From positions 14,269,290-14,333,289 of the forward strand of contig OX031061.1 of assembly GCA_943736015.1 (NCBI GenBank): a stretch of 64,000 bases of DNA, given 5' to 3'. The stretch comes from Tridacna crocea. Lineage: Eukaryota; Mollusca; Bivalvia; Cardiida; Cardiidae. Numbering within the stretch: the first letter of the stretch is position 1; the number at the start of each line of letters is the position of its first letter. Both the position numbers and the translations under genes were made by a program. Below the pieces are notes generated by a model that saw only the letters and a list, made by a program, of their open reading frames with translations, had not been told where the DNA came from and did no database searches. Of this stretch, positions 1-64,000 are shown one piece after another.

Positions 1-312
1 GTCGAGTGCCCCTATGGAATCGCAGTTTGTCCTGTTGACTGAACTTCTTTTCTAAATCAGTTTTAGAATAACTCCTGACGTTGAGGTGTGTATTGGGTAC
101 CGGACATCTTTGTAAAAACTGTGAAACACGATCCGTCTTGTTCTCTGCGTCCTCTACAACTATCCAATGGATATTTGGCACTAATTGCAGTGTTTGAGAT
201 AGACGAGTTAAATCTGCTTTCTGCTCTAGTCTGTCGGATGTTGGAGTAATTATATAGACGAGTGGCAGTTTGTCTCTAGTTGTGTTCAGCGTCCTCTGAG
301 ACACAAATAGAT
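1..312 (-). CDS. B3GAT: Exon of galactosylgalactosylxylosylprotein 3-beta-glucuronosyltransferase (partial, runs off left edge)
   Basis: Read on the minus strand, 312 down to 1 gives one open exon of about 104 codons. It includes LPLVYIITPT, QKADLTRLSQTL, VPNIHWIVVEDA and THLNV, in the order found near the start of the catalytic domain of B3GAT1/2/3. These type II Golgi enzymes transfer glucuronic acid from UDP-GlcA to galactose, for example when finishing the proteoglycan linker tetrasaccharide. The WIVVEDA block is part of the UDP-binding fold; the DDD metal motif would be in the next exon, outside the window. A polypyrimidine-poor but usable acceptor (ttacag) fixes the exon start at 312, in phase with two leftover bases. 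An acceptor at about 295 is possible but weaker. The exon with the membrane anchor was not found in the window. Family assignment is firm; the paralogue is not. Confidence 0.85.
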
Positions 313-344
313 CTGTAAATGAATGACGTGTTAAACAAATATTT

Positions 345-512
345 TAAGTTGTAACTAAACAGCAAAATAGTGGAACTGCCTAAATTGAAAGCATTTGCAA
401 ACGAAACTAAACATGGTACAAATAATGTTTTTTGTCTTTAGTCGGGAAGGAAATATTGTTGAAATAGGAGAAAATGCTAACAGCTATTTTCTCGTTTGAC
501 AAATAAAGTTTT
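345..512. repeat. Decayed family A TTAA element
   Basis: Remnant of the abundant hairpin family. The arm words aaattgaaagcatttgcaaa and ggagaaaatgcta...agctattttctc are recognisable, but both ends have drifted. Confidence 0.5.
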
Positions 513-1760
513 TTAAAATGCTACTTATCGGGGACGTTACAATACAGGGTCGTGCGTATCGTCAAAGGTCTTCTAGTGCCTAAGTTAGAGCTCAAGAGCC
601 CGAGTGCGAAGCACGAGGGTATTAAAGTATTTTGCTGGCCTCTGCGAATAACCAACGTGAATTAATGCTATTATTACATAAAGTAAATGTATTTTAATAA
701 TAATTTGCAAAGATAGCAAAAAATATTTCTAGAAATACAAGCAAGCGAATTTCAAATGTACGGTAGCTAAAAAGTGTCAAAACCTGAAGTCTGCGAAGAA
801 GTTTTTGTTACGAGCAGTGCAGAGCCATTACTTCTGATTCTCTCGGTGTAAATTCACTTCAAATGATTTTTAATACAAAATGGACTTATGTGGGATAAAC
901 TTGCACACGTGTAGACGATTACAAGAAGGATGGATGAGTGGATATGAATTTCTGTAACTGAAAGACGTTAGGGGGTTCAATCTACATCAAGCGAGGAAAT
1001 TACCGATCAAGTAAAGTCGTTTAGAGTACATTTCACGGGTGATTTTTTGTTCAGATCTCGATAAAACAGAGATCCTTTGCAAAATTTTGTTTGTGGTTTA
1101 ATAATATCATCAGAAACAAGCCATAAAAAGGATCTAACATGGTACAAATTCCTACAGTTTGATAGTCGGAGTCTAGACAAGAACAAATATTGTTTACAAC
1201 GTAGGCCCGAATCGAGGATATAGATAGTACAAAGCCGGGCGTTAACGGCGCGTGAATTTACTGATTAATATGTTTTCTTCCGTTAACGCCCGGTTTTTAC
1301 CTGTTAATACATGCTTATAACGGCCCGAAAAGGCACATTTTATGCAATAATGTACAATAAAACCAGACTAATCCGACAATTGTTGGAATAATCACAAAAG
1401 CCATGCACTGTGATTTTATTCGCTCATGATTTATGCAATGCATTATATAAATCAAAATTTTGCGGCTAAAATACATGCGTCGCACACAGATGAAATATCA
1501 CAAACATAGGAAAAATAAACAACCTTTTTTGCACATTGTGGAATACAGTTCCAAATATGATATGATGACGTAAAAGTGACGTAACTCACTCGCGGTGTAT
1601 GTATCTATTAATTTGCAATTGGATTGGTCAAAAACATACGATGCAATATTTATGCGTCATTCATTTGAAAAAAGAAACCCCCCCAAAAAAACAAAGTTAC
1701 TGGATACGTCACTACAGCATAACGTTCCGTATGTATTAAAGCTGCAAACTTTGTAAATGT
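513..1760. other. Non-coding stretch with one short inverted repeat
   Basis: No exon was recognised on either strand. The only structure seen is an inverted pair around 1213-1300, aaagccgggcgttaacgg and its complement ccgttaacgcccggttttt, separated by about 45 bases. Confidence 0.5.
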
Positions 1761-2132
1761 TTAAGGTAAGACCTGTATAATGGAAAACAGCTATTTCCAC
1801 ATCATGCAAAATTAGCTATAATTAAAAATGAGTATTATTGAACTACTTTCACCTTTTCATTTTTTCCATTTTTTCCTTCTTTGAATTATCATTTATAAAT
1901 CTAAAACCGCTATATTCTCAATTGAAAAAGAGATAATAATCACCTCCCTTTTTAGAAAACAAACAAAAGTATCAAAAAATAGTTTCAAGATAGACATTAA
2001 CGGAATTTCTGATCCGTTAGAAATGTGCAAAAATATCATTTCTGCATAAATCCCTATTTATCCTTATTTAACAACCAATTAGAATGTTTGCCCAATGTTC
2101 ACCGGAAGTGCATTACACAGGTCTTACCTTAA
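1761..2132. mobile_element. Family E TTAA element, complete copy
   Basis: The 364-bp body (1765-2128) is bounded by TTAA on both sides. Its ends are inverted copies of each other: GGTAAGACCTGT on the left, ACAGGTCTTACC on the right. The body shares its sequence (acagctatttccac, aaaatgagtattattgaac) with copies at 17889, 31279 and 40456. No coding capacity. The TTAA target is proven for this family at 40456-40834; TTAA specificity is typical of the piggyBac superfamily, so a non-autonomous piggyBac-like element is the inference. Confidence 0.8.
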
Positions 2133-2348
2133 TAAAGTAGCCTATAGAGCAATGTGGTTTGAAATTATAAATTTTACTTCCGTTACCTAAATAAATTACT
2201 CTTAGAAAACAAAAAACACATAACACCCATATCAGTCCATTTCGATATTTCATATTCGCTATAAACTCGAGCACGTCTATATTCTCGTTTTTGATTAGCC
2301 TTCCTAATTTATAACTGAGCATGGGCCATCTGCATAGTCTGTAACATG

Positions 2349-2577
2349 TTAACTCATTACCACACGACAAAATTTTAGACTGGTTCAAATTGAAAGCATT
2401 TGCAGACAACAAAATAAAGGTGACTGAAAAATTGAAATTTGTTCTAGGAAGGGTAGAAAACACTGTGGGAAAAGGAGAAAATGCTGGTTACCAGCATTTT
2501 CTCCTTTTCCTACAGTGTTTTCAAAAGGCTTCTTTCTCAGGGGCGTCAAAAGTAGGGATTGTGTGGTAATGGGTTAA
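2349..2577. mobile_element. Family A TTAA hairpin element, complete
   Basis: Both ends are TTAA. The left end reads TTAACTCATTACCACACGAC, the right end gtgtggtaatgggttaa, which are inverted copies. The centre is a long hairpin, gggaaaaggagaaaatgctg, followed by its complement. About 229 bp and non-coding. A MITE of TTAA-targeting type is inferred from ends and copy number. Confidence 0.85.
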
Positions 2578-2695
2578 GGTTCAGTATCGATTCCGAACAC
2601 TATTCAGACGAAAAACTAACCTTGGGTCACACGATATGATCTTTTATTGAAAGGTTACACAACGTTGTAAAAAAAAGAGGAGAAAATAAAGGGTG

Positions 2696-2864
2696 CCGAT
2701 GTAATGCAGAGAAATGACCCTCTCCTACAAAATGACCCGTGGGTCATTCCTCTGCGTAGAGAAATGACCCTCCCCTACAAAATGACCTGTGGGTCATTCC
2801 TCTACGTAGAGAAATGACCCATGGGTCATTTTGTAGGGAGGGTAATTTCTCTGCATTACACTGG
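2696..2864. mobile_element. Foldback element built of small palindromes, copy 1
   Basis: The ends are inverted copies: TGTAATGCAGAGAAATGACC on the left and the complement ending ctctgcattacactgg on the right. The inside is a tandem series of small palindromes, AATGACCC joined to GGGTCATT, alternating with a ctacgtag palindrome. A related copy lies at 58075-58320. No coding capacity. Confidence 0.75.
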
Positions 2865-2892
2865 AAATGTCTTCGTTTGTAACAATGTTTCC

Positions 2893-3122
2893 CTAACCCT
2901 TTCCCGAACAAACCCTGGTTTTCACGACTCTGAGAAAGAAGCCTTCTGAAAACATTGTGGGAAAAGGAGAAAATGCTGGTTACCAGCATTTTCTCCTTTT
3001 CCCACAATGTTTTTCTGCTCTTCCAGAAATAAATTTCAATTTCTAAGTCACATTAATTTTGTTGTCTGCAAATGCTTCCAATTTGGACTAGTCGAAAATT
3101 ATGCCGTTTGGTAAAGACTTAA
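2893..3122. mobile_element. Family A TTAA element, complete, reverse orientation
   Basis: Begins taaccctttcccgaac and ends gccgtttggtaaagacttaa. The central hairpin (2957-3009) is nearly perfect. It lies about 30 bp after the foldback element at 2696-2864. Confidence 0.8.
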
Positions 3123-3239
3123 GGCCATCTTCCATAAAACATGAGATTCATTGATAAAATGTTAATCATTTCCCTTTAAATGCATCTTACCATGTGTCCC
3201 TAATGCGTTGTTGGTTTCTAAGGTTTTTTTTTTTTTAAA

Positions 3240-3266
3240 GAGATGATGTGGGGGGGGGGGGGGGGT
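3240..3266. repeat. Poly-G tract
   Basis: A run of about 17 G residues follows a T-rich run. Tract length is probably unstable or uncertain in assembly. Confidence 0.8.
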
Positions 3267-3284
3267 TATAAAGTTCAGCGGTGG

Positions 3285-3531
3285 AATGGCAAAAGGAAGT
3301 TTTTTTTTTTTTAATAAAGTTTATTGTCCCCGTATAATGATATAATGATGTAGGAGGGTCGGGGATCTATCCCTCTCCACATCTTACAATCTCTGACGTT
3401 TTTCATATATACACGTAACAAGGAACAAAATCATTTTTATGTGATAGAAAAAAGTGAAGAAAAAAGAAACTAGTGGAAAAAAAAAAGAAAACTGGAAAGT
3501 GAAGAAAAAGTAGAAAATGGCAAAAGGAAGT
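3285..3531 (-). mobile_element. Retro-inserted 3' end (LINE or SINE tail) with 16-bp target duplication
   Basis: The insert at 3301-3515 is flanked by exact copies of AATGGCAAAAGGAAGT (3285-3300 and 3516-3531). On the minus strand it ends in ggggacaataaactttatt followed by a run of about 12 A. A poly(A) tail plus a long target duplication is the signature of target-primed reverse transcription. Only about 215 bp was copied, with no protein sequence left, so the parent could be a LINE or a SINE. Confidence 0.8.
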
Positions 3532-3539
3532 TAATGCAA

Positions 3540-3620
3540 CCCTATGGTGTATGATACCAAGCAAGTCGTCACGGAGCCACCAGGTCGCGAGTCAGATACT
3601 CTAACTACCGAACTACCCAG
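3540..3620 (-). repeat. Probable tRNA-derived SINE fragment
   Basis: On the minus strand, gggtagttcggtagttagag resembles a pol III A box, and gactcgcgacctggtggctc follows it. A similar word pair occurs at 17655-17720. No clear B box was seen here, so the call is tentative. Confidence 0.4.
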
Positions 3621-3829
3621 GAAACTTTTAAAAGAAAAGTCAAAACTACTAATTTTTCAATTATGTCTAATTCTATTCCATTATTTGCGAGCATTCGACA
3701 TTATCTTGCAGCACACAGGGGTTTCTGAGAAGAAGAACGGATCAACATGTATAGACTGACAGCTTGTCAACATGTCAAAAAGAACTAATTAAAGATTACA
3801 TATGTTACTCGTTGCATACAATGGAAGCC

Positions 3830-4058
3830 TTAACCCACTACAACACAATCCCTACTGTTGACGCTCCTGGAAAAGAAGCCTTTTGAAAACATTGTGAGAA
3901 AAGGAGAAAATGCTGGTAACTAGCATTTTCTCCTTTTCCCACAATGTTTTCTACCCTTCACAAAATAAATTTCAAAATTTCGGTCACTTTTGGTTTGTCG
4001 TCTGCAAATGCGTACGATTTGGACAAGCCTAAAATATTGTCGTTTGGTAACGAGTTAA
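3830..4058. mobile_element. Family A TTAA element, complete
   Basis: Begins TTAACCCACTACAACACAAT and ends gtcgtttggtaacgagttaa, with the central hairpin at 3893-3950. Same orientation as the copies at 17351 and 32954. Confidence 0.85.
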
Positions 4059-4129
4059 CCTTTCCGATAGAACAACAGCGTGTACCAGGATATATTTGTA
4101 TTTGTAATTCCCCGTAACACATACTTAGG

Positions 4130-4345
4130 TCTCGCAGGATTGATTAGGATTCTGTTTGAACCAATCATTCTAAGACTTGCTCGAAACAAATCCCTAATCT
4201 GAAAGTAACTCGAGTAATTTAAAAGTAACTCGATTTCTGGTTGGCTAAACCAAATGGTTTAGCCAATCAGAACTCGTGTTTCCTTCTAAAGCTAGATATA
4301 AGACAAAGAATATTCTTAAGAAAGGTTGTTAATAACGGAACAGGG
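4130..4345. mobile_element. Family D hairpin element, diverged
   Basis: The central palindrome ggctaaaccaaatggtttag lies inside flanks that match the family D copies at 10529 and 32418. The ends are diverged from the cleaner copies. Confidence 0.55.
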
Positions 4346-4407
4346 TCTTCTAGCGAGACTTGGCAAAATAACCCTTTTCTCAATGTCATAAAGTTGTCAT
4401 AAAGTTG

Positions 4408-4712
4408 ATTTGGTAACTTTTTACCCGACGGTGAAAATTTAGACTAGTCCAGGGTAACACCATGTACAAAAAAAAAATCTGGATTTGTCTTAGAAAGGGT
4501 TTAGAAACAATGCTGAAAAAGGAGAATGTGCAGGTCAAAAACATTTACATCAGTACACTAGATATATTAAGTCAAAGATGTAAGCATGCAAGAGTGGAAG
4601 AAAGGAGAAAATGTTGGTTATCAGTATTTTCTCCTTTTCCCACTATGTTTTTTTTTTGAAGCCTTCTTCACTACGGACTGTTAAAACTTGGGATTATTCG
4701 GTAAAGCGTAAA
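4408..4712. mobile_element. Family A element, degraded and expanded
   Basis: Two separated hairpin-arm words (aaaaaggagaatgtgcaggt near 4515 and ggagaaaatgttggttatca near 4602) lie between weak ends. It looks like a decayed copy with internal insertion or duplication. Confidence 0.5.
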
Positions 4713-4836
4713 CTCTTAATCCGACAGTCCTGCTGGTGTCTTTACAATCCAAATGATTATAGAGCAGAGTGACCCGGCTGATCGATATCGTAATCTTTAG
4801 ACAGCTAAGCGCGTTTTTCTGATTTTTTTTTTAAAA

Positions 4837-4896
4837 ACAGTGTAGATCAAGATTATACAGCACAGAACGGGCAGTCTGATCTCAGATCTACACTGT
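4837..4896. repeat. Family C 60-bp hairpin
   Basis: acagtgtagatcaagatta and its near-complement agatctacactgt form an imperfect hairpin. The same unit occurs at 12867, 19190, 25471, 42841, 43541, 44515, 45313 and 63458. Confidence 0.7.
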
Positions 4897-4986
4897 CAGT
4901 TAAGCAGATATTCCCCCCCCCCCCTCTCCAAAAAGAAGTTTGAAACAGCAGCATCGTGGATTTAAGTTTCAGCTTGAAATTTTCGC

Positions 4987-5193
4987 TTAACCCTTTCTCA
5001 AATGACAAACTTTAGACTGTCCCAACCTCAAAGTGTTTGCAGATGAGAATTTTGGATTTAATGAGAATGACAGAAAGTTTTCCGATAGGCTAGAAAACAC
5101 TGTGGGAAAAGGAGAAATTGCTCTTTACGAGCAACTTCTCCTTTTCCCACAGTGTTTTCTAAAGGCTTGTATTGCAGACACGTAAAGAGTTAA
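4987..5193. mobile_element. Family A element (GCTC-hairpin subtype)
   Basis: TTAA at 4987-4990 and 5190-5193. The hairpin carries aaattgctc...gagcaacttc rather than aaaatgctgg...ccagcatttt. It shares its right TTAA with the next element. Confidence 0.8.
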
Positions 5194-5424
5194 CCCTTTA
5201 CCCCACAGCAAAATTTTTAAACCAATACAAATTGAAAGCATTCGCAGACGACAATTTCAAATTGGCTCAAATGATCCAGTTCTTTTCTTTGATAGGGAAG
5301 AAAACTTTGTGGGAAAAGGAGAAAATGCTAGTTACCAGCATTTTCTCCTTTTCCCACAATGCTTTTTCAAAAGGTTTCTTTCTCAGGATCGTTAAAAGTC
5401 ACCAATGTGTGTAAAGGGGTAACT
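5190..5424. mobile_element. Family A element adjoining the previous one
   Basis: Begins TTAACCCTTTACCCCACAGC at the same TTAA that ends the 4987-5193 copy, and ends gtaaaggggtaac. The hairpin is of the GCTGG subtype. Two different subtypes therefore sit head to tail at one TTAA. Confidence 0.8.
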
Positions 5425-5504
5425 TTTTTTTAGCAGGGTAAGAGTTATAACAATTTGAGCAATGCTCTAGCAAAAGGGGGCTTAGTGCATCTTCGTGTTT
5501 CATG

Positions 5505-5757
5505 GTATCCGAGCATTTGTTTGAATGGTGTTTTACGCCGCTTTTAACAGTATTTCAGTCATATCGTGGCGACAGCTCACATTGTTCATGTTTCCCTGGG
5601 TTTCACCAGTACTAGGCTAGGCTCTGAAGTGTCTTGCCCAAGGACACTCCTGTGAAAAAACCCAGTGGAGCTAGTGAGGCTCGAACCTGGGACCTCCAGG
5701 TGACTAGTCCTACACTTTACCACCGAGCCACACAGGACCCGTTGTCTGCGCATGTCA
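5505..5757 (-). mobile_element. tRNA-derived SINE with conserved central block
   Basis: On the minus strand: a tRNA-like head (tgtggctcggtggtaaagtg as A box region, ccaggttcgagcct as B box), then a central block tgtccttgggcaagacactt, then a tail cgatatgactgaaatactgt that I recognise from many molluscan SINEs. The central block resembles a deeply conserved SINE domain found across animals (from memory; not checked). The tail alone recurs near 25935-26000. Confidence 0.75.
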
Positions 5758-5799
5758 TATTCTTCGAAGATTCTACCTGTCTTATATGACACATCACTA

Positions 5800-8070
5800 G
5801 CCCCAAAAGCGGGCAGACTAATATTACGCTTTATAAAGTAGCAATGTAGAAAATAGATGAGACCTGCTTTAGCTCCAGATTTTTTAAATTGCTGATCTTA
5901 GCTGAATGAATTGCACTAGGTAGCATTTTGTTGAGTAAACGTTTATTTCAGTTTGAAATTCAAAGTAACGGTTGTCGCGTAGGAAAGTGGTTCGGTTCTG
6001 TACCCAGGATGCCCAAATTAGATAGATGAGTATTTATAGAATGCCATATAGTGGGAGATAATGACACAGGACCCGGTATCCGAGCAAACCATCACATAAT
6101 TATTGATCCATAATATAAACTTTTTTTAAACAACCCATTTGATCATGAAGTACGACAGTCTTAGATATACAAAAAATTGATAAAAAGCGAAAAATTTCGA
6201 CCCAGATCAGCCTTTGTCGACTGCATAGGCTGACCTGGGTCGATACTTTCCGCAGATGCATTAAGCTCTTTTTTTCCGACCCCAAAATATGACCAATTTC
6301 TTTGACTACCAGCATATCCTCTACCGGTCGACATTTTTTTGTCAAAATTTTGTTTTATGTTTTAAAAAGATCTGTGTGGATACATTTTGCAGATAATTTG
6401 AAATCACTGTCCGCAGGGCATAGCTCCAATTTATTTTATTTTTATCTAGAACAATTATATTTTGGCCATTTTTACTAAAAAGTTTAAAGTAGAATAACCA
6501 CTCTACTTTCATCACTTACGAAATAAGTAATTACCTCCCTTTGAGGAAAATTTGCAAAACACCCAAGAACAAATATGAAGTTTTGTTCAGAATCTTTCAT
6601 GAATACATAATCTGTTACAAACGGTATAATCACAATGCAATATACATAAGATTATTCAACTAGAAAGAGAAATATTACTCCTTGCATTCTGAATACTTTT
6701 GAAAACACCCATTAATATAACGTGCAAGAGAAATGCAAGCGGATGCAACTTTCTGTTTCAGTTTCTTGAATATCAGTGAAAATTCTCAGGTCGAAAAAGG
6801 GACATAACTGTGTCAAATTTTACTTCGATGTATAACTACCTTAGACACAAGAAAACAGTTTGCTTCGAATTGGCCAGGTCAAAATTAGAAATCAGTGAGT
6901 AAGGTAGGTTTTTAATGCAATTTTGATAAGAAGAGTAGTTATTACACCCATGAATTGTGTTAGATTAAGGAAAAGAAGCATTTGTTTTGTATGTGAAACA
7001 AGGGGTCATGACCTTTCCTTCTTTGTTCTATAGTTTTGATCCCAAATGCGAAAGTGAGGAGTCATGGAGCAAGCGGTTGTTTTTAGCGGAGAAAACAAGG
7101 GTAGGGTCAGGGCACGAATGATTGCGAAAAAACGGCATGGTAATGTGCTATTTTGGATTTTATCCCCAGATTATATGTTGTTTGGAGTTTCAATTCAGCT
7201 TGGCATTTTCAGACTAGCTTCCTGGGTTTGGATTTTGTGAATTTTGGAATATAGGCTAAAATGGCAATTTTTTTCAGTTTTTTTTCCCGACCATGTCACT
7301 TGCTTATATTGATCATTGATATCACTATTTCACAAGTTGAACATGATTTATTGATAAAATCTAAAGAATTAGGATTGTGCTGTTGCATTTAAGTGCTCCT
7401 TATAATTTCAGGCTGACTATATAGACCTTTGTTTGAGGAAGTTCAGTTCGGCGTATGGCGGACCGAGACGAGTTTAGCCGACAACCGTGTACTGCTACCT
7501 TATTGTACGAGTGCCCCTTTTCAAAATATAAAGGATCTGCAGACGGAAATGCTAACAGTTGTATAAGTGATTTAAATTTCTTGAAAGGGGAAATACATTG
7601 TTGATAAAAATTGGCTTTTTTTCCAATTTTTTTTTTTTTGTCAAAAGCTGTTTTTCAGGGTCTTTAAAATATGGTTTGACGAAGGGTTTCAGAACCGTGC
7701 CATGTATTTTCTACAGATGTTACCCATAAAAAAAATTCACATACATAATTGACCAACATTTAAAACAATGTTTATAAATATAAAATGTTTGTGGAATGAT
7801 TGTCGTAAAATGAGAATTCTCGGACAAAATATGTTGCTTCTAGGGCTTTTAAAGATGAATCCTTATAGAGTAATTAAAACAAAAGGAACGCTGAAAAAAC
7901 TTAGTTTATAGAATCTAGTTAGCTGTATTAACGTAGATCTAAAAAAAATCGATATAAAGCGTATTCTATAAAGGAACACAAGGGATTTAAACCAGAAATT
8001 AAGGTTTCTATGTTTAGAAGTAGCTTCCATAGAACGAATTCCATTTTCTACCCGCCGTAATCTGTGCAAC
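5800..8070. other. Intergenic stretch without recognised exons
   Basis: Apart from one family J hairpin near 6186-6262, nothing was recognised. No run with conserved protein words or paired splice sites was found on either strand. Confidence 0.4.
6186..6262. repeat. Family J hairpin
   Basis: tttcgacccagatcagcct pairs with aggctgacctgggtcgatac. Related hairpins with the same CAGCCTG-type core occur near 27530, 27660, 34370, 43090 and 51710. Confidence 0.6.
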
Positions 8071-8072
8071 CT

Positions 8073-8475
8073 TTAACCCTTTCCCAAACGACAAATTTTG
8101 GACTCTTCCAAACTGAAAGAGTTTGCAGACAAGAATTTTTAGATTAAAAAAAAAAAAAAAAAAAATAGCAGAAAGTTCTCAAAAAGGGTAGAAAACTCTG
8201 TGGAAAAAGGAGAAATTGCTCGTTACGAGCAATTTCTCCTTTTCCCACAATGTTTTCAAAAGACTTTTACTTCAGACACCTAAAACCAGGGCTTGTTTGG
8301 GAAAGAATTTTTAGATTTAAAAAAAAAAATGGCAGAAAGTTCTCAAAAAGGGTAGAAAACACTGTGGAAAAAGGAGAAATTGCTCGTTACGAGCAATTTC
8401 TCCTTTTCCCACAGTGTTTTCAAAAGACTTTTACTTCAGACACGTAAAACCTGGGCTTGTTTGGGAAAGGGTTAA
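8073..8475. mobile_element. Family A element with tandem internal duplication
   Basis: TTAA ends at 8073-8076 and 8472-8475 enclose one left end and one right end but two central hairpins. A unit of about 170 bp, from ttttagatttaaaaaaaa to gcttgtttgggaaag, is present twice (about 8134-8304 and 8305-8472). Each unit carries the GCTCGTTACGAGC hairpin. Normal copies have one hairpin and are about 230 bp. Confidence 0.8.
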
Positions 8476-8479
8476 ATTG

Positions 8480-9255
8480 TCAGGGACACCATTTAGCATG
8501 TAGATACAAGAAAGATTATAATTTCATAAAATAAAGAAAAAAATGGCTACAAAACTGGACGAAAACAGGAAAAGATGCATTTCTAAATTCCCAAAATATC
8601 TCAGCAGCAAGATCAAGATTGGCGGAAAAAGAGAACAAGTGTGTTGTTATATGACTTAGCATTTGAATAAATACTAAAGTTCACTTGGAGATGGATTTGC
8701 AATACTTGTTCTTTTTTAACAATTCGTTGAAGAACAACTCGTTGTTGGACGAAACCTACGACATCCTCGAAAGAAAAAAAGAAAAAAATGGATGAAAAAG
8801 GAAAGGTTGCGTTAAGGCATTGGTCAATGAATCGATTTGCGTCAAAAAAATATCTTTTACCGTATCGATGACAGCTTGTTTAGACTATTACTTTGTATGG
8901 ACGCTTCGATTAATTTGCGTGTAGACATTTTGAATTTCACTTCAACATCTTTATATCTGACAGAACTATGAGTGTAAACAGAAAGAATCACTTTCTGTGG
9001 ACAAATATTTAGCGACTGATGACTATACTATTTAATTTGACTAGTAACTGACTTGTCAGTTATTGTATTTTTTGCATATAGTGGTATGGGCCACTTTGGG
9101 CGATCCTAGACTAGCGATCTTTCGTCTAAAATGAAAAAAAAAAAAATCCATCACTCGATGATAAGAAAATATATAATTGCTCTAGGTTCTATTGACTATT
9201 TGAGAAAAAAAATCGTTTTAGACACGCTATCCACGCCATACATTTACTCGTTACA
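8480..9255. other. Intergenic stretch, nothing recognised
   Basis: A-rich non-coding sequence with no recognised exon, repeat family or RNA gene. Confidence 0.4.
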
Positions 9256-9411
9256 GGACGTTGTCAAATTAGAACTGTCCAAAGTGTAAGACAAAGTAAA
9301 AGTAGCGCGAATGATGAGCTCTAACTTTGAAAAGATTGAAAACACGGTGGGAAAAGGAAAAAAACAATGCTGGCAACCTTAATGATGCCAAACACTTCTT
9401 CGTCAGGGTTG

Positions 9412-9637
9412 TTAACCCTACATTAAACATCCCTGGTTTTTCTTGTTCTTTTGAAGCCTTTTGAAGAAAATTTGGGAAAAGGAGAAAATGCTGGTAACAA
9501 GCATTTTCTCCTTTTTTCAACAATGTTTTCTACCCTGCTGAATAAATATTTCAATGTTGAGTTATGCGCATTTCTTCGTGTAATAGTCCTTTCAATTTGG
9601 ACCAGTCTAAAATTTTTTTCGTTTTGTAAAGAGTTGA
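9412..9637. mobile_element. Family A TTAA element; a decayed copy lies just upstream
   Basis: Begins TTAACCCTACATTAAACATC and ends ttttgtaaagagttga. The hairpin lies at 9476-9525. A worn copy with gtgggaaaaggaaaaaaac occupies about 9256-9411 and seems to share this TTAA. Confidence 0.7.
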
Positions 9638-9824
9638 GAAACGGAATTATTTGGTAAAGAGTGAAGGTAAGAAACAAAAACCAACACTCGAAAAAACCCA
9701 GATGATACCTGTCGAATAAAATTGTCATTCAGCCATAGTAATAAAGCTAATTTTTGTCTTGTGGTAACTTGACCGACTTACAGTAACTATAAATATACAT
9801 AATTTAGGATAAGTTTACATTTAA

Positions 9825-10053
9825 ATAAACCCTTTACAAGACGGCTAAATCAAAGACTTTTCCACATGGAGAGCTTTTGCAGACGACAAATTAAACCAGC
9901 TAAAGATGATGGTTTTTGCCAAAGAGAGTATGGACAACATTGTGGGAAGCGTTGAAAATACAGTTAAAACAGCTTTATCTCATTTTCCCGCAATGTTTTT
10001 AAACGCTTTCTTGCACAAAGACACTAAAACGTGACTGTTTGGTAAAGAGTTGA
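9825..10053. mobile_element. Family A element, diverged
   Basis: Starts taaaccctttacaagacgg and ends tttggtaaagagttgac. The hairpin is worn, but the arm words acaacattgtgggaa and cgcaatgtttttaa remain. Confidence 0.65.
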
Positions 10054-10528
10054 CTAATCTTTTTCTTTAATATTTTTTCTTGCAACTTTTATATTAATGT
10101 AAAAAAATCAACATAACGATTGGTATGGACGAATTTTCCTCATTCCTTTGACAACGGATCTGTGACGAGTAGGTTATAAATAAAACTAATGTTAACACGG
10201 GAGTGTCGTCGATAAAGACATGTTAAATGTTGTTATTCATGTTATCCAGTTCATATAAAAGACAAGCGGACGTGTGAACTGAAGCGGTGAAAACGTTAAA
10301 ACGGAAGTGACGTCTGTGACGTAGTTAGACCCATGCGTTGAACATTATAACTTATATTGGAGAGATGTAGTTTTATATCTAGATTACTGAAGGATAACGA
10401 CGTGTATAATTTCAAATAAGCAGTTAGAAATGTAGTTGTCCATGTGTGTGTTTTACTGTTCGATTGATATTTCTAGTGCAAGGTACGGACATATTTTGCG
10501 GTCTGACGAGCCAGCTTGCTGTTGACCT

Positions 10529-10726
10529 GGGCCCTTATTCACTAACCATTCTTAAAACTTTCTTTGTATTATTCTCCAGAATTCTCTACATTTGTAAGTA
10601 GCACAATTTCTGATTGGTTAAACCATTCGGTTTTAGCCACTCAGAAGTTGTGTTACTTACGAATGTAGAACACCTTGGGGTCTAAGACTAAGAATATTCT
10701 CCAGAATGGTTGGTGAATACGGGCCC
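10529..10726. mobile_element. Family D hairpin element, complete
   Basis: The ends GGGCCCTTATTCACTAACC and ggttggtgaatacgggccc are inverted copies. The core is a palindrome around aaccattcggttttagccac. About 198 bp; further copies at 4130, 32418 and 45737. Possible CCTGG duplication at the borders. Confidence 0.8.
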
Positions 10727-10904
10727 TGGTTGTTTTTTATTAAATTCACATTGTTTTGGCACTTTTTGAAGTTACGTGACATCAGTGCTGAGCGTTAGAT
10801 TAGGGCTCAAGCCTTTTTTTTTGATCAGTGGATTTAGACTTGTGTTTATTAAACGCATTTGCAAGCAAAAAAGTTAACGAGGTGAAGGTACTGGAATTGA
10901 TCTT

Positions 10905-11111
10905 GTAACTCTATACCAAACGACAGACTTTTTGAATTTTCCAACTAAAACATATTATGCACGCAAGATAAATTTGACTCAGATTGAGTTTATATTCGGA
11001 GATATGGAGAAAAATATAGGAAATGTTCCGGAAAAGGAGAAAATGCTGGTTAACAGGGTTGTCTCCTTTTCCAACAAAGTTTTCAATGACAGTTTTCTTC
11101 AGGCTTGTTAA
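10905..11111. mobile_element. Family A element, diverged, first of an adjoining pair
   Basis: Starts taactctataccaaacgac and ends at the TTAA of 11108-11111 that begins the next copy. The hairpin arms are ccggaaaaggagaaaatgct and gtctccttttccaac. Confidence 0.65.
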
Positions 11112-11337
11112 CCCTTTACTCCTTAGATACTCATTTCTACTCATCGCTTGTATGAGCCTTTGGAAAACATCGTGGCAAAAGGTGAAATTGCTCGTGACGA
11201 GCAATTTCACCTTTTGTCACAATGTTTTCTATGCTATCAAAAGGTGTCCTATATACAAAAAAAATCTGTTTCATCCTTGGTGTTATTTAGGATTAATTAG
11301 AGATACCATAGAAATGTCTTATGGGGTAAAGGGTTAA
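11108..11337. mobile_element. Family A element, second of an adjoining pair
   Basis: TTAA at 11108-11111 and 11334-11337. The hairpin carries aggtgaaattgctcgtgacg and its complement, another variant in which both arms changed together. Confidence 0.75.
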
Positions 11338-11670
11338 AACTTGCATTTGTGTGGAAAAGAATAAAAGGGTCATTTATATTTTGAGAAAAAGAGGAAGCAC
11401 TGGTTACTAAAGCTTTCTCCATGCCAAATTAAATGGCTGTTAAACTAGACAAAAACAAATGACTGTTTATAATACACATATACTTGAACAGCGAAACTTT
11501 GGATGTGCTAAAGTACACATATAAAGTTAAACATAAAGGGGACTATGACTATATCTATTTCGAGTCTAAAGCCACTGTAGTAGTCACACATTGTACTATT
11601 AACAAAATGTAAGTGAAGAAAGTACATTAATAAGAGAACATGAGTGTATAAAGGACACATTATTAGTTAT

Positions 11671-12175
11671 ACGGTCAGGTAGCAGGAAACTTGGAAACTT
11701 GTTCACGGCTGTGCTAAATCATGTCGCCCCGAGCCGAAGGCGAGGTGGCGACATGATTCGCCACAGCCGTGAACAAGTTTCCAAGTCCCCTGCCACCTGA
11801 CCGTAAAACGAATTTATTATACTGCAAAGTTTTACCCTTACAAAGGGCGTTAATCGAAATTTTCCTGTATTATAATCTCACAGATCGAGTATGCTGACGA
11901 AATAGAAATTCCCTTCTGAGCGCCCCAATTCAATGAAAACTGACGTCACTGGATACAGACGTCACTAAAACGTGCAGTTTGGTGCATAAATGTGCAGTCT
12001 GGTGATCGATCGAAGCCACCATTTTTGATGTTTTGTTGCACGTGTAGTGATGTTTACGGGGAACTCAAAAGGAAAACTGGCTTTGCGGGTTTTTTGCCAG
12101 GGAACATGATATATATGTTCCCGGCATGTTAAGCAATCACATAACGAGAAATTTCTTTGCAGTATAATAAATTAA
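11671..12175. mobile_element. Family G composite inverted-repeat element
   Basis: 11671-11804 is an inverted repeat of about 60-bp arms (acggtcaggtagcaggaaac with its complement ending cacctgaccgt). It is followed by ttattatactgcaaag at 11814, which recurs inverted as ctttgcagtataataaatt at 12156-12174. The same components in another order occur at 56133-56255. No coding capacity was seen. Confidence 0.6.
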
Positions 12176-12476
12176 TTGTTATTAGTGGAACATGATTGTC
12201 TAATAAAAACTATATAGGTGGAAGCAAGGGAGAATGATCTATGAGATACCCGTATAAAGTGAAACTAGCGGAACATAACTATAAATTATCCGGATAACGT
12301 AAAAATCAGTGAAACATGAGTATATATAATAGTACCGATATAAAGCGAAATTAGTGTAACATCCAGTCTCGATATGAAATTGTATCAAAGGAACATGATT
12401 ATACTATATTATATTATATAACTGAATCTATACAGTGCCATGAAAAAGCTGAATTAGTTCAGCTTTCACAACAAAA

Positions 12477-15400
12477 ATGACTATAATCTATCAGTACAAA
12501 GTTGCCACCACTACCTTCCTCGGCTTTTTCAAGCTGTTAAAATGTTGGAGGGGAAGTGTTTACAAACTTATGTACAAAGAAGTGTTTGTTTTTTGTGCTT
12601 TATATGGGATAATAAGCCTTGTGTACAGATTTGCGCTTCACGAGGACCAGCAAAAGTAAGTAGCGCGCTTTTCATGTTTATCGCATCACTTTGTATGTTA
12701 CTCTTTGGCCCATTAATCATCTACCACAGAATTCAAAGTTTAAATGACTCTAATTAACCCTTATCTTACTAAATAAGTGAAATGAAATTTTCAAGCCGAT
12801 AGCAAAAAAACCCCCAACTTTCGCTATTTCAAAGGTCTCTTGAGAGAAAACCATCTGCTTATCAGAAAGTGTAGATCCAAGATCTGACAACATTCTGTTC
12901 AGTCTGATTTCGATCTACACTGTCAGCAAAGGGTCTGCGAGTCACCCTCAGCAGCTTAAGGGTTAAAAAGGTGTTTGAAAACATTGAAGGAAAAGGGGAA
13001 AATGCTGGTAACCAATAATGTGGTTTACTGAACTATAAACCACGATAGAAAGAGATTATTTTGATTCTGACATGACCAGCTCTTAATGAAAGGAAAACAA
13101 TGTAATTTTTGGAGTGAAAAGGCGAATGCAGATTTTATTCCATAAGTAATTTACTTTATGCAGAATGACTGCACTCTACTTAGAACGACGCCAATACACC
13201 GAATAATGTAGATTTTACCACGCTTTCGTTGAACTGTTTTTATTATTTCTAACATGACCAGCTCTTAATGAAAGGAAAAAAATCATACTTAAAGTTAAAA
13301 CGCGGATGCAGATTACGTTCCATTGAATAACCTACATACTTACTTTATACAGAATGACGTCACTCTACATAGAGTGATGTCACTACATAGAATAACGTAG
13401 ATTTTAACGTAGATTTTAACATGACACTTGAATTCGGCTCTTCAAACACAGTGCGATAAAAAAGTGGTAAAATCTACGTTATCTTTTATAGAATGACGTC
13501 ATTCCATGAAGAGTGACGTCATTCTGTACAAGGTAAGTTATTCATTGGATTATAATCTGCATCCGCGTTGCACTCTGTTTTTAGAGCCGAATTCACGTTA
13601 GAATTGGTATTACGGAGATGTATCAAAACTATCTTTTTGCCAGAGTATGGCCCAAATATTAATGTTATGTTAATAAGTACATTTAAACACCTTTGTGGAG
13701 TTTTTTCGACGAAAATACAATAAAACTGTTACGGTAGGTGTTGAGTAAATACACCCCAAACAATCTTCAACATTCATCGATTCAAAGAAAAGCGCGCTGA
13801 AGTAGCCTTTAGCTTTATAAGCGTCCAAGGACATCCAGTCCTTTACCAGACGACAAAACTTTAGCCTGGTCCATTTTGAGAGCAGTTATTTAAAAGATAT
13901 CAAATGCGACACATAGATCTAGTGCTTTTCTTTGAAAAGGTAGAAAACATCTAAGGAATAAAAGAGAACAAGATTGTCACCTGGTTCCCACAATGTTTTA
14001 AAAAAATTGTCTGTATTAGATCCTTAGAACTCGGGGTTATCGGTAGAGTGTTTAAGAACAGATCGGTGAAGGTGAATATATTAAAGCTTTATCACACGAG
14101 AAAATGTTGTACTCAACCAAATTGAATGCATCTGCAGCCGACAAATTAAGGTAGGTCAAATGATGATTTTTGTCTCCATAGCATAGAAAACATTGTGGGG
14201 AAAAGGAGAAAATGCTGGTAACCAGCATTTTCTCCTTTTCCTCATAATGTTTTCAAAGGTCTTTTTCTCCTGGGTCGTTAAAATTCGAGATTGTTTGGTA
14301 AAGGGTTGACGCATGTCTTTGTGGAATGTTAGACTATAAATTATCCGCCTGTGATAAATGCACTTGGAAACGCATGTTCATTTATTCCACATCATATGAC
14401 ATTAATTAACACCATTTTCTTTTTGTCTTCAAATACAACAGTTCTTTTACCGCTTTCAGTATACAAAACGGCGAAATCCCACTGGTAGATATTTTTTCTC
14501 TTTTTTATAAGAGGGTGCGGCGGGGATGGGGGTTGTTACCTGCTAGGGTTTTGTTTTTGCAATGAAAATGCCTTATCTAAGGACACTTGATGGACCATAC
14601 ATGGCTTATTTGCCAGAACGTTGCATTAGTATTGCAGCGATCCTAGATTTGATCCTTAATAGGTAACAGAACAATAAGTCGTGCATAGGCAAATCAAAAG
14701 AAAGCAATTGGCACAAGATACATTGCTAGCGAGGCAAGTGGCACCAAGAACAACTCGTACCAAGGATATCGTGTACCTAGGAAAATTAGTATTAGGAAAA
14801 AAGGTACCTGACACAATTGGTAACAGGGAAATTGGTACCTAAGATATGCTATACCCAGGACAAGTAATATAGTGGACATTGATGCGTACCCAACGCTATT
14901 CCTATTCACTACCACCATTATTAATTGTCTGTACCTACGGGTAATAGTGTTAATTTCAAATTAATAGCACGAAATGTATCTACAGTTTTTGCTGAAAACT
15001 TGAAATTCTGATTTTTTCTTGACTTAATTTTTTTCTTGTGAAATAAAACTATGTCACAATTGCAAACCGCTCCGAATTGTAATACCAAAGATATGATCTT
15101 ATTGAAGACAAGTAAAGATATTTTTGCTTTTTACCAGGACTGGTGCCATTGACGGTACTTGACTGCATTGTCACAATTTATTTATTACATGCCAATTAAA
15201 CCAACCAATTTGAACCCCATCTCAATTCTGATTAAAAAAAATGCCTTTCAAAAGATAACATTCGAAGTAGGCTCGTTGTTAAAAAAGCAAAGGTTGTTGG
15301 TTATATATAAAACACGACAGAATACGGGCTAGTTTTTACCGGTGTTACGCACAGCAAGTACTTAATGTATGCCTAAAACTGCGCTGACATACCAAGTACA

Positions 15401-18400
15401 TACATTTACTTGTACAGTCACGGTATATACTACCTACAAGTCAAGAAAAATCATTTGCTTCGAATACTTTGTAAACCTGAGCTCTTGGTGTGAACCATTT
15501 TATGCCATGTACATGTACATGTATATCGGAACCTCATCCCTCTCGTAACTGCTTGCTGTCGGAATATTCTATGCCAAAATTAACGTAAAATATTGTTTAA
15601 GGGAGTAAATCGTCACTGGTATTGTTGTTTTAGATGCAAATTGTTCTTCTAATTATCCTTGATAGTATTTCCCCCTCAGGACCCATTGTCCTTGACTCTA
15701 ATTGCCCCTGGAACAAATTGAATTGGTACGAATTATTCTATGTAACAATTTTCCTGTATACAAATTTATCCTAGGTACGAGCTGTCCTATATACGAGGTG
15801 TCCTAGATACCAATTATCTGGGAACCGAATTGTCCTACGAAAGAATTGAATCGGTAGGAATTTTGCTAGGTACTAATCGTCTTGGATACAATTTATCCTA
15901 GGTTTCATCTATCCTGGTATGAACTGTCCAAGGCACCAATTGTCCCGTTACGAACTGTCCTTATGACATATACTCTCAACAAAGGCTCCTGTTTTTGTCC
16001 ATGGCACTGAAATGGGTTGTAACTGATATTTTTTCTCCTTTACATACCTGTAATCTGACCATGCATGGATCAACTACATGACATTACCTCTTTTGCTCAG
16101 AATGTTTTTAATAGCCTTCTCACTCAGATTCATTAAACAGCAAGGTAAAACGGTTAATTTACATTAAAACTGTTATTTATTCTAAGGTGAGATTCACAGG
16201 GGTTGTTTCAAGACATCTCGCGCTCAAGGTGAGTTATCACAAACACGCCAACTTTTTGTCGCTTTAACTCTTTTCTCAGAAGACAAAATTCAGAACCGTT
16301 CACACTGAAAGCATTTTGAGACGATGAAATAAATGTGTATTAAATGATATATTTGTCTTCGTAATAGCGAGAAAACATCAATGAATGAAAGAGAAAATGC
16401 TGGTTCCCAGCACCGGCATTTTCTCCTTTTGACGGTGATGTTTTACAGAGCTTTTTTCTTCTAATTGGAAGTAAAATTACGGGGACAAGAGGTTAAGGAT
16501 TTAACTTGTGAACGTTGACATAGACGTTTGTCATAAATAAACCGTTTGTTATTCGTTTTTGCACACGACTTATTTACCGTGAGATGAAATTATTTAATTA
16601 ATTAGCATTATCGCTTCGCTGAACTCTTCACCAAACGAAAAGATTTTGGACTAGACTAGATAAATAGTATTTGCAGAAGACAAATTGATTGAAGCTAAAA
16701 TGATGATTTCTGTCTGTGACAAGATCACGGCGGGGAATCACGTGACACAACAACAACAACAATGACCGACATTTGAAGAAATTACCCGACTTCAGGTAAG
16801 AAAATCTTCATTAATTCCGTTAATACATGACGGATCGGAATTTTGTTTGAAGCAGAGAAGGCGGAAGGACTCCAGGGATTTGCTTGATGTGTTAGATTTT
16901 TTAAACAACACCTGATAAAAAAGTTATTGACGAGCAAACAAATTTTTTACCCTGGATAATTTGTTTGCTCGTCAATAACTTTTTTATCAGGTGTTGTTTA
17001 AAAAACGGAATTATTGAAGATTTTCTTACCTGAAGTGGGGGAATTTCTTCAAATGTCGGTCATTGTTGTTGTTGTGTCACGTGATTCCCCGCCGTGAAGA
17101 TTGAAAAAAGATTTTCGGAAAAAAAGAGAATATGCTGTTACCAGCATGTCTTCCTTTCCCACGATGTTTTCGGAATCATTACCATTCAAGGTCATTAAAA
17201 TATGGCAATGTTTGGTAAAGGATTAAATTCCTTCTCTTTGGTCCTGCTGGCTTGGTGATGAATCTGCAGAATTCACAACCTGAGGGTTGCAAGTTCGATC
17301 CTCGCCCGAGACTCGTGGGGAACCCTAACCGTGCAGTCGCCATGAAATGCTTAACCCATTACCACACAGTCGGTACTTTTGACGACCCGGAGAAAGAAGC
17401 CTTTAGAAAACATTGTGGGAAAAGAAGAAAATGCTGGTTACCAGCATTTTCTTCTTTTCCCACAATGTTTTCTACCCTTCACAAAACAAATTTCAAATTT
17501 TCAGTCACTTTTCTCTAGTCGTCTGCAAATGCTTTGATTTAGACAAACCTAAAATATTGTCGTTTGGTAAAGGGTTAAATCGTACCGAAAGTGGCGTAAG
17601 CACAAACGAATAGTTACATGAATCGTTTGATCCATTGTAGTTTTCCATCCTTTGTTGAGCCCGGTAATGTAGCTGAGTGGTTAGTATATCTGACTCGTGA
17701 CCTGATGGTTTCGGGTTCGATATCCGATTTATGCAAACTTGCTTTCCGGGGATCTTTCGCCCCTTACCTCTGATACAATTGAGAAAAGTAGTCAGTGGCT
17801 TAGAGAGAAACTTGTGAAAGTACTGGTGTGAGAAAGCGAGGAAACACGAGCGTAGGTGCACTTACGACCGTGATTTGACCTAAGCTGTTTAAGGTAGTGG
17901 ACCTGTAATAGGCCTATTGCAGCGTGGCATAAAATGTCTTGACAGTTGATAAAGACAGATTTGTACAGATATAATACTTTTGCACATTTTTAACCGACCA
18001 GAAATTCCCTTAATGTCTATCTTTAAATTATTTGTTAATACTTTTGTCAGTTTTCAGAAAAGGGAGGTAATTATCATATCCATTTGTGATGAAAATATAG
18101 TGGTTTTAGATTTATAAATGATAACTCTAGGAAGGACAAAAGGGAAAAGTGGCTCGGTGAAAGCAGTACAATAATATTCATTTTTAGTCTGAGCAAATTT
18201 TTTAGGATAATATCATTACAAACAAACAAATGATAAATTATTTAAAGTTTTCGTGGTGTTTGAGTCTAATGGGACACATGCAATCCGTCTATACATATGA
18301 ACTGTTTATAGCGTAGTTGTTGAGCTTTGGTTTCCAGTATTCTATCCTGTCATCAGTTTACTTCCAAAACCTCGTAACTACAGCTTGTTACAAGCTATAG

Positions 18401-21400
18401 TTACGAGGTTTTGGAAGTAAACCGACGTTGTGTTTTTTATACTTTTTGAGATATAGCAACATGTCATAACAGTTAATGTATCAGGTGGTTCATAGGCGGC
18501 TTTGTCACCATCTTTTGGCCTTTTACCAAACAGAGCTATGGTTTTAGGACTCTGAGGACGAAGCCTTTTAAAAATACATACTGGGAAAAAACGAGAGAGT
18601 ACTGGTACCGAGCATTTTGTCCTTTTCCTACATAATTTTTAATCTGGTCAGAGATAATTTCCAACAATTGAAGCATATCAAATGTGTAGCCTTCAATAGC
18701 TTTGAATTTGAATGTGGGCGTGTCGCTCATTAAGGATTACATGTTTTTAAGGCACTTAAAAAGTAAAACAACATATACAGCCCTTTCATATTCAGTGATA
18801 TCTCTATTGTATACTTCTTTGGCTTTATCTTCTAATATTGTATCATATTTTCAGGCTGTTTGAGAGTATAGCGACGTATTGTAACAGTTACACAAACTTG
18901 ATACCAGTGTCTTTTGTCCTTGGGTTTTATGTTTCCATTGTCGTTCACAGATGGTGGCAGCAGTTCACCAACGTCCCATGGCCAGACAGGTAAACTCTGG
19001 CGCACTTTTACCTGATTAATTTATGTTGATCTATTTGTACTTTAATATTATGAAAAATAGTTGTAAATGCAGGGTATACCAAATCAGATTTAAAGTCGTG
19101 TTTGTACTGTTTGCTTAACGCTCAATAAGTTTTGAAAAACAATTTTAACATATCATTGTACGGCTATGGAGGTTGGAGAGCTTTTGTGGACAGTGTATAT
19201 TAAGATCAGACAGCACAAAACGTGCAGTCTGATCTTGGATCTTCAGAATCTGCCATCTGATGCTCAACTATACCCTGTAAGCGTCAGTTATATCGAATAT
19301 ATACGTATAAGCCTCGAGAAAAGTCAGTTGAATCCTTTTAGGAAAAAAGTAAGACAGTATTCAGGGGACATACATGTATAATTTTCTCTTTCCACATATT
19401 TGTGATTATCTCTTTTTAGCTTAACATGTCATGGGGCTTTCCAGTTAGCTTGAATAAACATGAAAGTGATCTCTTTCCTTTTGTTTCCTGCAAGTACATC
19501 ACACCCATATAAAGAAATCAATATGTCGTTTCTCAAATGTAGCCGGATACAGGTATTTGGTGATATATCGTGCGGCCGTATCGATACGTGGTTCGGTATA
19601 GCTCAGTTGGTTAGAGTGCACGAACGGTATTCCTGAGGCCCTGGGTTCGAATCCCGGTCGAGCCGCGATATTTTTTCACCACCTGTTACACAAAGTTAAC
19701 CAAAGAGCTGCAATCTACAGTAATTTCAGACCTTTGATTTGTACCACAAAATCAAAGGACTGAAATTACTGAAATATTGAATGTGACAAAATACCTATAT
19801 CTAATACTTAAATTTATCTTTATCTTACCAGAACATTATTTATCATGGGGAGTTACATACACGGAGACGATGAGCGGTCTAGGATAATACGCAGAACTGT
19901 AGCACGATACATGATGTTCGGGGAAATCCTGATTCTGCGCTCAATAAGCGTCGCAGTGATGAAGAGGTATCCGAGTCTGGATCACATAGTGGATGCAGGT
20001 TTCTTTTCACTAGTTTTATGATACTGTGCGCTCTTATAGTGGGCTCAATACTAGCTAAACCTAAAGCTTGTTGTTACCTCTATTGTACGACACCAGAGCC
20101 CTGGAAAAGAGGGAGTGATAGTATTCTAAATCCATTATTTCTCTTCCAAACCCTATGTTGTGGGTACTTATTAGAATGGTCTCGATGAGACGATTCTAAT
20201 GAGTACCAATAACATAGGTTTTAGCGGACAAAAACTAACATTTTCAATTTTGGAATCAAAATCAGTCTCTCTGATTGGAGCTCTGGATGCTAAAGATTGG
20301 TGTCTAAGTGCCGTTGGCGTCATTTATGATAATGATGAATAGTTATACCAAGTGTAATGGCTTCCTCAAGAGATATCAAATACTCATTTGCTGTTCATTA
20401 AACTTCTATAAAAAGGCAAAACTTTAGACTTTCCCTCTGTAAAAAGTTTTGCATACAACAAAATAAATTTTACTAAAATATTAAAACTTGTCTCTTGAAA
20501 GGTTGGAAACAATGTTGGAAAGGCCAAATGCTGGCCACTAGCATTTTCTTCTATTGCAAACATGTTTTTAAAGCCTTATCGTAATACAAAGGAGTTGTTT
20601 GGAAAAGGTTAAAGAAAGCCTTCACATTTAATCTAAAGATTATCACCTGAAATGAAATTAAATCCCCACTGTGATATGTCGCCATTTTAAACGTGTAACG
20701 TTCATATTGTCACTATTTCATCATGGTACGACAAAAGAAACTTAAAATCTTAAAAGAAACAATGAGAAAGTATTGCGTAGATGTGTTGGCAGTAGTAATA
20801 CAGAAAAATATGTCAAGCTGTACTTACATGTTGGTCTTTGAATCGACCCCCCCCAAAAAAAAAAAAAAAAAAAAGCATCATTTCACAGCCAGAGCTGTTG
20901 TCAGGTGACGGTGTAGACCCAAGGCTGCACGAAGTTCAACATTTAGGGATCCATGAAAGTCGAATCAATTTAGTTAATCAATTGAATTGGTAGAGGAAGG
21001 GTTAAAGGCTTGAAGGATTCAGGATCAGCCTGCAAGCTCTTTGCTCTCAGATCTTAATCTATGCCGTCCATCCAAATACCCGTAATCACCCAATGCTCTG
21101 TTTTGGATTTCTATAAAAATGCTAAGTCATACCACAGGCCGCTGTAACTAAGTCTGTCTATCACCTAATATCGGAATTTTCATTGGAGGACTATGTAACA
21201 AAGCTATAAAGAATAACACATAATAAGGTATCGTCTCTATACCACTTTCGGATATATTTGGGACATGTTTTTTTTTTAAAAGGCGCAAAAAATCTGCAAA
21301 AAGTATCCAGGTCGACATTGGTCGAAACTTTTTGCTTTTGGTAAATTTTCATAATATCAAGAGACCTGCCTACTTCAGGATTCCCTTTTTTATATTTATA

Positions 21401-24400
21401 TTATCTTATATTTATATTTAATTGATTTTCTGTGAATTTTCTGGATTCATAATTATGTGATGACTTGCTATATGATTAAGAAAGTTATGAATCCATAGCT
21501 TTGTCATGCTTCATGGAGACTCACTTAGCCCCTTTTGCCAGAGCTTGACTAATGTTCTTTATCAAAGTGGAGAGGTACTGAAGTATCCACTGATTTCGTT
21601 GCACACTGTTTGTTATTATATACGATGTATCGGCGATACATCAATATGCTATTTTTAGCCACGACAACCTGTGCTCTTACTATAACAGGTATTATCACTA
21701 CTGAAGAAGCCCTGATGTTCGAGAGAGTGGAGTGCAAATACAACAAGTTCTGGGTGCCCTTGGTGTGGGCCAACAGCGTTCTGACCAGCGCAAGACGAGA
21801 AGGGAAAATAGAATCTGACATTGGCTTCAGATTAATAATGGAGGTAGTACTAGAGCCATCTCTGTCACGGTCGTACAAACTCGGTATTGTATGGTCAAGG
21901 GTAAACATGGCGCTTTACCGTCGTATGACATTATTTCAAGAAGTGTAAACCAAAGAAGTTTTCGGCAAACAATATTAAAATCACGATTAGAGTCACTTAC
22001 AAATAATTTTACCATTTACGATCCTGCATTTCGTCGGTTTACTTCAAAAACCTCGTAACTACAGCTTGTTTCAAGCTGTAGTTACGAGGTTTAGGAAGTA
22101 AATCGACCATTTGTAAAAGTAGTGGTTACAAGCATTTTTTCCTCTCTTCCTGTATTGATTTCTTAAATTGTATTCTTTTGAAATAAATCACATCATTTGA
22201 GCCATGCATGGTTTCTCGTCTGCAAGTGTTTCAAATTTAAAAGAGTCTAAAATATGGACGAAAAAGTTAAAGGGGGCTATTTGTATGCAGTTAATAGAAA
22301 AATTCATGTAAAATACATTTACACTTCCTTTTGTTTTTCTTTGCAATCGTATAAACTGTGCGGTTTAATTGAGTAAAAAAATAACTAACTTTATAACATA
22401 TGACGTCATCCTGCTGATTTAATTACGATTACTCGTCATTGACGCGTGTCATTTATCACGTGACATTTCAAATAGCCTTTGCGAAACTCTGGTGATAAAT
22501 GTCAAAAGACCTACATTGCTGTTCAGTGCAGTTTCGTTAAACAATACTTTTTTCTTACTGAAGAGATTCTACTATACTAGTAATTTGCCTACTATTTGTT
22601 AGTTGTTATCCTACTCATTTCAGTGATAAATCACCTTTTCTGCTTTGCTGGCTTTTGACCTTCATTTGTACTTATAGAAGAATAAATAGAAACTTGTGAT
22701 AGGTTAAAAATGTACACATATTTACTTTGAGGACCGCTGCCTATTTGCGGGCAAATTCACGCTGTCTATTTTCTTCTAAATATATTCCTTGTTTAACTCA
22801 TTACCAAATGACAAAATTTTAGGTTTGTCCAAATAGAAAGCATTTGCAGACGACAAAATAAAAGTGACTTAAAATTTGAAATTTGTTTTGTGAAGGACAG
22901 AAAACATGGTGGGAAAAGGAGAAAATGCTGGTTACCAGCATTTTCTCATTTTCCCACCATGATTTTTCTGAAGGTTTCTTTCTCAGGGTCGTCAAAAGTA
23001 GGAATTGTGTGGTAATGGGTTAATGTTGATGAGATTGTGGTACAAAAATAAGTGTAACTACATGCATATTGTTCAGCCAAATAAAACGAAAAATAAAAGA
23101 AATATTAATTATGTGTTAGTAACTCTTTTCATAACAGTCCCAGTTTTTAACGACCCTGATAAAGAAGCCTTCTGAAGTCATTGTGGGAAAAAAGAAATGC
23201 TGTTAACCAGCACATTTTCTCCTTTTCCAACAAGGTTTTCTATCCTTCCAAAACTAAATTTCAATTTTTGATCTACATTTATTTTGTCATCTGCAAATGT
23301 TTTCAGTTTGAAAAATTTTATAATTTTTTCGTCTGGTAGAGTAAAATAAAATATTAACTCTATTCCAGACGAGAAAACATAAGACCTGTGAAAAATGAAA
23401 GCAACTGTAGGCGACATTTTGACTAATGCTTAAAGCAAGGTATTTGTCTATGGCAGGATATTTGTCAATGGCAGGGTATTCGTCTATGGCAGGGTATTCA
23501 TGTATGGCAGGTATTCGTCTATGGCAGGGTATTCGTTAATGGTAGGGTATTCGTCTATGGCAGGATATTTGTCTATGGCAGAGTTTTCATCAATTGCAGG
23601 GTTTTCATCGATGGCATGGTATTCATCTATTGCAGGATATTCACCTATGGCAGCGTATTAATCTATGGCAGGGTTTTTGTTTATGACAAGGTATTCATCG
23701 ATTGTAAGGTATTCGTCTATGGCAGAGTATTCGTCTATGGCAGGGTATTTGTCTTTGGCGGGGTATTCATGTATGGCAGGTGTTCGTCTATGGCAGGGTA
23801 TTCGTTAATGGTAGGGTATTCGTCTATGGCAGGATATTTGTCTATGGCAGAGTTTTCATCCATGGCAGGGTTTTAATCGATGGCATGGTATTCATCTATT
23901 GCAGGATATTCACCTATGGCAGCGTATTAATCTATGGCAGGGTTTTTGTTTATGACAAGGTATTCATCGATTGTAAGGTATTCGTCTATGGCAGGGTATG
24001 TATCTATGGCAGGGTATTCGTCTATGGCAGGGCATTCGTCTATGGCAGGGCATTTGTCTATGGCAGGGTATTAAATTTATGGCAGGGTATTCATCTATGG
24101 CAGGGTATTCGTCTATGGCAAGGTATTCGTCTATGGTAGAGTATTCATCTATGGTAGGATAGAAAAACTTTGTGGGAGACGTAGAAAACCAGCATTTTCT
24201 CCTTTTCGATGATAATTTGAAAGTTTTCTTTTCCAAAGAGTCGTTTAAGGGTTTAGGATTATGAGACAAGATACATGTTTGATCCAGGTGTTTTTAGACA
24301 GATTTATTTTTCATTCAGCCTTTATGACTTGTAAATGCGACGAACATTTCGCATTAATCAACTCTTTACCACAAGAGAAATTTTTAGACTTGTCCAAATT

Positions 24401-27400
24401 GAAAGCATTTGCAGACGACAAAATAAAAGTAACTAAAAAATAGAAATTTATTCCAGGAAGGGTAGAAAACACTGTGGGAAAAGGAGAAAATGCTGGTCAC
24501 CAGCATTTTCTCCTTTTCCCATAGTGTTTTCAAAAGGCTTCTTTCTCAGGGGCGTCAAACGTAGGGATTGTGTAGTAATGAGTTAAGTATTTAAATATCA
24601 AGCGACAAATTATTGCACTGGATCAAAGTCAAAGCATCTCCAGACAACAAATTTAATCCTGGTAAGATGATGATAGGGTAAAAAATATTGTGAGAAAAGG
24701 AAAAAAAAATGCTGGCAACCACTGCTTTACTCTTTACCAAACGACATATGTTTGGACAGGACCAAAGTCAAAGCAACTGCAGATAAAAATTGAAATAGGG
24801 TAGGAAATTTTGTGCAAAAAGGAGAAAATGTTCGTTACCAGCATTTTCTCCTTTCCCCAAACATGTTTTCTATTGGCTTCTTTCTCAGGGTTGTTAAAAG
24901 TCGGGAAAAGTGTAAATGGACTCACGTTGCACTCTGTACTTTTAAAAGTGTTAGGGATATTGTTTGTACGTTTGTATTACTCCAAATATATTGCGATGGT
25001 CAGGGCACCTATCTAAGCTTTCCTGAAATGCTGGATCAACCGCATGCAAGAACTGTTCTTGTCGTAAAAATGTTGACTTTTGGAAAAAAAAAACAATGAC
25101 CTGATTTATTTGTGGGCGAATAAGAGAGATAGAACATCTTCTACATAGAAATTCTAGGAAAAAAAAAAACTAGCAGGGGTATAAATGTAGATGAACGGGG
25201 CAAAGTAGGTTTTCTAGTCACGTTCTTTCGGACAACAGGGAAGACTTGAATGAGTAAGCCATTAAAAAGTGTTTCTAAAAGTGCTGAAAATGACGTAAAA
25301 TACCATTAAAACCGTTTAAATGACGTAAAATACCATTAAAACCGTTTAAATGACGTAAAATACCATTAAAACCGTTTAGACAAAAGGTTGTTAGATTGAT
25401 CTATTTTTACTGTGTCTTAAGAAGGTTTTTTTCTTTCAGGCTATTAGGTCAGACTCACTGACCTTTGGCAGACAGTGTAGATCAAGATCAGACTGCACAG
25501 TACGTGCAGTCTGATCTTAAATCTACACTAACCGATAATTTTTTATCCCCAAAATATTATTGAAATAGTGATATTCGTTTTTTTTTTTCAATCGATTTGA
25601 ATAGGGTTGATCAAGATCAACAGCTTCATGTTTTGTATACAACAAATTCGGCTGTAAAAAGAATGAAAGACTGATAGCTTTCGTTTCTTTTTCTTGTAGC
25701 AACTGGCGGATTTTCGGGATAAGTGTTCTCTATGTTTTGTTTATGACTGGATCACCATCCCTTTAGTCTATACACAGGTAAGAAAATGATTATTTAATTA
25801 TGGCATTTACTGGTATGACTTGTTTTATGAAAGATGTTAATTGCACACTTGCCTGTCTAGGATATGATTTTAGTCTAGGAATGCCCGAATGATTTCTTTT
25901 GGCGTCCTCCATACAGCATGGTAAACGATCGACTGATTGTTTGTATGGTGTTTAACGCGGTTTTCAGCATTATTTCAGTTATATCGTGGCGGCCAGTGAA
26001 CCTATCCATGCTTTCCTGGAGACTCTTTTACCAGCATTCCGCACAATTTTCTTTCCAAGCCACAGACTGCTTTCCGACTATGGTCAACGATGACGGTCAT
26101 GTGTTTTACAGCAACAACGACGACAAGAACAACAAGAACAACAACAACAACAACAATACTACTACTATTACTACTACTACTACTACTACTACTAATAATA
26201 GTAATAAACGACGGCAATTACTGTAATCCATTGATTATAAATACTTGATTTCAGGTCGTCACTCTAGCATGTCACATGTTCTTTGCGGCGTGTTTGATTG
26301 GTCGGCAGTACGTTAATAATGACGTGGACGGATATCCGGATCTGTATATACCAGTCTTTACGCTTCTCCAGTTTTTCTTTTATATGGGCTGGTTAAAGGT
26401 AGGTGAATTCTGTCCAGCCTTTTGCACAGAATGTGCATGGAAAAGCACTGGCGGAACGTGGGGGGGAGGGGTTCGGGGGGTTTCGGGGGAGGGGGGTTCA
26501 GATGAACCCCCTAAATTTCCAGATTTTGTTTTTTATGGACTTTCATCTCATTGGCGATTGATTTGTGCTTTGGGTCCGTGGCTGCATATCTGAGATTGAC
26601 TGAGTTGAACCCCCCTGAAGAAATCCTGGATCCGCCCCTGAATAGCGGCTTTCAGTGACAATTAAAAACAAGCGAAGTTTTGCAGCGAAGGAGTTCATCT
26701 GTCAACTTTACGAAACAGAATTATTTGGTATAAACCAGGCTCCAAAGTTGTAGCCGCGTCAATTTCCGAAGCATCTGGACGCAACAAATCAAAAGTGAAT
26801 CAAATAATGGAATTTCTGTTCTAAATAAGGTAGAAAATGCTCTGGGAAAAGGAAAATAATTATGCTGGTTGCAAAATTTTCTCTTTTCCCAAGATTGTTT
26901 TTCAAAGCATTTTACCTCATTTTTTTTAAAACAAAGGAGATTGTTTGTTAAAGAGTTAACTTCAACTCTATTCACGTTTTCTACAGAGATACACATTATC
27001 GACAACAATTTAATACATAAGGACCTTTATCAAATACACATTGTAGGTAAGGAAGAGACAAACAATCTCAAAGTTCTTGATGCTAAACAATTTCACAAAC
27101 TAAGCAAGATCAGGCTCGGTCGGCACCCATTAACTTCATCTAACCTGTCGATAAAAGCAAGTTTTATCTAGTGCTTCCACAATGTTATCCAGAACTCGTG
27201 GATAAAACAGATGTACAAAAGTCTTTATTTAAACAGAAAGTTAGGTTATCTCTACTTGAGAAAATTCGTATAATAATACTAATAATCTTCCGGGGGCGTC
27301 TCCTATATTGGAAACCGTTTGCGACAGTAGATAAACCAAAATCAAACATGGTTTTGTTACGATGACAAAGAATGTGTAACAATGACACTCATCATTACAC

Positions 27401-30400
27401 AGGTTGCTGAACAGCTGATCAATCCATTTGGCGAAGATGACGATGACTACGACTTGAACTGGCTGATCGACCGACACACAGCGGTACGATACTTGCCGTC
27501 ACATAATAGTAAATTGGCCTGCAACACGGGAAAAGGGACATTCGGACATTTGCGTAAAGTGTCGTCTCGGATCAACCTGTGCAAGCCGCACAGGCTAATC
27601 CGAAACGACGCTTCCCCTATTTATATAATTTTCTGTTTTGTGGATGTCAACTGTAGCATGAAATCGAATGTAGTCGTAAAGTGCCGTCTCGGATTAGCCT
27701 GCGCGGACTGCGCAGGCTGATCCGAGACTACACTTTACTCAAATATACAAATACCCCTTTTCACATGTTGCAAGCCAATCATATCTTTAGTACATGACCA
27801 TCGGTTTGTGACCTTTAGTGGATTACCTCTGATTACTGATTACTGGCTTTTTCCTGTTTCTCACAATGTTTTCAAAGACAAATATATCTAATTAAAAAGT
27901 AAAACAAAAGATTTTCTGACTGCTGAAGGTGTCTTGTTAGACATGTTTGATTCTCTCATAATGAAACGTACTTCCTAGCGGGTTCTCTATCAGCCAACAA
28001 GAGTTAGTTTGGGAACAAGAGAAATTAAAAAGTTGAATAATAAATTTTGCACTGGCTATACCAACAGTTTTTTCTACCCTAACGTAAACGAATTTCAGCT
28101 GTCGGATCATATTGTTTTCCCGTCTGCGAATGATCTCAATTTTGATACGTCTCAAACTATGTCCTCTGGCACACAGAGTTAATGAAACCAGCATTCCCCT
28201 TTTTTTTCCTACCGCAAACACATCTCAAATTTTGAATCACATTGTATTGTCGTCCGGAAATACCTTCAATTTGGACAAGTGTAAAATTTCGTTGACTGGT
28301 AAAGAGTCAACATAATGAGTTATACAATGCCAATAGTTATTTCATCCTTTAGGTTGCGATGTGCCTTGTTGATCAGTGTCATGGCGCCCATCCACCTTTG
28401 GTCAAAGATTCTCATTTTAACGAAATTGTGTCGGATTTGCCCTATACAGCAGCCTCAATGGCATCTAGAAGACCGAATTTCCTGGGATCTACTTACAACA
28501 TAGCGTAAGTTGCTACATGCTAAACATAGGTATCGTGAGTTGGGATTTAGCTTTTTGTACCAGATTTTTAATATCATTACAGTCCCTTTAATTTTGACTA
28601 TTTTCACCAGTACGATAGATACCAGTCTAGTCTTGATCTACGCTGTTCCCACGAGTTTTTGGTGTCGTTTACGGAAACAATTATTACTGCTGTGTTTCAC
28701 ATCCTCATATACATAGCGTTGATACTCCCACATTGACATTATTTTCAGGCGACCGAGTACGGCCGATCAAAGGATCATTACGGACAAGCGCATATTGGAA
28801 ATTAGTGTTCACGGGCATAAAAGTGCCCATAGATACGACCATCACCAGAGGGTGCCAAATGGATCTCTTGGGTCACGAGCCGGGTCCGTGCTGAGTCTGT
28901 TTGGGTTTAAAAATAATCTCCAGTAAGTTTAGTGCATTTTTTTTAAATTATTGTAATTCAGTCAATACTCATGAAATGATTAAAATCCATGCTTCAGAAT
29001 AGGCACATTTATTTATGACTTGATATTAATACACAACTTTGCTTTTATTTCTTTTGTAGGACCATCTGAGGTTTTTCTTCAGGTGTTTAACATGTTCTGT
29101 TAGCTAGCTCATATCGTAAGATACCTGTTTTTAGCTCATGTCTATATAGATAGGTATAGAAAGCTCGTTTGAAAAGTGTTTCTCGCCATTATCACCGGTC
29201 TTCAATAAAATCACGTACTGTGCAGTCTGATCTTGTCTACACTGCCCGCCTAGGTGTTGACACTGCATCCATTTTGTATAAAAGATGGCCAAAAGCCATG
29301 TGCGAAGCTTGTTTGACTCAACAAATACTTTTTCAGGAAAAGTCACCTGACTGATTCTCGAGACACACTCATGTCAGCTTCAACGGCGGCCAACGGTTTC
29401 TTGAATATTCCCACCATAGCTGTAAACGGGAACACGTCTAGTCCGTACACAATAAACAGAAACACTGAGGTATCGTTACTTTCTTTACACCCAACCATAT
29501 TTTTCCTAAAGCTTACCTCGATCGAATCTCTTTGCTATCAGTCACTTTTCACATTTAACCCTTTCCCAAACAGCAAATTTTGGACCAGACCAAATTGAAA
29601 GCTTTTTGCAAATGACAAATTAACAGTTGCTACAAAGATTATTTCTCAATATGATATGGTAGAAAACATTGTGGGAAAAGGAGAAAATGCTGGTTACCAG
29701 CATTTTCTCCTTTTCCCTCAGTGTTTTCAAAAGGCTTCTATTCCTGACCCGTAAAAACCAGGGATTGTTTGGGAAAGGGTTAAAGCTGATAGTCATTTCG
29801 ACAGGATCCATTTCTCACTCGCAGCTGATAATTGTTGGAAAACACCTTGTGGCTTGACAAGCATATTGTGCAAAGTGCTGTTAAAATATACCATGGAGAT
29901 GCGTTACACCTACTTTTACCAGAGTGTCGCGAAAATAAAGATCTAGTACCTCCACTCTTGTGGCGACAAAATAACTTTGAAACGAACGGGAATGCTAATA
30001 ATCATTATGGTTCTGTTACATAAGAATTTGTACCATGTTTCTTTTCATAAAGACGTACATGTTTACCAGAAAAATGAGACTGTCATTTTTGTTCAACAGC
30101 AAAATCTATACGAGGATGGCAACGATCTGCCGCCAGAATACGTCCCTTTACGTCGAGCACGTGCCAGTACGGACGCTACACACAAACCTCTAAAACGTCT
30201 CATCGACAGCGACAGAGAACGGAAATGGAGCTTCCCTCTGAGCCTGATCAGGCGGAAACAAGACAAAGACGAACGAACGCCAGCGTCATCGAAGAACTCG
30301 TCTGTGACGTCACTAGATACAAAATTATTGGGTACAAACGAGGCAGCACCTTTACTTACACAAACGAATCAAGCCAAGAGTACATCAAGGTTTGTAGACA

Positions 30401-32901
30401 ATCCGGAAAATCTTAACCAGTTTGCTCAAAATTTTCTGACTAATGGTAAAAAGGCTTTTGAAAACATTGTTTGAAAAGGGGAAAATACTGTTATTCAGTT
30501 TTTGCTTTTTTACTCATAACATTTTCAAGCCATTCAAAAACAAGGCCGTTCATTTTAGTCAAGTCTGTTGTGTCTGGAATTTTGATCCCTAGCAAAGAGT
30601 TTAAGAAGGCATTTTGTTAAATAATCCACGGATCCTCAAAAGATTGTATATCAATTCTTATCTTGCAACGATACATACAGAAGTCGTCTCTCTCAGAGTC
30701 TTTACAACACTGGATTGCTTTGTAAAAGGTTTAATTTGTCCTTTATTACATTGACTTTGATAATTACTGTGTTATTTAGTTCCAAACCTAGAGCTGTAAA
30801 CGCCCTATGCGTACTGCGTCAAAATATCTTACTATTGCAGAAATAGAAAAAGTAGATTTTGCCGATAAATACATTGTTTCCGTTATAATATAATAGTAAG
30901 GCTACCTTCTTTTCCTCCTACTGCAGGTTCGTTATAGAACCAGTTCAAGGAGACACGGAAACAGACACAAAATATAACAGAAACAAGCATATTATAGACA
31001 TGCATCTGGCCTCCATGACGTCATCAAGTAGGCCTTCCAGACCACCTGTTTTGTCAGCCATAGAGGAGGGGAACACAATCAGGAGTATATCCGTGAGTTA
31101 AAGAAATCAGAGCATTTCATTACCGTAAATATAGGCCGCTGGCCGAAAAACATGTCATGTTTATAAGTACCTGTTCATCTGTTGATTATACCCTAGTCAT
31201 ACTGGTATCTAGTGGTAAACCAAAGAAACAAAAACTCGTTCAATACTTTTGATTGGAGTAGCTAATAAATACAGCACGAAAACAGCTATTTCCACTAAAA
31301 TATCATCCTGCAAAATTAGCTATAATTTAAAATGAGTATTATTGAACTACTTTCACCTCTTCATTTTTCCCATTTTTTCCTTCTTTGAATTATCATTTAT
31401 AAATCTAAAACCACTATCTTCTCAATTCAAAAGAGATAATAATTACCTCCCTTTTCAGAAAACTAACAAAAGTATCAAAAAATAATTTCAAGATAGACAT
31501 AAACGGAATTTCTGATACGTTAGAAATGTGCAAAAATATTATTTCTGCATAAATCCTTATATATCCTTATTTATCAACCAATTAGAATTTTCACCGGAAA
31601 TGCATTACACAGGTCTTACCTTAAGCTGGAGAAATTATTTCCCCATCACAGTGAATATTTTCCACCTGCTGAAAATCTGGAACTACTTTTTGTTCTACTT
31701 TGCTAAAAATTTACTTAATTGCTTAATTGACTTGAGAACAGATCACTAGTTTTAAAACTGGCAATCGTTGACAAAATAATAAGAGGAAATATAATATATA
31801 TAATTTATTTCATCAGCTTGTGGTTAATATGGGGAAATATTTGCCTCAAAAGGGAAAGGTTCGCGAAAATAACTCGTGCATTACGGCACTCGTTATTTTC
31901 GCATACCTTTCCCTTTTTTAGGCAAATATTTCCCCATATTATGCAACAGCAAGGCGGAATTATAGTTTGCACACATTTTATAATACGCGTGATTGATAAA
32001 TATGACAGAGATTTATCTCCGATATAGCTGTTCCATAATATTAAAAAATAGATGTCTAAGTGCAATATAGATTCTAGACAGACATTTTGGAAAACAACCA
32101 CACTTGATAAAATAAAGGTACCAAGGTAACTAAAAACTTTATCAGAATATCTCATGTACATTTCCCTGAAGAAAATTTATAATCTTTGGCTAGGTAACAT
32201 TTCTCAAATACAAAACTATCTGATTTTGCATTTCGGGTACAGAACCGGACTGCTTTTTAAAGATGGCAATCGGTACATCGAACATCAAAATAACACATAC
32301 TTTCTTTTAAAACAACGCTAACTGTTACGACTAACCCAGCCATGGTTAGCTCGCATAATTACAACCGTGCACCAGTCATCTATAAACACAGTCCCTACAG
32401 ACATTGGAATTAGCCCCCGGGCCTGTATTCACTAACCATTCTTGAGAATATTCCTAGTCTTATTCTCCAAGGTTTTCTAAATTTGTAAATAACACAACTT
32501 CTGATTGGCTAAACCGAATGGTTTAGCCAATCAGAAGTTGTGTTACTTACAAATGAAGAAAATTCTGGAGAATAAAACATAGAAAGTTCATAATAATGGT
32601 TGGTAAATACGGGCCACGGTTTCAGACAAGGCTAACGGATACTTTTTACTTCCAACAGGAAATGGTGGGATCTAGTTCCTCCCAGTCTCTGGACGTGTTG
32701 GTTCCGGCGTCAGAGGAGCCTATCTTTAACACAATAGAAGAAACACCTGACACAGGATTGTTTGATGAAGAGGACGAGAATTATTCAGACGCCGAGGTCG
32801 ATAACGGAGAAGAGGTCGATAACGGAGAAGTGGTCGCTAATGAGAGTGTGAAAGATCTTGATATAGATAATGGAAACTTAGATGAAGATGATGGAAACTG
32901 A
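12477..32901 (+). CDS. BEST: Bestrophin-family chloride channel, complete 13-exon coding region
   Basis: Exons: 12477-12655, 18855-18989, 19832-19998, 21689-21843, 25700-25777, 26255-26398, 27403-27483, 28353-28504, 28749-28922, 29337-29469, 30100-30389, 30927-31092, 32659-32901. All junctions are GT-AG and the phases agree, giving 698 residues plus stop. Bestrophins are pentameric, calcium-activated anion channels of the plasma membrane. The N-terminal 350 or so residues follow human BEST1 closely: [11 protein letters not shown] gives neck residues I76, F80 and F84, and I205 matches the cytosolic aperture. [10 protein letters not shown] (about 292-301) carries the calcium clasp. [17 protein letters not shown]-like YMGWLK and LPYTAAS are also present. 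From about residue 380 the tail is poorly conserved, basic at first, then strongly acidic near the end. The start is chosen because [10 protein letters not shown] matches the MTITYTS start of the family. Typical relatives have 470-670 residues. Orthology to one vertebrate paralogue cannot be settled. Confidence 0.95.
12867..12923. repeat. Family C 60-bp hairpin
   Basis: agtgtagatccaagatctga and the complement tttcgatctacact form the hairpin. A family A fragment (ttgaaggaaaaggggaaaat) follows at 12959-13015. Confidence 0.6.
13050..13605. repeat. Family H: two direct units and one inverted unit
   Basis: acatgaccagctcttaatga occurs at about 13058 and 13254, each followed by the same 180-bp block with atgcagatt, tttatacagaatgac and tgtagatttta. 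A third, inverted block runs from 13440 to 13605 (aatctacgttatc, attctgtacaaggtaag, aatctgcatccgcg). The direct and inverted units together can fold into a large hairpin. Confidence 0.65.
13840..14055. mobile_element. Family A element, decayed
   Basis: cctttaccagacgacaaaac on the left and gggttatcggtagagtg on the right are recognisable ends; the hairpin is mostly lost. Confidence 0.55.
14081..14309. mobile_element. Family A TTAA element
   Basis: Begins TTAAAGCTTTATCACACGAG and ends tttggtaaagggttga, with a nearly perfect central hairpin at 14195-14252. Confidence 0.75.
14670..15970. repeat. Two degenerate 16-bp minisatellite blocks in opposite orientation
   Basis: The block at about 15650-15970 is a run of a degenerate unit like cctaggtacgagctgt (cctatatacgaggtgt, cctagataccaattat and so on). 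The block at about 14670-14900 has the same units on the other strand (ggtacctgacacaattggta, gtaccaaggatatcg). Between them, 14905-15650 is unrelated non-coding DNA. Possibly an element with satellite-like inverted ends. Confidence 0.6.
16264..16496. mobile_element. Family A TTAA element, diverged
   Basis: TTAACTCTTTTCTCAGAAGA at the left, ggggacaagaggttaa at the right. The hairpin loop is enlarged (ttcccagcaccggc between the arms). Confidence 0.7.
16620..17226. mobile_element. Family A element interrupted by a nested foldback
   Basis: The left half (gaactcttcaccaaacgaaa to ctgtctgtgac) and the right half (attgaaaaaagattttcgga to gtttggtaaaggattaa) make one family A copy. It is split by the element at 16726-17096, so the foldback arrived later. 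Confidence 0.75.
16726..17096. mobile_element. Two-tier foldback element, 371 bp, AAGAT target duplication
   Basis: Starts CACGGCGGGGAATCACGTGA and ends with its complement, with AAGAT directly outside on both sides (16721-16725 and 17097-17101). The outer inverted arms are about 90 bp and contain an ACAACAACAACAA run. Inside them a second inverted pair of about 50 bp (from ttaaacaacacctgataaaa) closes on a 13-base loop. A unique segment of about 80 bp lies only on the left side between the two tiers. No coding capacity. Confidence 0.85.
17236..17345 (+). repeat. Probable tRNA-derived SINE fragment
   Basis: A pol III B box, gcaagttcgatcctcgcc, follows a tRNA-like head starting ctggcttggtgatgaatc. 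The family A copy at 17351 sits directly behind it. Confidence 0.5.
17351..17578. mobile_element. Family A TTAA element, complete
   Basis: TTAACCCATTACCACACAGT to gtcgtttggtaaagggttaa. The hairpin reads gggaaaagaagaaaatgctg with a perfectly matching arm: the G-to-A change in 'agaag' is matched by 'cttctt' on the other arm. Confidence 0.85.
17655..17885 (+). mobile_element. tRNA-derived SINE
   Basis: A box tgtagctgagtggttagtat and B box tttcgggttcgatatccg stand about 30 bases apart as in a tRNA gene, followed by an unrelated body of about 150 bp ending accgtgatttgacctaagc. No A-rich tail is evident. A family E element starts a few bases later. Confidence 0.65.
17889..18195. mobile_element. 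Family E TTAA element, right end lost
   Basis: Begins TTAAGGTAGTGGACCTGTAA and carries the internal words aaaagggaggtaattatcat and tggttttagatttataaatg in the opposite orientation to the copy at 1761. The right terminal repeat is not found. Confidence 0.65.
18355..18426. repeat. Family F hairpin
   Basis: gtttacttccaaaacctcgt pairs with acgaggttttggaagtaaac around the core actacagcttgttacaagct. A second copy is at 22030-22107 in intron 4 territory. Confidence 0.75.
18520..18635. repeat. Family A half-element
   Basis: ccaaacagagctatggtttt, then tactgggaaaaaacgagaga and ttttgtccttttcctacat. Only one half is recognisable. Confidence 0.5.
19190..19250. repeat. Family C 60-bp hairpin
   Basis: acagtgtatattaagatcag with cagtctgatcttggatctt as its other arm, in bestrophin intron 2. 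Confidence 0.6.
19590..19664 (+). tRNA. tRNA-like sequence, probably a pseudogene or SINE head
   Basis: Consecutive tRNA parts are visible: acceptor strands GGTTCGG and TCGAGCC pair with two wobbles, the A box reads TAGCTCAGTTGG, and a TTCGAAT T-loop sits between CTGGG and CCCGG. The anticodon loop would read ACGGTAT (anticodon GGT, threonine), but the base before the anticodon is C rather than the usual T, and one anticodon-stem pair is mismatched. A T6 run, a possible pol III terminator, lies 8 bases downstream. It lies in bestrophin intron 2. Hence a tRNA relic is more likely than a working gene. Confidence 0.5.
19704..19762. repeat. Isolated hairpin
   Basis: cagtaatttcagacctttga and its near-complement caaaggactgaaattactg are separated by about 12 bases. 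Found once in the window. Confidence 0.6.
20148..20223. repeat. Isolated near-perfect hairpin in bestrophin intron 3
   Basis: aaccctatgttgtgggtact and agtaccaataacataggttt are the outer arms; tattagaatggtctcgatga closes the loop. Arms are about 33 bases with few mismatches. Found once in the window. Confidence 0.65.
20396..20612. mobile_element. Family A element, decayed
   Basis: Begins ttaaacttctataaaaaggc and ends gtttggaaaaggttaa. The hairpin words gccaaatgctggccactagc survive. Confidence 0.55.
22030..22107. repeat. Family F hairpin, second copy
   Basis: ggtttacttcaaaaacctcg pairs with acgaggtttaggaagtaaa. It lies about 190 bases after bestrophin exon 4. A worn family A fragment follows to about 22275. 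Confidence 0.7.
22793..23023. mobile_element. Family A TTAA element, complete
   Basis: TTAACTCATTACCAAATGAC to tgtgtggtaatgggttaa, with a strong central hairpin at 22910-22965. Confidence 0.85.
23121..23350. mobile_element. Family A element, diverged
   Basis: aactcttttcataacagtcc at the left and ttttttcgtctggtagagta at the right, with hairpin words gtgggaaaaaagaaatgctg and ttttctccttttccaaca. Confidence 0.65.
23436..24160. repeat. 18-bp minisatellite with higher-order repeat
   Basis: About 40 degenerate units of ggtattcgtctatggcag fill bestrophin intron 4. A block of roughly 271 bp with the same order of unit variants occurs twice (about 23501-23723 and 23772-23990), so whole groups of units were duplicated. 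As 18 is divisible by three, the array is open in frames on both strands; these open frames are not genes. Confidence 0.9.
24358..24586. mobile_element. Family A TTAA element, complete
   Basis: tcaactctttaccacaagag to tgtagtaatgagttaa with a strong hairpin at 24474-24530. Further worn family A pieces lie at about 24161-24256, 24598-24715 and 24722-24935. Confidence 0.75.
25287..25380. repeat. Three tandem 31-bp direct repeats
   Basis: The unit aaatgacgtaaaataccatt plus aaaaccgttta is repeated three times without a difference that I could see, about 320 bases before bestrophin exon 5. Confidence 0.85.
25471..25530. repeat. Family C 60-bp hairpin
   Basis: acagtgtagatcaagatcag and ctgatcttaaatctacact with the palindromic loop ctgcacagtacgtgcag. 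The cleanest copy together with 43541-43604. Confidence 0.8.
25935..26045 (-). repeat. SINE tail fragment
   Basis: atggtgtttaacgcggtttt and ttatttcagttatatcgtgg match the tail of the SINE at 5505-5757. The head is absent. Confidence 0.6.
26105..26215. repeat. Trinucleotide repeats
   Basis: Imperfect AAC units pass into ACT units just before bestrophin exon 6 (26255). Intronic; the apparent open frames with asparagine or threonine runs come from this repeat. Confidence 0.85.
26720..26960. mobile_element. Family A element, diverged
   Basis: aattatttggtataaaccag at the left and gattgtttgttaaagagtta at the right. The hairpin words ctgggaaaaggaaaataatt and ttttctcttttcccaaga survive. Bestrophin intron 6. 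Confidence 0.6.
27520..27740. repeat. Two family J hairpins in bestrophin intron 7
   Basis: gtgtcgtctcggatcaacct with aggctaatccgaaacgacgc (27555-27612), and gtgccgtctcggattagcct with aggctgatccgagactacac (27678-27735). Each folds back on the core gcgcggactgcgc or a variant. Confidence 0.75.
28046..28312. repeat. Family A remnants in bestrophin intron 7
   Basis: Two right-hand halves lie in series (tttctaccctaacgtaaacg and tttcctaccgcaaacacatc, each followed by a gtctgc/gtccgg word). No intact hairpin remains. Confidence 0.5.
29555..29783. mobile_element. Family A TTAA element, mixed subtype
   Basis: TTAACCCTTTCCCAAACAGC to gtttgggaaagggttaa. It has the TTTCCC ends of the GCTC subtype but the GCTGG hairpin of the other subtype, suggesting exchange between them. 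It lies between bestrophin exons 10 and 11. Confidence 0.8.
30405..30600. repeat. Family A remnant directly after bestrophin exon 11
   Basis: cttttgaaaacattgtttga and aaaaggggaaaatactgtta survive, 60-100 bases past the exon 11 donor. The open frame running past the donor into this remnant is not coding. Confidence 0.5.
31279..31624. mobile_element. Family E TTAA element, left end lost
   Basis: Body words aaaatgagtattattgaact and tctaaaaccactatcttctc, and the right end acaggtcttaccTTAA. Bestrophin intron 12. Confidence 0.75.
31826..31945. repeat. Isolated long hairpin
   Basis: atatggggaaatatttgcct and aggcaaatatttccccatat are the outer arms. Inner arms gaaaataactcgtgcattac and cactcgttattttcgc fold on a very short loop. 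Arms about 57 bases. Bestrophin intron 12. Confidence 0.75.
32418..32615. mobile_element. Family D element just before the last bestrophin exon
   Basis: GGGCCTGTATTCACTAACCA and tggttggtaaatacgggcc are inverted ends; the palindromic core is ggctaaaccgaatggtttag. The element ends 43 bases before the exon 13 boundary at 32659. Confidence 0.8.
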
Positions 32902-32953
32902 ATGATATCTTGACGCAAAAGCCGCGTGGCAATTTTATGTATATAGTTAAACC

Positions 32954-33182
32954 TTAACCCATTACCGCACAATCCCTACTTTTGACGACCCTGAAAAAGA
33001 AACCTTTACAAAAACATTGTGGAAAAGGAGAAAATGCTGGTAACCAGCATTTTCTCCTTCTCCCACAATGTTTTCTGCCCTTCCCAAAACAAATTTCAAA
33101 TTTTTAGTCACATTTGATTTGTCGTCTGCAAATGCTTTCAATTTGGAATAGTCTAAAATTTTGTCGTCTGGTAAAGAGTTAA
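32954..33182. mobile_element. Family A TTAA element, complete
   Basis: TTAACCCATTACCGCACAAT to gtcgtctggtaaagagttaa, with a nearly perfect hairpin. It lies 52 bases past the bestrophin stop and may be in the 3' UTR. A worn copy follows at about 33190-33395. Confidence 0.85.
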
Positions 33183-33704
33183 GGGGGAATCCTGTTTTTT
33201 AACCACCTTGAGGAAAAAAAGGTTTTTGAAACATCGTGGGAAAAAAGGAAAAAAAATGCTGGTAACCATATTTTTTCATTTTTTCCACAATGTGTCCTAC
33301 CCTTTCAAAGGAAAACTTTCATAGCTTTGGCCACAACTGATAATTCATCTGCAAATGATTTCAATATGGGCGAGTCGACTGGTAAAAAAAGTTACCATAG
33401 TGACAAAAAACCACAGGGTGGTTGTACAAATTTCAGTTTAATGCTTATTTTGAAATGTCTTTTAAAAACATTTATTACATATTGAAGGTGACCAAACGTG
33501 CAAATTGGGTCTATACTGGGTTCCTGTCCGTTTATTTCTTTCCTCCTCTGTCATTCGAACGTTACTTTGTCAAATAAGAGGGTCTGGGTAGATTCGAAAA
33601 CGGATCGCGACGACATTTAGGTTACCCAATCTCACAGTGCAGAAAAGAAGCGATCGCTGCGATTTTTTTCTTTTCGAATGTGATTGACTAGATCTATAAA
33701 TAAT

Positions 33705-33710
33705 AATAAA
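33705..33710 (+). promoter_or_regulatory. Possible polyadenylation signal for the bestrophin gene
   Basis: An AATAAA hexamer 800 bases past the stop codon. Nothing beyond the hexamer supports it, and the sequence is AT-rich. Confidence 0.2.
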
Positions 33711-33754
33711 GTTCGGATAGCCTCGTTTTGAATTAAAAAAATCACGACCATGGC

Positions 33755-33835
33755 TGTTTTATCTCATTACCATACGACAAAAGTTTAGGCTTGTCCAAAT
33801 TGAAAGCATTTGCAGACGACAAAATAAACATTTTG
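33755..33835. repeat. Left half of a family A element
   Basis: catacgacaaaagtttaggc through gcatttgcagacgacaaaat; the hairpin and right half are missing. Confidence 0.6.
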
Positions 33836-33895
33836 TGATTTGGAGGGAATAGATTATTCATTTGCCGTAAGTATGTTTTCCATGGCTGCCAATTG

Positions 33896-33970
33896 CTGCG
33901 GTGTGCGGGTGTGCGGTGTGCGGGTGTGCGGATGTGTGGTATGCGGGTGTGCGGTGTGCGGGTGTGCGAT
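33896..33970. repeat. GTGCGG minisatellite
   Basis: About seven units of gtgcgggtgtgcg. A GA dinucleotide run follows at about 34105-34129. Confidence 0.85.
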
Positions 33971-34365
33971 TAAATTAAATGGTTATGATACCAGGCCTAT
34001 TGCTATTTTTTTTGAAAATTCTCCTTTTATTTGGGGCCGTTTTCTCATTTTCCCATTTCATAATGTCAGTCAGTCAGAGAGACGGGGAGAGAGTTAGTCA
34101 TTCACAGAGAGAGAGAGAGAGAGAGAGAGATCGCTTTCGAAACAATCTTTCGGCGAACTATGTTTTATTTTCTTCTGTATTAATAAAGGTGTTGTTTTGT
34201 ATGACGATTAAAATTAGTTTGTTTATATAGTAAAGCTATGTAAATTAAGTGATAATCTCCTGCAACCCCGTTCAGCGCCAAAGCAAAATCATGTATTTCA
34301 CTGGACGGCAAGGATTGAAATCAGATTGCTGATCTTAGATCTTTGCTCGGTCAGTCATGCTTATA

Positions 34366-34445
34366 TGGCCTTCAACACGGGGAAAAGGGGCATTCGGACA
34401 TCTGCGTAGAATGTCGTCTTGGCTTAGCCTGCACAGTCCTCATGA
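34366..34445. repeat. Family J half-element, poly-C tract downstream
   Basis: acggggaaaaggggcattcg and aatgtcgtcttggcttagcc match the first half of the copy at 27525. A run of about 18 C lies at 34471-34490. Confidence 0.55.
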
Positions 34446-34840
34446 AGGAGTGATCTCCCGTAAGACCCTCCTCCCCCCCCCCCCCCCCCCATTCCCGCCC
34501 CTTAATAGGCAGAAAGTCATTACTGACAATAAAAGTGATAAATGGTCCCGGATGCGCCCCCATCTCACAAACAAAATTCATAACAAAGAAACAAATGAAC
34601 AAATACATAACAGAAATACAGGGACCTGGCAGGATTTGAACCTAGAACGCCCGGACGAAAACAGGGATGCAGCCAAGCGTGAATGAGTGGTCTCCCATGA
34701 TACATTTTACTTATTTAGCAGGTTAACCCCTCACCAAACGACAAAATTTTAAACTGGTCAAAGTTCAAAGCACTTGCAGATGACAAAGTAAACGTAACTA
34801 AAAAATTGAAATCTGTCTCAAGAAGGGTAAAAAAACATTG

Positions 34841-37800
34841 TCACCCCTCACAACCTACGTCAGTGTGACGTCACAGGTAGTGATATCGGACCTTTGTTAT
34901 AAAGTCAGTGTGAGTGTTTCACACTGATTAACGTGAGCCGCGGACACCATGTGTTTTCGGTACACCAGATCAGATTTTCAATGGAAGAACCGGAGGTGGT
35001 GTTAGTATTTTCATTTTTATGGACCTGATTTACCTAGATACACACTGATCAACGTGAGCCGCGGACACCATGTGTTCTCGGTACACCAGATCGGATTTTC
35101 CATGGAAGAATCGGAGGTGGTGAAAGTATTTTCATTTTTATGGACCTGATTTACCTAGATAGAAATGTTGATTTACAGCAGTGTCAAGACGAATGATTGA
35201 TCTGTTTACATACATACTAAGGAATAATAATACAATCATCTAAGCGAGCTGTGGCTTTATGAGCAACTGGAGTCTTATTGATTTTAAGTTTATTGCCGAA
35301 TTTTGGACAAAATCCCAAACCATTGTTCATTTTACAAGTTTGTATGGTAAGATAAATGTATTCCCTAAAGGAAAACAAAATTTCACTTGGAAATGTCTAT
35401 CCAAAGCGAAGATATACGCTTTTGAATGGACCTGGGTAGAGGAAAATATGCTAACAAGACACCAATTTTATTTTCAATGTTTGCACATGGACACCAGATC
35501 AGAAAACGCTTGCGGTAACTGGACACCAACCTTTAAATCATTAATATTTCTGCCTGAAACTCGATGCATGGGCTGTATACGAAGACTATTTTTATAAACA
35601 TTATGTCACTACGGTCCATTACCTGATAAAGAGCATGTTCAACTCAATTTCATTACTTCTAGCACTTGCTTTTTTGAAATATTTTCAATATTACGGCAAT
35701 TTACGAAGTAGACCTATGATGCTTGATCACAATTGACTGGTCATTGTCTCCAATGTTGGTGCAAAACATGTTCCTTGTTTACAGCGTTTCAGTTTAATGA
35801 ATGGCGTATTAACCCATTTACCACGCAATCACAAGCTTTAATGTCCCTGGGAAAGATGGCTTAGAAAAACTTTGTCCATAAAGAAAAACCATAGCCTATT
35901 AACTAATACAGTGTGTACATTATTTACCACATTTGGCCTGATTCTTAGTTTAAATAATTTTCAAATCCGCTTGGCCAACTGTTAGAATGGCGTTATACTC
36001 TTCGTACATTTACATGCACGTGAGTTTGTTCGTCTACGTGTTTGTTTCTAAAACTTTAATAGACTAGTCTTCAGAAACCACCGAGTGGAAATCAACAAAA
36101 ATCAACGTGGATGATTCCATAAATTTCTTTCGAGATACTTCGATCCTTTAAAAAACATGGCTTATGTGGAAGAAGCTTGTTTTCCGTGTACGGCGCGTTG
36201 TGAAAATTGTAAAATTTGTCCTCTCTGAAGAACTCAATCACGAGATTGGCATTGGGTAGTTTTCTATCACACTCCTTCAATAAATTTTGATTTTTTGAAA
36301 AACATGGCTTTTGTTGGTGGGGCTTATTTTCTCTTAGTGTCATAAAGCGGAAGTACTTGCAGCTCTTTAAATTCATTGATAATAAATGTATGTACATGTA
36401 TTTAATAACACAGATGATCTCTGATGTTTCATTTTATCTAATATGCTGGGTGATCATGATATATGAGATATTAATCTTTATTGTTACAAACTTACATAGT
36501 TCTTGGAAATGCAGCATTATAGTGCTCAGATATAGTTACAGTTAAACCTATATTAATCAATTACCAAAGGGACGGTCGAAAGAGCTTGCCAAAGGTAGGT
36601 GCTTGCTTGATATAGATGAATGTCTGTGCATTGCTATTTGTCGGGAACTACATGTATGCTTGTTTATTTAGGTTGCTTGCTTAATATAGGTGGCCAACAT
36701 GCCAGGTTTTACTGTATTTCGTATCGCTGAAATTTATTGGTGAGATCATCAGACCCTCTAACAGTGGTGATTTTGAAATTCAGACTGCGAGAGAATTTGC
36801 TAATTCTATATCTTTGAGCGTAATTGTTATGATACACAGTCTGTTTCGTCATAGTTTTGTAAATAAAGCGAAATAAAAAAAACGAAACAGGATATACAGA
36901 CGTGGTTTATTTTTATAAATGACGAATTTCAGAAAAGATTTAATTTAGTAATTTGCCATGGCTGCAATTAACCTCTCTAATAATTTCCTAGCACACTACG
37001 TACCTCTGAGCGATATAAATTTAACCTGATTCTGTTCCCTCTTTTTATCCATGCAGAAATCTTTAGTTGGTTCTAGAGCATCGAGAGGTAGTATCAAACT
37101 CAAAGTGAAAATTGTTCAAGTGAAAAAAATGTCAGTAATCAAGTTGCTGAGAAATTTCAAAAACAAATTCACCTCTTTATCAGTACTCGAATGTTTACAA
37201 ATATGTCTATATGTGTTATGCATTACCTTGAAGATAATTAATTTTCAAAGGCATGTAGCGTGTTCTACTAAAACGTTTTAATACCATCAAGAATGAAAGA
37301 ACTGAACATTTTCGGTGTATTTACAATCTAACGTCAAAGCCGGCAATCCAACGTATACATACGTTGGCCAGTGTGACCAATTCTTGACTCAAAGTAATGA
37401 ACACGAATTACAAATTCTTTGGATTAGTTAATAGGGACAAAGTTTTTCTAAGCCATCTTTCCCAGGGACATTAAAGCTCGTAATTGCCTGGTAATGGGTT
37501 AATACGACATTCATAAAACTGAAACGCTGTAAACAAGGAACATGTCTTGCACCAACATTGGAGACAATGACCGGTCAATTGTGATCAAGCATCGTAGGTC
37601 TACTGCGTAAATTGCCGTAATATTGCAAATATTTCAAAAAAGCAAGTGCTAGAAGTAATGAAATTGGGTTGAACATGCTCTTTATCAGGTAATGGACCGT
37701 AGTGACATAATGTTTATAAAAATAGTCTTCGTATACAGCCCATGCATCGAGTTTCAGGCAGAAATATTGATGATTTAAAGGTTGGTGTCCAGTTACCGCA

Positions 37801-40800
37801 AGCGTTTTCTGATCTGGTGTCCATGTGCAAACATTGAAAATAAAATTGGTGTCTTGTTAGCATATTTTCCTCTACCCAGGTCCATTCAAAAACGTGTATC
37901 TTCGCTTTGGGTAGACATTTCTAAGTGAAATTTTGTGTTCCTTTAGGGAATACATTTATCTTACCATACAAACTTGTAAAATGAACAATGGTTTGGGATT
38001 TTGTCCAAAATTCGGCAATAAACTTCAAAACAATAAGACCCCAGTTGCTCATAAAGCCACAGCTCGCTTAGATGATTGTATTATTATTCCCTAGTATGTA
38101 TGTAAACAGATCAATCATTCGTCTTGACATTGCTGTAAATCAACATTTCAGTCTATGTAAATCAGGTCCATAAAAATGAAAATACTTACACCACCTCCGG
38201 TTCTTCCATGGAATATCCGATCTGGTGTACCGAGAACACATGGTGTCCGCGGCTCACGTTGATCAGTGTGTAGATAGAAATGTTGATTTACAGCAATGTC
38301 AACACGAATGATTGATCTGTTTACATACATACTACGGAATAATAATACCATCATCTAAGCGAGCTGTGGCTTTATGAGCAACTGGGGTCTTATTGTTATG
38401 AAGTTAATTGCCAAATTCTGGACAAAATCCCAAACCATTGTTCATTTTACAAGTTTGTATGATAAGATATAGGAACACAAGATTTCACTTAGAAATGTCC
38501 ATCCAAAGCGAAGATATACGTTTTTGAATGGACCTGGGTAGAGGAAAATGTGCTAACAAGACACCAATTTTATTTTCAATGTATGCACATGGACACCAGA
38601 TCAGAAAAAGCTTGCGGTAACTGGACACCAACCTTTAAATCATCAATATTTCTGCCTGAAACTCGATGCATGGGCTGTATACGAAGACCATTTTTGTAAA
38701 CATTATGTCACTACGGTCCATTACCTGATAAAGAGCATGTTCAACTCAATTTCATTACTTCTAGCACTTGCTTTTTTGAAATATTTGCAATATTACAGCA
38801 ATTTACGAAGTAGACGTACGATGCTTGATCACAGTTGACCGGTCATTGCCTCCAATGTTGGTGCAAGACATGTTCCTTGTTTACAGCGTTTCAGTTTTAT
38901 GAATGTCGTATTAACCCATTACCACGCAATCACGAGCTTTAATGTCCTTGGGAAAGATGGCTTAAGAAAAACATTGTCCCTATTAACTAATCCAAAGAAT
39001 TTGTAATTCGTGTTCATTACTTTGAGTGCAAGAATTGGTCACACTGACCAACGTATGTTGGATTGCGGCTTTGACGTTAGATTGTACATTTATACATCGA
39101 AAATGTTCAGTTCTTTCATTCTTGATGGTATTAAAAACTTTTTTGTAGAACACGCTACATGCCGAATGGGACTATGAAAATTAATTATCTTCAAGGTTAT
39201 GCTTAACACATATTGACATATTTGTAAACATTCGAGTACTGATAAAGAGGTGAGTTTGTTTTTGAAATTTCTCAGCAACTTGATTACTGACATTTTTTTT
39301 ACTTGTACAATTTTCACTTTGAGTTTGATACAACCTCTCGATGCTCTAGAACCAACTAAAGATTTCTGCATGGATAAAAAGAGGGACAGAATCAGGTTAA
39401 ATTTATATCGCTCAAAGGTACGTAGTCTGCTAGGAAATTATTAGAGAGGTTAATTGCAGCCATGGCAAATTACTAAATTAAATCTTTTCTGAAATTCGTC
39501 ATTTATAAAAATAATCCAGTGTATTTCCTGTTTCTTTTTTTTTAATTTCGCTTTATTTACAAAACTATGACGAAACAGACTGTGTATCAGAACAATTACG
39601 CTCGAAGATATAGAAGTAGCAAATTCTCTGGCAGTCTGAATTTTAAAATCACCACTGTTGGAGGGTCTGATGACTTCTCCAATAAATTTCAGCGATACAG
39701 TAAAACCTGGCATGTTGGCCACCTGTATTAAGCAAGCAACCTGAATAAACAAGCATACATGTAGTTCCCGACAAATAGCAATGCACAGACATTTATCTAT
39801 ATCAAGCAAGCACCTGCCTTTGGCAAGCTCTTTCGACCGTCGCTTTGGTAACCGATTACTATAGATTGAACTGTAACTATATCCGAGCACTATAATGCTG
39901 CATTTCCAAGAACTATGTAAGTTTGTGACAATAAAGATTAATATCTCATATATCATGATTACCCAGCATATTGGATAAAATGAAACATTATCAGAGATCA
40001 TCTGTGTTATGAAATACATGTACATACATTTACATGTATTATCAATGAATTTAAAGAGCTGCAAGTACTTCCGTTTTATGACACTAAGAGAAAATAAGCC
40101 CCACAAACAAAAGCCATGTTTTTCAACAGATCAAAATTTATTGAAGGAGTGTGATAGAAAACTGCCCAATGCCAATCTCATGATTGAGTTCTTTAGAGAG
40201 GACAAATTTTACAATTTGCACAACGCACCGTACACAGAAAATAAGCTCCTTCCACATAAGCCATGTTTTTTTAAAGGATCGAAGTATCTCGAAAGAAATT
40301 TATGGAATCATCCACGTTGATTTTTTGTTGATTTCCACTTGGTCTATTAATTAAAAGTTTTAGAAATAAACGCGTAGATGAACAAACGCACGCATGTAAA
40401 TGTACGAAGGGTACAACACCATTCTAACAGTTGGCCAAGCAGATTTGAAAATTATTTAACGTAGTGGACCCGTAATAGGAAACAGCTATTTCTACTATAA
40501 TATTATCCTACAAAATATGCTAAGATTAAAAATGAGTAACAAAATATGCTAAGATTAAAAATGAGTATTATTGTACGACTCTCACCGAGCCACTTTTTCC
40601 TTTTTGTCCTTCCTGGAATTATCATTTATAAATCTAAAACCACTTTATTCTCATCATAAGGAGTTTCTGGAAACTAACAAAAGTATCAACAAATAATTTG
40701 AAGATAGACATCGAAGGAATTTTTGGTCGGTTAAAAATGTGCAAAAGTATCATATCTGTATAAATCTGTCTTTATCAGCTTTAAAAAAAAGTATGCCATG

Positions 40801-42670
40801 CTGCACTAGATGTATTACGGGTCAACTACCTTAAACTAAGAATCAGGCCAAATGTGGTAAATAATGCATGTATACATTGTTTTAGTTGATATGTGTTTTT
40901 CTTTATGGACAATGTTTTTCTAAGCCATCTTTCGTGATTGCGTGGTAATGGGTTAATACGCCAGTCATTAAACTGAAACGCTGTAAACAAGGAACATGTC
41001 TTGCACCAACATTGGAGGCAATGACCGGTCAATTGTGATCAAGCATCTTAGGTCTACTTCGTAAATTGCTGTAATATTGCAAATATTTCAAAAAAGCAAG
41101 TGCTAGAAGTAATGAAATTGAGTTGAACATGCTCTTTATCAGGTAATGGACCGTAGTGACATAATGTTTACAAAAATAGTCTTCGTATACAGCCCATGCA
41201 TCGAGTTTTAGGCAGAAATATTGATGATTTAAAGGTTGGTTCCAGTTACCGCAAGCTTTTTCTGCTCTGGTGTCCATGTGCATACATTGAAAATAAAATT
41301 GGTGTCTTGTTAGCACATTTTCCTCTACCCAGGTTCATTCGAAAACGTATATCTTCGCTTTGGATGGACATTTCTAAGCGAAATTTTGTGTTTCTTTAGG
41401 GAATACATTTCTCTCATCATACAAACTTGTAAAATGAACAATGGTTTGAGATTTTGTCCAAAATTCGGCAATAAACTTCAAAACAATAAGACCCCAGTTG
41501 CTCATTAAGCCACAGCTCGCTTAGATGATGGTATTATTATTCCGTAGTATGTATGTAAACAGATCAATCATTCGTGTTGACATTGCTGTAAATCAACATT
41601 TCTATCTAGGTAAATCAGGTCCATAAAAATGAAAATACTTACACCACCTCCGGTTCTTCCATGGAAAATTCGATCTGGTGTACCGAGAACACATGGTGTC
41701 TGCGGCTCACGTTGATCAGTGTGGTTTGGTAAGACTGTTTTTTTTTTGTAATCCTTCCTTTAAATGATCTGAAAAAAGTCTTTCGACCTGCAAAGCGTAC
41801 AATGCCTAGGGACTTTGTTTTTTGTCAAAGCTTTTGTTAAAGGCGGCCCTTCAGAATTTAGGACGAAAACTTTACAAAAATACAAAAATAACATCCTTAT
41901 ACTCTCAAAGCCTTATGATCGTCATTCATAAAACCCCAGTAGTCGAAAACCACCCGACAACACGAGAAATAAGGGATTTACTACGGCCAAGGTCGACATC
42001 GATGGGAAACACTTCTATTTTTACATGAACAACTCACTCATTTACATAGTGGAAATACACAGACGAAGCTTCAAACATAGCATCCGAAGAAGATATTGTG
42101 AAAAGTAATTACATGTGCGTTATGTAATGGAATTTTAGAGTCATTAGTCACGTGCCAGTCACTTAACATTCCCACAATGCATTTTTTTTATCTTTGGCGC
42201 GAAATCTAAAAATAGCTTAAGAGGCTACGTAGGCTTTTAAGGGAATACCATAAAAAAAATTTGTTTTTGTAATTTTATGATTCTTAATTATTGATGAATT
42301 GTATTGTTTTTTTCATATAAATTTCAGTGATATATATATTTTTTGATTCTGTGTGATGTGAAATTTCTAAGTACCCACCTTTAACTACTTATAATAATGG
42401 AAGAGACTTCGACCAACTATTAAAACCCAATCAGTTTTTGACATTTGGTCAAAGTGTTTGTGCATATAGACATCTGCTTCCTGTCTAAAACATCAGAATA
42501 TTAAATGTATTCATCTAATGTCTTTGATAAATACATGAGAGTCTTTGTAGTCCGTTTGTATCCAGCCAAGCTAGCCTCATTCTATCTTCATATCGTACTT
42601 ACTTTTCAATATAAGTTACGAAAATGCGCAGGTCCGATATCACTTCCTGTGACGTAGGCTGTTACCCTTG
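34841..42670. mobile_element. Large unclassified inverted-repeat element, 7.83 kb
   Basis: ATTG is present directly outside both ends (34837-34840 and 42671-42674). The terminal 60 bp are inverted copies sharing CCTACGTCA and AGTGATATCGGACCT, the left one with about 12 extra bases. The inside is a palindrome: left arm 35041-38147, loop 38148-38278, right arm 38279-41722. Each arm starts and ends with an inverted pair of a block of about 800 bp (35041-35880, 37447-38272, 38276-38975, 40905-41722) around a middle segment of about 1.5 kb. A 120-bp piece of that block is also repeated directly at 34923-35040. The right flank 41723-42670 is unique. No conserved transposase was recognised; open frames differ between arms. 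A 4-bp duplication with inverted ends points to a DNA transposon, superfamily unknown. Confidence 0.75.
40456..40834. mobile_element. Family E TTAA element inside the right arm of the 7.83-kb element
   Basis: TTAA, a 371-bp body, then TTAA. The ends CGTAGTGGACCCGTAATA and tattacgggtcaactacc are inverted copies. The matching position in the left arm (about 35950-35965) has one TTAA and no insert, so the empty site is preserved. A 30-bp internal stretch (aacaaaatatgctaagatta) is doubled near 40510-40570. Confidence 0.9.
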
Positions 42671-42840
42671 ATTGGGGGAAAAGGAGAAAATGCTGGTTAC
42701 GTGCATTTTCTCCTTTTCCCACAATGTTTTTGAAAGGCTTCTATCTCAGCAAGTCATGAACAAGAGATCTGTCACCATTATATTAGTGAAATAGTGTTAA
42801 CTATTAGACTGCTAAGCGGGACTTAACGACCTTTTGCGAA

Positions 42841-42899
42841 CAATCTAGATCAAGATCAGACTGCACAGAATGTTTAGTCTGATCTTGGATATACACTGT
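42841..42899. repeat. Family C hairpin
   Basis: aatctagatcaagatcagac with tagtctgatcttggatatac. Confidence 0.65.
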
Positions 42900-43084
42900 T
42901 CTAGACGGAGATGTTTTTTTCTCTTGATCATATGCGACCCATCACGCAAAAAGGGACCACCTGGGAATTCTGTACATCAAATAGATGAAAACATATCAAC
43001 GATAGTGCAGGTCAGTTTAAGTTGTTAATTAAAAAATGATTGTATAAGGAGGCACAATGACCACTTTTCATATAGAAAATATCA

Positions 43085-43165
43085 TTAAAGCGAAAGGTGT
43101 CAACCCTGGTCAGCCTGCGCCATTCGCGCATGCTGACCAGGGTTGACACTTTTCGCAGATCCCAG
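43085..43165. repeat. Family J hairpin
   Basis: aaaggtgtcaaccctggtca and tgaccagggttgacactttt around the core gcctgcgccattcgcgcatg. Nearly perfect arms. Confidence 0.75.
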
Positions 43166-43540
43166 AAGGTCCCTTGTCTTTGAAGTAGTGACATTTGGGC
43201 TTTTACTATCGGGTTGAAAGTTTCATTTCCGTTAGGACAGCGTTAAATCGGTATGAAACGCGCTTTTTTACACAATTACATTTAGAGACGCCATTGTTTC
43301 CACGATGGAATGTGGGAAATAAGTCGATGCCTTGGTAAAAGATACTATTTTCGAAGTTCTGGTTAAAGAAATCCCAGGAAAAACATGGATAGCTGCACTC
43401 GCGCCTCTACATAATGAAATAAATCTGAAAAGCGGTACTTTCATAACTGAATAAATAAATTTAATTCTATAAAATGGCTGAAACCACAAATTCTCTGAAA
43501 GATCAAAACAGAGTTTGGTCATAATCTTGAATATAGCAGT

Positions 43541-43604
43541 GGACAGTGTGGATAAGAGATCAGACTGCACGTTCTGTGCAGTCTGATCTTGATCTACACT
43601 GTCC
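43541..43604. repeat. Family C hairpin
   Basis: ggacagtgtggataagagat and cttgatctacactgtcc with the loop ctgcacgttctgtgcag. Confidence 0.75.
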
Positions 43605-44256
43605 ACAAAAGCTTCTGGTGTCGTCTATAGTATGGAAAGTATTGAACCGCATACAAACTAGAGACGCTGTTCGTTATATTACAGGAACGCAAGAGTTGTG
43701 ACGTGTTACATAGTGATAGCTTACTTGCTCGACTGATTTAAAACAATAATAGGTAGAGTGTTTGTTATTTCATTGTTATTTGTGTTTTTCATGTTTTACT
43801 TTTTATTTTCGGTCTTAGCATTTACTAAACGATTTTGATTTGTTTTTTTTTTTTACCAAAAAGCGAAAAGCTATGATGACACTCTAGGAAAAGGAGAAAA
43901 TGTAGTTTTGTTCATTGTTTCTCAGACAGATCCTAGTACAATATTTTATTTATTTTTTCTCAATCCTATTCAAACACTTTTGATTTGAACAGGATTAAAC
44001 CGTTTTGGCTAGGCAAAGGGTAACCCTTTCATTTTAAAACATTGCAATGTATTGACAGCAAATGACCCAGTCAAAACATTGTCGAAAATGAAGAAATTGT
44101 TCGTTACGAGCAATTTATTTATTTGCAACGATATTTTCCACACTCCCTTTACATTTTCATTACAATTATCACGACAAAGGTTTTCTTAGTTTAATAATTA
44201 TATGATAGTCCATGTAATCTATCAGTTCCACAAGTCTGAGTTGGATTTTAAAACCT

Positions 44257-44484
44257 TTAACCCTTTCCCAAACGACAAATTTTGGACTCTTCCAAACTGA
44301 AAGAGTTTGCAGACGACAATTTTAGATATTGAGAAAATGGCAGAAAGTTCTCAAAAAGGGTAGAAAACACTGTGGGAAAAGGAGAAATTGCTCGTTACGA
44401 GCAATTTCTCCTTTTCCCACAGTGTTTTCAAAAGACTTTTACTGCAGACACGTAAAAACCAGGGCTTGTTTGGGAAAGGGTTAA
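44257..44484. mobile_element. Family A TTAA element, GCTC subtype, complete
   Basis: TTAACCCTTTCCCAAACGAC to gtttgggaaagggttaa with a perfect aaattgctcg hairpin. A clean example of the second subtype. A worn copy lies upstream at about 44020-44150. Confidence 0.85.
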
Positions 44485-44514
44485 GCTACTATGCACGAAT
44501 CACCGATCTTTTGC

Positions 44515-44578
44515 GGACAGTATAGATCGAGATTAGACTGCATACAACATTCAGTCTGATGCTTTACATACACTATCC
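44515..44578. repeat. Family C hairpin, diverged
   Basis: gacagtatagatcgagatta and the worn arm tctgatgctttacatacac. Another worn copy lies at about 45313-45375. Confidence 0.55.
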
Positions 44579-44599
44579 GATAAGGAGATAATTTTGTCT

Positions 44600-45736
44600 C
44601 CAAAAAGTAAATTTTAAATAACTACATTCAAGTTTTTACTATCGGTGTTAAAGTTTCAGTTAGCTTATTTAGAAGGATAATGGATAAAAAGGAAAGACTT
44701 GAACTCTATGATTGTTAGACAAGTCAAGGGATATTTTCTGTCACTATGGGAAAATATACGAATCTTATATGTTCAAGACTTATTGTTTTACATGGATAAA
44801 TTACAAAATGTCAGTGTTTATGTAAGATCAGACAGCAAGTTCTGTGCAACATGTTATTTTTTTTTCTAGATTATTCTCAAGAAAATGCTTGCTCTACAAT
44901 AAGGTCGTAATCAAGCAACGTTTAAAACCTAGGAAATAAAATAAATGTACAGTAGAAGTGACAGTAACTGGAGATCATAAACGGTAAACACTTATTCTTT
45001 TATTTATTCTCTTAATCTTTTTTAATGTCTCATCAATGTACTTTTCACCCAAAGAATAAAAGAATAACACAGGTACATGGTTATATATCAAGTTGAAACA
45101 TGTTCAACATGCCAGTATTGAAGCAACTTTATAAAAGAATATACTCGTAATTATGCTTGAAATAAAAGCTTTGGTAAAATCAGCCTTTCAATTCCACACC
45201 CATTGTATCTTCTCCCAATCTTTATCACTATGATAAAACTATTATGCGTTTTATAATGTTAATTGTTTTTTGTCGGCCTTTTTTTTTAACAAATGACGAG
45301 GCCCTTCTTTTGTAGACAATGTATATTCAGATCTGAGTGCACAGAAGGGTCGACTTGGTTTAGATCTACACTGTAGTTTATATTATAATAAGGTTAGGAT
45401 GGGAACTGTGACGCAAGTTTATATATATATATGAAATAATGTGAAAACATTTTCGAAAAAGAAGAATTTGCTTGTCATACGCACACTGTCCATTTCCACA
45501 AAAATTCACAAAGTCTGAAGGGGTGATTATACGCCAAATGGGTGTCATGGTTAGTAATATTTTAATGTACTTATTGTAGACATACGGTGCACATTATTTG
45601 TCATGTAATTCAGTAAAAAATGCAAACCACCGATCAAATTGTATGTTACATACATGTACGTATGCAAATCCCTTGAAATATATACACACATGTATTATAA
45701 TGTATTTTTGTAAATCGAAAGAAAGCAATGTTACAA
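44600..45736. other. Intergenic stretch, no gene recognised
   Basis: AT-rich, with no exon-like protein words. Only the worn family C copy near 45313 was seen. Confidence 0.4.
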
Positions 45737-45922
45737 CGCATCCATATTCACCAATCATTCTCAGTTTCGTTCGAAGTTCAATTATAGATTTAGAAAGGAA
45801 CACAAACTATGATTGGCTAAACAATTTGATTTAGCCAATCAGAAGTTATGATACTTTTAAATTTAGACAAGCCTTGGGATTAGGACCAAAATGTTCCTAG
45901 GAATGACTAGTGAATATAAATC
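45737..45922. mobile_element. Family D hairpin element, diverged
   Basis: atattcaccaatcattctca at the left, ggaatgactagtgaatataa at the right, core ggctaaacaatttgatttag. Confidence 0.65.
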
Positions 45923-46672
45923 CATATGCTTCAAAGCTTAAGTCTATCTCTCTTATTGTCTATTTGTCTTTCCACCTGTCAATCTGTATTCCAGCCAGTG
46001 CGTCCCCCTTCTTCTGTACATCATTTTGCCATCATTTCACATCCTCGTTTCTGTCCCTCCCTCCATCCCCTTCGTTTATCTAGATGGATCAAACAATTTT
46101 TTACCTACCAGCTTTTTGCCTGTCTGTTGAGGATGCAATGCAAAAGGTCATATGGCCTGAACACAGAAGGAAGGCAATGCTTTGTCAAAATGTTGCATCC
46201 TAGTAAAAGGTTGCACAAACTAGTATATGCCTCAGTCGAACTTTTCCATTGCACTTCAAACATACAAATGAAATGGTGGTTGATTCAACAACATATATCA
46301 AAGCCACTTTTGTTTTATTAAACATCGCTCTCCAAAACCTATACAAATACAACTATTTCAGTTTGGACGAATCCTTCAGTCGATCACATAATCAACTTGT
46401 CGTGAAACGTTATTTTGTATTTCCAGTTCCTTTCCTTACCAAACTGTCCGTTAATTCGCAACATATATTCAGCTGTGTCCTCTTATGTTATAAACAGCTT
46501 TGACTTCCTTCGTAGTTTAGTTGTCACAAAATCAAGCACTTGCTAAATTTATTTACGGCCATTAAGTTAGATCAGTTAACTACAGTCACCTTTGAGTAAC
46601 TCTAGCTCTAGACAAAGACGGTGAAGAATAAATATTGATTTCTATTATTACTTTTTATTCAGCAGAATACAG
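45923..46672. other. Upstream region of the TRIM-like gene
   Basis: Pyrimidine-rich (CTGT/CTTT runs). It probably holds the 5' UTR intron: attcag at about 46655-46661, 11 bases before the start codon, looks like an acceptor. Open frames here are long but low in complexity, with no recognisable domain. Confidence 0.4.
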
Positions 46673-49600
46673 ATGGACAGGACGAAGGCTAGAGAATTTC
46701 GAAATAGAACGAGGTTTGGGACAAGACTAAAGTACACCACACGTCCAGGCGTTCCAGCTTCTCCGACGGCGCCCTCATTCGTCATAGAACGCAGACTACC
46801 CAAAAACTACAAAACTATCAAGACTTCCTCACGTTCGACTGTCGCAACGTCATCAAGCTTATCGACCTTTAACTTGGAGGAAGATTTAACAACAGAAAGA
46901 TTTTCCCCAAATCACGAGGACGCTGTCAGAGAAAAGACAGTATCCCCAAAACAAGCCTTTGACAGTAACAAACAGTCAAGCGATGATCATGAGGACACAG
47001 GTATAATAAGTAGAAAGGTTACCGAAAACTTACCTTATATACTAAGTAAAAAGAATCAAGACGATGTGAAAGTTTCTGGATATGAAGTCCATGAACAGCC
47101 TTATAAAAACATAGAAGAAACGAAATCTAGAAAACCAAAATTTATTAAAAGTAACGAGGAGAACATAAACTTAATACCAGATGAGAATCTTGATGAAAAG
47201 AAAGGAAAAGATCATGCAGCTTACCATGAATCTGCTTTGACTGACAGTTTTGAAGGCGGTGACAATACCTTTATTACTAATAGCAAATCTGTAAAGGACA
47301 GAGAAACAAAAAGGCTAAAAAAGGTATCGAAAACGCCTATAAATGAAACTTCTACAAATGACGAGACAGAGAGAAATTGGCAACCAATAACATCTAAACC
47401 AAGAGTAAATGGTGCTCAAGATCCACGTGACAGATGTCTAAATGAGTGCGGGAAATGTGGTGACGCCGAGAATAAGTTGAAATTACTGCCATGTTTACAT
47501 TCATTCTGTCTGAAATGTTTGAATGGTTTGATGACCGAAAAACACAGGTATGTATATCGTTGAAGGTTTTTATCCTAATTTCTGTGTAAGTATTAACGCT
47601 TTACCACACAATGCCGAGTTTAACGACCCTGAGAAAGAAGCCTTTTTAAACAGTTAGCGAAAAGAAAAAATGCAGGTGACCTACGTTATCTCCCTTTGCT
47701 GCAAGTTTTTTGTCTTTTTTCAAAAGATAGAAACATTAGGGCAAATAAATTAGGGCATATTTTTATATTACAATGTATGTTCTTTTTCGATCTTGAACAT
47801 CAAATGCTATTAAAATGTTATAGAAGTATTACTGGTGATATTTGCTGATGATATAGAATGTATTTCTGACACTATATCAGGCCTGCAAAAACAGCTTAAT
47901 ATTTTGAGCACATACTGTGCAACATATAAACTACAGGTAAATATCGATAAAACCAAAGTTTTAATATCTAAAAAAGGAGATCAACTTTCTAGACGAGAGA
48001 AATAGTACTATAATGGTCATGTTCTTGAAACTGTAAATGGCTTTTCTTACGTGAGCAATCTTTCAATGTATAAATGGCAGAGTCAGCATCAATAAAGGCA
48101 AGACGTGTGTCTGATTGTTTGATTCATTTAATGAAATGTCATAGATCTATATACCAGTTAAACATTTTTCACAGTTTTTGATTATAAAGTATGCTCCATG
48201 TTATTCTATGGTACAGAAATTTGGGGATTACAACCAATTAACTGCATTGAAAAGCCTCAGACATATGCCTGTAAAAGATTTCTAGATGTTAACGATCAAT
48301 GCTGTAACGATGTTATTTTGGGCAACTTGGGTAGATTTCCCCTGTATACTCTGTTAAAAGATGCTTATCTTATTGTATTAGGATAATCAGTCAACCAGAA
48401 ACAAGATACGTAAAACCGTGTTATATGTTAAAGGTTCTATCGGGCTCGTTAATTGGGTTACTGATGTCAGTACTGTTTTACATTAAAAAAGATATGGATA
48501 TGTGTTGGAAAGTAAAAACGTACCTTATCCAAATCATTTCATTATTAATTCTGTTAATAGGTTAAAAGACCAATATATCCAAATCTGGAGAACGAATATC
48601 TGTAATAATCCAAAACTAGTGTTCTACAAAAATTTTAAACAACATTTTGGTATGGAGTTGTACATTTCAAAAATTGGTATTTCTAAGTTTAGGAGGATTT
48701 TAGCTATGTTTAGAAGCTCATCGCATAGGTAGACATTGTGATATTCAAGGAGACGACAGACATTGTGTATATTGTGAAACTATCAAAGAAGATGAATATC
48801 ATTTTGTTTTATTATGCCCATTGTATGAGAACCTTCGTGTGGAATATATACCCATTTTTTACATACGCAATAGAACGCAGGAACATTTTGTAAATTTGAT
48901 GTCTTGTAATAATGCTGAAACAATAGAACAGTTGTCTATGTATCTCTACATTGCATTCGAAACGAGGAACGACTTTCTGTTTGACAGAGAGTTAAATGAT
49001 AACCTTTGATATAGTCTCAAGAATTTCAAATACCCCATATTTTCCTTCAACTGTATGTTCATGCAAGGTCCATTATTTGTATTAAGGTAGAACTAGTTAA
49101 TCTTATGCTACCTTTTGTATTATACAATGTGATATTTATTGTACACGGGCCGGTGGCCTTACACACAGAATAAACTATTGAATTGAATTGAGAATTTCCA
49201 ACTGCGTTCGTAATTTCTGAAAAAAGTACTATGATTAAGTGCTACCATAAGATTTCTATGGTGTCAAATAATATAAAGGACTACGATTTTATATTCCGTT
49301 GGAATGAACTACCACCTAAAGAATAAAACATCCAACAGATCCATAGCATTATTTGACCAATGGTCATGATTGTGATTGGCATTTTCTATTAATTACTCGA
49401 TAGAGCGATAGTCTACAATCAGTTTATCAAATAACTTTAGTGTTTACCTTTTAGGTTCAGTTGTTTGCAAGAATCTTTTTTAAAATTTTGGACATCCACC
49501 CTTTTGAACATATCAATCTTTGCCCGAGACTGACATCGCCTGCAAATATTTAAAATCGAATGGACAATGTACGCGAAATTCGACTTCTCTTGCAATATTG

Positions 49601-51343
49601 CAAACTTTGTTGTCACATCAGGAATGCCAGGTGTTGTTTTTCTACAGATTCCTAACTCACATTTAATTCTTTATCAATTTCTATTTCAGAAAAATGATTC
49701 AATGCACTCTGTGCGGGTCCAAATCAGCAGTACCAACAACAGGACTTGAAGCCCTCGAAAATAATTACTACTTCCATTTCTCCGAGCTTTCCTTGTCAGA
49801 GAATGACAGATGCGATATTTGTTCTGCTAAAACGCCAGTTTCTAGATGTACAGAATGCAAACTAAACCTCTGCTCCGACTGTGTCACAGACCATCTTTCA
49901 GACTCAGATAAAAACCATTATGTAGTGAATGTAAATATAGAAATGATTGGACATGCGCCATGGAACGCTCCCTGCAGCCGACACAACCCCTTCAATCTTG
50001 AATTGTTCTGTATAAACTGCTCCCAGTTGATATGTGGACGATGTGCCCTAGAATCTCACAACAATCATGTAACAGAGAATGCAGAGCATTACGCACGTGA
50101 TAAAAGGAGAGAACTTGAGACCAGGCTTGCAGATCATCTGTCGTCGAAAATTGTTTCAAACATAGACGATCATATTAAACTTCTCAAAAGAGAAAAAGAG
50201 AGTGTTCAAAAAGACATAGATAAAACTGTTGCATCGATCAAGAACCACGTCAATACTTTGAAAGACAAACTTGACGAATTCTGCGCTCAAGTTGTCGGCG
50301 ATGTTGAGCATAAAGGAGAAGTTTATTCAAAGTCTTTTGACAAACGAATCGATTCTGTTCAGCAAAAACGAAAAGCAACTTATATCTCACTAGAGACTTT
50401 AAAACAGATAGTTCATAGAACAAGAGATATTGAATTAATCACAAAGCATTCGAGTCTTGTTGACATTTTGTCCGATTTAAGTTTGGAAAACAAGTTAGAT
50501 ATTGTTCCACACTTGGAAGTAAGTTACATCTCCCTACTAGATTCTTTGAACAAGTCAGTAGGTCGCGTCAACGTAAATGCTCAACTAACAAAGACATTAG
50601 TGTTCGCCGAAGAAATCTCCGTTCAGTTTCCAAGACATGTAGTATCGATTTGTCCTATAGACACCACAAGAGCATGGGTTGGGTTTCGTAAGCATATACA
50701 GCAATGTACAAAAGATGGCAATCTTGGTCTACGTATTGGAGTCAATGACTTTGTGGTGTCCATCGACAAGAGTTCAGGAGATACGCTGTATATTGCCTGT
50801 AGAACATGTGTTAAAGTTTTAAGTAATAAAATGATGTTAAAGGAAGCATTCTCATTGGCTCATGAACCTAGTGACATGAAATTCAATCAAATGGATGAAA
50901 TAGTCATTGCTTTCAAAGATGCCAGGCGTGTTGCTCTATTTAGTAATCGAGGTGTACTTTTGAAAGAATTCGATATACGCCATTTTGGTTACAGATTTGG
51001 TGTGAGAATGAATGATCCGTGGAAACTTGCGATAACGGACAACCACGATATATTGCTGACGGATTATACATCAGAACATATTGCTGTATTTGACGAAAAT
51101 TGTGAAATGAAAAGTACATTTAGGAGTAACGTATACAAGCAAGCGTCTATTGCCTATGATTCAGGATTGCTACATATCATAGACTATAAGCGAGATTGTC
51201 TGAATCTGTTTTCGGAGGATGGTTACTTTCTGCAGAGTCAACCATTGGAGGGATTGAAGGCCCCAAGTTGTATAGCAGTCAAGTTCGGATATGTTTGGAT
51301 AGGGTCGTGGAATGGACTGGTTAAATATTACCGTGTCAAGTAA
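46673..51343 (+). CDS. TRIM-like RING/B-box E3 ubiquitin ligase with C-terminal propeller-like domain
   Basis: Exons 46673-47547 and 49690-51343 (donor gtatgt, acceptor tttcag, split arginine codon) give 842 residues. Order: a charged, disordered N-terminal tail (1-254); a C3HC4 RING (C259, C262, C274, H276, C279, C282 from exon 1, C297 and C300 from exon 2); B-box 1 (about 333-368); B-box 2 (C387 to H418, CSRH...C..C...C..C...H..H); coiled coil (about 430-565); and a beta-rich C-terminal region (about 580-842). The last resembles the NHL or propeller ends of TRIM2/3/56/71-like proteins greatly expanded in bivalves. Such proteins attach ubiquitin to bound targets, often in innate immunity. 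The RING, normally near the N-terminus, here follows a tail of about 254 residues. The start is the first ATG of the open frame after a plausible acceptor; a later start within the tail cannot be excluded. Confidence 0.9.
47592..47720. repeat. Family A half-element in the TRIM-like intron
   Basis: aacgctttaccacacaatgc, cgaccctgagaaagaagcct and a worn hairpin arm. The right half is missing; the LINE fragment begins about 110 bases later. Confidence 0.55.
47830..49191 (+). mobile_element. 5'-truncated non-LTR retrotransposon (LINE) in the TRIM-like intron
   Basis: The reverse-transcriptase catalytic box reads IFADDIECIS, followed by a helix with KLQVNIDKTKVLI. Further on, SMLFYGTEIWGLQPI and the C-rich CNDVILGNLGRFP match the end of LINE ORF2 proteins of the CR1/Jockey/L2 type. 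The C-terminal region CIYCETIKEDEYHFVLLCPL carries the cysteine/histidine motif typical there. The 3' tail ends ggtggccttacacacagaat, then aataaactattgaattgaattg. Several stops and frame changes interrupt it (for example after RREK near 48005 and after LIVLG near 48385), so it is dead. Same strand as the host gene. Confidence 0.85.
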
Positions 51344-51980
51344 AAGTTGGGGGTGGGGTAGGGTGGGGATGTGAACCGCCAAAATCATAATGTATGGATA
51401 TGGTTTAAATGATTTCGTGGTTACACATAACTATTTCCCAAACATCTGCTGTAGGGAGATATAATATACTTCAGGCAATGAAGAAAGTATTAGTTCTGCT
51501 TATATACATTTAAGACTGATCACGCGTAGAGAAATGTTTGCTGCTGAATGCGAGCAATATATTTTATCGGCGCTTTGGAAAAGGGGATTCAGTGCATCTC
51601 TATGATTCTTTTTGTAAAACAAGTCATTTCAGAACTTATGATCCATTAAATTATTTTTTTTCGAAAAGCTGACTAAATTATAAGGTATGGTCCTTCGATA
51701 TATTAAAATTTGACCCTAGGTCAGCAAGTGCAGACTGTGCAGGCTGATCAGGCCAGGTAGTTTTTGCCGATGCATGAAATCTTCATTTAATAGAGAATGG
51801 CTACTTACTTCTGGGAGGTATCTTTGCAAGGATATGCGTCAATTATACGCGTAAGAGTTGATTTTTGTTTGTCTGAAACTGGTAAGGGGTTAAACAGTGT
51901 GAATAACAAGACCAAGAATCAAACCTCACTATTTCTGGTACTTATTTGATGTTTATCCTCTAACTACAAGCTTATTATAA
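51344..51980. other. Region downstream of the TRIM-like gene
   Basis: Presumed 3' UTR and intergenic DNA. A worn family J word (gaccctaggtcagcaagtgc, gtgcaggctgatcagg) lies near 51710-51760. No exon was found. Confidence 0.4.
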
Positions 51981-51984
51981 TCCG

Positions 51985-52192
51985 CTAACCCTTTACTAAA
52001 CTATTCACGTTTAACAAGCCCGTGTTAGAAGCCTTTTGCAAACAATATGGTAATCAGCATTTTCTCCTTTTACCACTATGCTTCTTTGCACAATCAGAGA
52101 ATTAATGCTCTTTTTTATCAGTTTTGAATCTGTTCCTCGCAGACGTTTTGAGTTTGGAATGATCGATATTTCGTTGTATGGTAAAGAGTAAA
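51985..52192. mobile_element. Family A element, diverged
   Basis: ctaaccctttactaaactat at the left, tcgttgtatggtaaagagta at the right. Only one arm of the hairpin is clear (agcattttctccttttacca). Confidence 0.65.
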
Positions 52193-52299
52193 GCATTACG
52201 GCATGTAAAATGCTTAGATTAGATGCAGGTGTCACATATTTTCTGGATTAGCTGACAGATTTACCAGTATAATTAAAAGGCGATAAAGTGCCTAACGAC

Positions 52300-52372
52300 C
52301 ATTTTGTGTGTGTACGTGTGGCTGTGTGCTTGCGTGGGCGCATGTGTGTATGCGCGCGCGTATGTGTGTAAA
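52300..52372. repeat. GT-rich microsatellite
   Basis: Alternating gtgtgt and gcgcgc words with interruptions. Confidence 0.75.
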
Positions 52373-53149
52373 TTGAATGGACCATGGTCTTAGAAAAATG
52401 GGGATTTTATGCATGTTCAAAAAATGTATGTTGGAAATAAATCGTTTTTATGCAGTAAATGGTGTTTCCCATATTTCAAAGTCCTACTTTTGCCACAATA
52501 GTATCAAATGTTTTCAAATACAGTCACTCCTTTTCTCACAGTTATCGAATTTCTATAAATATATGTACTGGGGTTGGAACAAAGGCATGAATTATTGCTT
52601 ACTCATTGCATGTCACTTACAAGCACTGAAGAAGGAAGAAATCCTGCCATAAAGTTTTCAAGGGCAGATAACCACAAACCTTGCGGCAAAAGACTCGAAT
52701 GCATTTAGCAAATAGAAACAATGGAGATAATTCTTGTGGAATCACAAGAATTGAACTTGTCCATAACGTTTTTCTTATAAAGTCTGTTGAATTACGTGCA
52801 ATAAGTCGTCTTTACTGTTATTTGGAGCGTCAAAGAATACTTTTACTACAATAAAGGTATCCAATGTTAAATAAATATTGGTTTGATGCACCGCGGCGAA
52901 TACTCGTGAAATCCCCTTAGTCGTAATAGAAAATAATCTTTGCTTTTGACCACAATAACATTATAGAAAAGAAATGACAATGTTTTCTAGAAGTACACGT
53001 GGAAAAATTGACAAAAGCTGGAAAAAAAAAAAAAAAAAACTATCAACATGGAAAAGTAGCCATTTTTCTAAGTTCGACTGACGAGTCAGATTGTCACAAA
53101 ACGACAAAGACCCAGATCATCTTTAAAAATTATGCGCACTGAAAAATGA

Positions 53150-53420
53150 CTGTGCAGAATTGAAATACAAAATTTATTTATCGCCCCATTACCCATTATG
53201 GGAAAAAGGTACCAACTGACATTATGGCCAAATTCGACATTTAGCAAGATTTGATGTGTTTTATAGCAATATTAGATGTGTAAAAGTGATAAACGAACTG
53301 CAAACAATATAGGGTCATGTGAAAAGATACCATGAAGAAATCTGGATTTTTGTTTTTCTAAAAGGTACCAACTGACTTACTGGTTGTGCAAAAAGGTACC
53401 CACAAGGTATCAGGGTATCT
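53150..53420. repeat. Short dispersed word repeated three times
   Basis: aaaaaggtaccaactgac at about 53203, aaaaggtaccaactgac at about 53359, and aaaaaggtacccacaagg at about 53390. It may be the edge of the degraded element that follows. Confidence 0.45.
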
Positions 53421-53639
53421 TTTAGCATTACAAAATTAAGAGGATTCAGCAATCATTATATATTGGTTAGTCACTTTGTACCTACTGTCACTATATTAAA
53501 TATACGAACCAGATCCTGATAGGGCTATTAAATATCGCTGTGTTGTTTCTACCAATTAATTTTTACTCGAAAAAAATTGTGGATAGTTTTTAAACACATC
53601 TACACGAAGAGGTGAAACATACGACAGTTATACAAAAAA

Positions 53640-55030
53640 TGTGTATTATTCTGGCTGTATGCTTTATCTTTACTTTCAATGAGAAACAGGGATATACATG
53701 CAAAAACTTCTCTGTTCAACTTCTGATATCAGAAGAAAAACAATAGATGACACTCTTTTTAAAAAAGGAATGTATAGCAAAATTTTTGAGATGGTAAAAA
53801 ACAAAAACAAGATTCAGCAATAGATTCTGACACAGATGACTTTGTTAGGAGTCTTGTTGAATCCTTTCCTATGATGGAATCTAATTTTGCCAGAAAATCT
53901 TCCAAGAAACAGTGTTTATCTCATTTTAACATAAAAGATGTGGGATTTATACAAATGTAGCTGTGTGGAAAAGGCAATGTGTAGAAAGTTACTTTTACTG
54001 AATACTTCAATTTTGCCTTTTCAAAGAAAGACTGGAGCTCCATGCCTACTTTACACGATAGAAGAAAAGAAGCAGGTCTTTTGTCTGGCACGATTTGTAT
54101 GGAAAGGGAATACAACATTTATAACAAGACAGATCATGTGAGGAAAAGTCAAAAGGGAGAGAAAAAGCCAGTGTCTGCATATATGTATCAACTTTTGATA
54201 AATAGGCATCTTTACAACACACTGTCCTTTTGTGAATCAACTCTGTACCTCAGAAACCTGCATCTGTGAATTGACTTAATACTCTCCGGCTGAATAACAT
54301 GTTGCTTATCATCTTTGTGATAAAAACATTGTAAACGAGACTCTTGTGAAATTGCAACATGATTTAAAAAAAGGGGGCTTCAAGGGCACAATGTCCAGGA
54401 AATAGTATACTTTCCGAGTCTTTGTGCGGTCAAACAGAAACCAGAGTGTAATTGCATCCCTTTCGATTTGTTTATTGGAAGACCCAACTGTAAGCCAATC
54501 AGTCACAAATTTCAACTACCAGGTCATTCTCAGATGCAGTGTGATTTGGTTCTTTCAACAAATGAAGGGACAAATATTAGAATATCAATCTATAATCCGT
54601 CAACTGAGCCTCTGGCTACAAAATTACAGCTTTACATCCTTGTCCCAATAACATTCAATTATGCCATTACTTTTTAAAACAATTTTACGAAATACATCTT
54701 AATAAAATGTTTTCAAGGCACAAAAAAAGCTCAGCCTGCTGGCAAGAATTTCAAGCTGAATTAAAAATGTGTCACAATTCAACGCAGAAAGTGTCTGCAT
54801 TTTATACAAAGGCAATAGTATTAGAAGAATATCATAATTTGCATTCAATTTTACTTACAAGCAAAACACAAAAGCATTTTCTTGCTTTTGAATCATATAA
54901 TGATAGTCCTTATGTTTATTAGACTCTTATTACATAAAAGAATTAATATTCATCAAATGAGATTTAGGAGAAAATGATGTTTATAAGCGTTTTCATGTCT
55001 CACTGTTAACTTTAGAAGAAGAAAAAGAAT
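53640..55030 (+). pseudogene. Degraded protein-coding relic, probably of a mobile element
   Basis: One stretch reads DSDTDDFVRSLVESFPMMES followed by a basic segment and LSHFNIKDVGF. This FVR..ESFP..ES pattern occurs at the start of transposon-derived proteins common in invertebrates (from memory; family name uncertain). Later stretches read as protein in pieces. The coding text is broken in several places and nothing suggests a working gene. Confidence 0.4.
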
Positions 55031-55659
55031 CTTAGTTTATACATAAAAGAAAATAATACTCATGAAATGGGCGGTAACCTGTTGTCATATGGCCCCTTTT
55101 TGACGGAGAAATGTGCACAGAAACATATAATATCTTATGTCTACTTATCCATTACTTGTGTCATTTCTTCCATGGAAATTCAAAACTAGAAACATTTGAA
55201 TCGGTACAACTACAAAAATTAGCACATCCCGGAATTACAGGTACCCGCGCTTAAGTTTTGCACCGTAAACTTCCGTCTATAAGAAATTTGGCGCTCTCAG
55301 TCAAAATTCTTGTTTGTAGTTTGATCTTGATTTTTCAATATCCCTAAAAAGGTTCTTGAGTAGAGCTTGGAAGCCTAAAGGTTAACCTTGCCAGATGACG
55401 CATTATCATTGTTTAACTATAGAAAATCACGCATGCGCATATCACAGTCTGCTTAATTATTACATTATATTTTCGTCTGTGACCATGTATGTATTCTGGT
55501 CTTTCCTCTTTCATGTCTCTTAGTGCGAAATTGATAGAATCTGACTGTAGAATATCTCTTTTAAAACTGGATATTAGATTGTGAAAATTATGTCTTTTAT
55601 ATCTGGATATCACATACTATTTCCATTTCAAAAAATGTATTCCTAAGTAAGTAGCGTTC

Positions 55660-55852
55660 ATAGCCCGCGTAGATCAAGATCAAAATGAAAATAATCACAG
55701 AAACCTCCTTTTGCCAGGACAAAGCTCATTTAATGCATTAAATTCAATTTAAGTGCAAAACACAAAATATTTTTTGCATCAAGTAACGGACAATTTAGAT
55801 CAAATATTACAATGTATGATCTGTGAAGTCTGGTCTTGATCTACCCCGTTCG
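55660..55852. repeat. Worn family C pieces before the P4HA-like gene
   Basis: cgcgtagatcaagatcaaaa near 55667 and gtctggtcttgatctacccc near 55828 look like the two arms of one family C unit separated by about 120 bases. Confidence 0.45.
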
Positions 55853-55885
55853 CAGAAGTAATCCGCGAAGTTAATAGGACTTACA

Positions 55886-58800
55886 ATGACTACAACAGTA
55901 TTCTTGGATATTACCTCCCTTGTTTACCTTGTCTTGTTCTGTGCTGTCGCCGGAGACTTGGACTTTATACATAGATCTACAGAACACCTGGTGATGTCGT
56001 TAAAATATGCACGACATATACTATATGGACAAGGTTTCTCACAGATACCTGGCAAACGCGACTTCAATGGGTGGGTTTATATTATATTTTTATTTTTCAT
56101 TATACTATACAAAAATTAGTAACTATATTAGACTTATTATACTGCAAAAGAATTTCTTGCGATCAGAGTAAACAATATGCCACGAACGTTATTAGTTGCA
56201 CGGTCGGTTGACAAGGGACTCGGAAACTTGTCCACGGCTGTTGCGAATCATGTCACCAAACTGGTTTGCTTAACAGGCTGAAAATGAACATTAGGATTTT
56301 TGTTTTGTGAGTTTGCAAATGAAAACATGCAGTAAATGAGAAAGACAACTGTTTTTTGCTTTCTAAATATGAAGATGGTACTAGATAATTTGTTAAACAA
56401 TGTGATGAGCTGACTAAAAATAAAGATGATGAGCTTGTTTCTGGTCAAATGCCCGAAGATATTGAAAATGTTTAATTCTTCATCGATGAGACTTCTCTAC
56501 ACTATCTTTCAAAACTTAATCCAAACGATGACAGTTTTTGACAATACCCTCGAGATTCTTTTATTCCAAATGACGATATGTATACGTTACAAGAACATAC
56601 CTACTGTAGGCACAACCTGTCCAATTTCATGTAAAGTATGAGCAAACAGGCGCAAACTTTCTAGAGTTTACACTTATCAACCTATAAGGGTGACAAGCAC
56701 AAGCATTCTCAGCCAAAAATATTTCTCTGCTGCTCAAATTTTGGCTGTTACTGGTCATAAGTCTGTGTCATCTTTGGCAGTATATCAAAAATTCACAGAC
56801 AGGGAAAAAGCATGCTATGGAATCTCTTACAAAAGAAAGACTACTCCATGTCCCCTTAACAATCACAGCACTACCTGGTAGAGCCATTCAATATTCCGTC
56901 TTGGCCACAAAGAGTATCCATCCAGTCCCTTTTGTATTACAAAACACATTAACTGGCCGTACAACTACCTTCTTGTTGAAATGTCCCTGCATTCTAATTC
57001 GTCCTAAATGTTCTTAGATCTCTAATTTTGTGACTGGATCACGAGGGACAGAGGGTGTATACTTTTAATGGCATTTCAGTCAGCATAATTATAATGCATA
57101 ATTAAGACTAATGATCAGAACAAATTTTGTCATATGATCTCGATGTGACTGCACAGAACAACATTTAGCTGCTTTTATACTTCACAAGGATGAGGCACAA
57201 TACATTTGGTGATGATAATGATAATGACCATTATGGTATAGTGGTGATAATGCTGCTGCTGCTACTGATGATGATGATGACGACGACACTGATAAAAATA
57301 GTGAAAATGATGATGATACTAAAATTGATGAGAGATAGCAGGAAAATATTCTAGATAACTTTACTTAAGTACCTATTTTTTGCAGTCTGAAGTTTGACGT
57401 GGATTTCTATCTATCTTTGAAAGACAAATGGTCCTACGGTATATCAGGACACCCTATATACTGTCACAGAGCGATCAGACAGCTGTACCAGCTCCGGGAT
57501 CGACTCAACAATACCAGGGAAATTCTTTCACAAATGCCAGGTTTGTAATCAATTGCAAGAGTTATCGAAAAACGTAGACTCATCCCGTAACACATAATTC
57601 TAAGCTCTAGCGACCCCGAGAAATAAGGGGCTAAGACAGTGGAAAGGATACCAAAGTAATCATACTGTAAGCCTTTCAATCTTAATTCTTTAATGTACGG
57701 CACAGTTATAGACCTGCCGAAATCAAGAGAGCTCGCAGATGGCTGCTAAAATGTGGCTCAAAGGATGACATTTGTGCTCGATAGGACAGAAACCATTGCG
57801 CGAAAAGGAGAAAATGCTTGTCATCAACATGTTCTTCCTTTCCAACTGTTGTTTTTCAAAAGTTAAATGAAATAAATATAGTCACTCAGTTTTTCAATAT
57901 TTGGGCCAGCGGCCTTTCTCAAAAAAAGAAACGTAAATTTATCTACTTTGTAGATGCACGTCGTATGCCATTGTTGTATACAGGATGTGACGTCATTGTG
58001 AAATACACAACGTTTGATCCCGCGCTAATTAAATTAACGTTAATTGATAGCAGGAATCTTTGACGTTACACCCCGCCGGTGTAACGCAGAAAAATGACCC
58101 CCATTACAAAATGACCCCCGGGTCATTTCTCGACGTAGAGGAATGACCCATGGATCATTTTTCGACGTAGAGGAATGACCCGGGTCATTTTTCGACGTCG
58201 AGAAATGACCCGGGGGTCATTTTTCGACGTCGAAAAATGACCCGTGGGTCATTATTCTACGTCGAAAAATGACCCATGGGTCATTTTGTAATGGGGGTCA
58301 TTTCTCTGCATTACACCGGCCGGTGAGTCCGTAATTTCTGTATCCAAGTTGATTCGTACATCAATCTCTCTGTCTTGCAGCCTGATTTTATTTGTTGTAA
58401 TATAGAAAAAACAGCATCCTCTTCTGAATGGTCTTTCTTTGGAAAATGACCGTTAATCGGTTTGTCTTTCTGCAACTTAATGTCATGCAAGTGCTCCGTC
58501 ATCCTCTCATTTAACTGTCGTTCAGTCTCTCCAACATATACCACCGTTTCACACTTCTTACAGCTTATTGAGTAGACTACGCTGTGCTGTCTACAATTGT
58601 TGTAATTCGGGATTTTGAACCCTTCTCTGTTGTACTAATAATTTTATCGCTGTCGGAAATGTGGGCACATTTGTGGCAATCTAATTTGCATGGTTTACTT
58701 GATTTTTTAACCTGTTTATTCGTCTTTCCATGAACTAAAGAGTCGCCAAGATTTCTTTCCCTTCTGTATGCAACCATAGGAGGTTCTTGAAACACTTTCG

Positions 58801-61800
58801 TCATTTTCTCTGACTTATATAATATTCTCGTGTGTTTACGGATGATATGGTTCAAGTCTGGGAGGAGGTTTGAATAGGTTACAGTCATCGGCACTCTGAT
58901 TCTTTTCTGCGTTTTCGCTTCTTTAATAGTTCGCCCCTATCTAGTTTGTCTACTTTCGCCATTTGTGAATTTATTGTTTTGCCACTATAGCCACGTTGTC
59001 TTAATTTCTTTATCAGGATTCTCCTTTGATATTCGTAGTCTTGTGGTTTTTCACATATTCTCTTTAGCCGTAAACCCAATCCAAATGCCAGACCTTTCTT
59101 TGTTGATGAAGGATGGCAAGATTTGCTATTTAAATAAAGTTGTTTATCAGTTGGTTTGACGTATAGGTCCGTACAGATCTTACCATCCTCTATCTTCACT
59201 AGAGTATCTAGGAACTCTGTCTGTCTCGTGTGCATTCTCAACTCAACCTTGATGTCATTATGTATGCTGTTGGCATGTTTTGCAAACCCCTGAAGTCCTT
59301 CTACACTCCCACACCAAATACCAAAACCATCGTCAATGAATCTCTTGTAGAAGAGTGGCTGTTTTGAATATTTCAGAAGTTCCTCATCCCATTTTCGCAT
59401 GTAGGAACATGCAAAGCTTTTTCCTAATTTGGAACCAATAGCCACCCCTTTTCTTTGAATAAAATAGTTGTCGCCAAATTCGAATATGTTGTTGTCAAGT
59501 ACAGCCGCGATCAGTTTCATAGCATTTTCGGTGTCAATTAATTTTTTTGAGCACGTTTCTAAAGCTTCTTTGCATGCAGCTAATTTTTCCTCTTTCCTAG
59601 GAACTGATGGGTAAAGCTTGCAAACGTCAAAGCAGAATAAAATACTATCTTTTGGTATTCTGTCATTAAAATCTGCAAGTTTATTGATAAAGTCATTTGT
59701 GTCTTGTATATAGCTTGGTGAAGATTCGACGTACTGATTTAGTTCATGTTCTACTAGTTCTGCTATTCTCTCAGTAGGTGTGTTTATACCACTGACAATT
59801 GTCCTGTACGGTATGTCCTTTTTGTTTATTTTTGGGTTCCATTTAAGTTTTCCAGCAATTGCATATTTTGGCATTAGATATTGTTTCATTTCCTTTGTGA
59901 TCACCCCTTCCTTATGCATCTTATCTACCAGTTTTTTTATTTCTTTATAACTGTCCTCAATCTGCTTCTGCTCCGTCCTCTCATATATATCACTTCTATC
60001 TATTTCGGTTAATAGTTCACTCATGTATTCATTCTTATCTAGTACGACTATACCTGATCCTTTATCGGCTGGGCGAATCACAATATCTGGGTTGTTTAGA
60101 AGCTCAAAAGGTTTTTCAAAAGGTTTGTTCTTCAGGGTAGTTAAATCCCGGACTGTGTGGTAAAGCAATAAGACCCTGATGCAGAAAACGATTCAATGGT
60201 GTAACGGAATAAAAAGCTTAAAACCAAGCCCCTTTACTACTGGTGTTTCATTCCTTTCAGAGAGAAATCCCTGCATTTGAGCAACGATTACTTTTGATCT
60301 GCAAAATCTTTAGTACTAGTGAAAATAAAAATTGAAAAGAAAAAAAACAACGTTTTGATATAAGATGCACATACTTGTATACTCGTTTTCAGCCAGTTTT
60401 CAGCCAGTTTTAACCTATTTTATCTTACTATAATTGTTCTTGTGTCTTCATGCCAAGTGTTTTCCCTAACAGTTCTAAGGTTGCACAGATTACGACGGAT
60501 AGGAAATGTATATCATGCTGTTACATGGAGGCCTTCCTAGCTGTTACCTGCATCTTTTCACATAAGTTTTTATGCAAGATTTCCTATATGTAATAATTAC
60601 TGTTACACTACCACTGCTACTTATAATCACAATAAAGTTGTACAGAATAATTAAGATGATGATTGATGTAATGACTATGATTAAAATATCCTCTAGATTT
60701 AACGAGACTACCAGCTCGACAAGACTATATTGGGTCCATTGACGGTATCATACGGCTACAAGATACATATGAACTGAAAGTAGAAGATTTAGCTAAAGGT
60801 GTCATTGCCGGACAACCATCTGTACAACTAACATGTGAGCCTTACCTTCTTTTGTTTTTAGTGTAATTTTCTTTTCGTTTCATTCTTTCTTTTTTTTCAA
60901 ATTGAAAACATTTGTAGAGATGACAATTAAATGTATACCAAAAGATGTTATTGATATCGTATATGGATAAAATGTTTTTTTTTTTTTTCCGGACCATATC
61001 TTCACGAATAAGATTTTTTTTGTTTAATAAAACGCGGGATTACTTGTAAAGTGTTTGCACTTCCATTTTGGGTATGTTACAGTTGATGAGACACAGGATA
61101 TTGCGTATCGGGCAGAAAGGATGGATTATTTCGAAATATCTGTTGCTTGGATAAACCACGCGCTGAGGAGAACCAAAGATATTTCAACAAAACTTAACCT
61201 CTTGTACCATAGAGCTAAAGCCGAATTCGCAGTAAGTCTACTTCTGTTATTTCTGATTTCTAGTTCAGTTCTGAATGCTTCCTTTCTAGACATACCTATA
61301 TGATGTTATTTTACCACATAACTCCCCATATTTCCACTGTAATACGTCCATTACGAATTTTTCTGTCTTACACACGTTTTAGATGAAAAATAATTGCCGT
61401 ATTTGGTCAACTCTTTTGATTTTACACTTTTTTCTAAAACTTTACTGAACCGGATTCATGGGTGCAATTATCTGCGAAAACTGGTTGATCACGAAAAAAT
61501 GCAGATTCTAGCATCTTCAGATGGAAAGTAAAACCGTTACATGCAAGTGTTTTCGGAACTATTTTATTTCCTTCATCTGTGACTCATAACATCTGTCAAA
61601 ATGACAAACAGGCTTCATGTAAAATAATTTCAATGCACATGTGACTTTGAACCTATGTTTCAACAGTTTATTAACTATAATTCTTGAGGTACAGTTTTGT
61701 GACAAAAAAAATCTGACATCCTATGGGGCGTTATTAAGCTCGCCAAATGCTCGTTGAATAAGGATTCTTGTAGATCCTTTAAAAAACCTTTCATCTCGAA

Positions 61801-62701
61801 CTAATACTAAATCCTGTCTATTATGGAATCAACGCTTTACCACCCGACTGAATCTTAGACTCATCGACACTGTTAAAAGGCGTCTGTAGTTGGTAAACTT
61901 AATGTGATTCAAATAACAAGTTTTGTCATTTTACATGCAGACAAAATTGCGCAATCCGCGCAGGCTGACACAGGGCATAACTTTTTGGTTTTTGCTTTTT
62001 GTAAATTTTCTGCTTGTAGACCATTCCACCTCACGATTCAAATGGATTTTGTGGATTCCTAAGTGTGCAATGATTTGGTTGTTATATTCCATCTCGGAGA
62101 TGCATAAAACATTCTTGTCACAGAGCGTACATCACATAGTTTACTGTTACATTTTTGTCCAGTTTACATTTTTGACTGTTACAAATTTGTGTCCAGTTCA
62201 CATAGTTTGCTGTTACATTTTGGTCCAGTATACATATTTGACTGTTACACATTTGTGTCCAGTTCACATAGTTTACTGTTACATTTTGGTCCATTTTACA
62301 TATTTGACTGTTACACATTTGTGTCCAGTTCACATAGTTTACTGTTACATTTTGGTCCAGTTCACATATTTGACTTACATTTTTGTCCAGTTCACACATT
62401 TTGGTCCAGTTCACATATTTGACTATTACATTTTTTGTCCAGTTCACACAGTTTACTGTTACATTTTGGTCCAGTTCACATATTTGACTATTACATTTTT
62501 GTCCAGTTCATACAGTTTAATGTTTCATTTTTGTTCAGTTCACATAGTTTACTGTTGCGTTTGTTTCCAGTTTACATGGATTACTGTTACATTTATGTCT
62601 AGTTCACATAGATTTCTGTTGCTTTTGTCCTCACATTTTCTCTTTGCAGATGGGGCGGAAAATTATGGCAGCTAAAAGCCTCGATGACATTTTTGCATTG
62701 G
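55886..62701 (+). CDS. P4HA: Prolyl 4-hydroxylase alpha-subunit-like, first five exons (gene continues beyond window)
   Basis: Exons 55886-56070, 57386-57540, 60697-60834, 61083-61231 and 62650-62701 join in phase (GT-AG at each). They encode a signal peptide (LVYLVLFCAVAG), then the N-terminal P4HA region: STEHLVMSLKYARHIL; FYLSLKDKWSYGISGHP..CHRAIRQLY; DYIGSIDGIIRLQDTYEL; DIAYRAERMDYFEISVAWIN; and AMGRKIMAAKSLDDIFALG, which aligns with the peptide-binding TPR region. The enzyme works in the ER lumen, forms a complex with protein disulfide isomerase, and hydroxylates proline in collagen-like chains using 2-oxoglutarate, iron and ascorbate. The catalytic C-terminal domain (HxD..H) is not in the window. 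The open frame of exon 5 meets a stop three bases after its donor (g|gtttgt), consistent with an intron there. A shorter protein ending at that stop (62709) is a less likely alternative. Confidence 0.85.
56133..56256. repeat. Family G fragment in P4HA-like intron 1
   Basis: ttattatactgcaaaagaat, then cacggtcggttgacaaggga and acttgtccacggctgttgcg, as in 11671-12175 but with the parts reordered. Confidence 0.6.
56270..56890 (+). mobile_element. Crypton-type tyrosine recombinase relic
   Basis: The clearest piece, near 56709-56830, reads FSAAQILAVTGHKSVSSLAV followed by YQKFTDREKA. The VTGH..SV..L..Y pattern is the end of tyrosine recombinases, with the H and the final Y of the active site. An upstream piece (VSGQMPEDIEN) fits the same kind of protein. 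The element is broken in several places and lies in P4HA-like intron 1. Confidence 0.6.
57200..57335. repeat. GAT/GAC/GCT trinucleotide region
   Basis: Imperfect gatgataatgataatgac and ctgctgctgctactgatgat runs about 50 bases before P4HA-like exon 2. Confidence 0.8.
57590..57860. repeat. Worn family A element in P4HA-like intron 2
   Basis: gcgaccccgagaaataaggg and cgaaaaggagaaaatgcttg with ttcttcctttccaact are recognisable pieces. Confidence 0.45.
58075..58320. mobile_element. Foldback element built of small palindromes, copy 2
   Basis: The ends GCCGGTGTAACGCAGA and tctctgcattacaccggc are inverted copies. The inside is about six units of 30-33 bp, each a palindrome (aatgacccgggtcatt and variants) joined by gacgtag or gacgtcg words. 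The right end overlaps the last codons and stop of the adjacent Penelope-like reading frame. Confidence 0.75.
58311..60168 (-). mobile_element. Penelope-like retroelement with reverse transcriptase and GIY-YIG endonuclease
   Basis: On the minus strand, 60168 to about 58885 reads as reverse transcriptase: RPADKGSGIVVLDKNEY (the entry motif of Penelope-like elements), FCFDVCKLYPSVP, QRKGVAIGSKLG, FIDDGFGIW as catalytic box, and TEFLDTLVKI. A zinc-binding linker (CKLDCHKCAH) follows, then a GIY-YIG nuclease (VVYVGETERQLNERMTEHL). The pieces lie in different frames, so the copy is broken, with about two breaks, and its 5' part is missing. RT plus C-terminal GIY-YIG is diagnostic of Penelope-like elements. 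It lies antisense in P4HA-like intron 2. Confidence 0.9.
60250..60696. other. Remainder of P4HA-like intron 2
   Basis: AT-rich, nothing recognised except the exon 3 acceptor ctctag at 60691-60696 and a short doubling of cagccagttt near 60393-60410. Confidence 0.4.
62118..62600. repeat. Minisatellite in P4HA-like intron 4
   Basis: Degenerate units of about 32 bp, gtccagttcacatagtttac plus tgttacattttg, alternate with a variant with atatttgactg and cacatttgt, giving a double unit near 65 bp. The array stops about 50 bases before exon 5. The open frames across it on both strands are products of the repeat. Confidence 0.85.
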
Positions 62702-62739
62702 GTTTGTAGATTTTAGAATTTTAGTTTTATGACAGTGGT

Positions 62740-62990
62740 TCCCTGTTTACTCTTTACAAAACGAGAAAATTCTGGACTTGTCCAAATTTAAAGTATTCGC
62801 AGACGATGTATTATATTTTACTTGAATGATGTGATTTGACTTTGGAAAGGTAGATGGAAAGGTAGAAAATATTATTGAAGTGATAAAATACTATTTAGCA
62901 ACAATTTCTCACAACCTTGTCCAAAGATTTCTTTCTAGATTCTAGGGGTCGTTAAAAATCGAGATTTTATAGGTAAAGGTTTAACCAAAC
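62740..62990. mobile_element. Family A element, decayed
   Basis: tttactctttacaaaacgag at the left and ttataggtaaaggtttaacc at the right; the hairpin is worn. Confidence 0.6.
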
Positions 62991-63212
62991 CTTACAGGAT
63001 TTACTTATCTCTCGACGATGAAAGTTGTTTGGACAATACATAGGCGGGAAAGCAGCCAGAGGCTTGGACAGTTTGTTGTGCTGGGCACTGGGAAAAGAAG
63101 CTGTTAATCTCTTCATCACAACATCTTTTAACCCTTCTCCTGCTGGATAAATTAAGTGAAACTTTTCAAGCCAATAGCAAAAACCGCGACTATGCTATTT
63201 CAAATGCATTTT

Positions 63213-63440
63213 TTAACCCTTTCCCAAACAAGTCCTGGTTTTTACGTGTCTGCAGTACAAGTCTTTTGAAAACACTGTGGAAAAAGGAGAATTTGCTCGT
63301 AATGAGCAATTCCTCCTTTTCCCACAGTGTTTTCTACCCATTTGGAGAACTTTCTGTCGTTTTTATCAAATTCGAAATTGTCGTCTGCCAACTCTTTCAG
63401 TTTGGAAGAGTCTAAAATTTGTCGTTTGGGAAAGGGTTCA
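63213..63440. mobile_element. Family A element, GCTC subtype, reverse orientation
   Basis: TTAACCCTTTCCCAAACAAG to gtcgtttgggaaagggttca. The hairpin has aatttgctcgtaatgagcaa. The right TTAA has drifted to TTCA. Confidence 0.8.
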
Positions 63441-63457
63441 ATAAATATCTTCTTGTC

Positions 63458-63522
63458 GGACAGTGTAGATCCAAGATCAGACCGCACGTTCTGTGCAGTC
63501 TGATCTTGATCTACGCTGTCCG
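63458..63522. repeat. Family C hairpin
   Basis: gacagtgtagatccaagatc and gatcttgatctacgctgtc with loop cgcacgttctgtgcag. Confidence 0.75.
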
Positions 63523-63685
63523 CAAAAGGTCAGCAAGTCGCGGTAAGCAGGTTAAGGGTTAACAACCCCTGTAATTTCTCGGTTTATTCACAAAACCACA
63601 TCCAGTATAACCATTACAACCCACTTCCAGTTGAAGTACGAGTGTGCGTGTGATTAAACTGGAGAGAAACAAAATACATCTTTTT

Positions 63686-63823
63686 GTGAACTCTTTCTCA
63701 CTTAATTTTTGAATTGAAGAGGTATGCTTTCTATCAAAGAATGCATATAAATGTACTCTTTCTCACTGAATTTTGAATTGAAGAGGTATGCTTTCTGTCA
63801 AAGAATGCATATAAATGTGTTCT
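63686..63823. repeat. Tandem duplication of about 67 bp
   Basis: ctctttctcacttaattttt and ctctttctcactgaattttg each begin a unit running through gaagaggtatgctttct to gcatataaatg. Two units with few differences. The remaining 63824-64000 shows nothing recognisable. Confidence 0.85.
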
Positions 63824-64000
63824 CCAACAGAAAAATGCCTGAGAAAAACAAGCCAAGATAGAATTTCCTAAAAATGGTTTCGTAGTCAGGGAAACTCATG
63901 ATTTTCATCTAAGAATGAGAAAAACTTGAAAATTAAAGTATAACATCAATAGCAATATGCGGCTGCTATACATAAAGAAATATATGAAATGGCTGATTCA

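What the first reader, a model, noticed from the sequence alone, without database searches (positions are those of the whole stretch)
34841..42670. A 7.83-kb element that is mostly one giant inverted repeat, with inverted pairs inside each arm
Left arm 35041-38147 is the reverse complement of 38279-41722 apart from scattered differences and one insertion. In each arm, a block of about 800 bp occurs at both ends in opposite orientation, so four copies of it alternate +, -, +, -. The outer 60-bp ends are inverted and ATTG is duplicated outside. No transposase was recognised. Two tail-to-tail copies of a foldback inside a larger carrier is one reading. Differences between arms argue against an assembly fold-back artefact.
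Basis: partly seen in the sequence, partly recalled or inferred. Interest (0 to 1): 0.85.

Follow-up and report, generated by a model that had tools for sequence, protein, structure and literature searches.

The report
Foldback transposon inserted into its twin
The giant inverted repeat is one copy of a common jumping element with long mirror-image ends that landed inside one end of another copy of itself, within a smaller mobile element, so it is an explained nest of mobile DNA and not a new kind of structure.

Summary
The structure is real: 35041-38155 pairs with 38271-41723 as reverse complement at 92-93%, ~840-bp blocks alternate in orientation, and ATTG flanks 34841-42670. It is a nest of mobile elements, not one element. 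The unit is a ~3.23-kb foldback (FB) with ~840-bp inverted ends and no recognised coding sequence; its terminus occurs 503 + 502 times in the genome. FB-1 (35041-38270, duplication TAGATA) sits 121 bp inside the left end of an older FB-2 (34920-35040 + 38271-41723). Their middles point in opposite directions, which makes the palindrome. A tree of 20 copies does not join FB-1 with FB-2, against local inverted duplication. FB mostly duplicates 5 bp (19 of 24 flank pairs), AT-rich. Its end CACACTG is one letter from the RAG heptamer (recalled), but AT-rich targets and a poor fit to the protostome RAG-like end speak against that group. No transposase source was found. New family of a known kind; interest low to moderate.

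The parts
34837..34840 (.). ATTG, left target-site duplication of the carrier (right copy 42671-42674)
   Evidence: Sequence. In the 20 fetched loci 34 matches to the left host flank were found; 18 reach the site, and in 16 of those 18 the right host flank abuts: the unoccupied site.
34841..42670 (.). Carrier: ~474-bp MITE-like element with short imperfect inverted ends, expanded to 7.83 kb by insertions; its own sequence is 34841-34919, 41728-41836 and 42385-42670
   Evidence: Joined flanks as a 482-bp query: all 40 scored copies (1142 first-look candidates) match as one piece covering at least query positions 7-478, at 95-96%. Piece 42385-42670 alone: 42 matches from 40 scored of 1097 candidates.
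34920..41723 (-). FB-2, the older foldback copy (34920-35040 + 38277-41723 once FB-1 and one copy of its duplicated site are left out); possible 4-bp duplication GTTT at 34916-34919 and 41724-41727
   Evidence: Homology of its parts to FB; its own two termini, read and checked for duplication; alignment and tree with FB-1 and 18 other copies. The 32-base terminus pattern listed FB-1's ends but not FB-2's.
34920..35040 (+). First 121 bp of FB-2's left inverted end, cut off from the rest by FB-1; this makes the apparent 121-bp tandem repeat
   Evidence: TRF 34920-35161, period 121; 94% identical to 35041-35161.
35041..38270 (+). FB-1, the younger complete foldback copy, 3230 bp; duplication TAGATA at 35035-35040 and 38271-38276
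   Evidence: Stand-alone copies with the same two ends at other loci, up to 98.7% identical; duplication; the junction with no mismatch occurs only here.
35041..35880 (+). FB-1 left inverted end (~840 bp)
   Evidence: 96.4% inverted match to 37432-38272.
35881..37431 (+). FB-1 middle, ~1.55 kb, no recognised coding sequence
   Evidence: Six frames with stops as X: two Pfam matches, E 0.14 and 0.15, both far under cut-off; one ORF in it gave E 0.098 at 11.8 bits against a cut-off of 55.
37432..38270 (-). FB-1 right inverted end (~840 bp)
38271..41723 (-). Main body of FB-2, with its middle inverted relative to FB-1
40460..40830 (.).
   Evidence: Sequence; similar pieces (76-85%) outside FB in L011, L018 and L022; absent from FB-1.
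41841..42380 (.). 540-bp high-copy repeat inserted in the carrier, TTAA on both sides (41837-41840, 42381-42384)
   Evidence: 9186 first-look candidates, 40 scored. Of 11 loci examined (L030-L040), the TTAA...TTAA form was found at both ends in 10 and at the left end only in 1.

Best explanation
The locus is a stack of successive transposon insertions. A host repeat received a ~474-bp MITE-like element (ATTG duplicated). That element received a TTAA-type repeat and a 3.2-kb non-autonomous foldback transposon, FB-2. FB-2 then received a TTAA-type insert and, 121 bp inside its left inverted end at CTAGATAG, a second copy of its own family, FB-1. FB ends are mirror images, so only the middle shows orientation. 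FB-1 went in with its middle opposite to FB-2's, and this makes the pair read as a near-continuous palindrome. Shown: repeat anatomy, family membership, FB-1's duplication, unoccupied sites for the carrier and its host, and the order FB-2 before FB-1. Inferred: cut-and-paste movement by a transposase supplied in trans; that this enzyme belongs to a lineage making 5-bp duplications rests on the duplication lengths alone.
For: Stand-alone FB copies with the same ends: 12 of 20 fetched loci hold a match over the whole length in one piece. 503 forward and 502 reverse termini with at most 3 mismatches in 32, control 0. FB-1 is flanked by TAGATA on both sides; exact 5-bp duplications occur in 19 of 24 flank pairs examined, 6 bp in 2 (FB-1 among them), 4 bp in 1 (FB-2), none in 2. 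In a tree of 20 middles FB-1 lies in a 5-copy clade (support 100/99) and FB-2 pairs with L025 (95/93); whole-copy identity FB-1/FB-2 is 95.2%, against 98.5-98.7% to L009, L010 and L011. Carrier copies without the inserts: 40 of 40 scored. Host repeat unoccupied: 16 of the 18 flank matches that reach the site. The junction GATCAGTGTG+TAGATAGAAATG without mismatch occurs only here; the one further place, with 2 mismatches, holds no FB sequence.
Against: FB-2's own duplication is only 4 bp (GTTT), short of the usual 5, so it may be chance or eroded. FB-1's is 6 rather than 5. No autonomous partner was found and the middle shows no coding trace. No raw reads could be checked.
Confidence: 0.95

Rival explanations
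1. Local inverted duplication: one foldback was copied beside itself by fold-back replication or breakage-fusion, giving a true palindrome.
For: The overall layout is a near-palindrome.
Against: FB-1 and FB-2 are not sisters in the tree. TAGATA flanks FB-1 exactly, and the 121-bp FB-2 end piece to its left is what an insertion predicts. Inverted duplication would not give a unit bounded by the family's own ends.
Confidence: 0.02
2. Assembly fold-back artefact at the centre.
For: Hairpin-like layout; raw reads were not available.
Against: The two arms differ by 7-8%, one carries an insertion that the other lacks, and they have different closest relatives elsewhere in the genome.
Confidence: 0.01
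3. Recombination between two separate FB copies, rather than insertion of one into the other, placed them together, as described for chimeric Galileo copies.
For: FB copies are ready substrates. L015 has no matching duplication, and L028 looks like a collapsed FB-in-FB array, with outer duplication TTACA and an internal junction lacking one.
Against: In the window FB-1 has intact ends and a perfect 6-bp duplication whose two copies fit FB-2 sequence, the pattern of a simple insertion.
Confidence: 0.03
4. On the separate question of what moves FB: a Transib/RAG-like transposase.
For: Mostly 5-bp duplications (19 of 24), as reported for RAG-like, Transib and ProtoRAG elements (passages of PMC7204232). 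The end CACACTG differs by one letter from the RSS heptamer CACAGTG and fits 6 of 7 positions of CACWATG (both motifs recalled).
Against: Duplications are AT-rich (15 of 95 bases G or C, flanks 37%), whereas Transib, ProtoRAG and RAG favour GC (passages of PMC8289069). By my count the end agrees at 6 of 17 positions with the protostome RAG-like consensus quoted in PMC7204232. A RAG1 family search of the genome found nothing, but it found nothing in the 14 controls either. One mollusc survey identified a single Transib element (passage of PMC10294476).
Confidence: 0.25

Closest known systems
Tetris (foldback, Drosophila virilis; PMC4079207, passages seen)
   Same: Long inverted ends, variable non-coding middle, non-autonomous, no transposase source found.
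   Different: Tetris makes 8-10 bp duplications and has internally tandem-repeated ends; FB makes mostly 5 bp, and its 121-bp tandem pair is an effect of the insertion, not part of the element.
Galileo/Newton/Kepler (P superfamily, foldback-like, Drosophila; PMC2775673, passages seen)
   Same: Long inverted ends (about 600 bp in two copies tabulated there), nested insertions by other elements, chimeric copies.
   Different: 7-bp duplications with consensus GTAGTAC; FB has mostly 5-bp, AT-rich duplications.
MULEs with multiple long TIRs in plants (PMC3310237, passages seen)
   Same: Extra tandem TIR copies at an end; nested insertion is named there as one possible origin.
   Different: There nested insertion would need loss of the inner duplication and the origin is left open; here TAGATA is intact, so the origin of the doubled end can be read directly. 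FB is not shown to be a MULE.
RAG-like / Transib transposons (PMC7204232 and PMC8289069, passages seen)
   Same: 5-bp duplications, ends starting with CAC, non-autonomous derivatives known.
   Different: AT-rich rather than GC-biased duplications, different sequence after CAC, no RAG1-like gene linked to FB.

Membership tests
Non-autonomous DNA transposon, foldback type | Long terminal inverted repeats | tested here: met
   Left and right ends 93.5-98.5% alike in 20 of 20 copies; matched length 824-847 bp in 16, shorter in 4 (793, 744, 727, 471).
Non-autonomous DNA transposon, foldback type | Dispersed copies with fixed ends and target-site duplications | tested here: met
   503 + 502 termini; exact 5-bp duplication in 19 of 24 flank pairs, another length in 3, none in 2.
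Non-autonomous DNA transposon, foldback type | No transposase encoded | tested here: met
   Only chance-level Pfam matches in 7 ORFs of the element (best E 0.098, 11.8 bits against cut-off 55) and in six masked frames of the FB-1 middle (best E 0.14). Stop-to-stop frames: 226 aa in FB-2 only, otherwise at most 132 aa; 4 of 20 copies have none of 100 aa.
Mutator-type foldback | 8-10 bp target-site duplications (as reported for Tetris) | tested here: not met
   Mostly 5 bp, none of 8-9.
P superfamily (Galileo) | 7-bp target-site duplications (8 bp for P recalled) | tested here: not met
   Mostly 5 bp, none of 7 or 8.
Transib / RAG-like | 5-bp target-site duplications | tested here: met
   19 of 24.
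Transib / RAG-like | GC-biased duplications | tested here: not met
   15 of 95 bases G or C, against 37% in flanks; bias of the group from passages of PMC8289069.
Transib / RAG-like | Heptamer-like end | tested here: inconclusive
   CACACTG fits the RSS heptamer at 6 of 7 positions (motif recalled); poor fit to the protostome RAG-like consensus.
Transib / RAG-like | Transposase of this group using these ends | tested here: inconclusive
   PF12940 search empty here and in all 14 controls; no place with the outer 16 bp followed by five bases all differing from FB, a pattern that would catch about a quarter of such ends.

The most novel reading that the evidence does not exclude
FB is the non-autonomous arm of an undescribed transposase lineage that uses RAG-heptamer-like ends and makes 5-bp duplications but, unlike RAG and Transib, prefers AT-rich targets flanked by C and G. 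It tends to insert in or near its own copies, so its long mirror-image ends repeatedly build kilobase palindromes.
Probability: 0.2. Interest if true: 0.45.

Novelty: new member of a known kind. Interest (0 to 1): 0.25.

Why it matters
It removes a candidate 'giant palindrome element' and shows how such structures arise: a transposon with long mirror-image ends that lands in its own kind gives a kilobase palindrome and a doubled terminus at once. That is a clean case for a question left open for plant elements with multiple ends (passages of PMC3310237). The family itself (about 500 copies, mostly 5-bp AT-rich duplications, heptamer-like ends) is a lead towards an unidentified mobilising enzyme.

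Tried and rejected
RAG1 family search of the genome: nothing, but the controls were silent too, so it is uninformative. A search for elements sharing the outer 16 bp and then differing at all five next bases found none; by my arithmetic that pattern would catch only about a quarter of such ends. FB ends 5.1 kb apart at C2:18329855 were considered as a possible autonomous copy; the 1.5-kb piece read (L046) holds FB middle sequence and then a Tc1/mariner-like reading frame (recognised by eye, not searched), so it looks like another insertion into FB. Other long spacings (4.8, 5.0 and 10 kb) were not read. Pfam on ORFs and masked frames of the middle gave only chance-level matches. Rfam and tRNA scans of the window found only one tRNA, far from the element. 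Six literature searches (titles and openings of abstracts seen) listed no bivalve foldback family of this description; that is a statement about those searches only.

Clustering. Right-end to left-end pairs with exact 10-base ends were sought at gaps of 0-30 (3 places), 31-59 (0) and 60-90 (1 place, the L021 pair, gap 87). Random placement of about 500 copies predicts about 0.02 for all three (my arithmetic). The flanks of the three closest pairs were not read, and one (C6:55690954) has a palindromic gap, so they may not all be FB pairs. Among the 20 loci fetched (best matches, not a random sample), 3 have a second FB piece within 160 bp (L015, L021, L028).

Rows dropped: L012 (one end not matched) and the other copy in L015 (cut by the locus edge) were left out of the duplication count; L028 was counted twice, as inner and outer flank pair. 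L012, L016 and L024 were left out of the alignment and tree. The C/G flank test used only the 19 pairs with exact 5-bp duplications and was thought of after seeing them.
Full report
OBSERVATION. The inverted repeat is real and far beyond chance. Self-comparison of 34401-43000 gives inverted matches 35950-38155/40459-38271 (92.7%) and 35041-35953/41723-40831 (92.1%), and the ~840-bp block recurs in alternating orientation. ATTG lies at 34837-34840 and 42671-42674.

THE UNIT. The window lies in an unnamed 1.05-Gb genome in 31 contigs. Searching it with the left 840-bp block returned 44 matches from 40 scored of 1137 candidates, many as inverted pairs about 3.2 kb apart. Of 20 loci fetched around best matches, 12 hold a foldback element (FB) matching 35041-38270 over its whole length in one piece; in the other 8 the match is interrupted or partial. 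Three of the 20 hold a second FB piece nearby. The terminus CACACTGATCAACGTGAGCCGCGGACACCATG, with up to 3 mismatches, occurs 503 times forward and 502 times reverse, control 0. In the 100 places that call listed, the commonest end-to-end distance, read by eye, is about 3.2-3.3 kb; others range from 218 bp to 10 kb. The 218-bp one (L045) is a deleted copy with its own duplication ATATA.

DUPLICATIONS AND TARGET. Of 24 flank pairs examined (20 fetched loci less L012, with L021 and L028 each giving two, plus L045 and the two window copies), 19 have an exact 5-bp duplication, 2 have 6 bp (FB-1: TAGATA; second copy in L021: CTTTTA), 1 has 4 bp (FB-2: GTTT) and 2 have none (L015, L028 inner). The 19 duplications hold 15 G or C in 95 bases, against 37% in flanks 20-60 bp away. 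C precedes the site in 13 of 19 and G follows it in 6 of 19, together more than expected at 18% (binomial P 7e-6, a test chosen after seeing the data). The asymmetry between 13 and 6 is not explained. FB-1's target, C-TAGATA-G, fits this preference.

THE NEST. Left of FB-1 are 121 bp of FB end (34920-35040) stopping in TAGATA; right of FB-1 the sequence resumes with TAGATA and the next bases of the same FB end (38271 on). So FB-1 is inserted 121 bp inside the left end of FB-2. The same junction occurs nowhere else without mismatch; one place with 2 mismatches (L048) holds no FB sequence. FB-2 carries a 371-bp insert at a TTAA (40460-40830). FB-2 and a 540-bp TTAA-flanked repeat (41841-42380; TTAA form at both ends in 10 of 11 loci examined and at the left end only in the other) lie in a carrier. 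With the inserts left out, the carrier's pieces form a 482-base query including the target duplications; all 40 scored of 1142 candidates match it as one piece at 95-96%. The carrier sits in yet another repeat: of 34 matches to its left flank in the 20 loci, 18 reach the site, and in 16 of these (11 loci) the right flank abuts, showing the unoccupied site. The window thus shows four levels: host repeat, carrier, FB-2, FB-1.

WHY A PALINDROME. The ends of FB are inverted copies of each other, so any FB inserted in an FB end gives alternating blocks. If the middle also points the opposite way, about an even chance, the whole reads as one large inverted repeat. The two copies are not local duplicates: in a tree of 20 middles FB-1 is in a clade with L009, L010, L011 and L022 (support 100/99) and FB-2 pairs with L025 (95/93). 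FB-1 is 98.5-98.7% identical to L009, L010 and L011 and 95.2% to FB-2.

IS SELF-INSERTION UNUSUAL? With about 500 copies of 3.2 kb in 1.05 Gb, random insertion predicts about one FB-in-FB event in the genome (my arithmetic), so one case needs no special cause. Hints of more: L028 looks like a second, later collapsed FB-in-FB, with outer duplication TTACA on both sides; L021 holds two FB with different duplications 87 bp apart; L015 holds two copies about 155 bp apart. Exact end pairs at gaps of 0-30, 31-59 and 60-90 bp number 3, 0 and 1, where about 0.02 would be expected. This suggests local hopping or self-targeting, but the fetched sample was not random and three of the pairs were not read.

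WHAT MOVES IT. FB has no coding trace beyond chance-level matches and no autonomous partner was found (both weak tests). The duplication length does not fit the foldbacks compared: Tetris, assigned to Mutator, 8-10 bp (passages of PMC4079207) and Galileo 7 bp (passages of PMC2775673). RAG-like and Transib elements make 5-bp duplications (passages of PMC7204232), and the FB end resembles the RSS heptamer (recalled), but those elements favour GC-rich sites (passages of PMC8289069) and the protostome RAG-like end consensus fits poorly. I do not file FB under that group.

VERDICT. Observation confirmed and interpretation partly right. It is a nested self-insertion of a non-autonomous foldback family, new as far as my searches show, in a small carrier. 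Novelty: new member of a known kind. Interest 0.25, mainly for the unidentified mobilising enzyme and the clean view of how a doubled end and a giant palindrome arise.

Noticed in passing
window 8155-8469: A 164-bp unit repeated 1.9 times whose hairpin sequence resembles, by eye, the host repeat around the carrier (34723-34840 / 42671-42749). Pieces of that host repeat match in 15 and 19 of the 20 fetched loci respectively, so it is very abundant.
   Followed up: partly
window 23435-24158: 18-bp tandem array of about 40 copies, with a 269-bp higher-order period.
   Followed up: no
window 19590-19666: One tRNA-Thr (GGT) gene, also found by Rfam at 19598-19658.
   Followed up: no
window 62132-62620: Complex tandem array with periods of about 32, 66 and 132 bp.
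   Followed up: no
L028 2208-5978: FB followed directly by the last ~540 bp of another FB, outer duplication TTACA: looks like an FB-in-FB insertion later collapsed by recombination.
   Followed up: partly
G000 C3:60827082-60828099: Three carrier right-hand pieces (286 bp) spaced 366 bp apart in one orientation: a possible tandem array made from the carrier element.
   Followed up: no
target sites of 19 FB copies: C just before the 5-bp duplication in 13 of 19 but G just after in only 6 of 19 on the genome's plus strand; the asymmetry is unexplained.
   Followed up: no
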